Made by a program: the position numbers and the translations under genes. The notes beneath the pieces are model-generated. The model made no database searches and had not been told where the DNA came from. It was given only the letters and a program-made list of their open reading frames with translations. A stretch of DNA of 64,000 nt from Pseudomonas sp. HAR-UPW-AIA-41 (lineage in GTDB: Bacteria; Pseudomonadota; Gammaproteobacteria; Pseudomonadales; Pseudomonadaceae): positions 310,001-374,000 of the forward strand of contig NZ_NSLB01000002.1 of NCBI RefSeq assembly GCF_002304225.1, written 5' to 3'. Shown one piece after another: positions 1-64,000 of this stretch (its first letter is position 1; each line of letters opens with the position of its first letter).

Positions 1-1033
1 GACGCCGTGCCGAACTGACCATGGCCTGACTGAGCTGCTCCTGAACGATCAGGCGATTGGGCAGCTCGGTCAGCGGGTCATGACAGGTAAGAAATTCCAG
101 CCGTGCCTGAGTCGCCTTCTGCTCGGAAATATCGAAGAAAAAACTCACATAGTTGGTGATCTGCCCGGCCTCGCGAATCGCCGTGATGCTCAGCCACTCC
201 GGGTACACCTCGCCGTTCTTGCGCCGGTTCCACACCTCGCCCTGCCAGTAGCCACGCTCCTGCAGGCTGCGCCACATGTTCTGGTAGAAGGTCCGGTCAT
301 GCCGGCCGGAGGACAACAGGCTCGGCCGCCGCCCCTTGACCTCGGCGGCGCTGTAGCCGGTCATGTCACTGAAGGCGCGGTTGACCTCAAGAATGCCGGC
401 CTGACTGTCGGTCAGCATGATCGCCTGATTGCTGCTCTCGAATACCTTGCCCAGCAGGCTCAGGGTCTGCTCCTGGCGCTGACGCTCCAGGACGATGCCG
501 ATGATCGAGGCACCGATCTCCAGAATCTTGCGGTGGAAAGCGCCGGGTTCGCGCCCGACGAAGCTGGACAGGGCAAAGGTGCCAAGAACCTGCTGGCCGG
601 CACCGCGGATCGGCATCGACCAGCAGGCCATGAGGCCGTAATCCAGCGCCAGCGGACGAAGCTCCTGCCAGCGCGGATCGCTGTGGGTGTTGCTGACGAA
701 CACTGCCTCCCCACGGTACACCGCGTTGCCACAGGAACCGGCGTGCGGACCCGGGCGCAGATTGCTCAGGCGCACCGCCGCCGCGGCCGGAATGCTCGGC
801 GCCACATACAGCTGCAGCAGTTTCTGCTCGTCCAGCAGCATCACGCTGGCCACGGCATCGGGCAGCAACTGCTCCTCCAGCAGACAGACCTGACGGATGA
901 CCGCCAGGTGATCGAGGTTCTGCGCCACTGCAGCCAGGATTTCCTGCTGCAGGTGCAGGATTTCCTGCTGCTCGGACTCGGACAAGTCTTCGTCGCACAG
1001 GGACGGGGTCAACGCCTGGGGGATAAGGTTCAT
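1..1033 (-). CDS. GAF-PAS-GGDEF sensor protein, probable diguanylate cyclase (C-terminal part outside window)
   Basis: The frame is open from an ATG at 1033 to the window edge, giving 344 codons without a stop. Residues about 30-165 form a GAF-like domain that includes the stretch PHAGSCGNAV. Residues about 185-310 resemble a PAS domain plus PAC segment, ending in YVSFFFDISEQ. The visible end has HDPLTELPNR, the usual entry into a GGDEF domain, so the active-site loop and any EAL domain lie outside. There is no signal peptide or membrane segment, so it is probably a soluble cytoplasmic c-di-GMP enzyme driven by a ligand or redox signal. It lies downstream of apbC on the same strand, with a 151-nt gap. 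Catalytic competence cannot be judged from this part. Confidence 0.85.
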   Translation of the reverse strand, partial: MNLIPQALTPSLCDEDLSESEQQEILHLQQEILAAVAQNLDHLAVIRQVCLLEEQLLPDAVASVMLLDEQKLLQLYVAPSIPAAAAVRLSNLRPGPHAGSCGNAVYRGEAVFVSNTHSDPRWQELRPLALDYGLMACWSMPIRGAGQQVLGTFALSSFVGREPGAFHRKILEIGASIIGIVLERQRQEQTLSLLGKVFESSNQAIMLTDSQAGILEVNRAFSDMTGYSAAEVKGRRPSLLSSGRHDRTFYQNMWRSLQERGYWQGEVWNRRKNGEVYPEWLSITAIREAGQITNYVSFFFDISEQKATQARLEFLTCHDPLTELPNRLIVQEQLSQAMVSSARR

Positions 1034-1184
1034 GCGGAAAAGGCCAACTACACGCCGGGTACTGCTGCGGGGGTACAGCGAGAAAGACGCGAGAGATTAT
1101 CAACAACGATCTCGCGAAAAACTGACCCAGAGCAATATCCGGCCAGCTTGCCGCACACAAGCTGACCTGTCGGACAGACGGTGA

Positions 1185-2279
1185 TCAGTCGTCGCTGATC
1201 ACGATCGACGGCATTGCGGCGGCACCCAGACCGCTCTGGCTGATACGCGCACCGACGCAGCGCGCCATTTCCTGATAGATCATGGCGATCTGACTTTCCG
1301 GGTCGGCCACCGTGGTCGGCTTGCCGTCATCGGCCTGCAGGCGAATGGCCATCGACAGCGGCAGCGAGGCCAGCAGGTCGACGCCGTACTGCGCCGCCAG
1401 CTTCTCGCCCCCGCCCTCGCCGAACAGGTGCTCGGCATGGCCGCAGTTGCTGCAGATATGCACGGCCATGTTCTCCACCACGCCCAGCACCGGGATATTG
1501 ACCTTGCGGAACATCTCCACGCCCTTGCGCGCATCAAGCAGGGCCAGATCCTGCGGCGTGGTGACGATCACGCTGCCGGCCACCGGCACCTTCTGCGCCA
1601 GGGTCAGGTGGATATCGCCGGTACCCGGCGGCATATCGATCACCAGATAATCGAGGTTGTCCCAGGCGGTCTGGGTAATCAGCTGGATCAGCGCCCCGGA
1701 GACCATCGGCCCGCGCCAGACCACCGGCGTGTTGTCGTCGGTGAGAAAAGCCATCGACATCACCTGCACGCCGTGCGCGGTGATGGGCACAAACCACTTC
1801 TGGTCCTTGATTGCCGGCCGCGTGCCCTCGGCGATACCGAACATGATGCCCTGACTGGGGCCATAGATATCGGCATCGAGAATGCCCACCCGCGCGCCCT
1901 CGCGGGCCAGCGCAAGTGCCAGGTTGGCGGCGGTGGTGGACTTGCCGACCCCGCCCTTGCCCGAAGCCACGGCAATGATGTTCTTCACGTTGGCCAGCGC
2001 CGGCACCTGCTCCTGCGCCTTGTGCGGTTCGATGCGCACATCCACCTGCACACTGGCCGAGTCGATACCCTCGTGGTTCTCCAGCGCCATCTGCAGCATC
2101 TGCGCCCAGCCGCTCTTGAACAGGCCGCAGGCATAGCCCAGTTCCAGACGCACGCTGACCTTGCCACCCTGAATATCGATCTCGCGCACACAGCCGGCAC
2201 TCACCGGATCGAGGTTCAGGTGCGGATCGGTGAACTGACGCAGGACGGTTTCAACCAGCTGGCGGTTAACAGCGCTCAT
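1185..2279 (-). CDS. apbC: Iron-sulfur cluster carrier ATPase ApbC/Mrp
   Basis: A 364-aa protein of the Mrp/NBP35 family, which loads [4Fe-4S] clusters onto apo-proteins in the cytoplasm. Residues 1-90 form a MIP18/DUF59-type domain. The deviant Walker A motif GKGGVGKS lies at 107-114, and DMPPGTGD near 215 is the switch/Walker B region. The bridging-cluster pair CSNC is at 276-279. Length is normal for the family. The start is the ATG at 2279, just after a GGAGTTGCC ribosome-binding region. It is divergent from metG, the same head-to-head pairing seen in other pseudomonads, and the two share a 174-nt promoter region. Confidence 0.95.
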   Translation of the reverse strand: MSAVNRQLVETVLRQFTDPHLNLDPVSAGCVREIDIQGGKVSVRLELGYACGLFKSGWAQMLQMALENHEGIDSASVQVDVRIEPHKAQEQVPALANVKNIIAVASGKGGVGKSTTAANLALALAREGARVGILDADIYGPSQGIMFGIAEGTRPAIKDQKWFVPITAHGVQVMSMAFLTDDNTPVVWRGPMVSGALIQLITQTAWDNLDYLVIDMPPGTGDIHLTLAQKVPVAGSVIVTTPQDLALLDARKGVEMFRKVNIPVLGVVENMAVHICSNCGHAEHLFGEGGGEKLAAQYGVDLLASLPLSMAIRLQADDGKPTTVADPESQIAMIYQEMARCVGARISQSGLGAAAMPSIVISDD

Positions 2280-2453
2280 GGCAACTCCAGAAAAGACCGA
2301 GCAAAACAGGCGGGCATCTTACCCGAGCAGCGCCCGGCCTGCATGCCCACACCCGGCCGTGGCGGCGTGACCAAGCGCCGCTGCGGATGAAAAAAATGCG
2401 CCGCGCCTATATAGTTGCCGACCTTTCCCGTGTCACCAGTGCAGCCGATCATC

Positions 2454-4496
2454 ATGTCCGAAGCCCGCAAGATTCTCGTCACCAGCGCCCTGCCCTACGC
2501 CAATGGCTCCATTCACCTGGGCCATATGCTCGAGTACATCCAGACCGACATGTGGGTGCGTTTCCAGAAACTGCGCGGCAACCAGTGCACCTACGTCTGC
2601 GCCGACGACGCCCACGGCTCGGCCATCATGCTGCGCGCCGAGAAGGAAGGCATCACCCCGGAACAGCTGATCGCCAACGTACAGGCCGAGCACAGTGCCG
2701 ACTTCGCCGACTTCCTGGTCGACTTCGACAACTACCACTCGACCCATGCCGAGGAAAACCGCGAACTGGCCTGCGGCATCTATCTGGCGCTGCGCGACAA
2801 GGGCCACATCGCCACCCGTTCGGTAACCCAGTACTTCGACCCCGAGAAGGGCATGTTCCTCGCCGACCGCTTCATCAAGGGCACCTGCCCCAAGTGCGCG
2901 GCCGAGGACCAGTACGGCGACAACTGCGAGAAGTGTGGTGCCACCTACGCCCCGACCGACCTGAAAAACCCGCGCTCGGCCATTTCCGGCGCCGTGCCGG
3001 TGCTCAAGGAATCCAAGCACTTCTTCTTCAAGCTGCCCGATTTCGAAGCCATGCTGAAAAGCTGGACACGCAGCGGCACCCTGCAGGACGCCGTGGCCAA
3101 CAAGATTGCCGAATGGCTGGACGGCGGCCTGCAGGAGTGGGACATCTCCCGCGACGCGCCCTACTTCGGCTTCGAGATCCCCGATGAGCCGGGCAAGTAC
3201 TTCTACGTCTGGCTGGACGCGCCGGTCGGCTACATGGCCAGCTTCAAGAACCTCTGCGCCAAGCGCCCGGAGCTGGATTTCGACGCCTACTGGGGCAAGG
3301 ACTCCACCGCCGAGCTGTACCACTTCATCGGCAAGGACATCGTCAACTTCCACGCCCTGTTCTGGCCGGCCATGCTCGAAGGCGCCGGCTACCGCAAGCC
3401 CACCGCGGTCAACGTGCACGGCTACCTGACCGTCAACGGCCAGAAGATGTCCAAGTCGCGCGGCACCTTCATCAAGGCGCGCACCTACCTGGATCACCTG
3501 AACCCGGAATACCTGCGCTACTACTACGCCAGCAAACTGGGCCGCAGCGTCGATGACCTCGACCTCAACCTCGAGGATTTCGTGCAGAAGGTCAATGCCG
3601 ACCTGGTCGGCAAGGTGGTCAACATTGCCAGCCGCTGCGCCGGCTTTATCCACAAGGGCAATAACGGCGTACTGGTCAGCGCCAATCCCGAGCCGGAACT
3701 GTGGGACGCCTTCCAGACTGCCGCACCGAGCATTGCCGACGCCTACGAGGCCCGCGACTTTGCCCGCGCCATGCGCGAAATCATGGCCCTGGCCGACCGC
3801 GCCAATGCCTGGATCGCCGACAAGGCGCCGTGGTCGCTGAACAAGGTGGAAGGAAAGCAGGCCGAAGTGCAGGAAATCTGCGCCCTGGGCGTCAACCTGT
3901 TCCGCCAGCTGGTGATCATGCTCAAACCCGTGCTGCCCAAGCTGGCCGCCGATGCCGAGGCCTTCCTGAATGTTGCGCCGCTAAGCTGGGCCGACCTGAC
4001 CACGCCGCTGGCCAACCACCAGCTGAATCCGTTCAACCCGCTGCTGACCCGCATCGAGCCGGCAAAAATCGACGCCATGATCGAAGCCTCCAAGGAAGAC
4101 CTCGCCGCCGAGAACGCCGCACCGGCTGCCGCCGGCAATGGCGAACTGACCAAGGACCCGCTGGCCGCCGAGATCAACTTCGACGCCTTTGCCGCCGTTG
4201 ACCTGCGCATCGCGCTGATCGAGAAGTGCGAGTTTGTCGAGGGCGCAGACAAGCTGCTGCGCCTGACTCTGGATATCGGCGACGCCAAGCGCAACGTGTT
4301 CAGCGGCATCAAGAGCGCCTACCCGAACCCGAGCGAACTGGAAGGCCGCCTGACCCTGTACGTGGCCAACCTGGCCCCGCGCAAGATGAAGTTCGGCATC
4401 AGCGAAGGCATGGTCCTGGCCGCAGGCCCAGGCGGCAGCGAAATCTACCTGCTCAGCCCGGACAGCGGCGCCAAGCCGGGGCAGCGGGTCAAGTAA
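2454..4496 (+). CDS. metG: Methionyl-tRNA synthetase
   Basis: A 680-aa class I aminoacyl-tRNA synthetase that charges tRNA-Met. The HIGH-type motif HLGH is at residues 21-24. A zinc knuckle has cysteines at 145, 148, 158 and 161. The KMSKS loop is at 331-335. A C-terminal Trbp111-like tRNA-binding and dimerisation domain occupies about 577-680, so this is the long, dimeric form. An upstream in-frame TTG at 2415 would add 13 residues, but [15 protein letters not shown] is the conserved N terminus, so the ATG at 2454 is chosen. A long palindrome follows the stop codon. Confidence 0.97.
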
Positions 4497-4522
4497 CCCG
4501 CCAGGCTGAGCTAGCCTTAACC

Positions 4523-4558
4523 ACGCAAACAAGCCGGCAATTGCCGGCTTGTTTGCGT
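4523..4558 (+). terminator. Perfect 36-bp palindrome after metG
   Basis: Two 18-nt arms are exact reverse complements with no unpaired loop bases. The structure lies 27 nt past the metG stop and 67 nt before rsxA. The outer arms are A-rich on the left and T-rich on the right (GTTTGCGTCTT), so it can act as an intrinsic terminator for metG. Confidence 0.75.
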
Positions 4559-4624
4559 CTTGGCGCTTCACGATAATAAGCGCCCCCATTTCCCCGGCCC
4601 CGGCCAGCGCACACGGTGTTATCG

Positions 4625-5209
4625 ATGACCGAACTCGCCCTGATCATGGTTAGCGCCATCCTGGTCAACAACTTCGTGCTGGTGCAGTTCCTCGGTCTGT
4701 GCCCGTTCATGGGCGTATCGAAGAAGATCGAGACGGCCATCGGCCTCGCGCTGGCGACCACATTCGTCCTCACCCTGGCCGCCATGTGCAGCTATCTGGT
4801 GCAGGAGTACATCCTCGAACCGCTGAACATCGAGTACCTGCGCACCATCAGCTTCATTCTGGTGATCGCCGTGGTGGTGCAGTTCACCGAAATGGTGGTG
4901 AAGAAGAGCAGCCCCCTGCTCTACCGCGTTCTGGGCATTTTCCTGCCGCTGATCACCACCAACTGCATCGTCCTCGGCGTGGCGCTGCTCAATGCCAACA
5001 AGGCCGAATTCACCTTCCTCAGTGCCAGCGTCAACGGCTTTGCCGCGGGCCTGGGCTTCTCCCTGGTACTGGTGCTGTTCGCCGCCATGCGTGAGCGCAT
5101 TGCCATTGCCGATGTACCCAAGCCGTTCCAGGGCGCGGCCATCGGCATGATTACCGCCGGGCTGATGTCGCTGGCGTTCATGGGCTTTGCCGGGTTGATC
5201 AAACTATGA
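4625..5209 (+). CDS. rsxA: Electron transport complex subunit RsxA/RnfA
   Basis: A 194-aa integral membrane subunit of the Rnf/Rsx complex, which moves electrons between NADH and ferredoxin-type carriers coupled to ion flow, and in E. coli helps reduce SoxR. It has about six hydrophobic helices. The family signature [14 protein letters not shown] follows the first helix, with a conserved cysteine. A GTG at 4616 would add three residues, but [14 protein letters not shown] is the conserved start. It is the first gene of a tight six-gene operon; its stop overlaps the rsxB start (ATGA). Confidence 0.96.
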
Positions 5210-5781
5210 GTCTGGTGCTGATTGCGGTACTGGCCATCCTCGCGCTGTGTCTGATCTGCGGCGCCATCCTCGGTTTCGCGGCAGTGCGCTTCAAGGTCGA
5301 GGGCGATCCCATCGCCGAACAGATCAACGCCCTGCTGCCACAGACCCAGTGCGGCCAGTGCGGCTATCCGGGCTGCAAGCCCTACGCCGAGGCCATCGCA
5401 GCCGGCGACAAGATCAACAAGTGCCCACCCGGTGGCGAGGCCACCATCCAGGCGCTCGCCGATCTGCTCGATGTGGAGGCCGAACCGCTGGACGCCGAGG
5501 GCGGCGAGAAGCCGCAGATGGTCGCCTTCATCCGTGAAGCCGAATGCATCGGCTGCACCAAGTGCATCCAGGCCTGCCCGGTTGACGCCATCGTCGGCGC
5601 CGCCAAGCAGATGCACACGGTGATCGCCAGCGAGTGCACCGGCTGTGACCTCTGCGTGGAGCCCTGCCCGGTCGACTGTATCGACATGATTCCGGTTGGC
5701 AGCACGCTGCAGGGCTGGAAATGGGACCTGCCCGTACCGGCCAGCCAACTGATCGCAACCGACCGGGAGCACGCGGCATGA
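5206..5781 (+). CDS. rsxB: Electron transport complex subunit RsxB/RnfB
   Basis: A 191-aa iron-sulfur subunit. An N-terminal membrane anchor (residues 2-26) precedes a [4Fe-4S] domain with cysteines 49, 52, 57 and 73. A two-cluster ferredoxin domain has cysteines 114/117/120/124 and 144/147/150/154. It passes electrons between RsxC and the membrane subunits. It overlaps rsxA by 4 nt and rsxC by 4 nt, indicating translational coupling. All cluster ligands are present, so this subunit looks intact. Confidence 0.96.
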
Positions 5782-7310
5782 CAGCCCTGATCGACCACGC
5801 CCAACAGATCTGGGACATCCCCGGCGGCATCCACCCGGCCGAGTGCAAGACACTCTCCAACGGCTCGCCCATTCAACAGGCTCCACTGCCCCGCCAGTTG
5901 ATCGTACCGCTCAACCAGCACATCGGTGCGGCGGCCGAACCCTGCGTGGCGGTGGGTGACCGCGTACTCAAGGGCCAGTTGATCGCCAAGGCCAATGGCT
6001 TTGTCAGCGTCGCCGTGCATGCGCCAACGTCCGGACTCGTCAGCTTTATCGGCCCGCAGCCCTACCCGCATGTTTCCGGCCTGCCGGCGCCGGCCATCGT
6101 GATCGACAGCGATGGCCAGGATGAGTGGGGCGAGCTGGCGCCCTGCCCGGACTACCGCCAGCTGGACAGTGAGGCGTTGCTGGCGAAAATCCGCGATGCC
6201 GGTATCAACGGTCTTGGCGGCGCCGGTTTCCCCACCGCCGTCAAACTCAAGGCCCGTGCCGCCCAGAAAATTCATACCCTGGTGATCAACGGCACTGAGT
6301 GCGAGCCCTACATCACCGCCGATGACCTGCTGATGCGCGAGTACGCCGCCGAGCTGGTTTCCGGCATCGACATTCTGGTGCAGCTGATCCAGCCCGATGA
6401 AGTGCTGATCGGCATCGAGGACAACAAGCCCGAGGCCATCGCTGCCGTGCGCGCCGCGCTGACCGAGCGCAGCTACACACTCAAGGTGTTCCCGACCAAG
6501 TACCCGTCCGGTGGCGAGAAGCAGCTGATCCAGATCCTCACCGGCCGGGAAGTCCCCAGCGGTGGCCTGCCGGCCGATATCGGCATCGTCTGCCAGAACG
6601 TCGGCACCTGTGTGGCCATCCATGACGCAGTGGTGCACGGCAAACCGCTGATCGAGCGCATCACCACCCTCACCGGCGAAGCGCTGGCACGCCCCGGCAA
6701 CGTGCGCGCGCTGATCGGCACCCCGGTGGGCGAACTGCTTGCCTTTGCCGGCCTGGATGAGCGCAAACTCAACCGTCTGATCATGGGCGGGCCGATGATG
6801 GGCTTCACCCTGCCCTCGCTGGATGTGCCGCTGATCAAGACCAGCAACTGCCTCTTGGCCTCGACCCGTCAGGAACTGCCGACACCGCCGCCCGCCATGG
6901 CCTGCATCCGCTGTGGCGAGTGCGCCGAGGCCTGCCCGGCCAGCCTGCTACCGCAACAGCTGCACTTCTTTGCCCTCGGCCAGCAACACGACCAGCTCAA
7001 GGCGCACAACCTGTTCGACTGCATCGAGTGCGGCGCCTGTGCCTATGTCTGCCCGTCGAGCATTCCGCTGGTGCAGTACTACCGCGCGGCCAAGGCCGAG
7101 ATTCGCGAACTGGAACAGAAGCAGCAGAAGGCCGAACACTCCAAGCAGCGTTTCGAATGGCGCCAGGAGCGTCTGCGCCGCGCCGAAGAGCAGAAGGAAG
7201 CCGAGCGCATCGCCCGTGCCGAGCGTGCCGCCAAAGCCAAGGCGCCCAGGCCGAAGCCGCCACTGCGACTGCCGCGCCCTCGGCCGCCGATGAGCAGATC
7301 AAGCGCCTGA
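5778..7310 (+). CDS. rsxC: Electron transport complex subunit RsxC/RnfC, frame broken near its C terminus
   Basis: The NADH-side subunit, with a flavin/NADH-binding fold related to complex I NuoF, including [13 protein letters not shown]. Two [4Fe-4S] motifs have cysteines 376/379/382/386 and 415/418/421/425. The start is the ATG at 5778, which overlaps the rsxB stop. The frame stays RnfC-like to about codon 489 (near 7244), then becomes a proline/arginine-rich run that stops at 7310 (510 codons). From 7244 the typical lysine/alanine-rich RnfC tail continues in another frame to 8257. Adding one nucleotide near 7244 would restore a protein of about 826 aa. The catalytic part is complete either way; the break is a real indel or a sequence error. 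Confidence 0.9.
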
Positions 7311-8257
7311 AGATCGAAGCCAGCATGGCGCAGGTCGCCCTGAAGAAGGCCGAGAAGCAGCTCGCCACCCACGACACCACTGAACTGCAGGCACAGGTCG
7401 CGTCGTTGCGCACCGCCGCCGATGCCGCCCAGCAGGCCCTGCAGGAAGCACTCGCGGCTGCCCCGCCTGCGCCAGTGCCTACGTCCGCACAGCCGGCCGC
7501 CGACGAGGCGCTGAAGAAGGCCAAGATCGAAGCCGCCATGTTGAAGGCGCAGATCCGCAAGCTGGAAAAGATCGAAGCGCCGACGACCGAACAGCAGAGC
7601 GAGCTGGACACTCTGCGTCAGCAGCTCACTCAGGCCGAGCAGGCTCTGGCCAGCGCCGAAGCCAGCGCGCCAGCTGCTCCCGCCAAACCCGCCGGCGACG
7701 AAGCACTGAAGAAGGCCAAGATCGAAGCGGCCATGCTCAGGGCGCAGATCCGCAAACTGGAAAAGATCGAGGCCCCGACGGCCGAGCAGCAGAGCGAACT
7801 GGTTGCCCTGCGCCAGCAACTGAGTCAGGCCGAGCAGGCTCTGGCCGCTGCTGAAAGCACTGCCGCCAGCGCACCCGCCGCCCCCGCCAATTCTCCAGGC
7901 GAGGAAGCCCTGAAGAAGGCCAAGATCGAACTGGCGATGAAGCGCGCCGAGCTGAAGAAAGCGGAAAAGGCCGGGGCCGACGAAGCCAGCCTCGCCACCC
8001 TGCGCAGCGCCCTGGCGGAGGCCGAACAGGCCCTGCACGCTGCCGAGGAGGCTTCCGGCAAACCGGCACCTGAGCTGCAGCGCCACAACAAATCGGGCGT
8101 CGACGATGCCCTGCGTGCACTGAAGACCGAGGTTGCCTTCGCCCGTGCCGATCTGCGCAAGCTGGAGCGCGATGACGCCGCCAGCAGCGAGGCGCTGGAC
8201 GCCGCGCGTACCCGACTGGCGGCCGCCGAACAGGCCCTGGCCGCCCATCAAGGTTGA
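7244..8257 (+). pseudogene. rsxC: Out-of-frame C-terminal repeat tail of RsxC
   Basis: This frame begins inside the rsxC coding region and reads [21 protein letters not shown], then about five imperfect repeats of 65-70 residues. The repeats start near 7290, 7503, 7698, 7902 and 8102. The core unit is DEALKKAKIEAAMLKAQIRK, separated by Ala/Pro linkers and Glu/Gln-rich coiled-coil stretches. Such basic, alanine-rich repeats are typical of proteobacterial RnfC tails. No ribosome-binding site precedes the first in-frame ATG (7324), so it is not a separate gene. It ends 14 nt before rsxD. Long repeats with clear codon structure argue that the loss of frame is recent or artefactual. Confidence 0.85.
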
Positions 8258-8271
8258 ATTCCGGAGACTCC

Positions 8272-9303
8272 ATGGCCCTGCCCCGCATCACATCGCCCCA
8301 CGCCAAGGGCAACAACCGCACCCAGCGCGTCATGCTGCTGGTGGCGGCGGCCTGCGCCCCTGGCGCCTTGGCCCTCACCTGGCTGTTCGGCATCGGCACG
8401 CTGGTCAATCTGGTCTGGGCCAGTCTGGTCGCAGTGGCAGTAGAAGCTGCCATTCTGGCAGTACGCCGCCGCCCGCTGGCGTTTTTCCTCAAGGACGGCA
8501 GCGCCCTGGTCACCGCTGTGCTGCTGGCCCTGGCATTGCCGCCCTATGCACCCTGGTGGCTGACTCTGGTGGCCGTCGGCTTTGCCATCGTCTTCGGCAA
8601 GCAGCTCTATGGCGGCCTCGGACAGAACCCCTTCAACCCGGCCATGCTCGGCTATGTAGTGGTGCTGATCTCCTTCCCCATCCCCATGACCAGCTGGCCA
8701 GCGCCCCACAGCGTGGGCGCATGGGAAGGCCTGCAGCACATCTTCGGTCTGGCCAGCCTGCCGGACGGCTGGAGCCAGGCCACAGCACTGGACAGCCTCA
8801 AGCTCAACAAGAGCCTGACCATGGACGAGCTGTGGGCGCAAAACCCGGCCTTTGGTCAGTTTGGCGGCAAGGCCGTGGAGTGGGTCAATCTCGCGTTTCT
8901 CCTTGGCGGCCTGTTCCTGATCCACAAGAAGATCATCAGCTGGCACGCGCCGCTGGGCATGCTCGGCGCCCTGTTCGTCATGAGCCTGATCTTCTGGAAC
9001 GGCTCAGGCTCGGACTCCAACGGCTCGCCGCTGTTCCACCTGCTGACCGGGGCCACCATGCTCGGCGCCTTCTTCATCGTCACCGACCCGGTGTCCGGCG
9101 CCACCAGCAACCTTGGCCGCGTGATCTTCGGCGCCGGTGTCGGCATTCTGGTGTACCTGATCCGCACCTGGGGCGGTTATCCGGATGGCGTGGCCTTTGC
9201 CGTGCTGCTGATGAACCTCGCCGCACCGACCATCGACTACTACACCCGCCCGCGCACCTACGGCCACCGCAAGGCCGAGCGCGGCTTCAAGCTGGGGGAA
9301 TGA
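8272..9303 (+). CDS. rsxD: Electron transport complex subunit RsxD/RnfD
   Basis: A 343-aa membrane subunit with about nine to ten helices. The covalent FMN attachment site is Thr278 in the motif DPVSGATS, as in NqrB/RnfD. A TTG at 8254 also opens the frame, but the ATG at 8272 has GGAG five nucleotides upstream and matches the family N terminus. It is followed after one nucleotide by rsxG. It forms the ion-translocating core with RsxA and RsxE. Confidence 0.95.
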
Positions 9304-9304
9304 C

Positions 9305-9946
9305 ATGGCCCTGCCGGATATCTCCCGTTCGATGCTGAACAACAGCCTGGTCCTCGGGCTGTTTGCCGTACTCACGGTCGGCCTGGTCGCCATCACCCAG
9401 TTCGGCACGGCCGAGCGCATTGCTGCCGCCGAACGCGAGGCCAAGGCCCGCGCGCTTGGCGAAATCCTGCCCGCCGGCAGCTACGACAACCACCTGCTCG
9501 ACCATCCGCGCGAGGTGTTCGATCCACTGCTCGGCAACAAGACCGCCACCCCGGCCTATCTGGCCACCCTCAAGGGCCAGGCCAGCGGCATCATCCTTCA
9601 GGCCACCGCGCCGGATGGCTACAGCGGCAGCATCGTGTTGCTGGTGGGCGTGCTGGCCGACGGCCGTCTGGCTGGCGTGCGGGTCATCGGCCACAAGGAA
9701 ACCCCCGGCCTGGGCGACAAGATCGAACTGGCCAAGAGCCCGTGGATTCGCAGCTTCGAAGGCCGCTCGCTGACCAGTCCCGACGAGTCGGGCTGGGCGG
9801 TGAAGAAGGATGGCGGTCAGTTCGACCAGTTCGCCGGCGCCACCATCACCCCGCGTGCGGTGGTCAAGGCGGTGCACAAGGCGCTGCAATACTTCGATGC
9901 GCACAAGGCCGAGTTGCTGGCCGTGCAGGAGAACAGCCATGGCTAG
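9305..9946 (+). CDS. rsxG: Electron transport complex subunit RsxG/RnfG
   Basis: A 213-aa protein with one N-terminal membrane helix (residues about 12-32) and a periplasmic FMN-binding domain. The covalent flavin site is Thr180 in QFAGATITP, which has Ala where many family members have Ser. [13 protein letters not shown] near residue 125 is a family signature. Its end overlaps rsxE by 8 nt. Confidence 0.95.
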
Positions 9947-10649
9947 TTATCGCGAGATCGCCGTCAACGGCCTGTGGAAGAACAACCCGGGACTGGTGCA
10001 GCTGCTGGGCCTGTGCCCCCTGCTCGGGGTCAGCAATTCCATGGTCAACGCCCTCGGCATGGGCATCGCCACCGCGCTGGTGCTGGCCGCCTCGAATGCT
10101 GCCGTGGCACTGGTGCGCAATCAGGTCACCGACGCCGTGCGCCTGCCGGTGTTCGTGATGATCATCGCCGCGCTGACCACCTGCATTGAACTACTGATGC
10201 AGGCCTTCACCTACGAGCTGTACCAGATCCTCGGCATCTTCATCCCGCTGATCACCACCAACTGCATCATCCTCGGCCGCGCCGAGGCCTTTGCCGCGAA
10301 GAACAGCGTGCTGCACGCCAGTTTTGACGGCCTGATGATGGGCGCAGGCTTCGGCCTGGTGATGCTGGCCATCGGCACCGTGCGCGAGCTGCTCGGCACC
10401 GGCGCCATTCTCGGCAACATGCACCTGCTGTTCGGCCCGATCGCCGCCCACTGGCAGCTGACTCTGTTCAGCGACTACTCCGGCTTCCTGCTGGCCATTC
10501 TGCCGCCGGGCGCCTTCCTTGTGCTGGGCCTTTTGATCGCGCTGAAAAACGTGCTCGACGAACGTGCCGCCGAAAGGGCCAAGGCCACCGCTGCCGCACC
10601 GGCACCGGCCACCAGCCGCCGCGTGCGCGTGACCGGGGTGATCGAGTAA
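9939..10649 (+). CDS. rsxE: Electron transport complex subunit RsxE/RnfE
   Basis: A 236-aa integral membrane protein, paralogous to RsxA. It has the related signature [15 protein letters not shown] and about six helices, with a short basic C-terminal tail. The ATG at 9939 lies inside the end of rsxG (8-nt overlap) and gives the conserved start [17 protein letters not shown]. It is the last rsx gene; nth starts 2 nt after its stop, the standard rsxE-nth linkage. Confidence 0.95.
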
Positions 10650-10651
10650 GC

Positions 10652-11290
10652 ATGAACGCCGCCAAGCGCCTGGAAATCTTCCGCCGCCTGCACGAGGACA
10701 ACCCCGAGCCGAAGACCGAGCTGAACTACAGCTCGCCCTTCGAGCTGCTGATCGCGGTGATTCTCTCGGCCCAGGCCACCGATGTGGGCGTTAACAAGGC
10801 CACCGACAAGCTGTTCCCGGTGGCCAACACCCCGGAAGCCATCTTCGCCCTGGGCTACGACGGTCTGTGCCAGTACATCAAGACCATCGGCCTGTACCCG
10901 AGCAAGGCGAAGAACGTCATCGAGACCTGCCGCCTGCTGGTCGAAAAACACGGCAGCCAGGTACCGGACAACCGCGAAGACCTCGAAGCTCTGCCTGGCG
11001 TCGGGCGCAAGACCGCCAACGTGGTGCTCAACACCGCCTTCCGCCAGCCGGCCATGGCGGTGGACACGCACATCTTCCGCGTCAGCAACCGTACCGGCAT
11101 CGCGCCGGGCAAGAACGTGCTGGAAGTGGAGAAGAAGCTGCTCAAGTTCGTGCCAAAGGACTACCTGCTCGACGCCCACCACTGGCTGATTCTGCATGGC
11201 CGCTACGTGTGCAAGGCACGCAAGCCGCAGTGTGGCAGCTGCCGAATCGAGGACCTGTGCGAGTTCAAGGCGAAAACTTCTGACGATTGA
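10652..11290 (+). CDS. nth: Endonuclease III
   Basis: A 212-aa bifunctional DNA glycosylase/AP lyase for oxidised pyrimidines (base excision repair). The helix-hairpin-helix LPGVGRKTANVV carries catalytic Lys120, and Asp138 lies in VDTHIFRV. Four C-terminal cysteines (187, 194, 197, 203) bind the [4Fe-4S] cluster. All positions match the E. coli enzyme. It is the end of the rsx-nth operon. Confidence 0.97.
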   Translation: MNAAKRLEIFRRLHEDNPEPKTELNYSSPFELLIAVILSAQATDVGVNKATDKLFPVANTPEAIFALGYDGLCQYIKTIGLYPSKAKNVIETCRLLVEKHGSQVPDNREDLEALPGVGRKTANVVLNTAFRQPAMAVDTHIFRVSNRTGIAPGKNVLEVEKKLLKFVPKDYLLDAHHWLILHGRYVCKARKPQCGSCRIEDLCEFKAKTSDD

Positions 11291-11397
11291 TGGCTTATAG
11301 ATTTTTCCAAGCCACTGATTGAAAAAATCTTTTTTACCCTCCAGAACTTTGTCGCTATAAGGTGCGCCATCAGCACCCCGATCGTTGGAGTGAAGCC

Positions 11398-11583
11398 ATG
11401 AGCACTGAAACAGAAGACATCGCCCTGGAAGACGACTTCGTCGCGGAAGACGAGGACAGCACTGTCGCGCCCGCTGCCCCGGTGGTCGCCAAGACCAATC
11501 TGGCCAAGCGCCGGGTCATCGACAACCTGCTGGAGGAGCGCCGGCTGCAGAAGCAGCTCAGCGACTACGACTTCGACCTCTGA
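11398..11583 (+). CDS. Small acidic protein of the PA3496 family
   Basis: A 61-aa protein whose first half is strongly acidic (repeated ED/DE) and which has an Ala/Pro/Val linker. The basic segment LAKRRVIDNLLEERRLQKQL and the end DYDFDL resemble the small Pseudomonas protein downstream of nth in P. aeruginosa (PA3496), whose role is unsettled though databases link it to envelope integrity. The start is the ATG at 11398 with GGAG 8 nt upstream; an in-frame ATG at 11362 lacks one. It has its own 107-nt upstream region after nth and a strong terminator. Confidence 0.8.
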   Translation: MSTETEDIALEDDFVAEDEDSTVAPAAPVVAKTNLAKRRVIDNLLEERRLQKQLSDYDFDL

Positions 11584-11596
11584 AGCGTACCCCCAT

Positions 11597-11631
11597 ATGA
11601 AAAAGCCCCGCACTTGGCGGGGCTTTTTCAT
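11597..11631. terminator. Bidirectional terminator between the PA3496-like gene and grxD
   Basis: A 15-bp perfect stem (left arm 11597-11611, right arm 11617-11631) closes a 5-nt loop. The core is GCCCCGC/GCGGGGC, with A-runs before and T-runs after, so it can serve both convergent genes. Confidence 0.9.
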
Positions 11632-11643
11632 GTCACAGAGGAA

Positions 11644-11967
11644 TCAGGCGGCGCTGCCGGCGGCTTCCTTGATCAGGCTCTGCAGCTCACCCTTTTCGAA
11701 CATCTCGGTGATGATGTCGCTGCCGCCGACCAGTTCGCCCTTGACCCACAGCTGCGGGAAAGTCGGCCAGTTGGCGTACTTCGGCAGCTCGGCGCGGATT
11801 TCCGGGTTCTGCAGGATGTCGACATAGGCGAACTTCTCGCCACAGGCCATCACTGCCTGCGCGGCACGAGCGGAAAAACCGCACTGAGGGGCATTCGGCG
11901 AACCCTTCATGTACAGCAGGATGGTGTTGTTGGCGATCTGATCTTTGATGGTTTCAATGATGTCCAT
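11644..11967 (-). CDS. grxD: Monothiol glutaredoxin GrxD
   Basis: A 107-aa CGFS-type glutaredoxin that carries [2Fe-2S] clusters in the cytoplasm. The active-site motif CGFS has its cysteine at residue 29. The glutathione-binding elements WPTFPQLWVKGELVGGSDI and the preceding KYANW are conserved. Length is standard. It ends against the shared terminator and is preceded by a MITE-like repeat, so its promoter lies between about 11968 and 12071. Confidence 0.96.
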   Translation of the reverse strand: MDIIETIKDQIANNTILLYMKGSPNAPQCGFSARAAQAVMACGEKFAYVDILQNPEIRAELPKYANWPTFPQLWVKGELVGGSDIITEMFEKGELQSLIKEAAGSAA

Positions 11968-12076
11968 GGGGCACCTCGACGACTGAATACGAACCGTGCA
12001 AGACCGGCCTGCGGCCGATTGGGTGGCCGCAGTTTACCGGAAAGTCGAGCGCGCCGCTTGGTCTTTGCCAACCTGG

Positions 12077-12260
12077 AACCGGTTCAAAGGCCAGCGAGCT
12101 GGAGGCATGCAAGGCGAAAGCAGGTGAGAAGCGCACGCCTACAGGGATGTAGGCGTTAGAGCGAAGCAGGAGCCAGAGCCGAGTTTACGAGCGGTAAATG
12201 AGCATTCCGAACCTGCTTTTAACGCAGCAGAACCGACGCGCAGCAGACTCTGGACAGGTT
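12077..12260 (-). mobile_element. MITE-like repeat, copy A (184 bp)
   Basis: A non-coding element with inverted ends: AACCGGTTCAAAG on the left and the reverse complement of AACCTGTCCAGAG on the right. It is flanked by CCTGG (12072-12076) and CCTAG (12261-12265), a 4-of-5 match to a target duplication. Read on the minus strand it aligns with the repeat at 24293-24430. The two share GTCTGCTGC near the end and an identical 25-nt core (12182-12206 here, inverted). This copy has about 46 extra bases, including an inner hairpin GCCTACA/TGTAGGC. The right flank contains the stop codon of the neighbouring haem-protein gene. Confidence 0.8.
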
Positions 12261-12261
12261 C

Positions 12262-12873
12262 CTAGAACCAGCCGGTGATGGCCGCCTTGGTCTTGCCCAG
12301 CAGCACCAGGGTGTTGAGCTTGAACAGCGCCCAGCTGTCGCCCTCCTCCAGCACTTCCTCCCCGCAGCGCGGATCGGAACGTTGCAGGGCGCCGATCATC
12401 TTGCGGGTCACCGGGATGGATTCGCAGCCATGCCCCGTTTCGCAGACAAAATCCCAGGGCTGGCGCGCCGGGGCATGGCAGGCAAAGCAGTTGCCGCCGA
12501 AGCGGTTGTTGACCTCGGCAAAACCCCGTGCGCGCACAGTGGAACCCTTCTCGCTGACATCCAGCTCGAAGAACTCCCAGTCACCGGTAGCCGGGCTGAA
12601 GCCGGCCTCGCGCTTGACCATGACCTCACTGGGCACCAGCTGCACCACCGAGCCCGGCGGGTAGATCGCCCCCTTGGGTGCATTGGCCGCCGCCAGAGTG
12701 CCTTCGAGGTTGCCCAGCAGGTTGTCGACATAGAAATGCCGCACCGGAGTCATCTCACGGATACAGCGGAAGCTGTCCGCCCCGACCTTCATGGCCTCAC
12801 CCGCCGCCGTCAGGCTCAAGGGCAACAGGCTCAGGCTGACGGTCAACAGCGCGGCTCGATTGAAGTGTTTCAC
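12262..12873 (-). CDS. Periplasmic single-haem c-type cytochrome, cytochrome P460-like
   Basis: A 203-aa protein with an N-terminal signal peptide (cleavage near residue 24) and one haem c motif, CFACH, at 129-133. SPATGDWEFFELD upstream and GNCFACHAPA resemble the cytochrome P460 family, though the crosslinking lysine is not assigned here. Four further cysteines (37, 144, 150 and one later) may form disulfides. Its start overlaps the stop of the molybdopterin oxidoreductase by 4 nt, so the two are co-translated and probably exchange electrons. Its stop codon sits in the flank of a MITE insertion. The family call is tentative; the signal peptide and haem site are plain. Confidence 0.7.
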   Translation of the reverse strand: MKHFNRAALLTVSLSLLPLSLTAAGEAMKVGADSFRCIREMTPVRHFYVDNLLGNLEGTLAAANAPKGAIYPPGSVVQLVPSEVMVKREAGFSPATGDWEFFELDVSEKGSTVRARGFAEVNNRFGGNCFACHAPARQPWDFVCETGHGCESIPVTRKMIGALQRSDPRCGEEVLEEGDSWALFKLNTLVLLGKTKAAITGWF

Positions 12874-14978
12874 AGGCTGGTCACCTCCACAGGTACGCCA
12901 TTGAGTGCGGCATTGCCGGACAGCTCATCCAGAAAGCGCTCGTCGGTCAGATCGTTGGCACTGGCACCGGGTTGCGCGCTGGCAATGGCCATCCGCACCC
13001 CGGCCCGGTTGTGCCCCCAGCCATGGGGCAGACTGACCACCCCACGCATCACCTCGTCACTGCCGGCCACCTCCACTTCCACGCTGCCAACCCGCGAGCG
13101 CACCTGCACCCGCTGACCATCGTCCAGGCCACGGGCGGCCAGGTCGTCCGGGTGCATCAACAGCTGGTGACGGGGCTTGCCCTTCACCAGACGGTGGTAG
13201 TTGTGCATCCAGGAGTTGTTGCTGCGCACATGGCGACGGCCGATCAGCAGCAGTTCGCCACCGGCCGGCTGCGGCTGGGCCGCAAAGCGCGACAGATCGC
13301 CCAGCAGCAGCGCCGGAGCGGCCTGCACCTGCTTGTCGGCGGTTTTCAGGCGAGCGGCCAGGTTGGGCCTGAGCGGGCCGAGATCGATACCGTGAGGGGC
13401 ATCGCGCAGTGCCGCCAGACTGAGCTTGTGCTCGCTCTTGTCGCCATAGGGGCCAAAGCGCAGGCCCATGTCGATCATCTGTTGCGGTGCCATGGTCGGT
13501 TTCAGTTCCACACCGGTGCGGGCGGCAAAGGCCTTGGCCAGACCGATGAAGATTTCCCAGTCATGCAGCACGCCCTCCGGCTTGGGCAGCACCGCCTCGT
13601 TGAAGCGGGTGACATTGCGCACGGCAAAGACGTTGAAGGTGGTGTCGTAGTGATCATGCTCCAGCGGCGCGGTCGGCGGCAGGATCAGGTCGGCGTAGCG
13701 GGTGGTCTCGTTGATGTACAGGTCCACCGAAACCATGAACTCCAGCCCCTCCAGCGCCTGCTCCAGCTGCCGGCCATTGGGTGTGGACAGCACCGGGTTG
13801 CCGGCCACCGTGACCAGCGCGCGCACCTGCCCTTCACCGGGCGTGAGCATTTCCTCGGCCAGCGCCGCGACCGGCAGTTCGCCGCCGTACTCCGGCAGGC
13901 CGGACACGCGGCTCTGCCAACGGTTGAAACTGCCACCGGAGGTAGCCGCCACCAGATCCACCGCCGGCGAGGTGCAGAGCACGCCGCCTTCGCGGTCGAG
14001 GTTGCCGGTGACCAGATTGATCAGCTGCACCAGCCACTGGCACAGGGTGCCGAAGGCCTGTGTGGACACGCCCATGCGTCCGTAACAGACCGCCTTGTCG
14101 GCGGCGGCGAACTCCCGCGCCAGCTGGCGGATGGCGCTGGCGTCGATACCGCAGCGCAGCGCCATGGCTTCAGCCGTGAACGGCGCGATGGCCGCGCGCA
14201 CTTCGTCCAGCCCCACCACCGGCAGGTGAGTGGCGCGACCAAGGTTTTCCTCCAGCAGGGTATTGAGCAGCCCCAGCAGCAGCGCGGCGTCCTGCCCGGG
14301 ACGGATGAAAAGGTGCTGATCGGCAATGGCCGCCGTCTCGCTGCGCCGGGGATCGACCACCACCAGCCTGCCGCCGCGCTTCTGGATGGCCTTGAGGCGC
14401 TTCTCCACGTCCGGCACGGTCATGATGCTGCCATTGGAGGCCAGCGGGTTGCCGCCGAGGATCAGCATGAAATCGGTATGGTCGATGTCCGGGATCGGAA
14501 TCAGCAGACCATGGCCATACATCTGCAGGCTGGTCAGGTGATGCGGCAGCTGGTCCACCGAGGTGGCCGAGAAGCGGTTGCGCGTCTTCAGCAAGCCGAG
14601 GAAGTAGTTGCTGTGGGTCATCAGCCCGTAGTTGTGCACGCTGGGATTGCCCTGATACACCGCCACGGCGTTCTGCCCATGGGCCGCCCGAATCGAACTC
14701 AGGCGTTCGGCAACCAGTTCAAAAGCTTCGTCCCAGCCGATGGCCTGCCACTCGCTGCCGATCCGGCGCATGGGCTGGCGCAGGCGGTCCGGGTCATTCT
14801 GGATATCCTGCAGGGCGACCGCCTTCGGGCAGATATGGCCGCGGCTGAAGCTGTCCTGGGTATCGCCCTTGATCGACAGGATCTGCACGCCGCCCTGCTC
14901 ATCCGGGGCGGTCTCGATGGTCAGGCCGCAGATGGCCTCGCACAGGTGGCAGGCACGGTGATGCTGGGTCTTGCTCAT
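12870..14978 (-). CDS. Molybdopterin oxidoreductase with N-terminal [4Fe-4S] cluster
   Basis: A 702-aa member of the DMSO reductase superfamily. Cysteines 10, 13, 17 and 50 bind an N-terminal [4Fe-4S] cluster. The molybdopterin dinucleotide domains are represented by [20 protein letters not shown] and a C-terminal dinucleotide-binding domain with NSWMHN and [10 protein letters not shown]. There is no twin-arginine signal, so it is expected in the cytoplasm, although its operon partner is exported. The ATG at 14978 ([13 protein letters not shown]) has GAGG 7 nt upstream; a start at 14990 would add MRLA. It is formate-dehydrogenase- or nitrate-reductase-like in fold, but the substrate is not readable. 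Confidence 0.88.
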
Positions 14979-15122
14979 GGCTAACCTCATTTTTGTAGGC
15001 GAGACGACCGGTCGGGTCAGTCCATGCCCGCCAATCTAAAAAGCCCTGGCTCTGCTGACCAGCCTATCGTGACAGCTGAATCCCCCATCATCAGGCCGGT
15101 CGATGGGCGGCCGGTGCCTGAT

Positions 15123-15174
15123 TTGCGCCGCCGCGTCATTTCCTTATAAGATTCCGGCCTTCCTGTTTGTCGCC
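15123..15174 (+). promoter_or_regulatory. Possible argF promoter and ArgR half-site
   Basis: TTGCGC (15123-15128) and TATAAG (15145-15150) are 16 nt apart and fit a sigma-70-like promoter about 110 nt before argF. TGTCGC at 15169-15174 matches the conserved half of the Pseudomonas ArgR box (TGTCGC-N8-AA), but the AA part is not present at the expected distance. Suggestive only. Confidence 0.35.
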
Positions 15175-15259
15175 ACCGCGCGGCTTGTGCCGCGGGTTCC
15201 GCCGTTTTCCCCGCAAAACCGAACCCCCGGCCGCTCCCTCCAGTAGTTAAGGTACGACC

Positions 15260-16177
15260 ATGAGTGTTAGGCATTTTCTCTCGTTGACGGATTTCAGCCC
15301 CCAGGAACTGGTGGCCCTGATCCGCCGCGGCATCGAGCTGAAAGACCTGCGCAACAAGGGCGTGCTGCTGGAGCCGCTGAAGAACCGCGTGCTGGGCATG
15401 ATCTTCGAGAAAGCCTCGACCCGCACCCGCCTGTCCTTCGAGGCCGGTATGATCCAGCTCGGCGGTCAGGCCATTTTCCTCTCGCCGCGCGACACCCAGC
15501 TGGGCCGTGGCGAGCCGATCAGCGACACCGCCATCGTCATGTCGCGCATGCTCGATGCGGTGATGATCCGCACCTACGCCCACAGCACCCTGACCGATTT
15601 TGCCGCGCACTCGACCGTGCCGGTGATCAACGGCCTGTCGGACGATCTGCATCCCTGCCAGCTGCTGGCCGACATGCAGACCTTCCGCGAGGCGCGCGGC
15701 AATATTGCCGGCAAGACGGTGGCCTGGGTCGGTGATGGCAACAACATGTGCAACACCTATCTGGAAGCCGCCGTGCAGTTCGACTTCCAGCTCAATATCG
15801 CCTGCCCGGAAGGCTACGAGCCCAAGGCCGAGTTCCTCGCGCTGGCCGGTGATCGCGCGCAGATCATCCGCGACCCGCTGGAAGCCGTGCGCGGCGCCCA
15901 TCTGGTCAGCACCGACGTCTGGGCTTCCATGGGCCAGGAAGAGGAAATGGCCATCCGCCAGAAAGCCTTTGCGCCCTACCAGGTGACCCGTGAGCTGCTG
16001 GATTCCGCCGATCCGTCGGTGATCTTCCTGCACTGCCTGCCGGCCCACCGCGGCGAGGAAATCAGCCACGACCTGCTGGACGACCCGCGCTCGCTGGCCT
16101 GGGATCAGGCGGAGAACCGCCTGCACGCACAGAAGGCCCTGCTCGAACTGCTCGTCGAACACGCCCACCGGGTCTGA
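15260..16177 (+). CDS. argF: Ornithine carbamoyltransferase, anabolic type
   Basis: A 305-aa enzyme making citrulline from ornithine and carbamoyl phosphate. The carbamoyl-phosphate loop STRTR is near residue 55 and HCLPAH near 260, which carries the catalytic cysteine. [12 protein letters not shown] and [11 protein letters not shown] are further family motifs. The length and the absence of arc genes nearby favour the biosynthetic ArgF over catabolic ArcB. AAGGT lies 7 nt before the ATG. An ABC ATPase starts 2 nt after its stop, the same linkage as PA3537-PA3538. Confidence 0.95.
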
Positions 16178-16179
16178 AC

Positions 16180-17292
16180 ATGAATCAGACTGCCCCGCTG
16201 TTGCTGCTGCGTGACCTGGTCTGCGGCTATCAGGAACAGAAGGTGGTGCAGGAACTCAATCTGCACCTCAAGCAGGGCGATATCGGTTGCCTGCTCGGCC
16301 CGTCGGGCTGCGGCAAGACCACTACCCTGCGCGCCATTGCCGGCTTCGAACCCGTTCAGGCTGGCTCTATCGAGCTCAATGGCGAAGTGATCTCCAGGGC
16401 CGGTTTTACCCTGGCTCCGGAGAAACGCCGCATCGGCATGGTGTTTCAGGATTACGCGCTGTTCCCCCACCTGTCAGTGGAAGACAACGTCGCCTTCGGT
16501 ATCCACCGCGATCCAAATGCCGCGCGGATCACCGCCGAGCTGCTCGATCTGGTCAAGCTGGGCGCGCTGGCCAAACGCTTTCCCCATGAGCTGTCCGGTG
16601 GCCAGCAGCAGCGTGTGGCTCTGGCCCGCGCCCTGGCCCCGCAACCGGCGCTTCTGCTGCTGGATGAGCCCTTCTCCAACCTCGATGGCGAACTGCGCCG
16701 CCGCCTGAGCCAGGAGGTTCGCGAGATCCTCAAGGCCCGCGGCACCAGCGCCATTCTGGTGACCCACGATCAGGAAGAAGCCTTCGCCGTCAGCGACCAT
16801 ATCGGCGTGTTCAATGCCGGCCGCCTGCAGCAGTGGGACACTCCGTTCAACCTGTACCACGAGCCGCTCACCCCGTTCGTGGCCAGTTTTATCGGCCAGG
16901 GTTACTTCATTCGCGGCCAGGTACTCAGCCCGGACACGGTGCAGACCGAACTGGGCGTGCTGCGCGGCAACCGCGCCTACAACCTGGCCAACGGCAGCGC
17001 GGTGGACGTTCTGCTGCGCCCGGACGATATCGTCTACAGCGAAGACAGCCCGCTCAAGGCGCGCATCAGCGGCAAGACCTTCCTCGGTGCCGCTACCCTC
17101 TACCGCCTGCAGCTGCCCACGGGTTCACTGCTGGAAGCCATTTTCCCCAGCCATGCCGACCATCAGCCCGGCGAAGAAGTCGGCATTCGCGTGGCGGCCG
17201 ACCACCTGGTGCTGTTCCCCGCGCAGGGCAGCGTGGCCGCGCACCTGCCTCTGGGCGAATCAGGCGTGCGCCGCTTTAGCAGCGACGCCTGA
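16180..17292 (+). CDS. ABC transporter ATP-binding protein, FbpC/PotA-like, without partner permease
   Basis: A 370-aa ATPase. Walker A GPSGCGKTT is near residue 42, the signature LSGGQQQR near 140, Walker B LLLLDEPFSN near 160, and the H-loop VTHDQEEAF near 190. The C-terminal 120 residues look like a TOBE-type substrate-sensing domain. This layout belongs to the iron(III)/spermidine/sulfate importer group. No permease or binding protein lies nearby, so it either serves an importer encoded elsewhere or has another role. It is 2 nt downstream of argF, so arginine-dependent regulation is likely to extend to it. Confidence 0.88.
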   Translation: MNQTAPLLLLRDLVCGYQEQKVVQELNLHLKQGDIGCLLGPSGCGKTTTLRAIAGFEPVQAGSIELNGEVISRAGFTLAPEKRRIGMVFQDYALFPHLSVEDNVAFGIHRDPNAARITAELLDLVKLGALAKRFPHELSGGQQQRVALARALAPQPALLLLDEPFSNLDGELRRRLSQEVREILKARGTSAILVTHDQEEAFAVSDHIGVFNAGRLQQWDTPFNLYHEPLTPFVASFIGQGYFIRGQVLSPDTVQTELGVLRGNRAYNLANGSAVDVLLRPDDIVYSEDSPLKARISGKTFLGAATLYRLQLPTGSLLEAIFPSHADHQPGEEVGIRVAADHLVLFPAQGSVAAHLPLGESGVRRFSSDA

Positions 17293-17317
17293 GCGACTGC
17301 TACTCAGCCAGTCCAGA

Positions 17318-18097
17318 TCAGATCAATAGTTCGCCACTGGCAACCCGGCGCGCTTGCCCGGCAATCTTCACCCGCTCGCCCTCCAGACGGCAGCGCAGTT
17401 CGCCGCCCCGGTTCGAACACTGGAAGGCTGCCAGCTCTGTTTTGCCCAGACGCTCGGCCCAGTACGGGATCAGGCTGCAGTGGATAGAGCCGGTCACCGG
17501 ATCCTCGTCCACACCCAGCGCCGGCGCGAAATAACGCGAGACGAAGTCATACTGCTCCCCGGGCGCAGTAACTATCAGCCCGAGAAACGGCCACTGCGCC
17601 AGAACGTTGAGGTCCGGCTGACAGGCACGCACGGCCGCCTCCGACTCCAGCACCACCATCAGCTCGCGGGTGGTAAAGGCCGCCTGTACCGGCTGCCCGA
17701 CCAGTTGCTGCAACTCGGCATCGACGGTCCTCGCCAGTGGTGCCTGGGTCGGGAAATCCAGCTCCAGCCAGTCGCCCTGACGGGTAACCGCCAACGGCCC
17801 GGACAAACTGTCGAACTGCAGCACCGGCGTCGGCTCACCGTACACCTCGAACAGCACATGGGCGGCCGCCAGAGTGGCATGACCGCACAGCGGCACTTCG
17901 CAACTGGGCGTGAACCAGCGAATGCGCCAGCGCTCATCCTCGCGCACCACGAAAACCGTCTCGGAGAGATTGTGCTCGGCAGCGATGCGTTGCATCAGCG
18001 CCTCATCCAGCCACTGTTCAAGGCGATAGACCATGGCCGGATTACCGGCGAAAGGCCGGTCACTGAACGCGTCGACCTGATGAAAAGCGAGGGGCAT
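17318..18097 (-). CDS. PhzF-family isomerase/epimerase-like protein
   Basis: A 259-aa protein of the PhzF fold (two diaminopimelate-epimerase-like halves). The start MPLAFHQVDAFSDRPFAGNPA is typical. Glu46 in NLSETVFV aligns with the catalytic glutamate of PhzF. CGHATLAAAHVL and DPVTGSIHCSL are the other family motifs. No phenazine genes are present, so this is a stand-alone homologue of unknown substrate. It is convergent with the argF-ABC pair, with a 25-nt gap and no clear terminator hairpin. Confidence 0.87.
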   Translation of the reverse strand: MPLAFHQVDAFSDRPFAGNPAMVYRLEQWLDEALMQRIAAEHNLSETVFVVREDERWRIRWFTPSCEVPLCGHATLAAAHVLFEVYGEPTPVLQFDSLSGPLAVTRQGDWLELDFPTQAPLARTVDAELQQLVGQPVQAAFTTRELMVVLESEAAVRACQPDLNVLAQWPFLGLIVTAPGEQYDFVSRYFAPALGVDEDPVTGSIHCSLIPYWAERLGKTELAAFQCSNRGGELRCRLEGERVKIAGQARRVASGELLI

Positions 18098-18315
18098 GGC
18101 GATTCTCCTGAGTGTTCACTGATGCAGCATGGCGCAGTCACACCCGAGAGCTGCCATACAGCGGACCCGAAAATGGGCATAACAGCCAGGCAACTGCACA
18201 AAGGCAAAGCATATGGCTGCCTCGGGCCACCTGCCCTGACACTGCAAAACCGCAACAATTCGTTAATAAACAAGACACTAGCGTAACTGGCATAGTCTCT
18301 GCTTAGTCCAGCCCC

Positions 18316-18403
18316 GGACAGCACAACGGCGTGTCTGCCAACCCGACAACGACGTCACGAAGCCCGCTCTGATCAGAGATGGCGGCTCGTGGCGTTTTTT
18401 TTT
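18316..18403 (+). promoter_or_regulatory. Candidate ANTAR (NasT-type) antitermination leader with intrinsic terminator
   Basis: This lies in the 331-nt gap between the PhzF gene and the porin gene. Hairpin P1 has stem GCAC/GTGT (18321-18324 with 18331-18334) and hexaloop AACGGC. Hairpin P2 has stem GAC/GTC (18345-18347 with 18354-18356) and hexaloop AACGAC. Both loops have A at position 1 and G at position 4, the rule for ANTAR-protein RNA targets. The right arm of P2 is also the start of a terminator stem (18353-18364 with 18384-18394) followed by nine T, so P2 and the terminator exclude each other. The start codon is 26 nt after the T-run. The P2 stem is only 3 bp. The rest of the gap (18098-18315) shows nothing I can assign. 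Confidence 0.6.
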
Positions 18404-18428
18404 GCGTCTTGGCACAAGGAATACCGAT

Positions 18429-19712
18429 ATGCGTCTTCACACTCTCTCCGTCCTTTCTCTGGCCGTCTGCGGCGCTTTCAGCAGCGGCGCCATGGCCGCC
18501 GAAGAGCTGGCCAATCTGGTCGAATTCGGCAAGGTCAACGTCGACGCCCGCTACCGCTACGAGCACGTCGATCAGGACAACGCCCTCAACAACGCCAACG
18601 CCCAGACCCTGCGCACCCGCCTTACCGTACAGAGCGGCAAGTGGTACGGGCTCTCCGGCCTGGTCGAGGCGGACAACGTCAGCCGCATCGGCGATGCCTC
18701 CTACAACAGCACCCGCAATGGTCAGAAAGACTTCTCGGTGGTCGCCGACCCGGACGGCAGCGAGATCAACCAGGCACTGATGCGCTATGACTTCAAGAAA
18801 GGCAACGTGGTCGCCGGCCGCCAGCGCATCCTGCTGGACAACCAGCGCTTCATCGGCGGTGTGGCCTGGCGCCAGAACGAGCAGACATTCGATGGCGTGC
18901 TCGGCCAGGTCAAACCGCTGACCGGCATGACCCTGACCTACGGCTACATCGACAACGTCAACAGCATCTGGGGCCCGGACGACAACCGCTTCGACAACAA
19001 GACCAACCCGGCCAATATCGAAGGCCACAGCCACCTGTTCAATGCCCAGTACATCCTGATGCGTGATCGCCGCGGCGCGCCGCAGCTGACCCTGACCGGA
19101 TACAGCTACCTGCTGGGTCTGGACAACATCGCCACTACCGCCGCCGCGCCGCTGGGCAGCCTCTCCAGCCGCACCAATGGCCTGCGCGCCACCGGTGCCA
19201 TCGGCCCCTTCAGCCTGGTCGGCGAATACGCCCAGCAGCAGGACTACGCCGACAATCCGATGGATCTGGACAGCGAGTACTACCTGGCCGAGCTCGGTTA
19301 CACCTGGCAGGGCGTGGTGTTCAAGGGCGGCTACGAGGTGCTCGGTGGTGATGAAGGCGCCGGCAACCGTGCTTTCCAGACGCCACTGGCCACCAAGCAC
19401 CTGTTCCAGGGCTGGGCTGACGTATTCCTCACCACCCCGGCCGACGGCATCGAGGACGCCTATGTCGGCGTCACCGCGCCCCTGCTGGGTGGTCAGGTCC
19501 AGGCCTGGTACCACGACTACAGCGCCGAACAGGGCAGCGACAGCTACGGTGACGAGATCAACCTTTCCTACGGCCGCCCCATCCCCGCCGTACCGGGTCT
19601 GGTCGCTCTGGTGAAGTACGCCACCTACGACGCCGACACGCCACTGCTGCGCGGCAATGTCGCCAACGTCGACACCGACAAGCTCTGGCTGCAACTGCAG
19701 TACACCTACTAA
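18429..19712 (+). CDS. Outer-membrane beta-barrel porin, alginate-export-like family
   Basis: A 427-aa protein with a signal peptide cleaved near residue 24 (GAMA|AEEL). The mature chain is full of alternating aromatic/polar strands, for example VDARYRYEHVDQD, LTYGYIDNVN and AQYILMRDR, and ends in the terminal-strand signature LWLQLQYTY with a final aromatic residue. The pattern fits the Alginate_exp porin family (AlgE-like barrels), whose members serve many small anions as well as alginate. No alginate genes are present. The ATG at 18429 follows AAGGA. The putative ANTAR leader suggests control by a nitrate-type signal, making a nitrate/nitrite porin an attractive inference. Confidence 0.8.
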   Translation: MRLHTLSVLSLAVCGAFSSGAMAAEELANLVEFGKVNVDARYRYEHVDQDNALNNANAQTLRTRLTVQSGKWYGLSGLVEADNVSRIGDASYNSTRNGQKDFSVVADPDGSEINQALMRYDFKKGNVVAGRQRILLDNQRFIGGVAWRQNEQTFDGVLGQVKPLTGMTLTYGYIDNVNSIWGPDDNRFDNKTNPANIEGHSHLFNAQYILMRDRRGAPQLTLTGYSYLLGLDNIATTAAAPLGSLSSRTNGLRATGAIGPFSLVGEYAQQQDYADNPMDLDSEYYLAELGYTWQGVVFKGGYEVLGGDEGAGNRAFQTPLATKHLFQGWADVFLTTPADGIEDAYVGVTAPLLGGQVQAWYHDYSAEQGSDSYGDEINLSYGRPIPAVPGLVALVKYATYDADTPLLRGNVANVDTDKLWLQLQYTY

Positions 19713-19768
19713 GTGTCAGCAGCAGGCACGGGGTTGCCTGGCAGCCTCGTTGCCGCAAGGAGAACACC

Positions 19769-20569
19769 ATGCGTCAACTGATCTCACGCAGCCTGCTTGC
19801 CCTCAGTCTCAGTCTGGGCAGCCTGCCCTGCTGGGCGGTAATCAACGATGCCGAAGCGATGAACCTGTCCGGCATGCAACGCATGCTCAGCCAGCGCATC
19901 GCCAAGAGCTACCTGATGATTGGCAGTCAGGTTCGCCCGGACGTGGCCAATCAGCAGCTCGATCAGAGCCTGGCCAAGTTCGAAAGCAACTACCTGGCAC
20001 TCGGCGAATATGCCCCCAGCGAGGAAATTCGCCGCGAACTGCAGGTCGTCGAGAATCTCTGGCACGAGTACCGCAATCTGGTGCTGGAAACCCCGGACAA
20101 AAAAGGCGCGACCGAAGTGCTGGCACAAAGCGACCGCCTGCTGGCCCAGTGCGAAAAAGTGGTCAAGCTGATCGAGGCTTACACCGGCAGCCGCTCGGCA
20201 CAACTGGTGAACCGCAGCGGCCGGCAACGCATGCTCAGTCAGCGCATTGCCAAGCTTTACCTGGCCATGAGCTGGCATGTCCCCGTCGCCGGTCTGGAGC
20301 AACAGTTCAATCAGGCAGTAACCGAGTTCGATACGGCGCTGGGCCAGCTACAGACTGCCGAAGAGAACACCCCGGCCATTACCGAGGCACTGAAGAAAGT
20401 CGATGCCCAGTGGGCTTTCTCCCGCGCCGGCTTCAAGCTGTCCAACGACTCGCGCTATGTGCCGACCGTCATCAGCACCACCACGGAAACCCTGTTGTGG
20501 CAGATGAACGACCTGACCACCGCCTATGAGGGAGTGATGTCCAGTCGCTTGGTCAGCGCCCTTCCCTGA
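19769..20569 (+). CDS. Periplasmic protein with two PilJ/NarX-like sensor domains in tandem
   Basis: A 266-aa protein with a signal peptide (cleavage after about residue 23, PCWA). It contains two copies of the type IV pili/NarX-like N-terminal domain. The first has GMQRMLSQRIAKSYL near residue 36 and the second GRQRMLSQRIAKLYL near 152. In NarX/NarQ and PilJ this motif forms the start of a four-helix periplasmic sensor. There is no transmembrane helix beyond the signal and no output domain, so it is a free-standing periplasmic sensor or binding protein. It follows the porin by 56 nt with an AAGGAG site. Its last 17 nt overlap a convergent gene. Confidence 0.78.
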   Translation: MRQLISRSLLALSLSLGSLPCWAVINDAEAMNLSGMQRMLSQRIAKSYLMIGSQVRPDVANQQLDQSLAKFESNYLALGEYAPSEEIRRELQVVENLWHEYRNLVLETPDKKGATEVLAQSDRLLAQCEKVVKLIEAYTGSRSAQLVNRSGRQRMLSQRIAKLYLAMSWHVPVAGLEQQFNQAVTEFDTALGQLQTAEENTPAITEALKKVDAQWAFSRAGFKLSNDSRYVPTVISTTTETLLWQMNDLTTAYEGVMSSRLVSALP

Positions 20570-21323
20570 CCCCGTAGCGCTCGAGCAGAGCTTGCATCCG
20601 GCCATCGGCTCGATAACGCTGCAGCCCCTGATCGAGCAGCTGCACATAATCGCGACTGCGCGGCAGGGCCGGAGAGAACGCCAGGTAAATGGGAATATCC
20701 GGCTGCTGACAACCGGCATGACGCACCGTGCCGCTGTAGCCACGCCGGGCCAGGTACTCCTGCATCACCCAGCTGTTCTCCAGCACCACATCAACCCGCC
20801 CCTCCAGCAGTTTGGCCAGGTTCAGCGCCAGCGCGTGCTGGCCTGCCGACGCCTGCAGACGCTGCGGGTTGCCCTGTTCGGCCTGCACGTAAGCATCCAG
20901 CTCCTCGCCGTAGCTGTAGTCGTTGACCACGGCCAGACGCTGCGTATGCAAGGACTTCAGGGAATCAAAATGCCACTGGCTCTCCCGGACGGTGTAGAAG
21001 CAGTTGCGTGACTGGCTGACCGGCTGAGCAGTGAAGACGAAGTCCGGTGCATCACTGCGCGCGGCACCGATGACCGCATCGATATAGCCATACCGCGCTT
21101 CATGCAGGGCCCGCGCCCAGTTGATCACACGGTATTCGACGCTGATGCCGGCCTCGGCAAAGATGTCACGGGCCAGCTCGACATAGATGCCCGGCCGGGG
21201 CGAATCAGGCGCGCAGTTGACCGGGCACCAGAGGTCGCCGGCAATCACCAGGGTTTCCCCCGGCGCCTGCCCGCTCAGCAGCAGTGCGGCAACACCCAAC
21301 CATGCCTGCCTGACTCTCCGCAT
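20553..21323 (-). CDS. Periplasmic solute-binding protein, amino-acid family 3 (SBP_bac_3)
   Basis: A 256-aa protein with a signal peptide (residues 1-22, GQAPGE) and a family 3 binding domain. The start is LVIAGDLWCPVNCAP, with GIYVELARDIFAEAGI and SQSRNCFYTV as typical lobes. Unusual cysteines occur in WCPVNC and later RHAGC. There are no permease genes next to it. It starts 19 nt after the glpK stop on the same strand, so it may be in one transcript with ybaK-glpK, though no glycerol link is known for this family. It overlaps the convergent sensor-domain gene by 17 nt. Confidence 0.8.
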   Translation of the reverse strand: MRRVRQAWLGVAALLLSGQAPGETLVIAGDLWCPVNCAPDSPRPGIYVELARDIFAEAGISVEYRVINWARALHEARYGYIDAVIGAARSDAPDFVFTAQPVSQSRNCFYTVRESQWHFDSLKSLHTQRLAVVNDYSYGEELDAYVQAEQGNPQRLQASAGQHALALNLAKLLEGRVDVVLENSWVMQEYLARRGYSGTVRHAGCQQPDIPIYLAFSPALPRSRDYVQLLDQGLQRYRADGRMQALLERYGVREGR

Positions 21324-21342
21324 TCCCTGCCCTCAGCCGTGA

Positions 21343-22830
21343 TCAACCTTCGCTGCGCACCCGCTTGACTGCATCCAGCCAGCCCTCATAGAGGCGGGTA
21401 CGATGAGCCTCGCCCATGCGCGGTTCGAAACGCCGGTCACGGTGCCACATCCGCGCGATGTCATCCAGACTGGCGTATAGCCCCAGCTGCAGGCCAGCCA
21501 GGTAGGCCACGCCCAGTGCCGTGGTTTCGGTGACTTCCGGGCGCTCCACCGGCACGCCGAGAATATCGGCGAGGAACTGCATGACCCAGTTATTGACCAC
21601 CATGCCGCCATCCACCCGCAGCGCGCTGGGCGCGGCCGCGCCGTCCTGGCGCATCGCTTCGAGCAGGTCGCAGGTCTGGTAGCAGACCGACTGCAGGCCG
21701 GCGGTAACGATTTCCTTGATCCCGGTGTCGCGAGTCAGGCCGAAGATCGCGCCACGCGCGCGAGGGTCCCAGTAGGGTGCGCCGAGACCGGTGAAGGCCG
21801 GCACCAGGTAGACACCGCAGGCATCGCCCGTGGCCTCAGCCAGTGCCTCGGTATCGCGGGCATGGCTGATCAGCTTGATACCGTCGCGCAGCCACTGCAC
21901 CGCCGCGCCCGCCACGAAGATGCTGCCCTCCACCGCGTAGGTGGTCTGACCGTTGAGGCGGTAGCCGACCGTGGTCAGCAGGCGGTGCTGCGAGGCCACC
22001 GGAGTGGTGCCGGTGTTCTGGATCATGAAGCAACCGGTGCCGTAGGTGCTCTTGACCATGCCGGGCTGGAAGCAGGCCTGTCCGATCAGCGCGGCCTGTT
22101 GGTCCCCCGCCATGCCCAACACCGGAATTGCCGCACCAAGCAGTTCCGCCGAGGTGGTGCCGAAGTCGGCGGCGCAGTCGAGCACCTCCGGCAGCAGGCT
22201 GCGCGGAATCTCGAACAGGTCAAGCAGCTCCTGATCCCACTGCTGGCTGTGGATATTGAACAGCAGGGTACGCGAGGCATTGGTGGCATCGGTCTTGTAC
22301 GAGCGGCCGTCGGTCAGGCGCCACAGCAGGAAGCTGTCCACCGTGCCGAAACGCAGTTCGCCACGCTCGGCGCGCTCGCGGGCGCCGGGCACCGTGTCGA
22401 GAATCCAGCGAATCTTGGTGGCCGAGAAATACGGATCGATCAGCAGACCGGTCTTGGCCGCCACCGCCGCCTCGTGGCCCTTGTCCTTCAGCCCGGCGCA
22501 GTAATCGGCAGTACGACGGTCCTGCCAGACAATGGCCGGATGGATCGGCGTACCAGTCGCGGCATCCCACACCAGAGTGGTTTCACGCTGGTTGGTGATA
22601 CCGATGGCAGCAATTTCCGACGCCTGCAGACCGCTGTTCTGCAGGGCTTCGCGACAGACCTTGAGGGTGGTCAGCCAGATCTCCTCGCCGTCATGCTCGA
22701 CCCAGCCATCCTTGGGGAAATACTGTTTGAACTCCTGCTGGGCGCTGGTCACCGGCAGCCCCTGGGCGCTGAAGACAATGGCGCGGCTGCTGGTGGTGCC
22801 CTGGTCGATGGCGAGAAGGTACTGACTCAT
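21343..22830 (-). CDS. glpK: Glycerol kinase
   Basis: A 495-aa FGGY-family kinase that phosphorylates glycerol to glycerol-3-phosphate. It begins [20 protein letters not shown] (phosphate-binding loop). [14 protein letters not shown] and [14 protein letters not shown] are substrate-site motifs, and [12 protein letters not shown] and GAVQWLRDG are family signatures. CGGAG lies 8 nt before the ATG. In other pseudomonads glpF-glpK-glpR-glpD usually run in one direction; here glpK is inverted relative to glpR and glpD, ybaK lies upstream and glpF is absent. Confidence 0.97.
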
Positions 22831-22892
22831 TGTTGTGCTCCGACGTGCCCGTGCGGATGCGGGCGCGCTTGATGGTTGGATAAAGAAGGTTA

Positions 22893-23363
22893 TTAGCCGC
22901 GGGCCAGCTCGGCAAATTGCCCGGCTGTCAGCTCAGACAGCACGCTGGCGCTCAGCTCGACCTCCAGGCCGCGCCGGCCGGCACTGACATAGATGCTCGG
23001 CCACTGCCCGGCCGACTGATCGATAAAGGTACGCAGGCGCTTCTTCTGCCCCAGCGGGCTGATGCCGCCGAGCAGGTAACCGGTACTGCGCTGCGCCGCC
23101 TGAGGATCGGCCATCTCGGCCTTCTTGGCCCCGGCCGCGCTGGCCAGTGCCTTGAGATCGAGGCTGCCGGCCACCGGCACCACGGCCACCAGCAGTTCCC
23201 CCTTCTCGGTCGCCGCCAGCAGGGTCTTGAACACCCGTGCCGGCTCCAGTCCGAGCTTCTCGGCAGCCTCAAGCCCGTAGGAAGGGGCCTTGGGATCGTG
23301 TTGATAGCTGTGCACACGATGTTCCGCGCGCTGTTTCTTGAGCAGATCGATAGCCGGTGTCAT
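22893..23363 (-). CDS. ybaK: Cys-tRNA(Pro) deacylase YbaK/EbsC
   Basis: A 156-aa protein of the YbaK/ProX editing family, which hydrolyses cysteine mischarged on tRNA-Pro. [20 protein letters not shown] and [16 protein letters not shown] with a conserved lysine are the signatures. An ATG at 23381 is possible, but [11 protein letters not shown] from 23363 is the conserved start. It lies 62 nt upstream of glpK on the same strand. A GlpR-like operator overlaps its start codon, so the ybaK-glpK pair may answer to glycerol-3-phosphate. Confidence 0.92.
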
Positions 23364-23380
23364 GTTCGTTTCCGAAAACA
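23363..23380. promoter_or_regulatory. Candidate GlpR operator at the ybaK start
   Basis: The 18-mer TGTTCGTTTCCGAAAACA is a near-palindrome with the spacing TTCG-N4-CGAA. This is the same core as the E. coli GlpR box TGTTCGATAACGAACA. It overlaps the ybaK initiation codon and faces glpR 154 nt away, so it could let GlpR repress the ybaK-glpK transcript. Confidence 0.5.
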
Positions 23381-23533
23381 AACGAAAAGATGCGCTACCT
23401 TAACGGAAAAAACGGCAGGGCGCAGTTTTTAACGCCGCGCAGAGGCGGCCCACAGGGTGGCAGCCATGCCTGGCAAGGCATAAAAACTCTCCCCGGCAGC
23501 CTGTATACTCCCGCCATCTCAAGGAGTGTCCGC

Positions 23534-24334
23534 ATGACTCTAGCGCCGCGCCAGCAGCAGTTGCTCGACCGCATCCATGAAACCGGCTATGCCAGTATCG
23601 ATGAGTTGGCCCAGGCCTTTGCCGTCACCCCGCAGACCATCCGCCGCGACATCAACCAGCTGGCTGAACTCGGTCTGGTGCGGCGCACCCACGGCGGCGC
23701 GGCGAGCGAAGGCAGCAGCACACGCAATACCGCCTACAGCATGCGCGCCGAGCAGATGCGCGAGGAGAAACAGCGCATCGCCGAAGCAGTGGCGGCGGCC
23801 ATTCCCGACCACGCCTCGCTGTTCATCAATATCGGCACCACCACCGAAGCCATCGCCCGCGCCCTGCTCAACCACCGCGGCCTCAAGGTGATCACCAACA
23901 ACCTGCACGTGGCCGCCACCCTGGCTGGTAAGGATGACTTCGAAGTACTGGTGGCTGGTGGCATGGTGCGCAGCGACGGCGGCGTGGTCGGCCAGGCGGC
24001 CGTGGATTTCATCCAGCAGTTCAAGGTCGACTTCGCCCTGGTCGGCATCAGCGGCATCGACGAGGACGGCAGCCTGCTCGACTTCGACTTCCAGGAAGTG
24101 CGCGTGTCGCAGACCATCATCGACAACGCCCGTCAGGTGTTTCTCGCCGTCGACTCTAGCAAGTTCGGTCGCAACGCCGTAGTGCGTCTGGGCTCGCTGA
24201 GCCTGGTCGACCGCGTGTTCACCGACCATGCCCGCCGGCGGCCATCGCCCAGCAGCTGCAGCAACAGAAGATCCGTCTCGATATCGTCTGAGAACCTGTT
24301 CAAAGTCTGCTGCCCGTCGGCCAGGCTGCGTTGA
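23534..24334 (+). CDS. glpR: DeoR-family glycerol-3-phosphate repressor, C terminus frameshifted
   Basis: An N-terminal DeoR helix-turn-helix ([20 protein letters not shown], residues about 19-38) is followed by a sugar-phosphate sensor domain with [13 protein letters not shown] and [24 protein letters not shown] precedes the ATG at 23534. After VFTDHA (near 24231) the frame turns to RRRPSPSSC and runs to 24334. One extra base in the GCCCGCC run would instead give [18 protein letters not shown] and stop at 24289-24291. That makes 252 aa, close to the usual length for GlpR. As read the protein is 266 aa, its last part encoded by a MITE. DNA-binding and most of the sensor domain are intact. Adjacent glpD has GlpR-like operators. 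Confidence 0.88.
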
Positions 24335-24430
24335 AATCGGGCTCAGAATGCTCATTTACCGCTCGTAAACTGCGCTTCTTCGCCCAATTTCGCCTTGCCT
24401 GGCTCTAGCTCGCGAGACTTTGAACAGGTT
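24293..24430 (+). mobile_element. MITE-like repeat, copy B (138 bp)
   Basis: The ends are perfect 16-bp inverted repeats (AACCTGTTCAAAGTCT and its complement), flanked by the exact 5-bp duplication CTGAG (24288-24292 and 24431-24435). There is no coding capacity. The 25-nt core at 24347-24371 is identical to copy A in inverted orientation. The left duplication contains the ancestral glpR stop codon TGA (24289-24291). The element sits between glpR and the glpD promoter and may act as, or replace, a terminator. The better-preserved ends suggest this copy is younger than copy A. Confidence 0.85.
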
Positions 24431-24505
24431 CTGAGGCCACCCTTCCCCCTCCAACCGAAAATCCGACCAGATGACTGGTCAGACAGCGCAGCTTCGCCTA
24501 GACTA

Positions 24506-24566
24506 TTTTCGAAAGTGAACATTAAAGTTCGATTTCGATAAGCTATTTCGAAAATCGATTTCGAAA
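24506..24566. promoter_or_regulatory. Cluster of GlpR-like operators upstream of glpD
   Basis: An AT-rich stretch holds repeated TTCG-N4-(C/T)GA units: TTCGAAAGTGAA (24508-24519), TTCGATTTCGAT (24528-24539) and TTCGAAAATCGA (24547-24558), the last followed by TTTCGAAA. These resemble the E. coli GlpR core TTCG-N4-CGAA. They cover the region 14-74 nt before the glpD start, where the promoter should be. Multiple boxes fit cooperative repression by GlpR. Confidence 0.6.
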
Positions 24567-24579
24567 CGAGGACTCCGCC

Positions 24580-26118
24580 ATGCACAGCCAGACCACCCTC
24601 AACACCCCTCTGGGCGAAATCTATGACCTGGCGGTGATCGGCGGTGGCATCAATGGTGTGGGCATCGCGGCCGATGCCGCCGGACGCGGCCTGTCGGTGT
24701 TCCTTTGCGAAAAGGACGACCTGGCACAGCACACCTCCTCGGCCAGCAGCAAGCTGATCCATGGCGGCCTGCGCTATCTGGAGCACTACGAGTTCCGCCT
24801 GGTGCGCGAAGCCCTGGCCGAACGCGAGGTGCTGCTGGCCAAGGCCCCACACATCGTCAAACCACTGCGTTTCATCCTGCCGCATCGCCCGCACCTGCGC
24901 CCGGCTTGGATGATCCGCGCCGGCCTGTTCCTCTACGATCACCTGGGCAAGCGCGAGAAGCTGCCGGGCTCGCGCGGCATGCGCTTCGGCGCCGACAGCC
25001 CGCTCAGAAGCGAGATCAACCGTGGCTTCGAATACTCCGACTGCTGGGTCGACGATGCCCGTCTAGTGGTACTCAACGCCATGAGCGCCCGCGAGCATGG
25101 CGCACACATTCACACCCGCACGCGCTGCGTCAGCGCGAGGCGCAGCAAGGGCCTGTGGCACATTCATCTGGAACGGGCCGATGGCAGCCTGCTGTCGATC
25201 CGCGCCCGCGCGCTGGTCAATGCCGCTGGCCCCTGGGTGGCACGCTTCATCCGCGAGGACCTCAAGCAAAGCTCGCCCTATGGCATCCGCCTGATCCAGG
25301 GCAGCCACATCATCGTGCCGCGCCTGTTCGAAGGTGAGCAGGCGTTCATCCTGCAGAACGAGGATGGCCGCATCGTCTTCGCCATTCCCTATCTGGATCG
25401 CTTCACCCTGATCGGCACCACCGACCGCGAATACCAGGGCAACCCGGCCGAGGTGAAGATCAGCGACGAGGAAATCGACTACCTGCTGGCGATCAGCAAC
25501 GCTCACTTCCGCCAGCAACTGCAACGCAGCGACATCCTGCACACCTATGCCGGCGTGCGTCCGCTGTGCGATGACGAATCCGACGAACCTTCGGCCATCA
25601 CCCGCGACTACACCCTGGCGCTGGCCGCCAATGCCGGGGAAGCCCCGCTGCTGTCGGTGTTCGGCGGCAAACTGACGACCTACCGCAAACTGGCCGAAGC
25701 CGCACTGGCCCAACTGGCGCCCTTCTTCCCCGGCATGCGCGGCAGCTGGACGGCCAGCGCACCACTGCCGGGCGGCGAACAGATGACATCGGTGCAGGCA
25801 CTGGCCGACAGCCTCTGCCAGACCTACAGCTGGCTGCCCGAAAGCCTCGCGCGGCGCTGGAGCACCTGCTACGGCAGCCGAGTCGAGCGCCTGCTGGCAG
25901 GCGTCCGCCACCTCAGCGATCTGGGCGAACACCTGGGCGGCGGCCTGTATGCCCGCGAAGTCGATTACCTGTGTCAGGAGGAATGGGCACAGAGCGCCGA
26001 AGACATCCTCTGGCGCCGCAGCAAACTCGGCCTGTTCCTCACCCCGGCCCAGCAGAGCCAGGTAGCCGCCTACCTGCAGCAACACCCGCACAGCCCTCAG
26101 GACGCCCACGCGGCCTGA
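24580..26118 (+). CDS. glpD: Aerobic glycerol-3-phosphate dehydrogenase
   Basis: A 512-aa FAD enzyme, peripheral on the inner membrane, that oxidises glycerol-3-phosphate to dihydroxyacetone phosphate and passes electrons to quinone. The FAD dinucleotide-binding loop GGGINGVGIAADAAGRG is near residue 20. SSKLIHGGLRYLEHYEFRLV is the family signature, with GTTDREYQG and FGGKLTTYRKLAE further on. GAGG lies 9 nt before the ATG. A strong terminator follows. Confidence 0.97.
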   Translation: MHSQTTLNTPLGEIYDLAVIGGGINGVGIAADAAGRGLSVFLCEKDDLAQHTSSASSKLIHGGLRYLEHYEFRLVREALAEREVLLAKAPHIVKPLRFILPHRPHLRPAWMIRAGLFLYDHLGKREKLPGSRGMRFGADSPLRSEINRGFEYSDCWVDDARLVVLNAMSAREHGAHIHTRTRCVSARRSKGLWHIHLERADGSLLSIRARALVNAAGPWVARFIREDLKQSSPYGIRLIQGSHIIVPRLFEGEQAFILQNEDGRIVFAIPYLDRFTLIGTTDREYQGNPAEVKISDEEIDYLLAISNAHFRQQLQRSDILHTYAGVRPLCDDESDEPSAITRDYTLALAANAGEAPLLSVFGGKLTTYRKLAEAALAQLAPFFPGMRGSWTASAPLPGGEQMTSVQALADSLCQTYSWLPESLARRWSTCYGSRVERLLAGVRHLSDLGEHLGGGLYAREVDYLCQEEWAQSAEDILWRRSKLGLFLTPAQQSQVAAYLQQHPHSPQDAHAA

Positions 26119-26144
26119 CAGCAGCCCCCGAGCAAGTCCCCTTC

Positions 26145-26170
26145 AGCCCCGCCCGAGCGGGGCTTTTTTC
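26145..26170 (+). terminator. Intrinsic terminator of glpD
   Basis: Stem AGCCCCGC/GCGGGGCT with a 4-nt loop CCGA, followed directly by six T. It starts 27 nt after the glpD stop. Confidence 0.9.
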
Positions 26171-26271
26171 TATTGGCCACGCAGGCAGTCGAGTGCCTAT
26201 GAAACCATCGGCACGACCCTATGCGCCAAACGGCCTCAGCCAGAGGGAGGGCCGGTTCAAGCCAGCGCGAA

Positions 26272-26299
26272 AAAACGGCCTCACTCGGGAGGCCGTTTT
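26272..26299 (-). terminator. Intrinsic terminator of brnQ
   Basis: Arms AAAACGGCCTC (26272-26282) and GAGGCCGTTTT (26289-26299) are exact complements around a 6-nt loop. On the minus strand a T-run follows. It is 26 nt past the brnQ stop. Confidence 0.88.
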
Positions 26300-26324
26300 A
26301 TCAACATGAAGAGCGCTTGCAGCG

Positions 26325-27638
26325 CTACTCCACTTGCAGTCCGGGAGCCCCGCGCAGCCGATCGAAGACGACTACCACCAGCAGGGTCAAGCTCACCGGC
26401 AGCAGCCAACCGAGACTGTCGCCGGCCTGCGGCAGCTGGCCGATGGCAGCCGGCACCCAGGACTTGAGGCCAGCCGCCGCCAGCCCATCGAACACACCGA
26501 ACAGCAGCGTCACCGCCATGACCGGGATGAACACCCGGCGCGGCTCACACCACAGGCTGCTCGCCAGGCTCAGGCCGACCAGCACGATGGCCAGCGGATA
26601 CATACCGACCAGCACCGGCACCGACACGCTGATCAGCTGGGTCAGCCCCTGATTGGCCACCAGCTGGCTGAACAGTGCCAGCGCGATCACCACCGTGCGG
26701 TAGGACAGCGGCAGCAACTGGCTGAAGAACTCGCCACAGGCCGTCAGCAGGCCCACGGCCGTGGTCAGGCAGGCCAGGGTGATGACCACCGCCAGCAGCA
26801 GGCTGCCGGCCGTGCCGAAGGTGTGCTGCACATAGCTGGAGAGAATCTGCACGCCATTCTGCGCGTCACCGGCAATACCCTGGCTGGTGGCGCCGAGGTA
26901 GAACAGCGCGAGATAGACCAGCGACAGGCCGACGGCGGCGATCAACCCGGCACTAATGGCATAGCGGGTGATCAGCGCCTCGTTGCGCACACCACGGTCA
27001 CGGATGGCGGTGGCAATGACGATGCCGAACACCAAGGCGCCGAGGGTATCCATGGTCAGGTAGCCCTGCAGGAAGCCCTGCAGCAGCGGCGCCTCACGGT
27101 AGGCCTGAGCACTCTCCCCCACCGCTCCGGCCGGCGCGAGCAGGGCCGCACCGCCCAGTACCAGCAGCGCAGCCAGCAGCACCGGGGTGATCCACTTGCC
27201 GATGCGGTCGACCAACTGACCCGGATTCAGCGCGAGAAACAGCGCCACGGCGAAATACCCCAGGCTGTAGAGCCCCAGAGCAAGCTGGCTGTTGCCACTG
27301 AAGGGCGCCATGCCCATCTCGAAGGCCACCACCGCGGTACGCGGCGTAGCGAACAGCGGGCCGATGGCGAGATAGACCACCACCGCGAACAGCAGCCCGG
27401 CACCGCGGCCCAGCGGTGCGGTGAGTTTGTCCAGGCCGCCGCCGACACGGGCCAGCGCCACCACGGTAAGCAGCGGCAGGCCGACGCCGGTCAGCAGAAA
27501 GCCCAGCGCGGCACTCCAGACCTGCTCGCCGGCAGCCATGCCGGCACTGGGCGGGAAGATGATGTTGCCGGCGCCGAGAAACAGGGCAAAGGTCATGAAG
27601 CCCAGGGCGAGCAGATCGAAACGATTGAGGCGATGCAT
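26325..27638 (-). CDS. brnQ: Branched-chain amino acid transporter BrnQ (LIVCS family)
   Basis: A 437-aa sodium-coupled carrier for leucine, isoleucine and valine, with about twelve membrane helices. The first is preceded by the conserved MHRLNRFDLLALGFMTFALFLGAGNIIFPP. FATPRTAVVAFE and LTACGEFF are further family signatures. A frame start at 27725 would add a basic, low-complexity leader, so the ATG at 27638 is preferred. It is a single-gene transcript with its own terminator. Confidence 0.94.
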   Translation of the reverse strand: MHRLNRFDLLALGFMTFALFLGAGNIIFPPSAGMAAGEQVWSAALGFLLTGVGLPLLTVVALARVGGGLDKLTAPLGRGAGLLFAVVVYLAIGPLFATPRTAVVAFEMGMAPFSGNSQLALGLYSLGYFAVALFLALNPGQLVDRIGKWITPVLLAALLVLGGAALLAPAGAVGESAQAYREAPLLQGFLQGYLTMDTLGALVFGIVIATAIRDRGVRNEALITRYAISAGLIAAVGLSLVYLALFYLGATSQGIAGDAQNGVQILSSYVQHTFGTAGSLLLAVVITLACLTTAVGLLTACGEFFSQLLPLSYRTVVIALALFSQLVANQGLTQLISVSVPVLVGMYPLAIVLVGLSLASSLWCEPRRVFIPVMAVTLLFGVFDGLAAAGLKSWVPAAIGQLPQAGDSLGWLLPVSLTLLVVVVFDRLRGAPGLQVE

Positions 27639-27803
27639 AGAGGAATTACCACGACAGCGAGGGAGCCGGCGACCGCAGCCGGCGGCGAAGGCCGCCACCT
27701 TACTGCAAGGCCCGGCGCCCGGCATGTACCGGCGGTAAGCGCGTCCGCCAGGCTAAAGCGCATGTCGCAAATCCGTAACTATCCTGACCAACTAGACAGT
27801 TAT

Positions 27804-28823
27804 CTACTGCACCCAGACGGCCTCGCCATCCAACCGCCCGGCCAGTTGCGGGGCCTGCACCTGCTGGGCTGCCAGGTGTGCCTGCACGGCCTGCAGCAGG
27901 GGGCGCTTGAAGGCGCTCTGAAAGCGATGGGCCAGCCCGGGAATCAGCACCAGCTCGCTGCCACGGATATGCGCCGCCACGTGCACACCGTGCATCACCG
28001 GCAACAGGGGATCGGCAGTACCGTGCACCACCAGAGTCGGCACGCGCAGGCGGTTGAGCAACTCGACCCGGCTGGGCTCGGCCAGCACGGCCAGCAACTG
28101 GCGCTGGATGCCCTGCGGATAGTGCGCGCGGTCATAGCTTCGCGCCGCCTGGCGCAGCAGCGCGGCACGGTCATCCGGCACCTGCGGACTGCCCAGAGCG
28201 GCCAGCAGATCGGCCTGCTGCTCCAGTGCCACCTGGCGGTTGGGCGCTTCACGCCGCGCCAGCAACTCCAGCAACTGTGCGCGGGGGGCCGGCAGGCCCT
28301 GGGCACTGCTGCTGGTCATCAGCAGCGTCAGGCTGCGCACCCGCTCGGGAGCCAGGTCAGCCATGTGCTGGGCGATCATCCCGCCCATGCTGGCACCGAG
28401 CAGATGAAACTGCTCGATACCCAACTGATCCATCAGCTGCAGGCCATCGACCGCCATGTCGCGCAGGTGATACGGCGCCTCGACCGGCAGGCCCAGGCGG
28501 TAGCGGATGGCCGCATAGGTGAGACTGGCGTCAGGTTCTTCCCCCTTGAGACGCGACAGGCCGACATCACGGTTATCGAAACGAATCACCCGCCAGCCGG
28601 CCTGACACAGGCTGCCCAGCACCTCGTCAGGCCAGTCGATCAGTTGCCCGCCCAGGCCCATCACCAGCAGCAGGGCCGGATCGCTCTCGCGGCCGATACT
28701 CTGGTAGGCCAGACGCACCTCTCCCAGGTCAGCCATGGCTGTTGGGGCACGCGTATCACAGGGTGTGGCGGCAATAGCCACCGACGCGCCCAACAGGGCG
28801 ACGATAGGAAGTAACCAGCGCAT
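27804..28823 (-). CDS. Secreted alpha/beta hydrolase
   Basis: A 339-aa protein with a signal peptide (residues 1-20, ending ASVAIA|ATP). It has the alpha/beta hydrolase fold: oxyanion region LLLVMGLGGQLIDWP, RFDNRDVGLS, nucleophile elbow GASMGG near residue 150, catalytic Asp in HGTADPLLP and His in GLAHRF. The preference for small esters or lactones cannot be read. The ATG at 28823 is chosen because it opens directly onto the signal peptide; 28895 would add 24 residues in front of it. No operon partner is apparent, and the RlmI-like gene diverges from it. Confidence 0.85.
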   Translation of the reverse strand: MRWLLPIVALLGASVAIAATPCDTRAPTAMADLGEVRLAYQSIGRESDPALLLVMGLGGQLIDWPDEVLGSLCQAGWRVIRFDNRDVGLSRLKGEEPDASLTYAAIRYRLGLPVEAPYHLRDMAVDGLQLMDQLGIEQFHLLGASMGGMIAQHMADLAPERVRSLTLLMTSSSAQGLPAPRAQLLELLARREAPNRQVALEQQADLLAALGSPQVPDDRAALLRQAARSYDRAHYPQGIQRQLLAVLAEPSRVELLNRLRVPTLVVHGTADPLLPVMHGVHVAAHIRGSELVLIPGLAHRFQSAFKRPLLQAVQAHLAAQQVQAPQLAGRLDGEAVWVQ

Positions 28824-29029
28824 GGGGAGTCCATCCAGAGCGAAGCATGACGGCAAGCGGCAAGTCTGGCCAAACGCCCGCCACTGCGCTGCCACAAAGC
28901 CGTGACAATTTGATGAAGCCCGCCGAACGGTCGTGACTCACCCAGGCCTTGTCCCGCTACCCGTTTCAACAGGCACAACGTGCCTTCGCCCAGTAGAATC
29001 CTCGCCCCAACCCTGTCGACCCGACCGCC

Positions 29030-29983
29030 ATGTCCAGCACTGCCTACACCACCCTGCAGCAACACCTCAGCCAGGCCCTCGCCTCGCCGCCCGGCGAAAC
29101 CCGCCGCCTGTTCCACGGCCGTGGCAGGCTGTGGCCTGGACTGGAGCAGATCACGGTGGACTGGCTGCAGGGCATCGTTCTGGTGGCGCTGTTCCGCGAG
29201 CCGGAAAGCGCCGATCTGACCGCGCTCAGGCAGATGCTGCTGGAGCTGACGCAAACGCCGGTCTGGCAGGCCAGCAGCGCCCACACCCTGCTGTTGCAGC
29301 ACCGCTACCGCCAGCAGGACAGTGCCGAATGGCTGCTGGGTGAGGCAGTAGAGCACTGGCAGATCACCGAGAACGGCCTGCGCTACCTGCTCGACCTGGG
29401 CAGCAAGCAGAACAGCGGCCTGTTCCTCGACATGCGCCTGGGTCGTCAGTGGGTCCAGGCCAATGCCAGCGGGCTCCGCGTGCTGAACCTGTTCGCCTAC
29501 ACCTGCGCCTTCTCGGTCGCAGCACTGGCCGGCGGCGCCAGCCGGGTGGTCAACCTGGACATGGCCCGCGCAGCCCTCAGCCGTGGCCGCGACAACCACC
29601 GGCTGAACCAGCAGGACCTCAGCCGGGTCAGCTTCCTCGGCCACGACCTGTTCAAGTCCTGGGGCAAGCTGCGCAAGGACGGCCCCTTTGATCTGATCAT
29701 CATCGACCCGCCCACCTTCCAGAAAGGCAGCTTCGCCCTGACTCAGGATTACCAGAAGATCCTGCGCCGCCTGCCCGAACTGCTCAGCCCCGGCGGCAGC
29801 GTGCTGGCCTGCGTCAACGACCCGGACATCGGTCCGGACTTTCTCATCGACGGCATGGCCCATGAGGCGCCGGGACTGCGCTTCATCGAGCGACTGAACA
29901 ACCCGCCGGAGTTCGCCGACATCCACCCGGACAGCGCCCTCAAGGTCCTGCTGTTTCGCCAGCAGGAAGCCGTTCAGGACTGA
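29030..29983 (+). CDS. SAM-dependent methyltransferase, RlmI/RlmK-like
   Basis: A 317-aa protein. The methyltransferase domain has motif I VLNLFAYTCAFSVAALAGGA (about 151-170), an acidic residue in VVNLDMARAAL, and the motif IV tetrad DPPTF near 232, typical of large-subunit rRNA methyltransferases related to RlmI and RlmKL. The N-terminal 125 residues are a variable domain, and no PUA domain is visible. The length is below that of RlmI (about 396 aa), so this is a related enzyme and not RlmI itself. The substrate, rRNA or another RNA, is inferred from the family. Confidence 0.82.
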   Translation: MSSTAYTTLQQHLSQALASPPGETRRLFHGRGRLWPGLEQITVDWLQGIVLVALFREPESADLTALRQMLLELTQTPVWQASSAHTLLLQHRYRQQDSAEWLLGEAVEHWQITENGLRYLLDLGSKQNSGLFLDMRLGRQWVQANASGLRVLNLFAYTCAFSVAALAGGASRVVNLDMARAALSRGRDNHRLNQQDLSRVSFLGHDLFKSWGKLRKDGPFDLIIIDPPTFQKGSFALTQDYQKILRRLPELLSPGGSVLACVNDPDIGPDFLIDGMAHEAPGLRFIERLNNPPEFADIHPDSALKVLLFRQQEAVQD

Positions 29984-30017
29984 AGGGCGAATAAAGGCCG
30001 CGCAACGCTGGATTTTT

Positions 30018-30033
30018 TGCGACACAGATCACA
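30018..30033. promoter_or_regulatory. Candidate Vfr/CRP-binding site
   Basis: TGCGACACAGATCACA fits the CRP/Vfr pattern TGNGA-N6-TCACA exactly in its conserved bases and is preceded by a T-rich stretch. It lies 112 nt before the short gene at 30145, in the only sizeable gap after the methyltransferase gene. One good match in a GC-rich genome is notable but not proof. Confidence 0.45.
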
Positions 30034-30144
30034 CAATCCAGCTTGATGCCGACCACGGCAACAGGATGCAGAGCGGCACTAGGCCGCCAATAACTCGAAC
30101 CCCGCAGGCCGGCGCCCAGCGCCGGACCGTAACAGGGCAAAACG

Positions 30145-30495
30145 ATGGACTTCTACCGCAAGCACGCGCACCGGATCGAACACCTGTCAGACCTGCTGCT
30201 GACCCGTGCCGAGCAGTTCATGGCCGAACAGGGCACACCGGCGCTGCCGCCGGCAGTGCACGCCGAGCTGATGCAACCCCTCGATGCCGGCGACCTGCCC
30301 GCCTTTGCCCAGGCCCTGCGTGAAGCGGCCGTGCACTTCGTCATGGCCGGCAACTCCGCCGAGTTCTGGTCCCTGCTCAATGCCCTGCAGTCACTCTGCC
30401 AGGCCCTGGAAAAAGCCTGGCACAGCCAGGCTGACGAGAGTGGCGAACGCGCACTGGATCACCTGCAAGAGCAACTCGCCAGCCAAACGGCCTGA
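30145..30495 (+). CDS. Hypothetical helical protein
   Basis: A 116-aa protein I do not recognise. It has no signal peptide, membrane helix or metal motif. The sequence is largely helical, with heptad-like leucines (IEHLSDLLLTRAEQF, FWSLLNALQSLCQAL) and a net negative charge. A single cysteine lies near residue 85. It ends 2 nt before the convergent stop of metE. A candidate Vfr site lies upstream. The clean frame and start suggest a real gene. Confidence 0.65.
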   Translation: MDFYRKHAHRIEHLSDLLLTRAEQFMAEQGTPALPPAVHAELMQPLDAGDLPAFAQALREAAVHFVMAGNSAEFWSLLNALQSLCQALEKAWHSQADESGERALDHLQEQLASQTA

Positions 30496-30497
30496 GC

Positions 30498-32810
30498 CTA
30501 GGTCAGCTCAGCGCGCAGCTGACGGGCCGCCGCCACCATGTTCACCAGCGCCGCTTCGGTCTCCGGCCAGGCACGGGTTTTCAGGCCGCAGTCCGGGTTG
30601 ACCCACAGGCGCTCGGCAGGCACCCGACGGGCAGCCTTTTTCATCAGACGTACCATCTCGGCACTGTCCGGCACACGCGGTGAGTGGATGTCGTAGACGC
30701 CCGGGCCGATCTCGTTGGGGTACTCGAAGCGCTCGAAGGCATCCAGCAGCTCCATGTCCGAACGCGAGGTCTCGATGGTGATCACGTCGGCATCCATGGC
30801 GGCGATGGACTCGATCACGTCGTTGAACTCGCTGTAGCACATGTGGGTGTGAATCTGCGTCTCGTCGCGCACGCCCGAGGCGCACAGGCGGAAGGCCTCG
30901 GTGGCCCAGTCCAGATAGCCCTGCCACTGGGCGCGGCGCAGCGGCAGGCCCTCGCGGAAAGCCGCTTCGTCGATCTGGATGATCCTGATGCCGGCCGCTT
31001 CCAGATCCACCACCTCGTCACGGATGGCCAGTGCCAGCTGGCGCGCCTGCTGTTCGCGGGAAATATCTGCGCGCGGGAATGACCACATCAGCATGGTCAC
31101 AGGTCCGGTCAGCATGCCCTTCATCACCTTGTCGGTGCAGCGCTGGGCGTAGCTGATCCAGTCCACCGTCATCGGCTGCGGACGGGACAAATCGCCATAG
31201 ATGATCGCCGGTTTCACACAGCGCGAGCCGTAGCTCTGTACCCAGCCGAAGCGGGTGAAGGCATAACCGTCGAGCTGCTCGGCGAAGTACTCGACCATGT
31301 CGTTGCGCTCGGCCTCGCCATGCACCAGCACGTCCAGACCCAGTTGCTCCTGTACCTGCACCGCGTGGCGGATCTCGCTGTGCATCGCCTCGGTGTATTC
31401 GGCCTGGGACAGCTTGCCGGCCTTGAACGCCTGGCGCGCCAGACGGATGGCCGAGGTCTGCGGGAAGGAGCCGATGGTGGTGGTGGGGAATGGCGGTAGG
31501 TTGAGCAGCGCCCGCTGCCTGGCGATACGCTCGGCGAACGGAGACTGGCGCTGACTGTCCCGGGCGGTAACGGCGGCCAGACGTTTCTGCACCGCCGGCT
31601 TGTGGATGCGCGGCGAAGCGGCACGGCTGGCCTGCACGGCACGGCTCAACGCGAGAGCATGCTCAACTTCGGCTGCGGCCGGCTGATTCAGGGCAAGCGC
31701 CAGCACCGCCACTTCGCGGCACTTCTGCACGGCGAAGGCCAGCCAGCTCTTCAGCTCAGCATCCAGCTCCGTTTCGCGCTCCAGGTCCACCGGTACATGC
31801 AAGAGTGAAGAGCTGGGCGCGACCCACAGGCGACTGCCCAGGCGTTCGTGGGCCTGCTGCAGTACCTCCAGCGCCTGCGCGAGGTCAGTGCGCCAGATAT
31901 TGCGGCCATCGACCACGCCCAGCGACAGCACCTTGTAAGCCGGCAGGCGGTCGAGGATGGCCGGGAACTGCTCGGGCGCGCGCACCAGATCGATGTGCAG
32001 ACCGTCCACCGGCAGGCCGGCGGCCAGGCCGAGGTTATCTTCCAGACCCGCGAAGTAGGTGGCGATCAGCTTCCGGCCCGGCTCCTTCTGCAGCAGGTTG
32101 TAGGCACGCTCGAAGGCATTCTTCCAGTCCTGCGGCAGATCCAGCGCGAGGATAGGCTCGTCGATCTGCACCCAGTCGATGCCCTGGGCAGCCAGACGCT
32201 GGAAAATCTCGCCATAGACCGGCAGCAGGCGCTCCAGCAGGTCGAGCTTGTCGAAGCTGTTGGCTTCACCCTTGCACTTGCCCAGCCACAGGTAGGTCAG
32301 CGGGCCGATCAGCACCGGCTTGAGGTTGTGACCGAGAGCCTTGCCCTCCGCCACTTCCTCGAACAGCTGCTCCCAGCTCAGGGCAAACTGCTGGTCGGCG
32401 GTGAATTCAGGCACCAGGTAGTGGTAGTTGCTGTCGAACCACTTGGTCATCTCTTGCGCATGTGCGCCACCACAGCAGGTGCTGTGGCTGCTCTTGTTTC
32501 CAGAAACGCCACGCGCCATGCCGAACAGGGTGTCCAGCGTCGGCTGGCCGGCATAGGGGCGGAAACGCTCGGGAATCACGCCGAACATCAGCGAGTGGGT
32601 CAGCACCTGGTCGTACCAAGCGAAATCGCCGACCGGCAGCAGTTCGATACCGGCATCCTTCTGCAGCTGCCAGTGCTCGGCGCGCAGGCGGGCGCCCACC
32701 TCGCGCAGACCGGCCTCGGCCAGTTCGCCTTTCCAGTAGGCTTCCAGCGCCTTCTTCAATTCGCGGTCGCGGCCAATGCGCGGGAAACCGAGGTTGTGGG
32801 CCAATGCCAT
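30498..32810 (-). CDS. metE: Cobalamin-independent methionine synthase
   Basis: A 770-aa enzyme that transfers a methyl group from 5-methyltetrahydropteroyl-polyglutamate to homocysteine. Two similar barrels are visible. The C-terminal barrel has [24 protein letters not shown] and MLTGPVTML. The zinc site uses the HMCYSEF region and Cys in [11 protein letters not shown]. Length is standard. A LysR-type inverted repeat lies 72 nt upstream, and metR lies 3.5 kb away, an unusual separation because metE and metR are often divergent neighbours. Confidence 0.97.
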
Positions 32811-32881
32811 GGGTGTCTCTCCTTGTCTGTGGATAGCGACATTCTCGGCAGCCAGACAAAGTGAGACAAACTCAATAAATT

Positions 32882-32896
32882 CTTGATTAACTCAAG
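32882..32896. promoter_or_regulatory. Candidate MetR (LysR-type) box upstream of metE
   Basis: CTTGATTAACTCAAG has perfect 5-bp arms around a 5-nt centre and fits the LysR-type T-N11-A rule. It sits in an AT-rich tract 72-86 nt before the metE start. MetR boxes are usually TGAA-N5-TTCA, so this is a variant at best. Confidence 0.4.
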
Positions 32897-32939
32897 TTTA
32901 ATTCATGCAAGAGGCACCTTTCGGCGCCCCTTTCTCGCA

Positions 32940-34031
32940 TCAGGTCCCTGATTTGAACCGGCTGAACGCCCGCGTCAGCGCCCGGTTGAACGCCTTGGCG
33001 TTGTCGTTCTTGGTGTAGAGCGTGGCGCGCACCTCAGCCGGTGGGTAGGTGCCGGGGTCGGCCAGAATGGCCGGATCGACCGTCTTGTCCGCCGCCGGTA
33101 CCGCATTGGCATAGAACACCGTGTTGGTGATGGCTCCGATCACCTCGGGGGTCATCAGGTGGTCCATCAGCGCCAGCGCCGCCTCGGGATGCGGCGCATC
33201 CCTGGGAATGACCATGGCATCGAACCAGATCAGCGCCCCTTCGCGCGGGATGCTGTAGCTCAGCGAATAGGGCTTGCCGGCCTGCTGGGCCTGGCCGGCG
33301 GCGATGCCGACGTTGCCGTTCCACGACATCGCCAGACAGGTGTCGCCGTTGGCCAGATCGGCGATGTTGCGGTCATTGTCGAAGTAGCGGATATGCGGCC
33401 GCACCTGAGCCAGGTGTGCCTCGACCTTTTTCAGGTCATCCAGGTTCTGCTTATTGATGTCCAGCCCCAGGTAGCGGAAGGCGGCGGCGAACACCTCATT
33501 GGGATCGTTGAGGTAGCTCACCCCGCAGTCGGCGAACTTCGCCACCACCTGCGGATCGAGCAGCATGGCCCAGCTGTTCACCGGTGCCTCGGGCATACGC
33601 CTGGCAATGGCCTGCTGCTGGTAACCAAAACCGGTGGTGCCCCACAGGTAGATGCCGGCGTAGCGGTTGCCCGGGTCGAAGGCCGCCATGTGCCTGGCGA
33701 ACTCCGGCCCGATGCCGGCGAAGTTAGGCAGCGCGGCCTTGTCCAGCGGCCGCAGCGCGCCGCTCTGGATCGCCCGCTGCAGGTGCTGGCCGGCGGTCAG
33801 CACCAGATCGTAGCCGCTGCGGCCGGTGAGCAGCTTGGTTTCCACGGTTTCCAGCGAGTCGAAGTGATCGACCACCACCTTGATCCCGGTCTTCTGCTCG
33901 AAGGATGACAGGGTGTCCGGCGCCAGGTACTCGTTCCAGATATAGAGGTTGACCTGCTTGGCGGGCTCGGCCGCCAGCGCACTCGCGCAGACGGACAACG
34001 CCAGGGCCAGCCATGAGGCGGGCAGTTTCAT
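32940..34031 (-). CDS. Periplasmic polyamine-binding protein, PotF/SpuD-like
   Basis: A 363-aa protein with a signal peptide (ASALA|AEP, about residue 20). It has the PotD/PotF fold: LYIWNEYLAPDTLSSFEQKTGI, SGYDLVLTAGQHLQ, YLWGTTGFGYQ and WFDAMVIPRDA. It starts 9 nt after the aguA stop and so is probably co-transcribed with it, which suggests agmatine or a related polyamine as ligand. It is clearly related to the binding protein at 57485-58585 but diverged: SYSIPREGALIWFD here against [14 protein letters not shown] there. No permease genes are nearby. Confidence 0.88.
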   Translation of the reverse strand: MKLPASWLALALSVCASALAAEPAKQVNLYIWNEYLAPDTLSSFEQKTGIKVVVDHFDSLETVETKLLTGRSGYDLVLTAGQHLQRAIQSGALRPLDKAALPNFAGIGPEFARHMAAFDPGNRYAGIYLWGTTGFGYQQQAIARRMPEAPVNSWAMLLDPQVVAKFADCGVSYLNDPNEVFAAAFRYLGLDINKQNLDDLKKVEAHLAQVRPHIRYFDNDRNIADLANGDTCLAMSWNGNVGIAAGQAQQAGKPYSLSYSIPREGALIWFDAMVIPRDAPHPEAALALMDHLMTPEVIGAITNTVFYANAVPAADKTVDPAILADPGTYPPAEVRATLYTKNDNAKAFNRALTRAFSRFKSGT

Positions 34032-34040
34032 GCTGGCCTC

Positions 34041-35150
34041 CTAGCGCTTGGGCGCGGCGTATTGCGGAGAGGTGATGCAGGCAACGTTGCCGCCACCGAG
34101 CAGGATCTCGCGCGAATTCTGGATACCGAGAATGCGGTGCTGGGGGAACAGCTCGGCGAGCGTCGCCTGGGCGATGCGGTCATTCGGGTCGTTGAACAGC
34201 GGTACGACGATGGCCGAGTTGCCGGCGTAGTAGTTGATGTAGGACGCGCAGATCTGCGTGCCGGCCTGACGGGTGTGGGTGGCGTCGTCCTGGTCCAGGC
34301 CCTCGGCTTCTTCCGCCGTCCACTCCAGCACGCGCGGCTGCGGCAGCTTGTGGATCTGCAGCTCGCGGCCCTGGGCATCGCGGGTGCTGCGCAGGATGTC
34401 GTAGGCCTCCTGATAGATTTCCCACTGCGGATCGCTGCGGTCGTCGGTCCACTGCATCACCACCACACCGGGGCGGACGAAGCAGGCCAGGTCGTCGATA
34501 TGGCCGTCGGTTTCATCGAACTTGCAGCCGCGCGGCAGCCAGATCACCTGCTCGGCGCCCAGGTAGTCCTGCAAACGGCGGGTCATCTCGTCCTTGCCCA
34601 GATGGGCATTGCGGTTGCGGTTGAGCAGGCACTGCTCGGTGGTCAGGAGGGTGCGCTGACCGTCGCTCTGGATGCCACCCATCTCGGCAATGAAGGGCGC
34701 GCGGTAGCGGTCGAAGCCCTCGATCTCGAGGATCTTCTGAGCAATCTGGTCGTCCTTGTCCCAGGGATAGTAGAGGCCGCCATCGAGGCCGCCGTAGGCG
34801 TTGAACTCGAAGTCCACGCCGCGCACCTCGCCGGTCGCGTCGTTGAGCAGAAAGGCCGGGCCGCTGTCGCGGAGCCAGGTGTCGTTGCAGGTCATCTCCA
34901 CCACCCGCACATGGGCCGGCAACTGACGGCGGGCGTTGGCGTACTGGGCGGCCGAGGCGCAGACGGTGACCGGCTCGCTGCTGGCGATGGCGGTGACGAT
35001 CTCGACCCAGACCTTCTGCGCCGGCTTGCCGCCGTTGCGCCAGACGTCCGGGCGCTCCGGCCAGCCGAGCCAGCAGCGGGATTTGGGTTCGAATTCGCCG
35101 GGCAGGCGGAAGCCGTCGGCTTTGGGCAGGGAAGTCAGGGTACGGGCCAT
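34041..35150 (-). CDS. aguA: Agmatine deiminase
   Basis: A 369-aa enzyme of the guanidino-modifying superfamily that converts agmatine to N-carbamoylputrescine. Catalytic elements are NDTWLRDSGPAFL (substrate-binding Asp), FDETDGHIDDLACF (Asp/His) and the nucleophile Cys358 in GGGNVACITSPQ. Most AguA proteins have IHCIT at that point, so VACIT is a variant. The ATG at 35150 opens MARTLTSLPKADGF; an upstream start at 35216 is less likely. aguB, for the next step, is not in the window. The downstream gene encodes a polyamine-binding protein. Confidence 0.92.
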   Translation of the reverse strand: MARTLTSLPKADGFRLPGEFEPKSRCWLGWPERPDVWRNGGKPAQKVWVEIVTAIASSEPVTVCASAAQYANARRQLPAHVRVVEMTCNDTWLRDSGPAFLLNDATGEVRGVDFEFNAYGGLDGGLYYPWDKDDQIAQKILEIEGFDRYRAPFIAEMGGIQSDGQRTLLTTEQCLLNRNRNAHLGKDEMTRRLQDYLGAEQVIWLPRGCKFDETDGHIDDLACFVRPGVVVMQWTDDRSDPQWEIYQEAYDILRSTRDAQGRELQIHKLPQPRVLEWTAEEAEGLDQDDATHTRQAGTQICASYINYYAGNSAIVVPLFNDPNDRIAQATLAELFPQHRILGIQNSREILLGGGNVACITSPQYAAPKR

Positions 35151-35247
35151 TGCAGGGGACTCATCGGTGGCGGTTGGATGAGCCGACAGTACCCGTGCCA
35201 GAGCGTCCGCGACCAATGACCATTATCGCGGAACCATTGAATTCAAT

Positions 35248-36135
35248 TCACAGATCAACCAACTGATCAGTGAACCATTCAATGAACTGCGCCACCGCCG
35301 GCTTGTCCAGCCTCAGGCGTTCGCAGACCAGCGCGTACTGCCCGAGCGAGGCCACCTGTGCCGCAAACGGACGCACCAGACGGCCGCTGGCCAGATCCTC
35401 GGCGCTGGTCAGGTTGTCGCCGATGGCCACGCCCTGCCCGCGCGCCGCCGCTTCCATGGTCAGCCCGGCGTGGCCGAGGTACAGGTGACGCGCCGGCTGG
35501 ATATCGCCGGCATGAGTGGTCAGCCAGGCGGTCCAGGTCTTGCCGTCCTGGTCGTCATGCAGCAGGCAGTGGCGGGCCAGATCGCGCGGGTGCTTGAGCG
35601 GCTGCTGGTTGAACAGCCCCGGGCTGCACACCGGAAAGAACTGCAGGGTCGGCAGCGGCCGCACGAAGTAGGCGCTGGCATCCTCGGGGCCGGTGCCGTA
35701 GGTGATCGCCAGGTCGATCTCAGCTCCCGGCAGCGCCGCTTCCAGCGGCTGCTCATGCAGGTGCAGGGTGATCTGCGGGTGACGCTCGGTGAAGTCGGCC
35801 AGCCGGCCGATCAGCCATTTCTGCGCCAGTTCCACCGTCACCGCAATCCGCAGCTGGGCCTGGGAACCGGGGTCGCGCAGCTCGTCGCAGGCCTCACCGA
35901 TCAGCTCGAAGGCCTGCTGCAGGCTGCGCAGCAGGCGCCGCGCGGCCGGCGTCGGGCGCACCTGCCGCCCCTCCCGCTCGAACAGCGGCGTACCGAGCTG
36001 CTCCTCGAGCTGGCGGATCTGGTGGCTGACCGCACTGTCAGTCACACACAACTCGGCCGCTGCACGGCCGAAATGGGCGTGGCGGGCGGCAGCCTCGAAG
36101 GTGCGCAGGGCGGTGAGCGAAGGCAGGCGGCGCAT
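35248..36135 (-). CDS. LysR-family regulator, GcvA-like
   Basis: A 295-aa LysR-type regulator. The helix-turn-helix FEAAARHAHFGRAAAELCVTD (residues about 13-33) is followed by SAVSHQIRQLEEQLGTPLFER and a periplasmic-binding-like effector domain. The sequence is of the GcvA/AmpR type (RRLPSLTALRTFEAAARH). The start at 36135 matches the family; the frame is open to 36228. It is on the same strand as aguA, 97 nt upstream of it, so it is the natural candidate regulator of the aguA-binding protein pair. It is divergent from metR. Confidence 0.85.
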   Translation of the reverse strand: MRRLPSLTALRTFEAAARHAHFGRAAAELCVTDSAVSHQIRQLEEQLGTPLFEREGRQVRPTPAARRLLRSLQQAFELIGEACDELRDPGSQAQLRIAVTVELAQKWLIGRLADFTERHPQITLHLHEQPLEAALPGAEIDLAITYGTGPEDASAYFVRPLPTLQFFPVCSPGLFNQQPLKHPRDLARHCLLHDDQDGKTWTAWLTTHAGDIQPARHLYLGHAGLTMEAAARGQGVAIGDNLTSAEDLASGRLVRPFAAQVASLGQYALVCERLRLDKPAVAQFIEWFTDQLVDL

Positions 36136-36271
36136 GGACGACTCCGGAAACGGGCAGGCCCGCATGCTGGCCCAGAGCAGGGCTTCGGGCAAGCGCTCGA
36201 CAGCCCGGCCATCTTGAAGGAAACTCACCAGAATCGTGAAACACCATAAGTTTTACTCACCGAGGCCTGAC

Positions 36272-37192
36272 ATGCTCGAACTGCGCCATCTGAAAACCCT
36301 GCACGCCCTGCGCGAGGCCGACAGCCTGGTGGAAGCCGCCGAGCGCCTGCACCTGACCCAGTCGGCGCTGTCGCACCAGTTCAAGGAGCTGGAGAGCCAG
36401 CTGGGTCTGTCGCTGTTCATCCGCAAGACCAAGCCGGTGCGCTTCACCAGCGCCGGCCTGCGCCTGCTGCAACTGGCCGACAGCCTGCTGCCGCAGCTGC
36501 GCGCCGCCGAACGCGACCTGGCCCGGCTGGCCGGCGGCACGGCCGGCCGCCTGCACATGGCCATCGAGTGCCACAGCTGTTTCCAGTGGCTGATGCCGAC
36601 CATCGACCAGTTCCGCGATGCCTGGCCGGAGGTGGAGCTGGACCTGGCCTCTGGCTTCTCCTTCGCCCCGCTGCCGGCGCTGGCCCGTGGCGACCTGGAT
36701 CTGGTGGTCACCTCCGACCCGGTGGACATGCCTGGCATCACCTACGTCCCCCTGTTCACCTACGAGGCCATGCTGGCGGTGGCCAACCAGCATCCGCTGG
36801 CGGGCAAGCCCTACGTGATGCCGGAAGACCTGGCGCGGGAAATCCTCATCACCTATCCGGTGGAGCGAGACCGGCTGGATATCTTCACCCGCTTCCTTGA
36901 ACCGGCCGACGTCGAACCGGCGCAGGTGCGCACCTCGGAACTGACGGTGATGATGATGCAGCTGGTGGCCAGCGGCCGGGGCGTCTGCGGCCTGCCCAAC
37001 TGGGCGCTGCATGAGTACAGCTCGCGCGGCTACGTGACCGCCAAACGCCTGGGCGACAAGGGCCTGTTCGCTACCCTGTATGCCGGTATCCGCGCCGACA
37101 TGCTGGATGCGCCGTTCATGCGCGACTTTCTGCTCACCGCCAAGGACACCTCGTTCGCCACCCTCGAAGGCGTCAGCGCCGCGCGCAGCTGA
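36272..37192 (+). CDS. metR: LysR-family methionine regulator MetR
   Basis: A 306-aa protein closely fitting MetR. It starts MLELRHLKTLHALREADSLVEAAERLHLTQSALSHQFKEL (HTH about 18-37) and continues LFIRKTKPVRFTSAG. The effector domain carries IECHSCFQWLMPTIDQFR, a MetR signature linked to homocysteine sensing. The ATG at 36272 is used; an in-frame ATG at 36236 would add 12 residues. An imperfect repeat TGAAAC-N7-GTTTTA (36236-36254) lies in the divergent gap and may be an autoregulatory site. Its target metE is 3.5 kb away. Confidence 0.93.
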   Translation: MLELRHLKTLHALREADSLVEAAERLHLTQSALSHQFKELESQLGLSLFIRKTKPVRFTSAGLRLLQLADSLLPQLRAAERDLARLAGGTAGRLHMAIECHSCFQWLMPTIDQFRDAWPEVELDLASGFSFAPLPALARGDLDLVVTSDPVDMPGITYVPLFTYEAMLAVANQHPLAGKPYVMPEDLAREILITYPVERDRLDIFTRFLEPADVEPAQVRTSELTVMMMQLVASGRGVCGLPNWALHEYSSRGYVTAKRLGDKGLFATLYAGIRADMLDAPFMRDFLLTAKDTSFATLEGVSAARS

Positions 37193-37215
37193 GCCTTTCC
37201 CTGCAAGGATGCAGT

Positions 37216-37974
37216 ATGAAAGCATTGCAAGACCCGCAGCTGGAAATCCCCCACGGCAACGCCGCCGTGTGGCGCTACATGGCGCAATGGAAGCTGGAGA
37301 AACTGCTGCTGGACCGCGCCCTGTTCTTCCCCAATGCCAGCCGCCTGTCCGACCAGTACGAAGTATCGATCCCGGCCAGCACGCTAAAAGCCAAGCGCGA
37401 TGAACTGGCCGCCAGCGGCCTCCAGGGGCAGAGTCTGGAGACCGCGCTGGCGGCCTTTCACTGGGAGTGCAACCCGCTCAAGGAGCAGGTACTGGTCAAT
37501 TGCTGGTCGCTCAGTGCCCACGAATCCTACGCATTGTGGAAGATCTACCTGGGCGGCGAGCGCAACGGCGTGGCCATCCGCAGTACGGTCAGCAGCCTGC
37601 GCCGCGCCCTGCTGCAGGGTGGCGATGACTACCCGCAGGATTTCTACCTGGCCAAAGTGCAATACCGGCGGCATCTGACCGTGGCGCAGGCGGAACGCCT
37701 GGCGGTGATCACCACCAAGAAGCCGTTCTACGATTTCGAAAAGGAACTGCGCCTGTTCATCCTCGATGGCCAGGACAACCGCCCCAAAGGCCAGCACGCA
37801 CCCTTCGATGCCAGTCAGGGTCGCAACGTGCGGATCGATCTGCCGCGGCTGATCCAGCAGGTGTACGTTTCACCCTTCGCCGACCCCGGCTATGCCGAAC
37901 AGGTCAGCCAGCGACTGCACGAAGCGGGGCTGAACCCGCTACTGCTGCGCCAGTCGGAAATTCGCGATCGCTGA
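37216..37974 (+). CDS. DUF2971-like protein
   Basis: A 252-aa soluble protein. The segment VLVNCWSLSAHESYALWKIYLGG followed by NGVAIRSTVSSL matches the DUF2971 pattern (CWS..., W..Y..., GVAI), as does the early LFFPNASRLSDQYE. FDFEKELRLF, near the end, is another shared block. The biochemical function of the family is unknown; members often occur in accessory or defence-like settings. It begins 23 nt after metR in the same direction and could share its transcript. It abuts a convergent membrane-protein gene with no gap. Confidence 0.68.
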   Translation: MKALQDPQLEIPHGNAAVWRYMAQWKLEKLLLDRALFFPNASRLSDQYEVSIPASTLKAKRDELAASGLQGQSLETALAAFHWECNPLKEQVLVNCWSLSAHESYALWKIYLGGERNGVAIRSTVSSLRRALLQGGDDYPQDFYLAKVQYRRHLTVAQAERLAVITTKKPFYDFEKELRLFILDGQDNRPKGQHAPFDASQGRNVRIDLPRLIQQVYVSPFADPGYAEQVSQRLHEAGLNPLLLRQSEIRDR

Positions 37975-38331
37975 TCAGGCTTTGCGCACCAGACGCAGGC
38001 CCGACAACACCACTGCAAAGACCGCCAGGCTGGCGCTGTACAGCACCAGCGCCGGCAGAGCGAGAAACAGACCCAGCACGGCCAGCCACCAGCCGGCCGC
38101 ACGCGGCAGGAAGAAGGCAACAAGGGCGGCCAGCAGCGCAGCGCCGGCAATCACCCGGAAGTGAATCAGCAGGCCCAGCGCACTACGAACCTCGCACTGC
38201 CAGAGTCCGGCCTGCTCCACGCACAGCCCGACCCACTTGGCATCCTCCATCAGGGCAAAGCGCACGCCATAGCTGGCAGCCAGCCACAGGGGCACGAGGA
38301 GCAGGAGAAGCAGGGCGGAACGGCGGGTCAT
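37975..38331 (-). CDS. Small integral membrane protein, unknown
   Basis: A 118-aa protein with four hydrophobic segments: residues about 5-24, 48-68, 70-92 and 93-112. Basic residues sit at the start (MTRRSA) and end (LRLVRKA). Two cysteines (CVEQAGLWQC) in the first loop could form a disulfide in the periplasm. GGAG lies 7 nt before the ATG at 38331. Not recognised. Confidence 0.68.
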   Translation of the reverse strand: MTRRSALLLLLLVPLWLAASYGVRFALMEDAKWVGLCVEQAGLWQCEVRSALGLLIHFRVIAGAALLAALVAFFLPRAAGWWLAVLGLFLALPALVLYSASLAVFAVVLSGLRLVRKA

Positions 38332-38495
38332 GCGGTAACTCCAGACGTATGTCGGCGGGCACAATTCAACGGGCGCCAAGGATACCGGGCGACCACGCCA
38401 CTGCAAACCGCTGATGCGCGTTAAAAAAGCCACCACCCACTTGCGCCAAACCAGCGGAGCGGGTCCACTGCATCCATCCATCACGGAGGATCAGC

Positions 38496-39794
38496 ATGCC
38501 CATTTTCCTGCGCCTGGCAGCCCTGGCTTTCACCAGTTGCCTGAGCCTGACGGCCGTGGCCAACAGCACGGTGCCGGCCAGCTATGGCTTTCCCATCAGT
38601 AACCCGTTCGAGGCCACCATTGCCGGCACCCCGGCGGAACTGCGCCCAACACTGCCATCCGACGACGAGATCGATCAGGGCGACTACAGCCTCAACCTGC
38701 TGCCCAAGCGCGAAGCCAGGCTGCCGTCCAACTTCTGGCCGGTCAAACGCCTGAGCTACCGTTTGGCCCGTCAGGCTGGCCCGGCACCGCTGATCTTCAT
38801 CATCGCCGGCACCGGCGGGCATTACAGCGGCGGCAAGATGGAGTTCCTCAAGCGCCTGTACTACGGCGCCGGCTACCACGTGGTGCAACTGTCCTCACCC
38901 ACCAGTTACGACTTCATGGCCGCCGCCTCGCGCCACGCCACGCCGGGTTTCAGCGTGGAGGATGCCAAGGACCTGTATCGCGCCATGATCGCCATCCGCG
39001 AGCAACAGGAGAACCTGAAAATCACCGAGTTCTACCTGACCGGCTACAGCCTGGGCGGCCTCAACTCGGCGTTCGTCAGCCATCTCGACGAACAGGAGCG
39101 TGTGTTCAACTTCAAGCGCGTGCTGCTGATCAACCCACCGGTCAACCTCTACACCTCCGTGAGCAATCTGCAGCTACTGGTGCAGAGTGAAGTGCCGGCG
39201 GTGCGCAATCAGGGCAGCTTCTTCGAGTTGCTGCTGGGCAAGCTCACCCACTACTTCCAAGACAAGGGCCATATCCAGATGGATGACGCCCTGCTCTACG
39301 ACTTCCAGGAATCGAAGCAGCGTCTGTCCAACGAAGAAATGGCCATGCTGATCGGCTCGTCGTTCCGCTTCACCGCTTCGGACATCGCCTTCACCTCCGA
39401 CCTGATCAACCAGCGCGGCTTCATCACCCCGCCGCGCTACCCGATCGACGATGGCACCAGCCTGACCCCGTTCTATAAACGCGCCCTGCTGTGCGACTTC
39501 GACTGCTACATGACCGAGCAACTGATCCCGTTCTGGCGTAAGAAATACGAGGGCAGCGGCCTGCAGATGCTGATCCAGCAAACCAGCCTGTATGCACTGG
39601 AGGACTACCTGCGCCAGTCACCGAAAATCGCCGTGATGCACAACGCCGATGACCTGATCCTCGGCCCCGGCGACCTCGGTTTCCTCAGGCGCACCTTCGG
39701 CGAGCGCCTGACCCTTTATCCGCGCGGCGGCCACTGCGGCAATATGGACTACCGCGACAACAGCCAAGCAATGCTGGAGTTCTTCCGTGGCTAA
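38496..39794 (+). CDS. Exported alpha/beta hydrolase-like protein coupled to MlaA
   Basis: A 432-aa protein with a signal peptide (residues 1-22, LTAVA|NST). The alpha/beta hydrolase elements are LIFIIAGTGGHYSGG, a nucleophile elbow GYSLGG near residue 189, and HNADDLILGPGD with a late GGHCGN that can supply the acid and histidine. GGAGG lies 6 nt before the ATG. Its end overlaps mlaA by 8 nt, so the two are translated together. This links it to outer-membrane phospholipid maintenance, and a lipase or acyl-ester role is inferred. A catalytic Ser-Asp-His set is visible, but the substrate is unknown. Confidence 0.78.
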   Translation: MPIFLRLAALAFTSCLSLTAVANSTVPASYGFPISNPFEATIAGTPAELRPTLPSDDEIDQGDYSLNLLPKREARLPSNFWPVKRLSYRLARQAGPAPLIFIIAGTGGHYSGGKMEFLKRLYYGAGYHVVQLSSPTSYDFMAAASRHATPGFSVEDAKDLYRAMIAIREQQENLKITEFYLTGYSLGGLNSAFVSHLDEQERVFNFKRVLLINPPVNLYTSVSNLQLLVQSEVPAVRNQGSFFELLLGKLTHYFQDKGHIQMDDALLYDFQESKQRLSNEEMAMLIGSSFRFTASDIAFTSDLINQRGFITPPRYPIDDGTSLTPFYKRALLCDFDCYMTEQLIPFWRKKYEGSGLQMLIQQTSLYALEDYLRQSPKIAVMHNADDLILGPGDLGFLRRTFGERLTLYPRGGHCGNMDYRDNSQAMLEFFRG

Positions 39795-40551
39795 GTACCT
39801 TTTCCTTGCCCTGCTCCTGACCGCTCCCCTGGCTCAGGCCGAGCATGGCGCCGACGCCGACGGCTACACCCGGCCACTGGAACACCTGAAGATCAACCCG
39901 GCGCTGGACCAGCGCGAGTTCGAGCGCTCGACCCTGGATGCCCTGGATATCTACGACCCGTGGGAGTCGTGGAACCGGCGCGTGTACCACTTCAACTACC
40001 GCGCCGATCAGTGGGTCATGCTGCCGGTGGTGCGCGGCTATGAGAAGGTCACCCCCGGTTTTGTGCGCAGTGGCGTGAGCAACTTCTTCAGCAATCTCGG
40101 CGACATCCCCAACCTGCTCAACAGTCTGTTGCAGCTCAAAGGGCAGCGCTCGATGGAGATTACCGGGCGCCTGCTGTTCAACACGACAGTGGGCGTTTTC
40201 GGCCTGTGGGACCCGGCCAGCCGCATGGGCCTGGCCAAGCAGAGCGAGGATTTCGGCCAGACCCTCGGCTTCTATGGCGTACCCGACGGTCCGTTCGTCA
40301 TGCTGCCGCTACTGGGGCCGTCCAACCTGCGCGACACCGGCGGTCTGGTGGTGGATTTCGCGGCCGAAAGCCAGGTGAATTTCCTCAATGTGGCCGAGGT
40401 CAGCAGCGATCACCCCGAGGTCACGCTGCTGCGCGCCATCGACAAGCGCTACAGCACACCCCTGCGCTACGGCCAGCTGAACAGCCCGTTCGAGTACGTG
40501 AAGCTGCGCTACGTCTACAGCAAGGCACGTGACCTGCAGATCGCCGAATGA
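39787..40551 (+). CDS. mlaA: MlaA/VacJ-family outer-membrane phospholipid-removal protein, no lipobox
   Basis: A 254-aa MlaA homologue. Family blocks are IYDPWESWNRRVYHFNYRADQ, GVSNFFSNLGDIPNLLNSLLQ, LLFNTTVGVFGLWDPAS and the hallmark DFGQTLGFYGVPDGPFVMLPLLGPSNLRD. MlaA is normally an outer-membrane lipoprotein that removes phospholipids from the outer leaflet. Here the leader LLLTAPLAQAEHGAD has an AxA signal-peptidase I site and no cysteine, so no lipid anchor is encoded. It overlaps the hydrolase gene by 8 nt. The mlaBCDEF genes are not in the window. Confidence 0.92.
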   Translation: MAKYLFLALLLTAPLAQAEHGADADGYTRPLEHLKINPALDQREFERSTLDALDIYDPWESWNRRVYHFNYRADQWVMLPVVRGYEKVTPGFVRSGVSNFFSNLGDIPNLLNSLLQLKGQRSMEITGRLLFNTTVGVFGLWDPASRMGLAKQSEDFGQTLGFYGVPDGPFVMLPLLGPSNLRDTGGLVVDFAAESQVNFLNVAEVSSDHPEVTLLRAIDKRYSTPLRYGQLNSPFEYVKLRYVYSKARDLQIAE

Positions 40552-40552
40552 C

Positions 40553-41818
40553 TCAGCGAGCGCCGGGGCTCATGGCCTCGGCCACACTCTGCTGAGAAGC
40601 CTCGGCAACACGCGTTTCCACGCCCAGATTGATCACCGGCGCGGGCATCTGTTGCAGGCCGAGGAAGCGGCACAGTTCTTCCTTCTGCGCCATGGCGTCC
40701 TGATAACCCAGCTCGATCAGCTCATTGCAGTAGCCGGGTTCGAACAGCAGGTAACTGAGCACCCCGGCACCACTGGCCCGGGTCGCCCCCGGCCCACGCA
40801 GGAACAGGCGCAGGGCTTTGGGCAGCTCACGCCGATGGCGGGCGGCAATCTGATCCAGAGGCCGGCTCGGCGAGATCACCAGCACGTCCACCGGCTTGCT
40901 GCCCAACCCCTTGCTGCGGGCATCCGGCGGCACCAGCCGGCCCAGATGGTTGATCCGCTCGAGCAGTTCGATATCGCTTTCCAGATTGTCGATGAAGGTG
41001 CTGTTGAGCATATGCCCGCTGATCTGCGCCAGAGTCGGCGGCTTGCCGGTCTGATTGCGCGGAGTCGCTTCGGCAGTGGTCCGTGCGTTGTTGCTCACCC
41101 CCACGACCAGCACGCGGCTCGCGCCCAGATGCAGCGCCGGACTGATCGGCGCCGACTGGCGAACCGCACCATCACCGAAATACTCGCGATTGACCCGCAC
41201 CGGCGGGAAAATCAGCGGAATGGCCGCGCTGGCCATCAGGTGCTCAAGACTCAGACGAGTCGGCACCCCGACACGGCGATGACGGAACCAGGGATCGATA
41301 GCCGCTCGCCCCTGATAGAAAGTCACCGCCTGCCCCGATTCGTAACCAAAGGCCGTTACCGCCACCGCCCGCAACCGACGTCGCGCCACGGCAGCGGCAA
41401 TCCCGGAGAAATCCAGTTCGCGGCTGAGCAAGTCCCGCAGTGGCGCGTTATCCAGCAGTGCGACCGGCACGTCGCCGCCCAGACCCAGCAGGCTGTGGCC
41501 GACAAATCGCGCACTCTGCTGCAGCACACCAGCCCAGTCGCTACGGTACACATTGTGCGTATGAAAGCCCTGCCAGACCTGGGTCAGGCGGTGAATCGCC
41601 TCGGTGAAATGCAGGGCTCCGCAGGCCAGCCCCACGGCATTGATCGCGCCGGCCGAGGTGCCAACGATGACCGGAAAGGGGTTATGCGCGGCATCCGGCA
41701 GCAAGTCGGCAATCGCCGAAAGCACGCCAACCTGATAGGCGGCGCGGGCACCGCCGCCGGAGAGGATGAGGCCGGTTATCGAACGACCTTGGCTGGGGCT
41801 GTCTGTCACGTCGGGCAC
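40553..41818 (-). CDS. Patatin-like phospholipase
   Basis: A 421-aa protein with the patatin core: oxyanion hole GGGARAAYQ at 21-29, nucleophile Ser55 in GTSAG, and catalytic Asp in FGDGAVRQSAPI near residue 217. The C-terminal 170 residues are helical with no known domain. There is no signal peptide, so it acts in the cytoplasm or on the inner face of the membrane. It ends 1 nt from the mlaA stop (convergent). A lysophospholipase/acyl hydrolase activity is inferred from the complete Ser-Asp dyad. Confidence 0.88.
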   Translation of the reverse strand: MPDVTDSPSQGRSITGLILSGGGARAAYQVGVLSAIADLLPDAAHNPFPVIVGTSAGAINAVGLACGALHFTEAIHRLTQVWQGFHTHNVYRSDWAGVLQQSARFVGHSLLGLGGDVPVALLDNAPLRDLLSRELDFSGIAAAVARRRLRAVAVTAFGYESGQAVTFYQGRAAIDPWFRHRRVGVPTRLSLEHLMASAAIPLIFPPVRVNREYFGDGAVRQSAPISPALHLGASRVLVVGVSNNARTTAEATPRNQTGKPPTLAQISGHMLNSTFIDNLESDIELLERINHLGRLVPPDARSKGLGSKPVDVLVISPSRPLDQIAARHRRELPKALRLFLRGPGATRASGAGVLSYLLFEPGYCNELIELGYQDAMAQKEELCRFLGLQQMPAPVINLGVETRVAEASQQSVAEAMSPGAR

Positions 41819-41867
41819 TTCCTTGAACTATGCAGCGAGTATAGCCAAGCGCCCTGAGGCCGCCGCC

Positions 41868-42794
41868 CTAGCCTTTCTTGCGGTACAACTTCGGCTCACC
41901 GGCCGGGCGCGTTTTGAAGCGCCGGTGTGCCCACAGGTACTGCTCGGGCTGCTGGCGGATTGCCTGCTCAATCCACTGATTGATGCGCAGGCAGTCGGCT
42001 TCCTCGCTGTCTCCCGGGAAGTCAGCCAGAGCCGGGTGCACGGTGACCTTATAGCCGGAGCCATCGGCCAGGCGCGTCTGGGTGAAGGGCACCACCCGCG
42101 CACGACCGAGGCGGGCAAATTTGCTGGTTGCGGTAACAGTCGCCGCCTGCACGCCAAACAGCGGCACGAACAGACTGCGCTGAGCGCCATAGTCCTGATC
42201 CGGGGCATACCAGACCACGCCACCCGCGCGCAGGACCTTGAGCATGCCGCGTACATCATCGCGCTCGATCGCCCCGAGCAGACGCTGTTCACGGCCATGA
42301 CGCTGGATGAAATCAAACAATGGATTCTTGTGCGCGCGGTACATGCCATACATATCCTGCTGCATGCACAGAAGCGCGCCCCCCATTTCCAGGGTGGTGA
42401 AGTGCAAGGCCATGAGAATCACCCCCTGACCATCGGCCTCGGCCTGACGCAGATGCTCCAGCCCCTCGACCGTCCCCAGGCGCTTGAGCCGTTCCACCGG
42501 CCACCACCAGCTGATGGCCATCTCGAAGAAGGTCATCCCTGTGGAAGCAAAATTCTCACGCAGCAGACGCTGGCGCTCGCCGACCGAGAGTTCAGGAAAA
42601 CACAGTTCCAGGTTGCGTGCGGCAATACGCCGGCGCGAGCCCGCCAGGTGGTACATCAGTCCGCCCAGTCCCCGCCCCAGCACCACCAGCCAGCGATACG
42701 GCAACTGCACCACCAGCCAGAGCAGCCCCATGCCCAGCCACAGCGGCCAGAAGCGCGGATGCAGGAAATAGATACGAAAAGCCGGACGATCCAT
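41868..42794 (-). CDS. Lauroyl/lipid A-type acyltransferase (LpxL/HtrB family)
   Basis: A 308-aa inner-membrane acyltransferase. An N-terminal membrane helix (about 16-38) precedes the catalytic HFTTLE (H-X4-E) near residue 130, followed by the substrate-binding block MYRAHKNPLFDFIQRHGREQR and WYAPDQDYG. These are the LpxL/LpxM hallmarks for secondary acylation of Kdo-lipid A. The ATG at 42794 (MDRPAFRIYFLHPRFWPLW) is preferred over 42827. It is divergent from minC, as in P. aeruginosa, where the neighbour is an HtrB-type gene. Confidence 0.9.
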   Translation of the reverse strand: MDRPAFRIYFLHPRFWPLWLGMGLLWLVVQLPYRWLVVLGRGLGGLMYHLAGSRRRIAARNLELCFPELSVGERQRLLRENFASTGMTFFEMAISWWWPVERLKRLGTVEGLEHLRQAEADGQGVILMALHFTTLEMGGALLCMQQDMYGMYRAHKNPLFDFIQRHGREQRLLGAIERDDVRGMLKVLRAGGVVWYAPDQDYGAQRSLFVPLFGVQAATVTATSKFARLGRARVVPFTQTRLADGSGYKVTVHPALADFPGDSEEADCLRINQWIEQAIRQQPEQYLWAHRRFKTRPAGEPKLYRKKG

Positions 42795-42895
42795 CACGAA
42801 ATCCGAAAAGACGACAAAGGCGCGCATTCTACATGGCTTGCGACAGGCAGGGCTTCTGGTTATAAGTCGTGGCCATTTGTACCGATGGGCGATCC

Positions 42896-43654
42896 ATGAG
42901 CCAGCCAGACCTTCTCGACCAAGACCCCGTATTCCTGCTCAAGGGCAGCATGCTGGCCACCACCATTCTCGAGCTCAGCCACAACGACCTGGCTCGCCTG
43001 GATCGCCAACTTGAAGAAAAGGTCGCGCAAGCCCCGGCCTTCTTCGAGAACATCCCGCTGATCATCGCCGTGGACAAGCTGCCCGAAGCCGAAGGTCAGA
43101 TCGACCTGGCCGCCCTGATGCAACTGTGCGGCAAGCATGGCCTGCGCACCCTGGCCCTGCGCGCAGGGCGCGAGGAAGACATCGCCGCCGCCAGCGCTCT
43201 CGACCTACCAGTGCTGCCGCCGTCCGGGGCGCGGGAAAAACTGATCGAACTGGTCGAAGCGCGCCAGGCTGCGGCAGAACCTGCGGCCCCTGCCGAGCTG
43301 GAAAAACCCAAAGAACCCGAGCGCAAGCCAACCAAGGTCATCAATCACCCGATCCGCGGCGGCCAGCAGATCTACGCCGCCGATGGCGATCTGGTGGTAC
43401 TCGGCCCGGTCAGTGCCGGCGCCGAACTGCTGGCCGACGGCAACATCCATGTCTACGGCCCCATGCGCGGCAGAGCCCTGGCAGGCGTCAAGGGCGACAC
43501 CAGCGCACAGATTTTCTGCCAGCAGATGGGCGCAGAGATGCTCTCCATCGCCGGTATTTACAAGGTCGCCGAAGACCTGCGCCGCGATCCGCAATGGGGA
43601 CGCAGCGTGCATGTCAGCTTGTCGGGAGATGTGTTGAACATCACCCGCCTTTAA
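42896..43654 (+). CDS. minC: Septum site-determining protein MinC
   Basis: A 252-aa inhibitor of FtsZ polymerisation. The N-terminal FtsZ-interacting domain spans about 1-105, followed by a Pro/Lys/Glu linker (about 120-145). The C-terminal beta-helix has [18 protein letters not shown] and [21 protein letters not shown], which binds MinD. The ATG at 42896 is used; an upstream ATG at 42869 has no conserved sequence. A 365-nt gap with an inverted-repeat element separates it from minD. Confidence 0.95.
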
Positions 43655-43676
43655 CGGATACTGCGGCGCAATTCAG

Positions 43677-43942
43677 GGGACTGTTCCCACTTCGTTCACG
43701 GCCGCGACGGCACCCGCTTTTGCGCGGAGCTAGGCGCGAGACACGAAGTTTGGTCGTCCAAATGAGCTGTCGAGCAACAACGTTCCGCGCAAAAGCGGGC
43801 CCGTCCCTCCGGGTTACGCACAAAATCGCGCCATGCGTCGTTGCGGAACTTGCCAAGGGATCACCATTGCCGGCGTTCCACGCCTAGCCTGGCGCGATTT
43901 TGCGCAGTAACGCGGCTCGCGAACGAAGTGGGAACAGCCCCC
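43677..43942. mobile_element. 266-bp MITE-like inverted-repeat element between minC and minD
   Basis: The ends are 22-nt inverted repeats with one mismatch; CTGTTCCCACTTCGTTC (43682-43698) and its complement (43921-43937) match perfectly. Inside are two further inverted pairs: CCCGCTTTTGCGCGGA (43714-43729) with 43785-43800, and CAAAATCGCGCC (43822-43833) with 43891-43902. The element can fold into a large multi-branched structure. It has no convincing coding capacity and no clear target duplication. It fills most of the 365-nt gap; the remaining part before minD holds only its ribosome-binding site. It is unrelated to the element at 12077 and 24293. Confidence 0.72.
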
Positions 43943-44019
43943 AAGGACCAAAGGGCATTCGGAAGCCAGGGTACTGGCGCCGGTTTTCCCGCTTTTTCAT
44001 ATATTTGGGGTGAATCACC

Positions 44020-44832
44020 TTGGCCAAGATCCTCGTAGTCACTTCCGGCAAGGGTGGCGTGGGCAAAACCACCACCAGCGCCGCCATCGGCACCGGCCTC
44101 GCCCTGCGCGGGCACAAGACCGTCATCGTCGACTTCGACGTCGGCCTGCGTAACCTCGACCTGATCATGGGCTGCGAGCGCCGCGTGGTGTACGACTTCG
44201 TCAACGTGATCAATGGCGAGGCCACCCTCAGCCAGGCCCTGATCAAGGACAAGCGTCTGGAAAACCTCTACGTGCTGGCCGCCAGCCAGACCCGTGACAA
44301 AGAGGCCCTGACCAAGGAAGGCGTCGGCAAGGTCATCGACGAACTGGCGCAAAACTTCGAATACGTCATCTGCGACTCCCCGGCCGGCATCGAGACCGGT
44401 GCGCACATGGCCATGTACTTCGCCGACGAAGCCATTGTCGTGACCAACCCGGAAGTGTCCTCGGTCCGCGACTCCGACCGCATGCTCGGCCTGCTGGCCA
44501 GCAAGTCCCGCCGCGCCGAACAGGGCCTGGAGCCGATCAAGGAACGCCTGCTGCTGACCCGCTACAACCCGGAGCGCGTGACCAAGGGCGAAATGCTCGG
44601 TGTGGAAGACGTCGAGGAAATCCTCGCCATCAACCTGCTCGGCGTGATCCCGGAGTCCCAGGCCGTACTGAAAGCCTCCAACCAGGGCGTACCGGTGATC
44701 CTCGACGAACAAAGCGATGCCGGCCAGGCCTACGGCGATGCCGTTGACCGCCTGCTGGGCAAGGATGTACCGCATCGATTCCTCGATGTGCAGAAGAAAG
44801 GACTCATGCAACGCCTGTTTGGAGCGCGCTAA
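44020..44832 (+). CDS. minD: Septum site-determining ATPase MinD, TTG start
   Basis: A 270-aa membrane-cycling ATPase that oscillates with MinE and recruits MinC. The deviant Walker [10 protein letters not shown] is at residues 10-18, with [14 protein letters not shown] and [11 protein letters not shown] downstream. The amphipathic membrane-targeting helix is the C-terminal LMQRLFGA. The start codon is TTG at 44020: GGGGTGA lies 7 nt upstream and the product begins [16 protein letters not shown], the conserved N terminus. minE overlaps the stop by one nucleotide. Confidence 0.97.
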
Positions 44833-45086
44833 TGAACATTTTCGATTTCTTTCGTGAGCGCAAGAAGGAAACCCCTGCGTCGATTGCGAAAGAGCGTCTG
44901 TCGATCATCGTCGCCCACGAGCGCGGCCAGCGCAGCCAGCCGGACTATCTGCCGGCCCTGCAGAAAGAGCTGGTCGAGGTGATCCGCAAGTACGTCAATA
45001 TCGACCAGAACCAGGTTCAGGTAGCGCTGGAGAATCAGGGCAGCTGCTCCATTCTGGAACTCAACATCACGCTCCCCGATCGCTGA
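44832..45086 (+). CDS. minE: Cell division topological specificity factor MinE
   Basis: An 84-aa protein. The N-terminal membrane/MinD-interaction segment [13 protein letters not shown] precedes the anti-MinCD helix [16 protein letters not shown], and the C-terminal topological domain (residues about 32-84) ends [11 protein letters not shown]. It overlaps minD by 1 nt. A hairpin lies just after its stop. Confidence 0.97.
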
Positions 45087-45100
45087 TCGGTTGCGCGCAC

Positions 45101-45126
45101 ACAACGGCGGCCCAGGCCGCCGTTGT
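45101..45126 (+). terminator. Hairpin after minE
   Basis: An 11-bp perfect stem (ACAACGGCGGC with its complement) closes a 4-nt loop. The tail CATTTGTGG is only weakly T-rich, so it may be a weak terminator or an RNA-stabilising hairpin ahead of rluA. Confidence 0.6.
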
Positions 45127-45142
45127 CATTTGTGGAACGCCC

Positions 45143-45778
45143 ATGCCGCTGTCGAATGTCGAAATCATCCATCAGGACGCCGCCCTGCTGGTGATCAACA
45201 AGCCCACCCTGCTGCTCTCGGTACCCGGCCGCGCCGAAGACAACCGCGACTGCCTGGTGACCCGCCTGCAGGAGAACGGCTATCCGGAAGCCCGCATCGT
45301 CCACCGCCTGGACTGGGAAACGTCCGGCATCATCGTGCTGGCCCGCGACGCCGACAGCCACCGTGAGCTGTCCCGGCAGTTCCACGACCGCGAGACCGAG
45401 AAGGCCTATACCGCCCTGTGCTGGGGCCAGCCAGAAGCCGACAGCGGCAGTATCAACCTGCCGCTGCGCTACGACCCGCCCACCAAGCCACGGCATGTGG
45501 TCGATCACGAACTGGGCAAGCATGCGCTGACCTACTGGCGTGTACTGGAGCGCTGCGGTGACTACTGCCGCGTCGAGCTGACGCCCATTACCGGCCGCTC
45601 GCACCAGCTGCGCGTACATATGCTGTCGATCGGCCACCCGCTGCTCGGCGACGGTCTGTACGCCCACGAACAGGCTCTGGCCGCCTGGCCACGCCTGTGC
45701 CTGCACGCCAGCATGCTCAGCCTGACCCACCCGCAAACCGGCGAGCGGATGCGCTTCGAGAGCCCCGCACCGTTCTGA
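45143..45778 (+). CDS. rluA: RluA-family pseudouridine synthase
   Basis: A 211-aa enzyme. The catalytic Asp57 sits in [12 protein letters not shown], the RluA motif. [28 protein letters not shown] and HPLLGDGLY are the remaining family motifs. There is no S4 domain. The short length and position after minCDE match RluA, which modifies 23S rRNA (U746) and some tRNAs. Confidence 0.92.
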
Positions 45779-45854
45779 GGACTGGCTGAGCCTTCATGAC
45801 TCCGCCGGGCCGGGCAAATCCTTTACACTGCGCCCATCCCGTCTGGAGTCCGTT

Positions 45855-47144
45855 ATGCGCGAAGAGCTGAATCAGGGCCTGATCGATTTCCTCAAGGCCT
45901 CGCCTACACCCTTCCACGCCACCGCAAGCCTGGCTCAACGCCTGGAAGCGGCCGGTTACAAGCGCCTCGACGAGCGCGACGCCTGGCCGGTGCAGCCGCA
46001 CGGGCGTTACTACGTCACCCGCAACGACTCCTCGATCATCGCCATCAAGCTCGGCAAGCGGCCTCTGCTCGAAGGCGGCCTGCGGCTGGTCGGCGCCCAC
46101 ACCGACAGCCCCTGCCTGCGCGTCAAACCCAACCCGGAACTAACCCGCCAGGGCTTCTGGCAGCTGGGCGTGGAGGTCTATGGCGGCGCCCTGTACGCGC
46201 CATGGTTCGACCGCGATCTGTCGCTGGCCGGACGCGTCACCTACCGCACCGCCGGCAAGGTGGAAAGCGCTCTGATCGACTTCCAGGCACCGCTGGCGGT
46301 CATTCCCAACCTGGCCATCCACCTCAACCGCGAGGCCAACCAGGGCTGGGTGATCAACGCACAGAACGAACTGCCACCGATACTCGCCCAACTGAGCGAC
46401 CCGAGTGCAGCCGACTTCCGCGCTCTGCTGGCCGACCAACTGGCCCGCGAGCACGACCTGGCCGCCGATGCCATCCTCGATTACGAACTGTCGTTCTACG
46501 ACACTCAGAGCGCGGCCGTGATCGGCCTCAACCGCGACTTCATTGCCGGCGCCCGTCTGGACAACCTGCTGTCCTGCTACGCCGGCCTGCAGGCCCTGCT
46601 CGACTCCAGCGACGAGGAAAGCGGTGTTCTGGTGTGCACCGACCACGAGGAAGTCGGCTCCTGCTCGGCCTGCGGCGCCGACGGCCCGTTCCTGGAGCAG
46701 GTATTGCGCCGCCTGCTGCCCGAAGGCGATGCCGTGGTGCGCATCCTCCAGCGCTCGCTGCTGGTGTCGGCCGACAATGCCCACGGCGTGCACCCCAACT
46801 ACGCCGACAAGCACGACGCCAACCACGGCCCCAAGCTCAACGCCGGCCCGGTGATCAAGATCAACAACAACCAGCGCTACGCCACCAACAGCGAAACCGC
46901 CGGTTTCTTCCGCCACCTGTGCCTGGAGAACGAAGTACCGGTGCAGAGCTTCGTGACCCGCAGCGACATGGGCTGTGGTTCGACCATCGGCCCGATCACC
47001 GCCAGCCAGCTGGGCGTGCGCACCGTCGACATCGGCCTGCCAACCTTCGCCATGCACTCGATCCGCGAACTGGCTGGCAGTCACGACCTGGCGCACCTGG
47101 TCACCGTGCTGCGCGCGTTCTACAACAGCGCCGATCTGCCGTAA
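45855..47144 (+). CDS. apeB: M18-family aminopeptidase ApeB
   Basis: A 429-aa zinc metallo-aminopeptidase. Metal ligands are the His in [14 protein letters not shown], the Asp in [11 protein letters not shown] and the catalytic/ligand glutamates in [20 protein letters not shown] and [11 protein letters not shown] follow, then a late AMHSIRE histidine. It is cytoplasmic, with no signal. It follows rluA by 76 nt and ends in a strong palindromic terminator. Confidence 0.95.
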
Positions 47145-47163
47145 GGCCTTTCAGCGGCGCATG

Positions 47164-47189
47164 AAAAAGCCGGGCATGCCCGGCTTTTT
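47164..47189. terminator. Bidirectional terminator between apeB and the GntR/UTRA gene
   Basis: A perfect 26-bp palindrome with core GCCGGGCATGCCCGGC, five A before and five T after. It serves both convergent genes. Confidence 0.92.
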
Positions 47190-47205
47190 GCTGCCTGAGG
47201 ACCTG

Positions 47206-47922
47206 TCAGTCCGGCACTTCCACGCTGACGTGAATGGCGTCATGCCGCCAGTACTCCACGTCACAGTCGATCACCCGCCCATGCTGATCGCGGTTGACCC
47301 GTGTGATCAGCAGTGCCGGGCTGCCGGCGGTGACCTTGAGGATGCTGGCCGCTTCCGCCGGCAGGGCGGTGGGCACCATGTCGAAAGCCACCCGACCATA
47401 GCGAATGTCGTATTCACTGGCATACAGATCAGTCAGGGAGCGGGTCAGGTCGAAATCCAGAATACCGGGGAACACCTGCGGATTGAGGTAATGCTCGACA
47501 TACAGCACCAGGCGCCCGTCGATGCGCCGCGCCCGGCGAATCTGGATCACGCTGGACAAGGCCGGCAACTCAAGGCGCGCACACATCTCAGCCGGCGTCG
47601 GCACGATACGCGCACTCAGCACCTCCGTCTCCGGAACCCGCCCCTGCTCACCGACCATGGCGTGAAAATGGCTGCGTACCAGCGGGTTGTAGGCGATCCG
47701 CGGCGGCGAAACGAACCAGCCACGGCGGTCCTCGCGATAGATCAGGCCCTGGGCCTCCATCTGCCCCAGCGCCTCACGCAGCGTGATGCGGGTGGTATCG
47801 AACACCTCCGCCAGCTGGCGTTCGGCCGGCAACTTCCCCCCCTGAGGCAGCAGGCCATGCTCGATCTGCTCCTGCAGAGCACGGCAGATGGCGGTCACGG
47901 TGCGGGGCGCTTCTTCGCGCAT
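47206..47922 (-). CDS. GntR/HutC-family (UTRA) regulator, PhnF/PhnR-like
   Basis: A 238-aa repressor. The N-terminal winged helix has GGKLPAERQLAEVFDTTRITLREALGQMEAQGLIYREDRRGWFV (about 30-75). The UTRA effector domain follows, with RRARRIDGRLVLYVEHYLNPQVFP and LLITRVNRDQHGRVIDCDVEYWRHDAI. The ATG at 47922 gives the family start; the frame is open far upstream. It is divergent from the importer operon, with matching 12-bp operators near both starts. The position corresponds to PA3249. The effector is probably the imported organophosphorus compound, by inference. Confidence 0.88.
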   Translation of the reverse strand: MREEAPRTVTAICRALQEQIEHGLLPQGGKLPAERQLAEVFDTTRITLREALGQMEAQGLIYREDRRGWFVSPPRIAYNPLVRSHFHAMVGEQGRVPETEVLSARIVPTPAEMCARLELPALSSVIQIRRARRIDGRLVLYVEHYLNPQVFPGILDFDLTRSLTDLYASEYDIRYGRVAFDMVPTALPAEAASILKVTAGSPALLITRVNRDQHGRVIDCDVEYWRHDAIHVSVEVPD

Positions 47923-47938
47923 GGATACAGCTCCATAT

Positions 47939-47950
47939 TGGACTAGACCA
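47939..47950. promoter_or_regulatory. UTRA-regulator operator A (own gene)
   Basis: TGGACTAGACCA lies 17-28 nt upstream of the regulator's start codon. It shares CTAGACCA with the site before the importer operon and has TGG/CCA arms around CTAG. It resembles the TGGTATAGACCA operator known for PhnF, a GntR/UTRA regulator of phosphate and phosphonate genes. Confidence 0.6.
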
Positions 47951-48194
47951 TAAAAGCATAAACGCCCAAATGGCCGAATTTGTGACTGATTTCTGCGCAG
48001 TTTATGACTGCCGCCAGACAGTAGCGATTTCTTACCATGAAGTCGCCACCCCTTCTGCAGATCTTCCGCACGGCGCTTTGAAAAACAGCCACACGGGGCT
48101 GCAGGAATGATTGGGGGCACAGGAGAACTGCAGAGACAGTTCGACGCTGCAATAAAAACGTCACCTGCCATGGTTAGATTGGCTCGCGTCTTGC

Positions 48195-48206
48195 TGATCT
48201 AGACCA
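48195..48206. promoter_or_regulatory. UTRA-regulator operator B (importer operon)
   Basis: TGATCTAGACCA lies 24-35 nt before the binding-protein start and matches operator A at ten of twelve positions. The 307-nt divergent region between the two genes (47923-48229) shows no other feature I can assign, apart from a possible -10 TTAGAT near 48175. Confidence 0.6.
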
Positions 48207-48229
48207 AACCACCTGAAAAGGACTCACAC

Positions 48230-49282
48230 ATGAAACGCTTGCTGCTGGCTTCACTGCTGGGCTCGACACTGGCACTCAACGTCCAGGCTTCAACTGTGGA
48301 TATTCAGGCACTCGAAAAGGCCGCCCGCGCCGAAGGCGCTGTCAACAGCGTCGGCATGCCGGACAGCTGGGCCAACTGGAAGGACACCTGGGCTGATCTG
48401 CAAAAGCTTTACGGCCTCAAGCACATGGATACCGACATGAGTTCGGCTCAGGAAATCGCCAAATTCGCCGCCGAAAAGGACAACGCCACGGCGGATATCG
48501 GTGATGTCGGCGCCGCATTCGGCCCTATTGCGGTGCAGCAGGGCGTCACCCAGGCCTTCAAACCGAGCACGTGGGAGCAGATCCCGGCCTGGGCCAAGGA
48601 TGCCGACGGTCACTGGATGCTGGCCTACACCGGCTCCATCGCCTTTATCGTGAACAAGACGCTGGTCAAGGATATTCCGCGCTCCTGGGCCGACCTGAAA
48701 AACGGCAGCTACAAAGTCACCATCGGCGATGTCAGCACCGCCGCCCAAGCCACCAATGGTGTCCTCGCTGCCGCCATCGCCAACGGCGGCAACGAGCACA
48801 ACATCCAGCCGGCTCTGGACTTCTTCGCCACCCTGGCCAAGCAGAACCGTCTCGGTCTGTCGAACCCGACCATCCAGACCCTGGAGAAGGGTGAAGTGGA
48901 AGTCGGTATCGTCTGGGACTTCAACGGCCTGTCTTACCGGGACCAGATCGACCCGAGCCGCTTCGAAGTACTGATCCCCTCCGATGGCTCGGTGATCTCC
49001 GGTTACACCACCATCATCAACAAGTACGCGAAAAACCCCAACGCGGCCAAACTGGCGCGTGAATACATCCTCTCCGATGCCGGCCAGATCAATCTGGCCA
49101 AGGGTAACGCCCGCCCGATACGTGCCGAGTTCCTGAAGCTGCCAGCCGATGTGCAGGCCAAGCTGCTGCCGCAGGAGCAATATGCCAAGGTCCAGCCGGT
49201 CAAAGACGGCGCCGCCTGGGAGGCCACGGCCAAGGCACTGCCTCAGCTCTGGCAGGAACACGTCATCATCGAAATGCAGTAA
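48230..49282 (+). CDS. Periplasmic binding protein of an ABC importer (PA3250-like)
   Basis: A 350-aa exported binding protein with a signal peptide (NVQA|STV, about residue 20). The fold is that of the iron/thiamine/putrescine/phosphonate group, with AAFGPIAVQQGVTQAFKPSTW, WMLAYTGSIAFIVNK and VGIVWDFNGLSYRDQI. KDNATADIGDVG is a plausible ligand-contact loop. AAGGA lies 9 nt before the ATG. It is the first gene of a six-gene operon behind operator B and is followed by a stable hairpin, as is common for binding-protein genes made in excess over the membrane parts. Confidence 0.88.
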   Translation: MKRLLLASLLGSTLALNVQASTVDIQALEKAARAEGAVNSVGMPDSWANWKDTWADLQKLYGLKHMDTDMSSAQEIAKFAAEKDNATADIGDVGAAFGPIAVQQGVTQAFKPSTWEQIPAWAKDADGHWMLAYTGSIAFIVNKTLVKDIPRSWADLKNGSYKVTIGDVSTAAQATNGVLAAAIANGGNEHNIQPALDFFATLAKQNRLGLSNPTIQTLEKGEVEVGIVWDFNGLSYRDQIDPSRFEVLIPSDGSVISGYTTIINKYAKNPNAAKLAREYILSDAGQINLAKGNARPIRAEFLKLPADVQAKLLPQEQYAKVQPVKDGAAWEATAKALPQLWQEHVIIEMQ

Positions 49283-49289
49283 GCGAAAC

Positions 49290-49309
49290 GGGGCCGGCCA
49301 GCCGGCCCC
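49290..49309 (+). promoter_or_regulatory. Intercistronic hairpin after the binding-protein gene
   Basis: GGGGCCGGC and GCCGGCCCC pair perfectly around a 2-nt CA spacer, 8 nt past the stop codon. No T-run follows, so it more likely stabilises the upstream mRNA or attenuates partially than terminates. Confidence 0.65.
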
Positions 49310-49330
49310 ATTTCCTGCAGGAATGCTGTC

Positions 49331-50137
49331 ATGCCCCACAAAGTCATTCTGGTGATTCTCGACGGCCTGAACTATCAGGTCGCCGAACATGCCCTGGGCC
49401 ATTTGCAGGCCTACCGGGCCGCCGGCCGCGCGCAGCTGTACAAGCTGGATTGTGAACTGCCGGCCCTGTCACGCCCGCTCTACGAGTGCCTGCTGACCGG
49501 CAGCGCGCCCATCGAAAGTGGCGTGGTGCACAATCAGGTCGTGCGCCTGTCGAATCAGCAGAGCCTGTTTCACCTCGCCCGCGAGGCTGGCCTGACCACC
49601 GCGGCGGCGGCCTACCACTGGATCAGTGAGCTGTATAACCGCTCGCCCTTTGTCGCCGTGCGCGACCGCCATACCAGCGACCCGAGCCTGCCGATCCAGC
49701 ACGGGCACTTCTACTACGCCGACCACTATCCGGACTCCCACCTGTTCGTGGATGCCGAGAGCCTGCGCCTGCGTCACCAGCCCGATTTTCTGCTGGTACA
49801 CCCGATGAATATCGATGATGCCGGCCACCGCCACGGTGCCGACTCGGCGCAATACCGCAACAGCGCCCGCAGTGCCGACATTCTGCTGGCCGATTACCTG
49901 CAGGCCTGGCTGGATGCCGGCTATCAGGTGATGGTGACGGCCGACCACGGCATGAATAACGACCGCTCGCACAACGGCCTGTTGCCCGAGGAACGTGAGG
50001 TTCCCCTGTTCGTGATTGGCTCAGCCTTCAGCCTGAACCCCGATGCCCGGCCGAAGCAGACCGAACTGTGCGGCACCCTCTGCAGCCTGCTGGGCCTGGC
50101 CCATGACAAACCGCGCTGCGCGGAGCTGCTCGCATGA
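49331..50137 (+). CDS. Alkaline phosphatase-superfamily hydrolase (phosphodiesterase/phosphonoacetate-hydrolase-like)
   Basis: A 268-aa cytoplasmic protein with no signal peptide. The two-metal site is readable: Asp11 in ILDGLN, a nucleophile region LSRPLYECLLTG, Asp and His in NIDDAGHRHG, and Asp-His in TADHGMNND. This is the pattern of type I phosphodiesterases and phosphonoacetate hydrolase (PF01663-like). It overlaps the next gene by 4 nt. Its placement inside an importer operon implies that it acts on the imported compound in the cytoplasm, cleaving a phosphoester, phosphodiester or C-P bond. The exact substrate is not readable. Confidence 0.82.
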   Translation: MPHKVILVILDGLNYQVAEHALGHLQAYRAAGRAQLYKLDCELPALSRPLYECLLTGSAPIESGVVHNQVVRLSNQQSLFHLAREAGLTTAAAAYHWISELYNRSPFVAVRDRHTSDPSLPIQHGHFYYADHYPDSHLFVDAESLRLRHQPDFLLVHPMNIDDAGHRHGADSAQYRNSARSADILLADYLQAWLDAGYQVMVTADHGMNNDRSHNGLLPEEREVPLFVIGSAFSLNPDARPKQTELCGTLCSLLGLAHDKPRCAELLA

Positions 50138-50979
50138 GCCGGCGTCTGCCCCGTGGCAAATGGCTGGCCCTGCTGTGCCTCGTGCCCTTTGCGGTGTTTT
50201 TTACTGCCTTCCAGATCGCGCCGCTGCTCTGGGTAGCGGTGCACAGCCTGATCACTCCGGACGGCTGGGGACTGGGCAACTTCAGCAAACTGTTCGCCTC
50301 GCGCTTTTACCTGCAGGCGGTGCAGCACAGTCTGGAAATTGCCTTTTACTCCAGCGTGCTGGGCCTGCTGATTGCCCTCTTCGGCAGTTACTCATTGCGT
50401 CAGATCGACAGCCGCCTGCGCGATCTGGTGATGGCCTTTGCCAACATGAGCAGCAACTTTGCCGGGGTGCCGCTGGCGTTCGCCTTCATCATCCTGCTGG
50501 GCTTCAACGGCGCGCTGACCCTGCTGCTGAAACAGGCGGGACTGATCGAGGATTTCAACCTCTATTCGCGCAACGGCCTGATCCTGCTGTACACCTACTT
50601 CCAGATTCCGCTGGGCGTACTCCTCCTCTACCCGGCCTTCGATGCGCTGCGCCAGGACTGGCAGGAGTCCGCCACCCTGCTCGGCGCCAACCGCTGGCAG
50701 TACTGGCGTCATATCGCTCTGCCGGTGCTGACCCCTGCCCTGCTCGGCACCTTTGTCATCCTGCTGGCCAACGCACTGGGCGCCTACGCCACGGTGTATG
50801 CCCTGACCACCGGCAACTTCAACGTGCTGCCTATCCGTATTGCCGCACTGGTCTCGGGCGACATCAACCTGGACCCCAACCTGGCCAGCGCCCTGTCCAT
50901 GCTGCTGGTCGGGCTCATGGCGCTGATCACCCTAGTTCACCAGTGGCTGCTGAGGAGGAGCTACCATGTCGCGCGCTAA
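50134..50979 (+). CDS. ABC importer permease 1
   Basis: A 281-aa inner-membrane permease with about six helices. The EAA-type loop is LRQDWQESATLLGANRWQYWRHIALPVLTPALLG (residues about 172-205), which docks the ATPase. The start overlaps the hydrolase stop (ATGA). The first helix follows a short basic leader, MSRRLPRGKW. It pairs with the next gene to form the channel. Confidence 0.9.
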   Translation: MSRRLPRGKWLALLCLVPFAVFFTAFQIAPLLWVAVHSLITPDGWGLGNFSKLFASRFYLQAVQHSLEIAFYSSVLGLLIALFGSYSLRQIDSRLRDLVMAFANMSSNFAGVPLAFAFIILLGFNGALTLLLKQAGLIEDFNLYSRNGLILLYTYFQIPLGVLLLYPAFDALRQDWQESATLLGANRWQYWRHIALPVLTPALLGTFVILLANALGAYATVYALTTGNFNVLPIRIAALVSGDINLDPNLASALSMLLVGLMALITLVHQWLLRRSYHVAR

Positions 50980-51751
50980 TCAGCTCTACCACCGCAGCGT
51001 GGTCTGGCTGCTGCTGTTGATTCTCCTGCTGCCACTGCTGGGCACCCTGCTCTATTCGCTGGCCACCAGTTGGTCTGCCACCATCCTGCCCAGCGGCCTG
51101 ACCCTCAAGTGGTATGGCGCGCTGTGGAGTGATGCGCGCTTTCTCACCGCCTTTGCGCAATCCCTGCTGGTATGCGCCGGTGCCTTGTTGCTGGCGGTGC
51201 TGCTGATTCTGCCGCTGCTGTTCGTGGTGCATTACCACTTCCCGCGCCTGGACGGTCTGATGAATCTGCTGATTCTGCTGCCGTTTGCCGTGCCACCGGT
51301 GGTGTCCTCGGTCGGCTTGTTGCAGCTCTATGGCTCGGGGCCGCTGGCCATGGTCGGCACGCCGTGGATTCTGCTCGGCTGCTATTTCAGCCTGTCACTG
51401 CCGTTCATCTACCGTGCCATCAGCAACAACCTGCAGGCCATCCACCTGCATGACCTGATGGATGCCGCCCAACTGCTCGGTGCCAGCCCGCTGCAGGCCG
51501 CGCTGCAGGTGATTCTGCCCAACCTGCGCAAAGGCCTGATGGTCTCGCTGTTTCTGTCCTTCAGCTTCCTGTTCGGCGAGTTTGTCTTTGCCAACCTGCT
51601 GGTGGGCACCCGCTTTGAGACTCTGCAGGTCTACCTCAACAACATGCGCAACAGCAGCGGCCACTTCAACAGCGCGCTGGTGATCTTGTATTTCAGCTTC
51701 GTCGTACTCTGCACCTGGGCGGCCAGCCGCCTGAACAAGGATCGGACATGA
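50966..51751 (+). CDS. ABC importer permease 2
   Basis: A 261-aa inner-membrane permease with about six helices. The EAA-type loop LMDAAQLLGASPLQAALQVILPNLRKGL lies at about 158-190. It overlaps permease 1 by 14 nt and the ATPase gene by 4 nt, so the whole block is translationally coupled. Confidence 0.9.
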   Translation: MSRANQLYHRSVVWLLLLILLLPLLGTLLYSLATSWSATILPSGLTLKWYGALWSDARFLTAFAQSLLVCAGALLLAVLLILPLLFVVHYHFPRLDGLMNLLILLPFAVPPVVSSVGLLQLYGSGPLAMVGTPWILLGCYFSLSLPFIYRAISNNLQAIHLHDLMDAAQLLGASPLQAALQVILPNLRKGLMVSLFLSFSFLFGEFVFANLLVGTRFETLQVYLNNMRNSSGHFNSALVILYFSFVVLCTWAASRLNKDRT

Positions 51752-52737
51752 GTTACCTGAGCATTCGCGGTCTGCACAAGCAGTACGCCGCCACCCCGGT
51801 ATTCCGTGACATCAACTGCGAAATCAACCGGGGCGAATTCGTCACCCTGCTCGGCCCGTCCGGCTGCGGCAAGTCCACGCTGCTGCGCTGCATCGCCGGC
51901 CTGACAGCGGTCGATGGAGGGCAGATTGTCCTCGACGGGCAGGATCTGCTGCCGCTTTCCCCGCAAAAGCGCGGCATCGGCATGGTGTTCCAGAGCTATG
52001 CACTGTTCCCCAACCTGACGGTCGCGGAGAACGTCGCCTTCGGCCTGCGCATGCAGAAAGTCGCCAGAGACGAATGCCGCCAGCGCGTGGAGGACATCCT
52101 CGCCCTGGTTGAACTCAGCGCCCATGCCGACCGCTACCCGCACCAGCTCTCCGGTGGCCAGTGCCAGCGCGTCGCCCTGGCCCGCTCGCTGGTCACCCGG
52201 CCACGACTATTGCTGCTCGATGAGCCGTTGTCGGCGCTGGACGCCCGTATCCGCAAGCACCTGCGCGAGCAGATTCGCAGCATTCAGCAGGAGCTGGGGC
52301 TGACCACCCTCTTCGTGACCCACGACCAGGAGGAAGCACTGATCCTCTCTGACCGCATTGTCCTCATGAATGCCGGACAGATCGTGCAGAGTGGCAGCGC
52401 CGAGATGCTCTACACCGAACCTGCCAACGCCTTTGCCGCCGGTTTCATTGGTAACTACAACCTGCTCGATGCCGAGCAGGCCAGCCGCCTCCTGCAACGC
52501 CCGCAACCCCGGCAGATCGCTATTCGCCCGGAGGCCATCAGCCTGCAGGCAGAGGGTTCGCTGCGCGGCATCGTGCAGGGTCACAGCCTGCTGGGCAACG
52601 TGATCCGCTACCGCGTGCAGGCCCATGGCGTCGATCTGCTGGTGGATGTCCTCAACCGCTCAGCCGACGACCTGCTGCCGGCAGGCAGTGCCGTGAACCT
52701 GAACATTGATCCAACCGCTATTCGTGAGGTGGCCTGA
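51748..52737 (+). CDS. ABC importer ATP-binding protein
   Basis: A 329-aa ATPase. Walker A GPSGCGKST is at about 37-45, the signature LSGGQCQR near 134 (Cys in place of the usual second Gln), Walker B LLLLDEPLSALD near 153, and the H-loop VTHDQEEAL near 190. The C-terminal part is a TOBE-like domain (IAIRPEAISLQ). Overlaps of 4 nt and 1 nt link it to the permease and HAD genes. Confidence 0.92.
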   Translation: MSYLSIRGLHKQYAATPVFRDINCEINRGEFVTLLGPSGCGKSTLLRCIAGLTAVDGGQIVLDGQDLLPLSPQKRGIGMVFQSYALFPNLTVAENVAFGLRMQKVARDECRQRVEDILALVELSAHADRYPHQLSGGQCQRVALARSLVTRPRLLLLDEPLSALDARIRKHLREQIRSIQQELGLTTLFVTHDQEEALILSDRIVLMNAGQIVQSGSAEMLYTEPANAFAAGFIGNYNLLDAEQASRLLQRPQPRQIAIRPEAISLQAEGSLRGIVQGHSLLGNVIRYRVQAHGVDLLVDVLNRSADDLLPAGSAVNLNIDPTAIREVA

Positions 52738-53390
52738 TGGCCCTGGCAATTTTCGATCTCGATGAAACCCTGATCGACGGCGACTGTGCGTCGCTCTGGG
52801 CGCAGCACATGGTGGACCTGCAGTGGGTCGACGGTGACAGTTTCCTCGCCCGCGAGCAGGAGCTGATGAGGCTGTACGGCCGGGGCGAACTGGCCATGGA
52901 GGATTACATGGCGTTCACCCTTTCCCCTCTGGTCGGCCGCACGCCCGAAGAAGTGGCTTACGTCGTCGGCCCCTTCGTTGAGGACGTCATCGAGCCGCTG
53001 ATTTTCAGTGATGCCATGCGCTGCATCGCCGAGCACCGCGCTGCCGGCGACCGCATTCTGGTCATCTCCGCTTCCGCCGTGTTTCTGGTCGAAGCCATCG
53101 CCGAACGTCTGGGCATCGGTGAAGTGCTGGCCATCGATCTGGAGCAGCAGCATGGCTGTTACAGCGGCAGGACCTGCGGTGTGCTCACGTACCGTGAAGG
53201 CAAGGTCACCCGCCTGCAGCACTGGCTCGGCGAGCAGGCTGAAAGCCTCGAAGGCGCCTTCTTCTACTCCGACTCGCGCAATGACCTGCCGCTGCTGTCG
53301 CAGGTCAGCAACCCCCGCGCGGTCAACCCCGACGAGGCGCTGCGGGCCCACGCACAGGAGAACGGCTGGCCCATTCTCGCCTGGCACTGA
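52737..53390 (+). CDS. HAD-IB family phosphatase, SerB-like fold
   Basis: A 217-aa HAD hydrolase. Nucleophile Asp7 and acid/base Asp9 are in FDLDETLIDGD. Motif II is ILVISASAVFLVEAIAERLGI and motif IV FFYSDSRNDLPLL. The family acts on small phosphomonoesters such as phosphoserine or glycerol-phosphate-like substrates. Its start overlaps the ATPase stop by 1 nt, so it is the last gene of the importer operon. It would complete a path of import, hydrolysis by the AP-type enzyme, and removal of phosphate. Confidence 0.88.
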   Translation: MALAIFDLDETLIDGDCASLWAQHMVDLQWVDGDSFLAREQELMRLYGRGELAMEDYMAFTLSPLVGRTPEEVAYVVGPFVEDVIEPLIFSDAMRCIAEHRAAGDRILVISASAVFLVEAIAERLGIGEVLAIDLEQQHGCYSGRTCGVLTYREGKVTRLQHWLGEQAESLEGAFFYSDSRNDLPLLSQVSNPRAVNPDEALRAHAQENGWPILAWH

Positions 53391-53447
53391 CGCACCTGCC
53401 GCTGCCTGCTACCCTGCGCGTCTGCCATCGACCTACAGGGAGCCCTC

Positions 53448-54370
<923 letters not shown>

Positions 54371-54374
<4 letters not shown>

Positions 54375-55132
54375 ACCTGCAGGCCGTCCGCGCCATCTAC
54401 CTGTTCGAACTGGCCCGCACCTGGCGCACGCTGCTGCAGAGCATCGCCACGCCGGTAATCAGCACCTCGCTGTACTTCGTGGTGTTCGGCTCGGCCATCG
54501 GTTCGAGCATGACCGAGGTCCACGGCGTCAGTTACGGCGCCTTCATCGTGCCCGGGCTGATCATGCTGGCCCTGCTCACCGAGAGCATCTCCAACGCCTC
54601 TTTCGGCATCTACATGCCACGCTACTCGGGCACCATCTACGAGCTGCTCTCGGCGCCGGTGTCGCCACTGGAGATCGTCATCGGCTATGTCGGCGCCGCC
54701 GCCACCAAGTCGATCATCCTCGGTCTGGTGATCCTGATCACCGCACGGCTGTTCGTCGACTTCGAGATCCTCCACCCGCTGTGGATGTTCGCCCTGCTGC
54801 TGCTCACCGCGTTCAGCTTCAGCCTGTTCGGCTTCATTATCGGCATCTGGGCCGACGGCTGGGAAAAGCTGCAGGTGGTGCCGGCGCTGATCGTCACGCC
54901 GCTGGCCTTCCTCGGCGGCAGCTTCTACTCCATCAGCATGCTGCCGCCGCTGTGGCAAACCATCACCCTGTTCAACCCGGTGGTGTACCTGATCAACGCC
55001 TTCCGCTGGAGCTTCTTCGGCGTGGCGGATGTGGATGTCGGCATCAGTCTGGCGATGATGGCCGGTTTCCTGGCCATCTGCCTGGGCGTGGTCAGCTGGA
55101 TGTTCCGCAGCGGCTACCGGCTGAAGAACTGA
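54371..55132 (+). CDS. ABC-2 type exporter permease, YadH-like
   Basis: A 253-aa inner-membrane protein with six helices in the ABC-2 arrangement. Typical blocks are [56 protein letters not shown] and [32 protein letters not shown]. It is coupled to the upstream ATPase gene and ends 6 nt from a convergent small gene. Confidence 0.92.
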
Positions 55133-55138
55133 CGCGAT

Positions 55139-55459
55139 TCAAAGCTGCTCGGCGTCGCTGCTCTCGGCGCCGGGCTCGTCGTCCGGGTCATCATCATTGT
55201 CGGCACAGATGGCGCCCAGACACTGCAGGCGATGCTCGCCCTGAGCACTGCGCAGTTGCCAGTCCTCGCCGTCCTGCCGGGCAGCGGCCAGCTCCTCGGC
55301 CGTGAAGCTCCACACGCGCCGGCTGCGGCCATCCATGCACTCGATGAGCAGGGCCGGCTCGGTGTCCTTGAGGGTGAACTGCCAGGCATGCAGGTCGTCG
55401 ATAATCAGCATGTCGCAGCTTTCCAGCACGCTGCGCAGGGTGGTCGAGGTTTGGCTCAT
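55139..55459 (-). CDS. DUF5629-like small protein
   Basis: A 106-aa soluble protein: MSQTSTTLRSVLESCDMLII, then DLHAWQFTLKDTEPALLIECMDGRSRRVWSFT, and a very acidic C-terminal tail (DNDDDPDDEPGAESSD). It resembles DUF5629, a family confined mostly to pseudomonads. The start is the ATG at 55459; the frame is open far upstream but without a conserved sequence there. The function is unknown. Confidence 0.72.
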   Translation of the reverse strand: MSQTSTTLRSVLESCDMLIIDDLHAWQFTLKDTEPALLIECMDGRSRRVWSFTAEELAAARQDGEDWQLRSAQGEHRLQCLGAICADNDDDPDDEPGAESSDAEQL

Positions 55460-55567
55460 GACTGAATGTCCGCAAAAGAAAGGCGCGCATGATAGAGCAT
55501 TCCTCAGGTGCGCTTGAGATGATCGCGCCGGGCGGCTAACGTGGCGCCACTGTTTTGGAGACCCCGC

Positions 55568-56245
55568 ATGCGCAACCTTCGCTCTTCCCTGCTGCTGATC
55601 CTGCCGCTGTTCGCCGGCTGCCAGACCCTCGCCGATCTGGAATACAAGGACCCGGTGAAAAAGCCCAGCCAACGTCTGCAGGGCGAAATCAGCCGTCAGG
55701 GCGACCGCTGGCTGCTGCGGCCGTGTCAGGAGCAGCGCCGTTTTGTGCTCAGCGATGGCGAAGGCCAGGACAACCTCAAGGATCTGGCCAGCCTGGCCGC
55801 CGACGGCCAGAGCAGGCTCTATGGCGACTTCAAGGGCCAGCTCGACAGCAGCACCGAGGCCGGTGTCAACGGCCAGTTCAACATCACTCGCCGCTACCGG
55901 GTGCAGGGTGAAGGCCTTGGCTGCGAAGACCCCAACTACAAGCGTGTACGCGTCCAGGCCAGCGGTCATGAACCGGACTGGAGCATCGCCGTCACCAGCA
56001 AGGGGCTGATTCTCAGCCGCCCCGGTCAGGAAGACCTGGCCCTGCCCTATCTGGAAGAAGACCTGCTGCAGGGCCGGCGCAATTTCTCCAGCGCGGCCAA
56101 CGGCCAGCAACTGGAACTCTGGGTCGCCCCGCAACGCTGCGAGGACAGCATGAGCGGCAGCGTGCAGCACCTCAGCGCCGAACTGCGCCTCAATGGCCAG
56201 GTCATGCGCGGCTGCGCCTACTATGGCGGCGCACAAAGCGACTAA
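55568..56245 (+). CDS. Uncharacterised lipoprotein, COG3650-like
   Basis: A 225-aa protein. The lipobox LFAGC has the lipidated cysteine at residue 18, followed by Gln, which predicts the outer membrane. The C-terminal half has VQASGHEPDWSIAVTSKGLILSRP and a disulfide-prone cysteine pair (QRCEDS...MRGCAYYG), similar to COG3650 domains. GGAG lies 9 nt before the ATG at 55568. The function is unknown. Confidence 0.75.
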   Translation: MRNLRSSLLLILPLFAGCQTLADLEYKDPVKKPSQRLQGEISRQGDRWLLRPCQEQRRFVLSDGEGQDNLKDLASLAADGQSRLYGDFKGQLDSSTEAGVNGQFNITRRYRVQGEGLGCEDPNYKRVRVQASGHEPDWSIAVTSKGLILSRPGQEDLALPYLEEDLLQGRRNFSSAANGQQLELWVAPQRCEDSMSGSVQHLSAELRLNGQVMRGCAYYGGAQSD

Positions 56246-56315
56246 GACACGGGCAACCCCGTTTGTTTGGCCAACACTGCCTATGCTGAGGTAAACCCCT
56301 CAGCGAGGCAGTCTC

Positions 56316-57350
56316 ATGTTGCGTATTGCCATCAACGGTTACGGCCGTATCGGCCGGGCCGTGGTCCGCGCCCTGTTCGAACGCGGCCTGCACCAGCGCC
56401 TGCATCTGGAAGCGATCAATGACCTCGGTGATTTCTCCACCCTGGCCCACCTGACCCGCTTCGATTCCACCTTCGGCCGCTTTCCGCACACCGTCCACCT
56501 GCGCGATGACATCCTGCAGATCAACGGCCAGTCGGTGCATCTGTTTCAGCAGCGCGACACCGTCAAACTGCCCTGGGGCAAGCTGGGCGTGGATGTGGTG
56601 CTGGAATGCTCGGGCAAGCTGAAAAGCCGCCAGAGTGCCGAGCAGCACCTGATTGCCGGCGCCCCGCGCGTGCTGCTGTCACATCCGCTGGACAGCGCCG
56701 ATCTCACCGTGGTCTACGGCGTCAACCATGAGCTGCTGGGCAGCCAGCAACTGGTGTCCAACGCCTCCTGCACCACCAACTGCCTGGCGCCACTGGCCAA
56801 GGTGCTGCACGAAGCGGTCGGCATTAGTCAGGGCTTGGTCACTACGGTGCATGCCTATACCAACGACCAGAACCTGCTGGACAAGGAGCACGACGATCTC
56901 TACCGGGCCCGCGCCGCTGCCCTGTCGATGATTCCCACCAGCACCGGGGCGGCCAAGGCCATCGGTCTGGTCCTGCCGGAGCTGGCCGGCCGCCTGGATG
57001 GTCTGGCGGTTCGTGTGCCCACGCCCAACGTGTCACTGGTCGACCTCAGCTTCCAGGCCGAACGTGCCTGCAGCGTGGCCAGCATCAATCAGGCCCTGCA
57101 GCAGGGTGCTCGGCAGTTGCCGCTGGGGGTTATGGAGTGCAATGACCTGCCTCTGGTCTCCGCCGACTTCAATGGCTACCCGGTGTCCTGCGTGGTCGAT
57201 CTCAACCACACCCGCGTGCAGGGTAGTCTGGTCAAGGTACTGGCCTGGTACGACAACGAGTGGGCCTTTGCCAACCGCATGCTTGACGTGTTGCTGGCCT
57301 GGCTGCACCCGCTGGAGCAGCAGTACAGCACACCCCGCGGCGCAGGCTAA
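56316..57350 (+). CDS. Glyceraldehyde-3-phosphate dehydrogenase-family enzyme
   Basis: A 344-aa NAD-dependent phosphorylating dehydrogenase. The NAD loop is GYGRIGR at 9-15, the catalytic Cys152 is in SNASCTTNC, and His179 in TTVHAYTNDQNLLD. MIPTSTGAAKAIGLVLPEL and WYDNEW follow. Most blocks are GAPDH-like, but LLSHPLDSADLTVVYGVN and FANRMLD recall erythrose-4-phosphate dehydrogenase (Epd), so either activity is possible. No pgk, fba or tkt gene is nearby. A 7-bp hairpin (56285-56304) lies just before the ribosome-binding site and may affect translation. Confidence 0.85.
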   Translation: MLRIAINGYGRIGRAVVRALFERGLHQRLHLEAINDLGDFSTLAHLTRFDSTFGRFPHTVHLRDDILQINGQSVHLFQQRDTVKLPWGKLGVDVVLECSGKLKSRQSAEQHLIAGAPRVLLSHPLDSADLTVVYGVNHELLGSQQLVSNASCTTNCLAPLAKVLHEAVGISQGLVTTVHAYTNDQNLLDKEHDDLYRARAAALSMIPTSTGAAKAIGLVLPELAGRLDGLAVRVPTPNVSLVDLSFQAERACSVASINQALQQGARQLPLGVMECNDLPLVSADFNGYPVSCVVDLNHTRVQGSLVKVLAWYDNEWAFANRMLDVLLAWLHPLEQQYSTPRGAG

Positions 57351-57463
57351 AGCGTGACATAAGTCACAATTTTTTGGTTGCTTTTGTAAAGCAAAGCAAA
57401 CACTATCGGACGACATTTCGCACGCCCGTACTGCCGGTGGCGCGTTCGACAACAGATCAATAA

Positions 57464-58585
<1,122 letters not shown>

Positions 58586-58586
58586 T

Positions 58587-59690
58587 TCAGTCGCGCCAGC
58601 GCGCACTGCCGGCGACCACCGCCGGCAGTGCCGCCCCCTCTTCCGCGCACGCGCGTATCCGCTCCAGATCCTCTGCCAGCTCAAATCCATTGGCCTGCAA
58701 CCAGGCTCCGTCGTAGTAGCTGCCCGCGTAACGCTCCCCGCCATCGCACAGAATCGCCACCACCGAGCCTCGTTCGCCCCGCTCGTGCATGCGCCAGGCC
58801 GCCAGCAACGCTCCCACCAGATTGGTTCCCGTCGAGGCCCCGACCCGCCGTCCCAGCCGGCCGCTCAGGTAGTGCATGGCCGCCAGCGACAGGTTGTCCG
58901 GCACCCGGCACATGGCATCCAGCACGTCGGGCATGAAAGAAGGCTCCACCTGTGGCCTGCCGATACCTTCGATCCGCGAACCGTCCTCGCGCCTCAGCGT
59001 GCGGTCACCGCTCACGAATGCCTCGTAGAACACCGAACGTTCAGCATCCGCACACAGCACCCGGGTCGGGTGCTGACGGTAGCGGACATAACGCCCGAGC
59101 GTGGCCAGCGTGCCGCCCGTTCCCGGGCTCGATACCAGCCAGCAGGGCAGCGGATTCGGCTCGAAACGCATCTGCTGGAAGATCGACTCGGCGATGTTGT
59201 TGTTGGCCCGCCAGTCCGTAGCCCTCTCGGCGTAGGTGAACTGATCCATGAAATGTCCGCCGGTTTCACGCGCCAGCTGGCGCGACGCCTCATGCAGGGC
59301 GCACGGATCATCGACCAGATGGCTCTGCCCGCCATAGAACTCGATCTGGGCAATCTTGGCCTTCGAGGTTGTGGCCGGCATCACCGCGATAAACGGCAAC
59401 CCGAGCAGCCGGGCGAAATACGCCTCGGAAACCGCCGTCGAGCCACTGGAGGCTTCGATCACCGGCGCGCCAGGCCGCAGCCAGCCGTTACAGAGCGCGT
59501 ACAGAAACAGGGAACGGGCCAAACGGTGCTTCAGGCTGCCGGTCGGGTGGCTGGACTCATCCTTGAAGTACAGATCCACGCCCGGGAACCCAGGCAGCGC
59601 CAACGGAATCAGGTGCGTGTCCGCGCTGCGCTGGAAGTCGGCCTCGATCCGCCGCACGGCCTCGCCCACCCACTGCCGGTAATCGTTCAT
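58587..59690 (-). CDS. PLP-dependent cysteine synthase-family enzyme
   Basis: A 367-aa fold-type II PLP enzyme. PLP-Lys54 lies in SHPTGSLKHRLA. The substrate loop is EASSGSTAVSEA, and the phosphate-binding loop SSPGTGGTLATLGRYVRY. It differs from CysK/CysM in its long N terminus and in WRANNNIAESIF, features of the Cds1-type cysteine desulfhydrase group. A sulfide-releasing cysteine lyase role is therefore possible, but synthase activity cannot be excluded. It starts 9 nt after the stop of the DMT-transporter gene, so the two form an operon, and the transporter may export an amino acid related to its substrate. Confidence 0.82.
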   Translation of the reverse strand: MNDYRQWVGEAVRRIEADFQRSADTHLIPLALPGFPGVDLYFKDESSHPTGSLKHRLARSLFLYALCNGWLRPGAPVIEASSGSTAVSEAYFARLLGLPFIAVMPATTSKAKIAQIEFYGGQSHLVDDPCALHEASRQLARETGGHFMDQFTYAERATDWRANNNIAESIFQQMRFEPNPLPCWLVSSPGTGGTLATLGRYVRYRQHPTRVLCADAERSVFYEAFVSGDRTLRREDGSRIEGIGRPQVEPSFMPDVLDAMCRVPDNLSLAAMHYLSGRLGRRVGASTGTNLVGALLAAWRMHERGERGSVVAILCDGGERYAGSYYDGAWLQANGFELAEDLERIRACAEEGAALPAVVAGSARWRD

Positions 59691-59699
59691 GGGGTCTCC

Positions 59700-60599
59700 T
59701 CAGTCAAGAATGCCGGCCGGTGCCGGCGCCTGTGATCGCCACTGGCTCAGGGCCAGCCCCGCAAAAACCAGCCCCGCCGCCAGGATCTGAGCACCCGACA
59801 GCCGCTCGCCCAGCAATGTCACCGCGAAAATCAGGGTGAACACCGGAATCAGGTTGACCCAGGCTGCCGCCTGCGAGGCCGGCAGGCGGGCTACGGCGTA
59901 ATTGAACAGCCCGTAGGCCCCGACCGTTACCAAGGTCCCCAGGTAGATCACCGCCAGTCCTCCCTGCCAGCCCGGCAGTGCCGGTGAAGGCTCCAGCCAG
60001 AACGCCAGGGGCGTGAAAAACAGCGTCCCGGCAAAGGCCTGCAAAGCTGTCAGCAGAAACGTCGAATAGCGCGAGGACAGGTGCTTGAGCAGCAAGGTAT
60101 AGCCAGTGGCGCAGAGCATGGCCAGAAACTCGAAGGCATTACCCAGCAACGGGTTGGGCGCGCCCTCCTGCGCATCGCCGGCCAGGCTCAGCCAGACGGC
60201 CCCGGCAATCGCCACCCCGAAGCCGATCAGAGTCATGCGGCTGACGCGTTCGCCCAGCAGAACATAGGCGCCGACGGCCACCAGCAGGGGGAGAAGCGCG
60301 GTGATCATGCCGGCCTGCGCAGCGCTGGTGTTCTGCAGGGCCAAGGCCTCGAAGATGAAGTACAGGCAGGGCTCGCAGAGGGTCAGCCCCAGCAGGTACT
60401 TCCAGTCCCCGGGCTGGTAACGCATCTCTCCGCGCCAGCGCCAGGCCAGCGCAAACAGCCCGGCACCAATCAGCATGCGGGCGGCAATCACCCACAGCGC
60501 CGGCAATTCGGCAAAAGCCAGCTTCAAAGCGATGAAGGAACTGCCCCACAGGGCCATGGCCAGCACCAGCGCCAGCAGCGCCCCGTTTGCGCGCGCCAT
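59700..60599 (-). CDS. DMT-superfamily (EamA) transporter
   Basis: A 299-aa inner-membrane protein with ten helices arranged as two EamA repeats. The first starts ALVLAMALWGSSFIALKLAFAELP, and the second has NAFEFLAMLCATGYTLLLKHLSSRY followed by AAAWVNLIPVFTLIFAVTLLGERLS. Members export amino acids and related metabolites. It probably forms an operon with the PLP enzyme downstream. Confidence 0.88.
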   Translation of the reverse strand: MARANGALLALVLAMALWGSSFIALKLAFAELPALWVIAARMLIGAGLFALAWRWRGEMRYQPGDWKYLLGLTLCEPCLYFIFEALALQNTSAAQAGMITALLPLLVAVGAYVLLGERVSRMTLIGFGVAIAGAVWLSLAGDAQEGAPNPLLGNAFEFLAMLCATGYTLLLKHLSSRYSTFLLTALQAFAGTLFFTPLAFWLEPSPALPGWQGGLAVIYLGTLVTVGAYGLFNYAVARLPASQAAAWVNLIPVFTLIFAVTLLGERLSGAQILAAGLVFAGLALSQWRSQAPAPAGILD

Positions 60600-60778
60600 A
60601 AGTACTCCCGAGAAAACCTCAGTATAGAGGCCGGCCTACCGGGGCTGCGGTACAGCCGGACGCTATTGCACCCGTACAGCCCCCTGAAAATCCGCATATA
60701 GCAAATAAGAATATAGTTTTTGTTTAACCAAACTCTTTATCTGGTTAGGCTTTAAAGCGTCTTTCAAGGAGTATTCCC

Positions 60779-61960
60779 ATGACTGCACTGCGAAACGCGC
60801 TTGCGCGATTCTTTCAACTGGAGTCGGCCAGCGGCCTGCTGCTGATTGCTGCCGCCGTGCTCGCCATGCTGATCAGCAACTCCCCCTTTGCCCACTTTTA
60901 CAGTTCGCTTCTGGATGTGCCGGTAGCCGTTCAGATTGGCGCGCTGAAGATCGCCAAACCCCTGCTGCTGTGGATCAACGACGGTCTGATGGCGATCTTC
61001 TTCCTGCTGGTCGGGCTGGAGCTCAAGCGCGAGGTGGTCTACGGCCAGTTGGCCACTCCCTCGCAGATTATCCTGCCGGGTGCCGCGGCTATCGGCGGCA
61101 TGCTGGTACCGGCACTGGTGTATGTCTGGTTCAACCATGGCGACAGCGAAGCCATGCGCGGTTGGGCCATTCCCATGGCCACCGATATCGCCTTCGCCTT
61201 GGGCGTGCTGGCCCTGCTTGGCTCGCGGGTTCCGACCTCGCTCAAGCTGTTCCTGATGACCCTGGCGATCATTGACGACCTGGGCGCCATCATCGTCATC
61301 GCCCTGTTCTACTCCAGCGAACTTTCCAGCCTCTCACTGATGCTGGCGGGCGCGGCACTGATCGGCCTGCTTGCCCTCAACCGCATGGGCGTACGCCAAC
61401 TGGGCCCTTACCTGCTGCTGGGTCTGTTCCTCTGGGTCTGCGTGCTGAAAAGCGGCGTGCACGCCACGCTGGCCGGTGTGGCGCTGGCGTTCTTCATTCC
61501 GGTCAAAGGCGATAACCCCGAGCACTCGCCGCTGGCCACACTGGAGCACGCCCTGCATGGCTGGGTGGCCTTTGGCATTCTGCCGCTGTTTGCCTTCGCC
61601 AATGCCGGTGTCTCGCTGGAGGGCATGAACCTGCAGAGTTTCCTGCAACCGGTACCGCTGGGCATTGCCGCCGGCCTGCTGCTGGGCAAGACCGTCGGCG
61701 TCCTTGGTCTGACGGCCATCGCCGTGTTCACCCGCATGGCCCGCCTGCCCGAAGGCGCCAACTGGGGGCAACTGCTGGGCGTGGCCGTACTCTGCGGCAT
61801 CGGCTTTACCATGAGCCTGTTTGTCGGCTCCCTGGCTTTCACCCCGGATGTCAGCCCCTATGCCGGCCAGGACCGCATGGGCATTCTCACCGGCTCACTG
61901 CTGGCCGCCGTGCTCGGTTATGTGATCTGCCGGCTGAGCAGCCGCGCCCCGGCTAACTGA
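60779..61960 (+). CDS. nhaA: Na+/H+ antiporter NhaA
   Basis: A 393-aa antiporter with about twelve helices. [34 protein letters not shown] and the ion-binding [18 protein letters not shown] (the Asp-Asp pair equivalent to D163/D164 of E. coli) are conserved, as is [24 protein letters not shown] precedes the ATG. The upstream gap (60600-60778) is AT-rich near 60690-60740 and likely holds the promoter. Confidence 0.96.
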
Positions 61961-61974
61961 CCCCGGTGCACAAT

Positions 61975-62005
61975 AAAAAGGCCCGTCCAGTGGACGGGCC
62001 TTTTT
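61975..62005. terminator. Bidirectional terminator between nhaA and bfrB
   Basis: Stem AAAAAGGCCCGTCC with its exact complement and a 3-nt AGT loop. It has A-rich and T-rich shoulders and serves both convergent genes. Confidence 0.92.
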
Positions 62006-62025
62006 GTTAGCTCTTGCGAGGGGAA

Positions 62026-62496
62026 TTACTCGTCCATCTGCGACTGCAGGTAGTTCTGCAAACCGACCTTCTCGATCAGGCCGAGCTGGGTTTCCAGCCA
62101 GTCCACATGCTCTTCCTCGGACTCGAGGATCTCTTCGAGCAACTCGCGGGTGGCGTAATCGCCGGCGCTCTCGCAATAGGCAATCGCCGCCTTCAGGTCG
62201 GGAATGCCCTTCATCTCCAGCTTGAGATCGCACTCCAGCATTTCCTTGACGTTCTCGCCGATCAGCAGCTTGCCCAGATCCTGCAGGTTGGGCAGACCTT
62301 CGAGAAAGAGAATGCGCTTGGTCAGCTTGTCGGCATGCTTCATCTCGTCGATGGACTCGTGGTACTCGTGCTCGCCGAGCTTTTCCAGTCCCCAGTCCTG
62401 ATACATGCGCGCGTGCAGGAAGTACTGGTTGATGGCCACCAGTTCGTTGCCAAGGATCTTGTTCAGATGCTGAATGACCTTCTTGTCGCCTTTCAT
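62026..62496 (-). CDS. bfrB: Bacterioferritin, BfrB type
   Basis: A 156-aa, 24-mer-forming iron-storage ferritin. Haem ligand Met52 is in [11 protein letters not shown]. Ferroxidase ligands Glu18, Glu51 and His54, and the later EEHVDWLE, are present, so it is the catalytic, haem-binding form. The ATG at 62496 gives [20 protein letters not shown], nearly the P. aeruginosa BfrB start. bfd lies upstream on the same strand, separated by a terminator. Confidence 0.96.
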
Positions 62497-62643
62497 GACC
62501 CGCGCCTCTATCAAGCTCAGTGAAGTAATGCCCGAGTCTGGTCCGCGGTCTTCCTACTGTCAAACGCAGAAGCAAGCCGGCCGGCACGGACCAGCCCTGC
62601 CGGTGACAGACATAACCCTGAACCCCTGAAATGCAGGCGAAAA

Positions 62644-62666
62644 AAAACCGGGCATGGCCCGGTTTT
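62644..62666 (-). terminator. Terminator between bfd and bfrB
   Basis: AAAACCGGGC/GCCCGGTTTT with a 3-nt ATG loop. On the minus strand it is followed by a long T-run, 16 nt past the bfd stop. It implies that bfd and bfrB have separate transcripts or partial read-through. Confidence 0.88.
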
Positions 62667-62681
62667 ACCCGATGCTTACGC

Positions 62682-62915
62682 TCACGCCACGGCGTAGGTG
62701 GCCGGCGTGAAGGTCTGCACGCCAACCTGCCCCACATGGGCGGTGTGCATATTGCTCACGGTTTCGCGGACGATCTGTTTGGCCAGACAGGCGCACTTGC
62801 CGCACTGGGAGCCCACCCCCAAGGTTTCGCGCACTTCGCGATAGCTGCAGCAGCCTTCGTAGATGGCTTCGCGGATCTGGCCGTCGGTAATCCCGTTGCA
62901 GAGGCAGACGTACAT
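62682..62915 (-). CDS. bfd: Bacterioferritin-associated ferredoxin
   Basis: A 77-aa [2Fe-2S] ferredoxin with cluster cysteines 4, 6, 38 and 41 in the Bfd spacing (CLC...CGKC). It reduces the haem of BfrB to release stored iron. The C terminus (about 55-77) is a variable tail. A Fur-box-like site lies 40-58 nt upstream, so expression is expected under iron starvation. Confidence 0.96.
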   Translation of the reverse strand: MYVCLCNGITDGQIREAIYEGCCSYREVRETLGVGSQCGKCACLAKQIVRETVSNMHTAHVGQVGVQTFTPATYAVA

Positions 62916-62954
62916 GCGAATGAGTCCTGATTAAGCGTATGCGCAGAGCTTAAT

Positions 62955-62973
62955 CTTAATGAGAATGCTTGTC
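62955..62973. promoter_or_regulatory. Candidate Fur box upstream of bfd
   Basis: The 19-mer CTTAATGAGAATGCTTGTC matches 13 of 19 positions of the consensus GATAATGATAATCATTATC. It lies in the AT-rich bfd promoter region. Fur control of bfd is well established in P. aeruginosa. Confidence 0.65.
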
Positions 62974-63080
62974 AAAACATCCGCTATTTATTCGCAACAA
63001 CCTCTGTACATCTATATCCAATGCTTTGGCTGAGCCTGACCACAGGGCACGCCGACCAACAGGGCCGGCCAAGCAAATAC

Positions 63081-63105
63081 AAAAAACCCGGCCAAGGCCG
63101 GGTTT
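63081..63105 (-). terminator. Terminator of rnt
   Basis: AAACCCGGCC/GGCCGGGTTT with a 2-nt spacer. On the minus strand six T follow. It lies 19 nt past the rnt stop. Confidence 0.88.
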
Positions 63106-63123
63106 CGTTCTGGACACAGGCAC

Positions 63124-63801
63124 TCAGTCCTCGTCGTCCATCCAGCCGCCCATCTGCTTCCAGCTGTTGACGATGCCGCAGAACAGCTCGGCCGTCTTCT
63201 CGGTGTCATAACGCGCCGAGTGTGCTTCCTTGCCGTCGAAGGCAATACCAGCTGCCTGACAGGCCTTGGCAAGGACTGTCTGACCATAAGCCAGACCGGC
63301 GAGAGTTGCGGTATCGAAGCTGGAGAACGGATGGAATGGATTGCGCTTCAGGGCCGTGCGATTGACCGCGGCATTGAGAAAGCCAAGGTCGAAACTGCTG
63401 TTGTGCCCGACCAGGATCGCCCGCTTGCAGCCATTGGCCTTGAGCGACTTGCGGATGCCGCGGAAGATTTCGCCCAGTGCCTGCTCTTCACTCACGGCCA
63501 TGCGCAGCGGGTGATCCAGCTTGATGCCGGTGAAATCCAGCGCCGCCTGCTCGATATTGGCCCCGGCGAAGGGTTCGATACGGAAGAAATAGGTGTGCTC
63601 GGGGAACAGCAGGCCCTCCTCGTCCATGCCGATGGTGACCGCGGCAATTTCCAGCAAGGCATCGGTGGCCGCATTGAAGCCACCGGTCTCGACATCCACC
63701 ACCACCGGCAGGTAGCCACGGAAACGACGGGCCATCGGCGGCTTGAGTCCGCCGCTGTGCGGCTCCAGTTCGTCTTCGTAGTACTCCAGATCCTCACTCA
63801 T
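63124..63801 (-). CDS. rnt: Ribonuclease T
   Basis: A 225-aa DEDDh 3'-5' exonuclease that trims tRNA and other stable RNA 3' ends. Exo I has Asp and Glu in [12 protein letters not shown], Exo II Asp in [14 protein letters not shown], and Exo III His and Asp in [15 protein letters not shown]. The ATG at 63801 gives [14 protein letters not shown]; a longer frame to 63960 has no conserved sequence. It overlaps the end of pyrC by 8 nt. Confidence 0.95.
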
Positions 63802-64000
63802 CGACGAGTCTCCAGCGCAGCTGCTCATTGGCTCGCAGCGGCACGACTTCGAAATCGCCGAACGGCAGGCTGGCCGGTGCCGTCCACTCCTCGCGTACCA
63901 GAGTGATGCGGTCGGTGTTGCGCGGCAGGCCGTAGAAATCAGCACCAAAGTGGCTGGCAAAGGCTTCCAGCTTGTCCAGAGCGCCCTGCTGCTCGAACAC
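63794..64000 (-). CDS. pyrC: Dihydroorotase, C-terminal fragment (5' end outside window)
   Basis: The last 68 codons of a protein whose start lies beyond the window. [30 protein letters not shown] is characteristic of the C terminus of class II dihydroorotase (PyrC, pyrimidine synthesis). The GTG at the very edge is read as an internal valine. The 8-nt overlap with rnt and the pyrC-rnt order match P. aeruginosa. Confidence 0.88.

Follow-up and report, generated by a model that had tools for sequence, protein, structure and literature searches.

A predicted NasT-type nitrate leader before a porin gene in Pseudomonas

RESULTS

A two-hairpin leader precedes the porin gene

The window, a 64,000-nucleotide stretch of DNA from Pseudomonas sp. 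HAR-UPW-AIA-41, holds a predicted porin gene, a gene for a tandem-PilJ protein behind it and, in front of it, a leader with two small hairpins and a terminator (Table 1). Read from the sequence, the first hairpin (P1) is formed by GGACAGCAC (18316–18324) and GTGTCTGCC (18331–18339); four pairs, one of them G-U, adjoin the loop in the window sequence, and the RNAalifold consensus of porin leaders gives eight pairs with one bulge per side. The second hairpin (P2) has a stem of only 3 bp, GAC at 18345–18347 and GTC at 18354–18356. This short stem was named as a weak point in the original prediction, made earlier from the letters alone, but the P2 stem is equally short in the leaders before nasS and nrtA. 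Both hexaloops have A at position 1 and G at position 4, as predicted, and with stems of 3 bp or more the two hairpins fit the pattern that marks ANTAR targets. The run of nine T after the terminator stem was also called correctly, and 25 nt, rather than the predicted 26, separate it from the ATG at 18429.

When the segment from P2 to the terminator was folded for 28 leaders (24 porin leaders and four other leaders of the same genome), the terminator took up the 3' arm of P2 in all 28. The second hairpin and the terminator are thus mutually exclusive, in agreement with the original prediction. The fold energy of the leader is ordinary (z −1.06; 31 of 200 shuffled sequences fold as well), and its lowest-energy fold has P1 in a shifted register.

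Table 1 Features of the porin locus (window coordinates)
Feature	Coordinates	Strand	Evidence
Putative sigma54-type −24/−12 promoter	18288–18302	+	Sequence; invariant TGGCA and CTGC columns in porin leaders
ANTAR-type hairpin P1, hexaloop AACGGC (18325–18330)	18316–18339	+	Sequence, alignment, consensus fold, covariation across paralogous nitrate leaders
ANTAR-type hairpin P2, stem GAC/GUC, hexaloop AACGAC (18348–18353)	18345–18356	+	Sequence, alignment
Intrinsic terminator, 5' arm from within loop 2, uses 3' arm of P2, nine T (18395–18403)	18351–18403	+	Folding, consensus
Porin, Alginate_exp (PF13372), predicted barrel, proposed nitrate/nitrite channel	18429–19712	+	Pfam, model, paralogue, homologue context
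Tandem-PilJ protein, proposed periplasmic nitrate-binding protein	19769–20569	+	Pfam, motifs, profile and fold matches

A promoter-like element, absent from the original prediction, lies upstream of the hairpins. Sigma54 promoters follow a −24/−12 consensus at a characteristic distance from the start site. The sequence TGGCATAGTCTCTGC (TGGCAT-AGTCTC-TGC) places GG at 18289–18290 and GC at 18301–18302 with ten bases between them, and this GG-N10-GC pattern keeps its position relative to the leader: in 44 of the 78 rows that yielded a distance, TGG and loop 1 are 37 nt apart. By eye, a comparable element precedes P1 in all four other leaders of the genome. The element is expected, from its sequence, to act as a sigma54-type promoter; taking C18302 as position −12, the RNA would start near 18314, two bases before P1. 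Many porin leaders have an NtrC-like site about 100 bases before the promoter; the site in the window is weak, with 17.5% of shuffled sequences scoring as well.

The leader is related to narK RNA

The Rfam narK RNA model (RF03032) aligned to 18289–18358 with 38.1 bits (E 5.1e-6 for the 64-kb window) and was the sole Rfam match in the window. Across the genome (3.72 Mb), the leader ranked second of 20 matches at E ≤ 10, with E 1.7e-5. The covariance-model check proposed with the original prediction thus came out significant by E-value, and the score stayed below the Rfam gathering score of 43.2 bits, so a default Rfam scan of the window listed nothing. We therefore treat the leader as a divergent relative of RF03032 and do not file it as a member. 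The genome's own nasS, nrtA and nirB leaders likewise score under the gathering threshold.

We also built a hairpin-only model (R1), trained on non-porin leaders alone. In the window, R1 placed the leader first of 17 matches (E 0.0023); genome-wide, it ranked only ninth of 22 (E 0.13). In 942 kb of sequence, R1 recovered 20 of the 22 complete porin leaders described below at E ≤ 1 (E 0.009–0.61) and matched leaders in L072, L079 and L083, along with several sites that are unexplained or were taken as chance. One match, L012:8698 (27 bits, E 0.0006), is antisense within a solute-binding-protein gene; a 12-bit match at window 21129–21169, also antisense in a solute-binding-protein gene, was taken to be the same place, and both were set aside as chance. 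R1 is too weak by itself to serve as independent proof. Taken by themselves, the hairpins carry little weight as evidence; what supports the leader is the full anatomy and its conservation.

Four sister leaders and one ANTAR protein in the same genome

Besides the porin leader, leaders of the same build precede narK, nirB, nasS and nrtA in this genome, and all five consist of the promoter element, two hexaloop hairpins, an overlapping terminator and then the gene. Four of them match RF03032 with E < 1e-4: narK (61.6 bits), the porin leader, nasS (37.9 bits) and nrtA (36.8 bits). The nirB leader reached only 21.8 bits (E 0.11) and was recognized as a full leader by eye. NarK and NirB pass their NCBIfam cut-offs, and the reductase encoded after nirB resembles assimilatory reductases, below the cut-offs of those models. 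The proteins that we take to be NasS and NrtA, largely from gene order, are NMT1-like binding proteins. The porin lies away from the nas/nir genes, as predicted; nirB is on the same contig, about 268 kb away.

The genome has a single ANTAR match, a receiver-plus-ANTAR protein encoded directly after nasS. This protein is NasT; AmiR or another ANTAR protein as the regulator was rejected, because there is only one ANTAR gene. With four sister leaders, one ANTAR protein and a conserved anatomy, the original reading as an ANTAR/NasT-type attenuator is well supported and largely right. The presence of ANTAR genes does not discriminate between genomes: they occur in 10 of 12 genomes with leaderless porins and in 19 of 21 with leaders (L030 and L046 left out of the latter). 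The two leader genomes without one, G058 and G072, belong to the metagenome-assembled loci L013 and L045.

The leader is conserved before orthologous porins

We examined the best 80 of 581 porin-homologue loci (L numbers; these overlap in part with the sampled genomes, G numbers). In 23 of the 80, a sigma54-type promoter and P1 lie before the porin gene, and 22 of these also have P2 and the terminator. In an alignment of 24 rows (the 22 complete loci, the window and G014), TGGCA, CTGC and P1 are invariant or nearly so, as are the T run and the greater part of P2. A1 and G4 are kept in both loops in 22 of the 24 rows, loop 2 lacking G4 in L033 and A1 in L061. The proposed comparison of orthologous leaders therefore bore out both hexaloops and the terminator overlap, with L033 and L061 (loop 2) and L046 as exceptions. 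The last, an Atopomonas porin locus, has the promoter and P1 205 bases before position 6001 and no P2 or terminator of this kind. RNAalifold gave the terminator ten pairs, two of them changed on both sides, with pairing mostly kept as the stem varies. It also paired parts of the promoter, which we take as an artefact, since the promoter should not be transcribed.

Among 199 Pseudomonas genomes, 12 have the porin, in 14 copies. The leader stands before 10 of the 12 copies outside the source genome, or 11 of all 14 counting the window; the copies without it are the C11 copy of the source genome, G136:C48 and G234:C5. A model of the porin leaders (R2) scored the leaders of 11 porin copies at 113–139 bits. 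Because R2 was trained on the window row and on relatives of the sampled genomes, it matches porin leaders by construction, and only its narK matches are independent. R2 found a match at E ≤ 0.001 in 163 of the 199 genomes. Among the R2 matches listed, 27 in G001–G035 coincide, by eye, with RF03032 hits, and a NarK gene lies beside 26 of these 27 sites, the G008 site falling outside the gene check. Recovery of narK leaders by R2 indicates that the kinship of porin and narK leaders is recognizable throughout, from the promoter through the hairpins to the terminator.

An independent case of a leader before a porin is L072, from an uncultured gammaproteobacterium, where a NasT relative (41%) is followed by a two-hexaloop leader and then the porin. 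There, P1 has 7 bp, the stem sequences differ and the promoter pattern search returned no sigma54 element; two further leaders precede nirB-like (33%) and nrtA-like genes.

Several other loci carry partial or altered versions. L174 (G234:C12:22500–25200) is a decayed porin–PilJ locus whose P1 and P2 are kept, with the −12 part of the promoter and the T run degraded; its leader scored 108.5 bits with R2. In four porin loci from gammaproteobacterial nrt/nasT clusters (L067, L069, L071 and L090), a sigma54-like element lies about 100–250 bases before position 6001, followed by a P2-like hexaloop hairpin overlapping a terminator and no clear hexaloop P1, all judged by eye. Two Nitrospirota porin homologues (L068 and L091), which adjoin genes weakly like NirB (34%), have hairpin-plus-terminator leaders about 100–200 bases before position 6001.

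Covariation in nitrate leaders of relatives

In relatives, leaders precede narK, a relative of nitrate reductase (41–44% identical), nasS-nasT and nrtA; in G014, a leader of this nitrate kind precedes the porin and PilJ genes. We aligned 38 of 57 distinct non-porin modules, including the source genome's four other leaders. The module count leaves out L148 and L149, where no nitrate gene was found alongside, and L046, for want of P2. The loops were located by a pattern demanding A and G, with ten missed rows cut by hand, so the loop tallies are partly built in.

Across the 38 modules, 92% of P1 cells are paired and five of six P1 pairs show changes on both sides. The covariation score over both hairpins was 0.474 against 0.144 in shuffled alignments, none of 500 reaching it, and at most 0.121 when the pairing was slid. 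The number of pairs with both-side changes was reached by 203 of 500 shuffles and the number of further pair types by 84 of 500, so that neither of these two measures stands out from the shuffles. Covariation, another check proposed with the original prediction, is therefore strong for P1 across paralogous nitrate leaders; within the porin leaders P1 shows none, because it does not vary there, and the nearly invariant P2 is uninformative.

RF03032 matches the window leader over its whole length; GGCA...TGCT, the CAACGGCG loop and the CGACAA-GACGUC segment are all part of the match. The Rfam model pairs the first hairpin only, whereas we read the window leader with P2 at the end of the model. 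Given the anatomy of the sister and relative leaders and the covariation of P1, the narK RNA is best read as a putative sigma54 promoter (its first ~17 positions) followed by the P1 and P2 of an ANTAR dual hairpin. In the literature searched, which did not extend to the original description of narK RNA, we found no published ANTAR-leader reading of it.

The porin has a twin in a respiratory nitrate locus

The porin matches PF13372 marginally (25.7 bits, gathering score 25.2), so the original label of alginate-export-like porin is right as a Pfam name; the second copy described below scores 32.0 bits. Among the best 80 of 581 homologues, its nearest named relative is from Pseudomonas fluvialis (90% identical). 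The AlphaFold model (pLDDT 79.9) is a barrel nearest to OccK/OprD porins, with AlgE first appearing at rank 38. OpdQ of Pseudomonas aeruginosa is a member of the OprD family. A role in alginate export was rejected on these fold ranks and on the neighbouring genes, which point to nitrate.

A second copy, C11:203882–205114 (L161:8879–10126), is 80% identical to the window porin and has no leader. Around it lie genes for a PilJ-HAMP-MCP chemoreceptor, a Crp-type regulator that we take to be Dnr-like, NarL, a NarX/NarQ-type kinase, two NarK-type transporters, and NarG. Of these, NarL, NarG and the second NarK pass their cut-offs, and the kinase falls under them. NarL and NarX relatives accompany the porin in ten of the best 80 loci; of the genes in the nar locus, L016 has the chemoreceptor, regulator and carbonic anhydrase alone, and L035 the regulator alone. 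The two-hexaloop leader is missing from all 12 of these loci. The second copy in L161 has no PilJ-only gene behind it, and relatives such as L016 have one.

In Pseudomonas sp. 8AS, two porin copies at different loci (L024:6001–7242 and L034:6001–7230) are 97.2% identical, the first 150 bases at 81% and the remainder at 98–100%, which suggests recent gene conversion sparing the 5' end. With the source-genome pair at 82.9%, conversion is indicated for one species and would be an extrapolation for others. In the porin tree, leader-bearing and nar-locus copies mix by lineage (seven changes each, against shuffled means of 15.7 and 11.5), and the idea of a single clade of leader-bearing porins was dropped.

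Among more distant homologues, six (L067, L069, L071, L079, L088 and L090) clearly lie beside nasT, nrtABC, nirB or narK relatives; the context is less sure in L072 and L083, and L049 has only weaker NasS/NrtABC-like matches. Many of the 80 loci have no such relatives within the stretch examined. Plasmid records held only distant relatives, of the porin in 22 records (all <60% identity) and of the PilJ protein in two. Taken together, the nar-locus twin, the homogenized copies, the nas/nrt context and the barrel model make a nitrate/nitrite channel the likeliest reading of the porin.

The tandem-PilJ protein resembles nitrate-binding proteins

The protein encoded behind the porin begins with what resembles, by eye, a signal peptide and has two PilJ domains; Pfam found no kinase, receptor-signalling or RNA-binding domain in it. 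The "NarX-like sensor-domain protein" of the original prediction can thus be refined to a tandem-PilJ protein that is probably secreted. Both halves have N-box-like motifs (SGMQRMLSQ and SGRQRMLSQ). The strict N-box, [IVL]-[ND]-x-A-G-x-Q-R-M-L-[ST]-Q, is matched by neither, S replacing A in both domains; domain 1 also has M in the first place, and QRMLSQ with its key arginine is kept. Among 29 homologues, four have the strict N-box, in domain 1 only, and 28 have the relaxed (S/A)GxQRMLSQ in both domains.

A profile search of the PDB gave two matches, the better being the PilJ domain of McpN (E 2.5e-9) and the other a designed helical barrel. Foldseek with the PilJ model (pLDDT 89.7) returned nothing at E ≤ 0.001, with NasR and McpN within the top seven. 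In VIA-align, NasR was the best full-length fold match (Z 20.6, 3.1 Å over 237 residues), and McpN scored lower per domain (Z 16.8). Helical bundles without clear kin typically reach a best Z near 14; against this baseline the NasR match is notable, yet it falls short of demonstrating nitrate binding. The protein may bind nitrate in the periplasm.

R61 of the McpN N-box binds nitrate across the dimer, and the two PilJ domains of the PilJ receptor itself, which have no N-box, do not bind nitrate (excerpts of PMC6381276). In contrast to McpN and NasR, the window protein is a free tandem-PilJ protein whose N-boxes have S for A.

DISCUSSION

We consider it highly probable, at roughly 87%, that 18288–18403 controls the porin gene in the manner of a NasT (ANTAR) leader for nitrate assimilation. 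Under nitrogen limitation, the sigma54 promoter would start the message near 18314. In the absence of nitrate, NasT would be held by NasS, and the terminator would halt transcription before the porin gene. Nitrate or nitrite would free NasT to bind P1 and P2; once P2 has formed, the sequence that begins the terminator would be occupied and transcription would read through into the porin. The tandem-PilJ gene is probably in the same message. The arrangement suggests that cells using nitrate as their nitrogen source make the porin together with a helper protein that probably binds nitrate. We infer the use of sigma54 and NtrC, NasT binding, the nitrate response and the operon from this arrangement; that the porin passes nitrate or nitrite through the outer membrane, and that the PilJ protein binds nitrate in the periplasm, is put forward with less assurance.

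The kind of leader is already known. According to excerpts of the papers cited here, ANTAR targets such as those of NasR (nasF), AmiR (amiE) and EutV (eutP) have two hairpins with A1/G4 hexaloops, each stem at least 3 bp long, and an intrinsic terminator (PMC3369931), and the second hairpin excludes the terminator (PMC3369936). The window leader is alike in hairpins, hexaloops and terminator; it differs in the gene controlled, a porin with a tandem-PilJ protein away from the nas genes. In Paracoccus, NasT binds the nasA leader RNA once nitrate splits NasS-NasT (PMC3795266), and the leader requires its hairpin I there (PMC5424462). In Pseudomonas putida, growth on nitrate requires nasT (PMC7261876), and in Pseudomonas stutzeri nas expression requires NtrC (PMC8443478). 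Transfer of the NtrC and NasS-NasT mechanism to the window leader would go by analogy with these systems. In a nasT mutant of Bradyrhizobium, narK, which has a predicted NasT hairpin, went up (PMC6759348), so leader-like hairpins need not all respond as expected.

A chance pairing of two unrelated hairpins before an ordinary terminator would suit the unremarkable fold energy, but we rate its probability as negligible. The genome-wide E-value speaks against it, and conservation of the promoter, both loops and the terminator before orthologous porins, in 22 further loci and G014, rules it out. It is also improbable, though less extremely so, that we are looking at an attenuator that has decayed or become constitutive, at which NasT is inactive or another factor acts. 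The score below the narK gathering threshold and the genome-wide E-value of the hairpin-only model would fit such decay. Against it, the porin leaders retain the promoter, both loops and the terminator, the terminator stem varying with its pairing mostly intact, and the −12 part of the promoter and the T run are degraded at the locus where the porin itself has decayed (G234:C12); the genome also has no further ANTAR protein.

What the porin carries is a separate matter. We give slightly less than even odds to a dedicated outer-membrane nitrate entry module: the porin together with a periplasmic tandem-PilJ protein whose two N-box arginines would clamp nitrate, in the way of a free NasR NIT domain. 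The module would exist in two copies that differ in regulation: NtrC/sigma54 and NasT antitermination would govern the one for assimilation, and the other would belong to the NarXL/Dnr respiratory locus, with gene conversion keeping the pore protein the same and the control regions apart. Alternatively, the leader may be a real NasT target and the porin a channel for general or other substrates, such as organic nitrogen sources, riding on the nitrogen-limitation regulon. The nearest barrels are compatible with this, since solved OccK/OprD members include vanillate and glucuronate complexes, as is the marginal match to Alginate_exp. We nevertheless regard a general channel as rather unlikely: the paralogue lies among NarXL, NarK and NarG genes rather than nitrogen-starvation genes, distant homologues lie in nas/nrt clusters, and the neighbouring protein is McpN-like.

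The new elements are the gene controlled, its nar-locus twin, the homogenized copies and the interpretation of narK RNA as a promoter plus an ANTAR leader. For the NasS-NasT systems of Paracoccus, Azotobacter, Pseudomonas and Bradyrhizobium, the excerpts of PMC6759348 and PMC5424462 name no porin target; one outer membrane protein in the former was raised, not lowered, in a nasT mutant. The phrase "nitrate porin" and similar ones did not occur in the literature searched. The nearest published idea that we met is OpdQ, a P. aeruginosa porin under NarXL that nitrate raises and that its authors suggest as a route of nitrate entry (PMC4694141). OpdQ is regulated through NarL in low oxygen, and the excerpt makes no mention of a leader or NasT, whereas the window porin has a NasT-type leader.

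To our knowledge, nitrate passage across the outer membrane has been little studied. A porin that shares the putative nitrate RNA switch of transporters and reductases and has a twin in a respiratory nitrate locus is a concrete candidate for nitrate entry. For the narK RNA, in turn, a sigma54 promoter followed by NasT antitermination becomes the likely mechanism, and NasT regulons throughout Pseudomonas could then be annotated more sharply. The neighbourhood of the window porin also includes, at 12262–14990 on the minus strand, a molybdopterin oxidoreductase with likeness to formate dehydrogenase and NasC (under cut-offs), together with a protein weakly resembling cytochrome P460; in many relatives, too, an oxidoreductase of similar type lies upstream of the leader-bearing porin.
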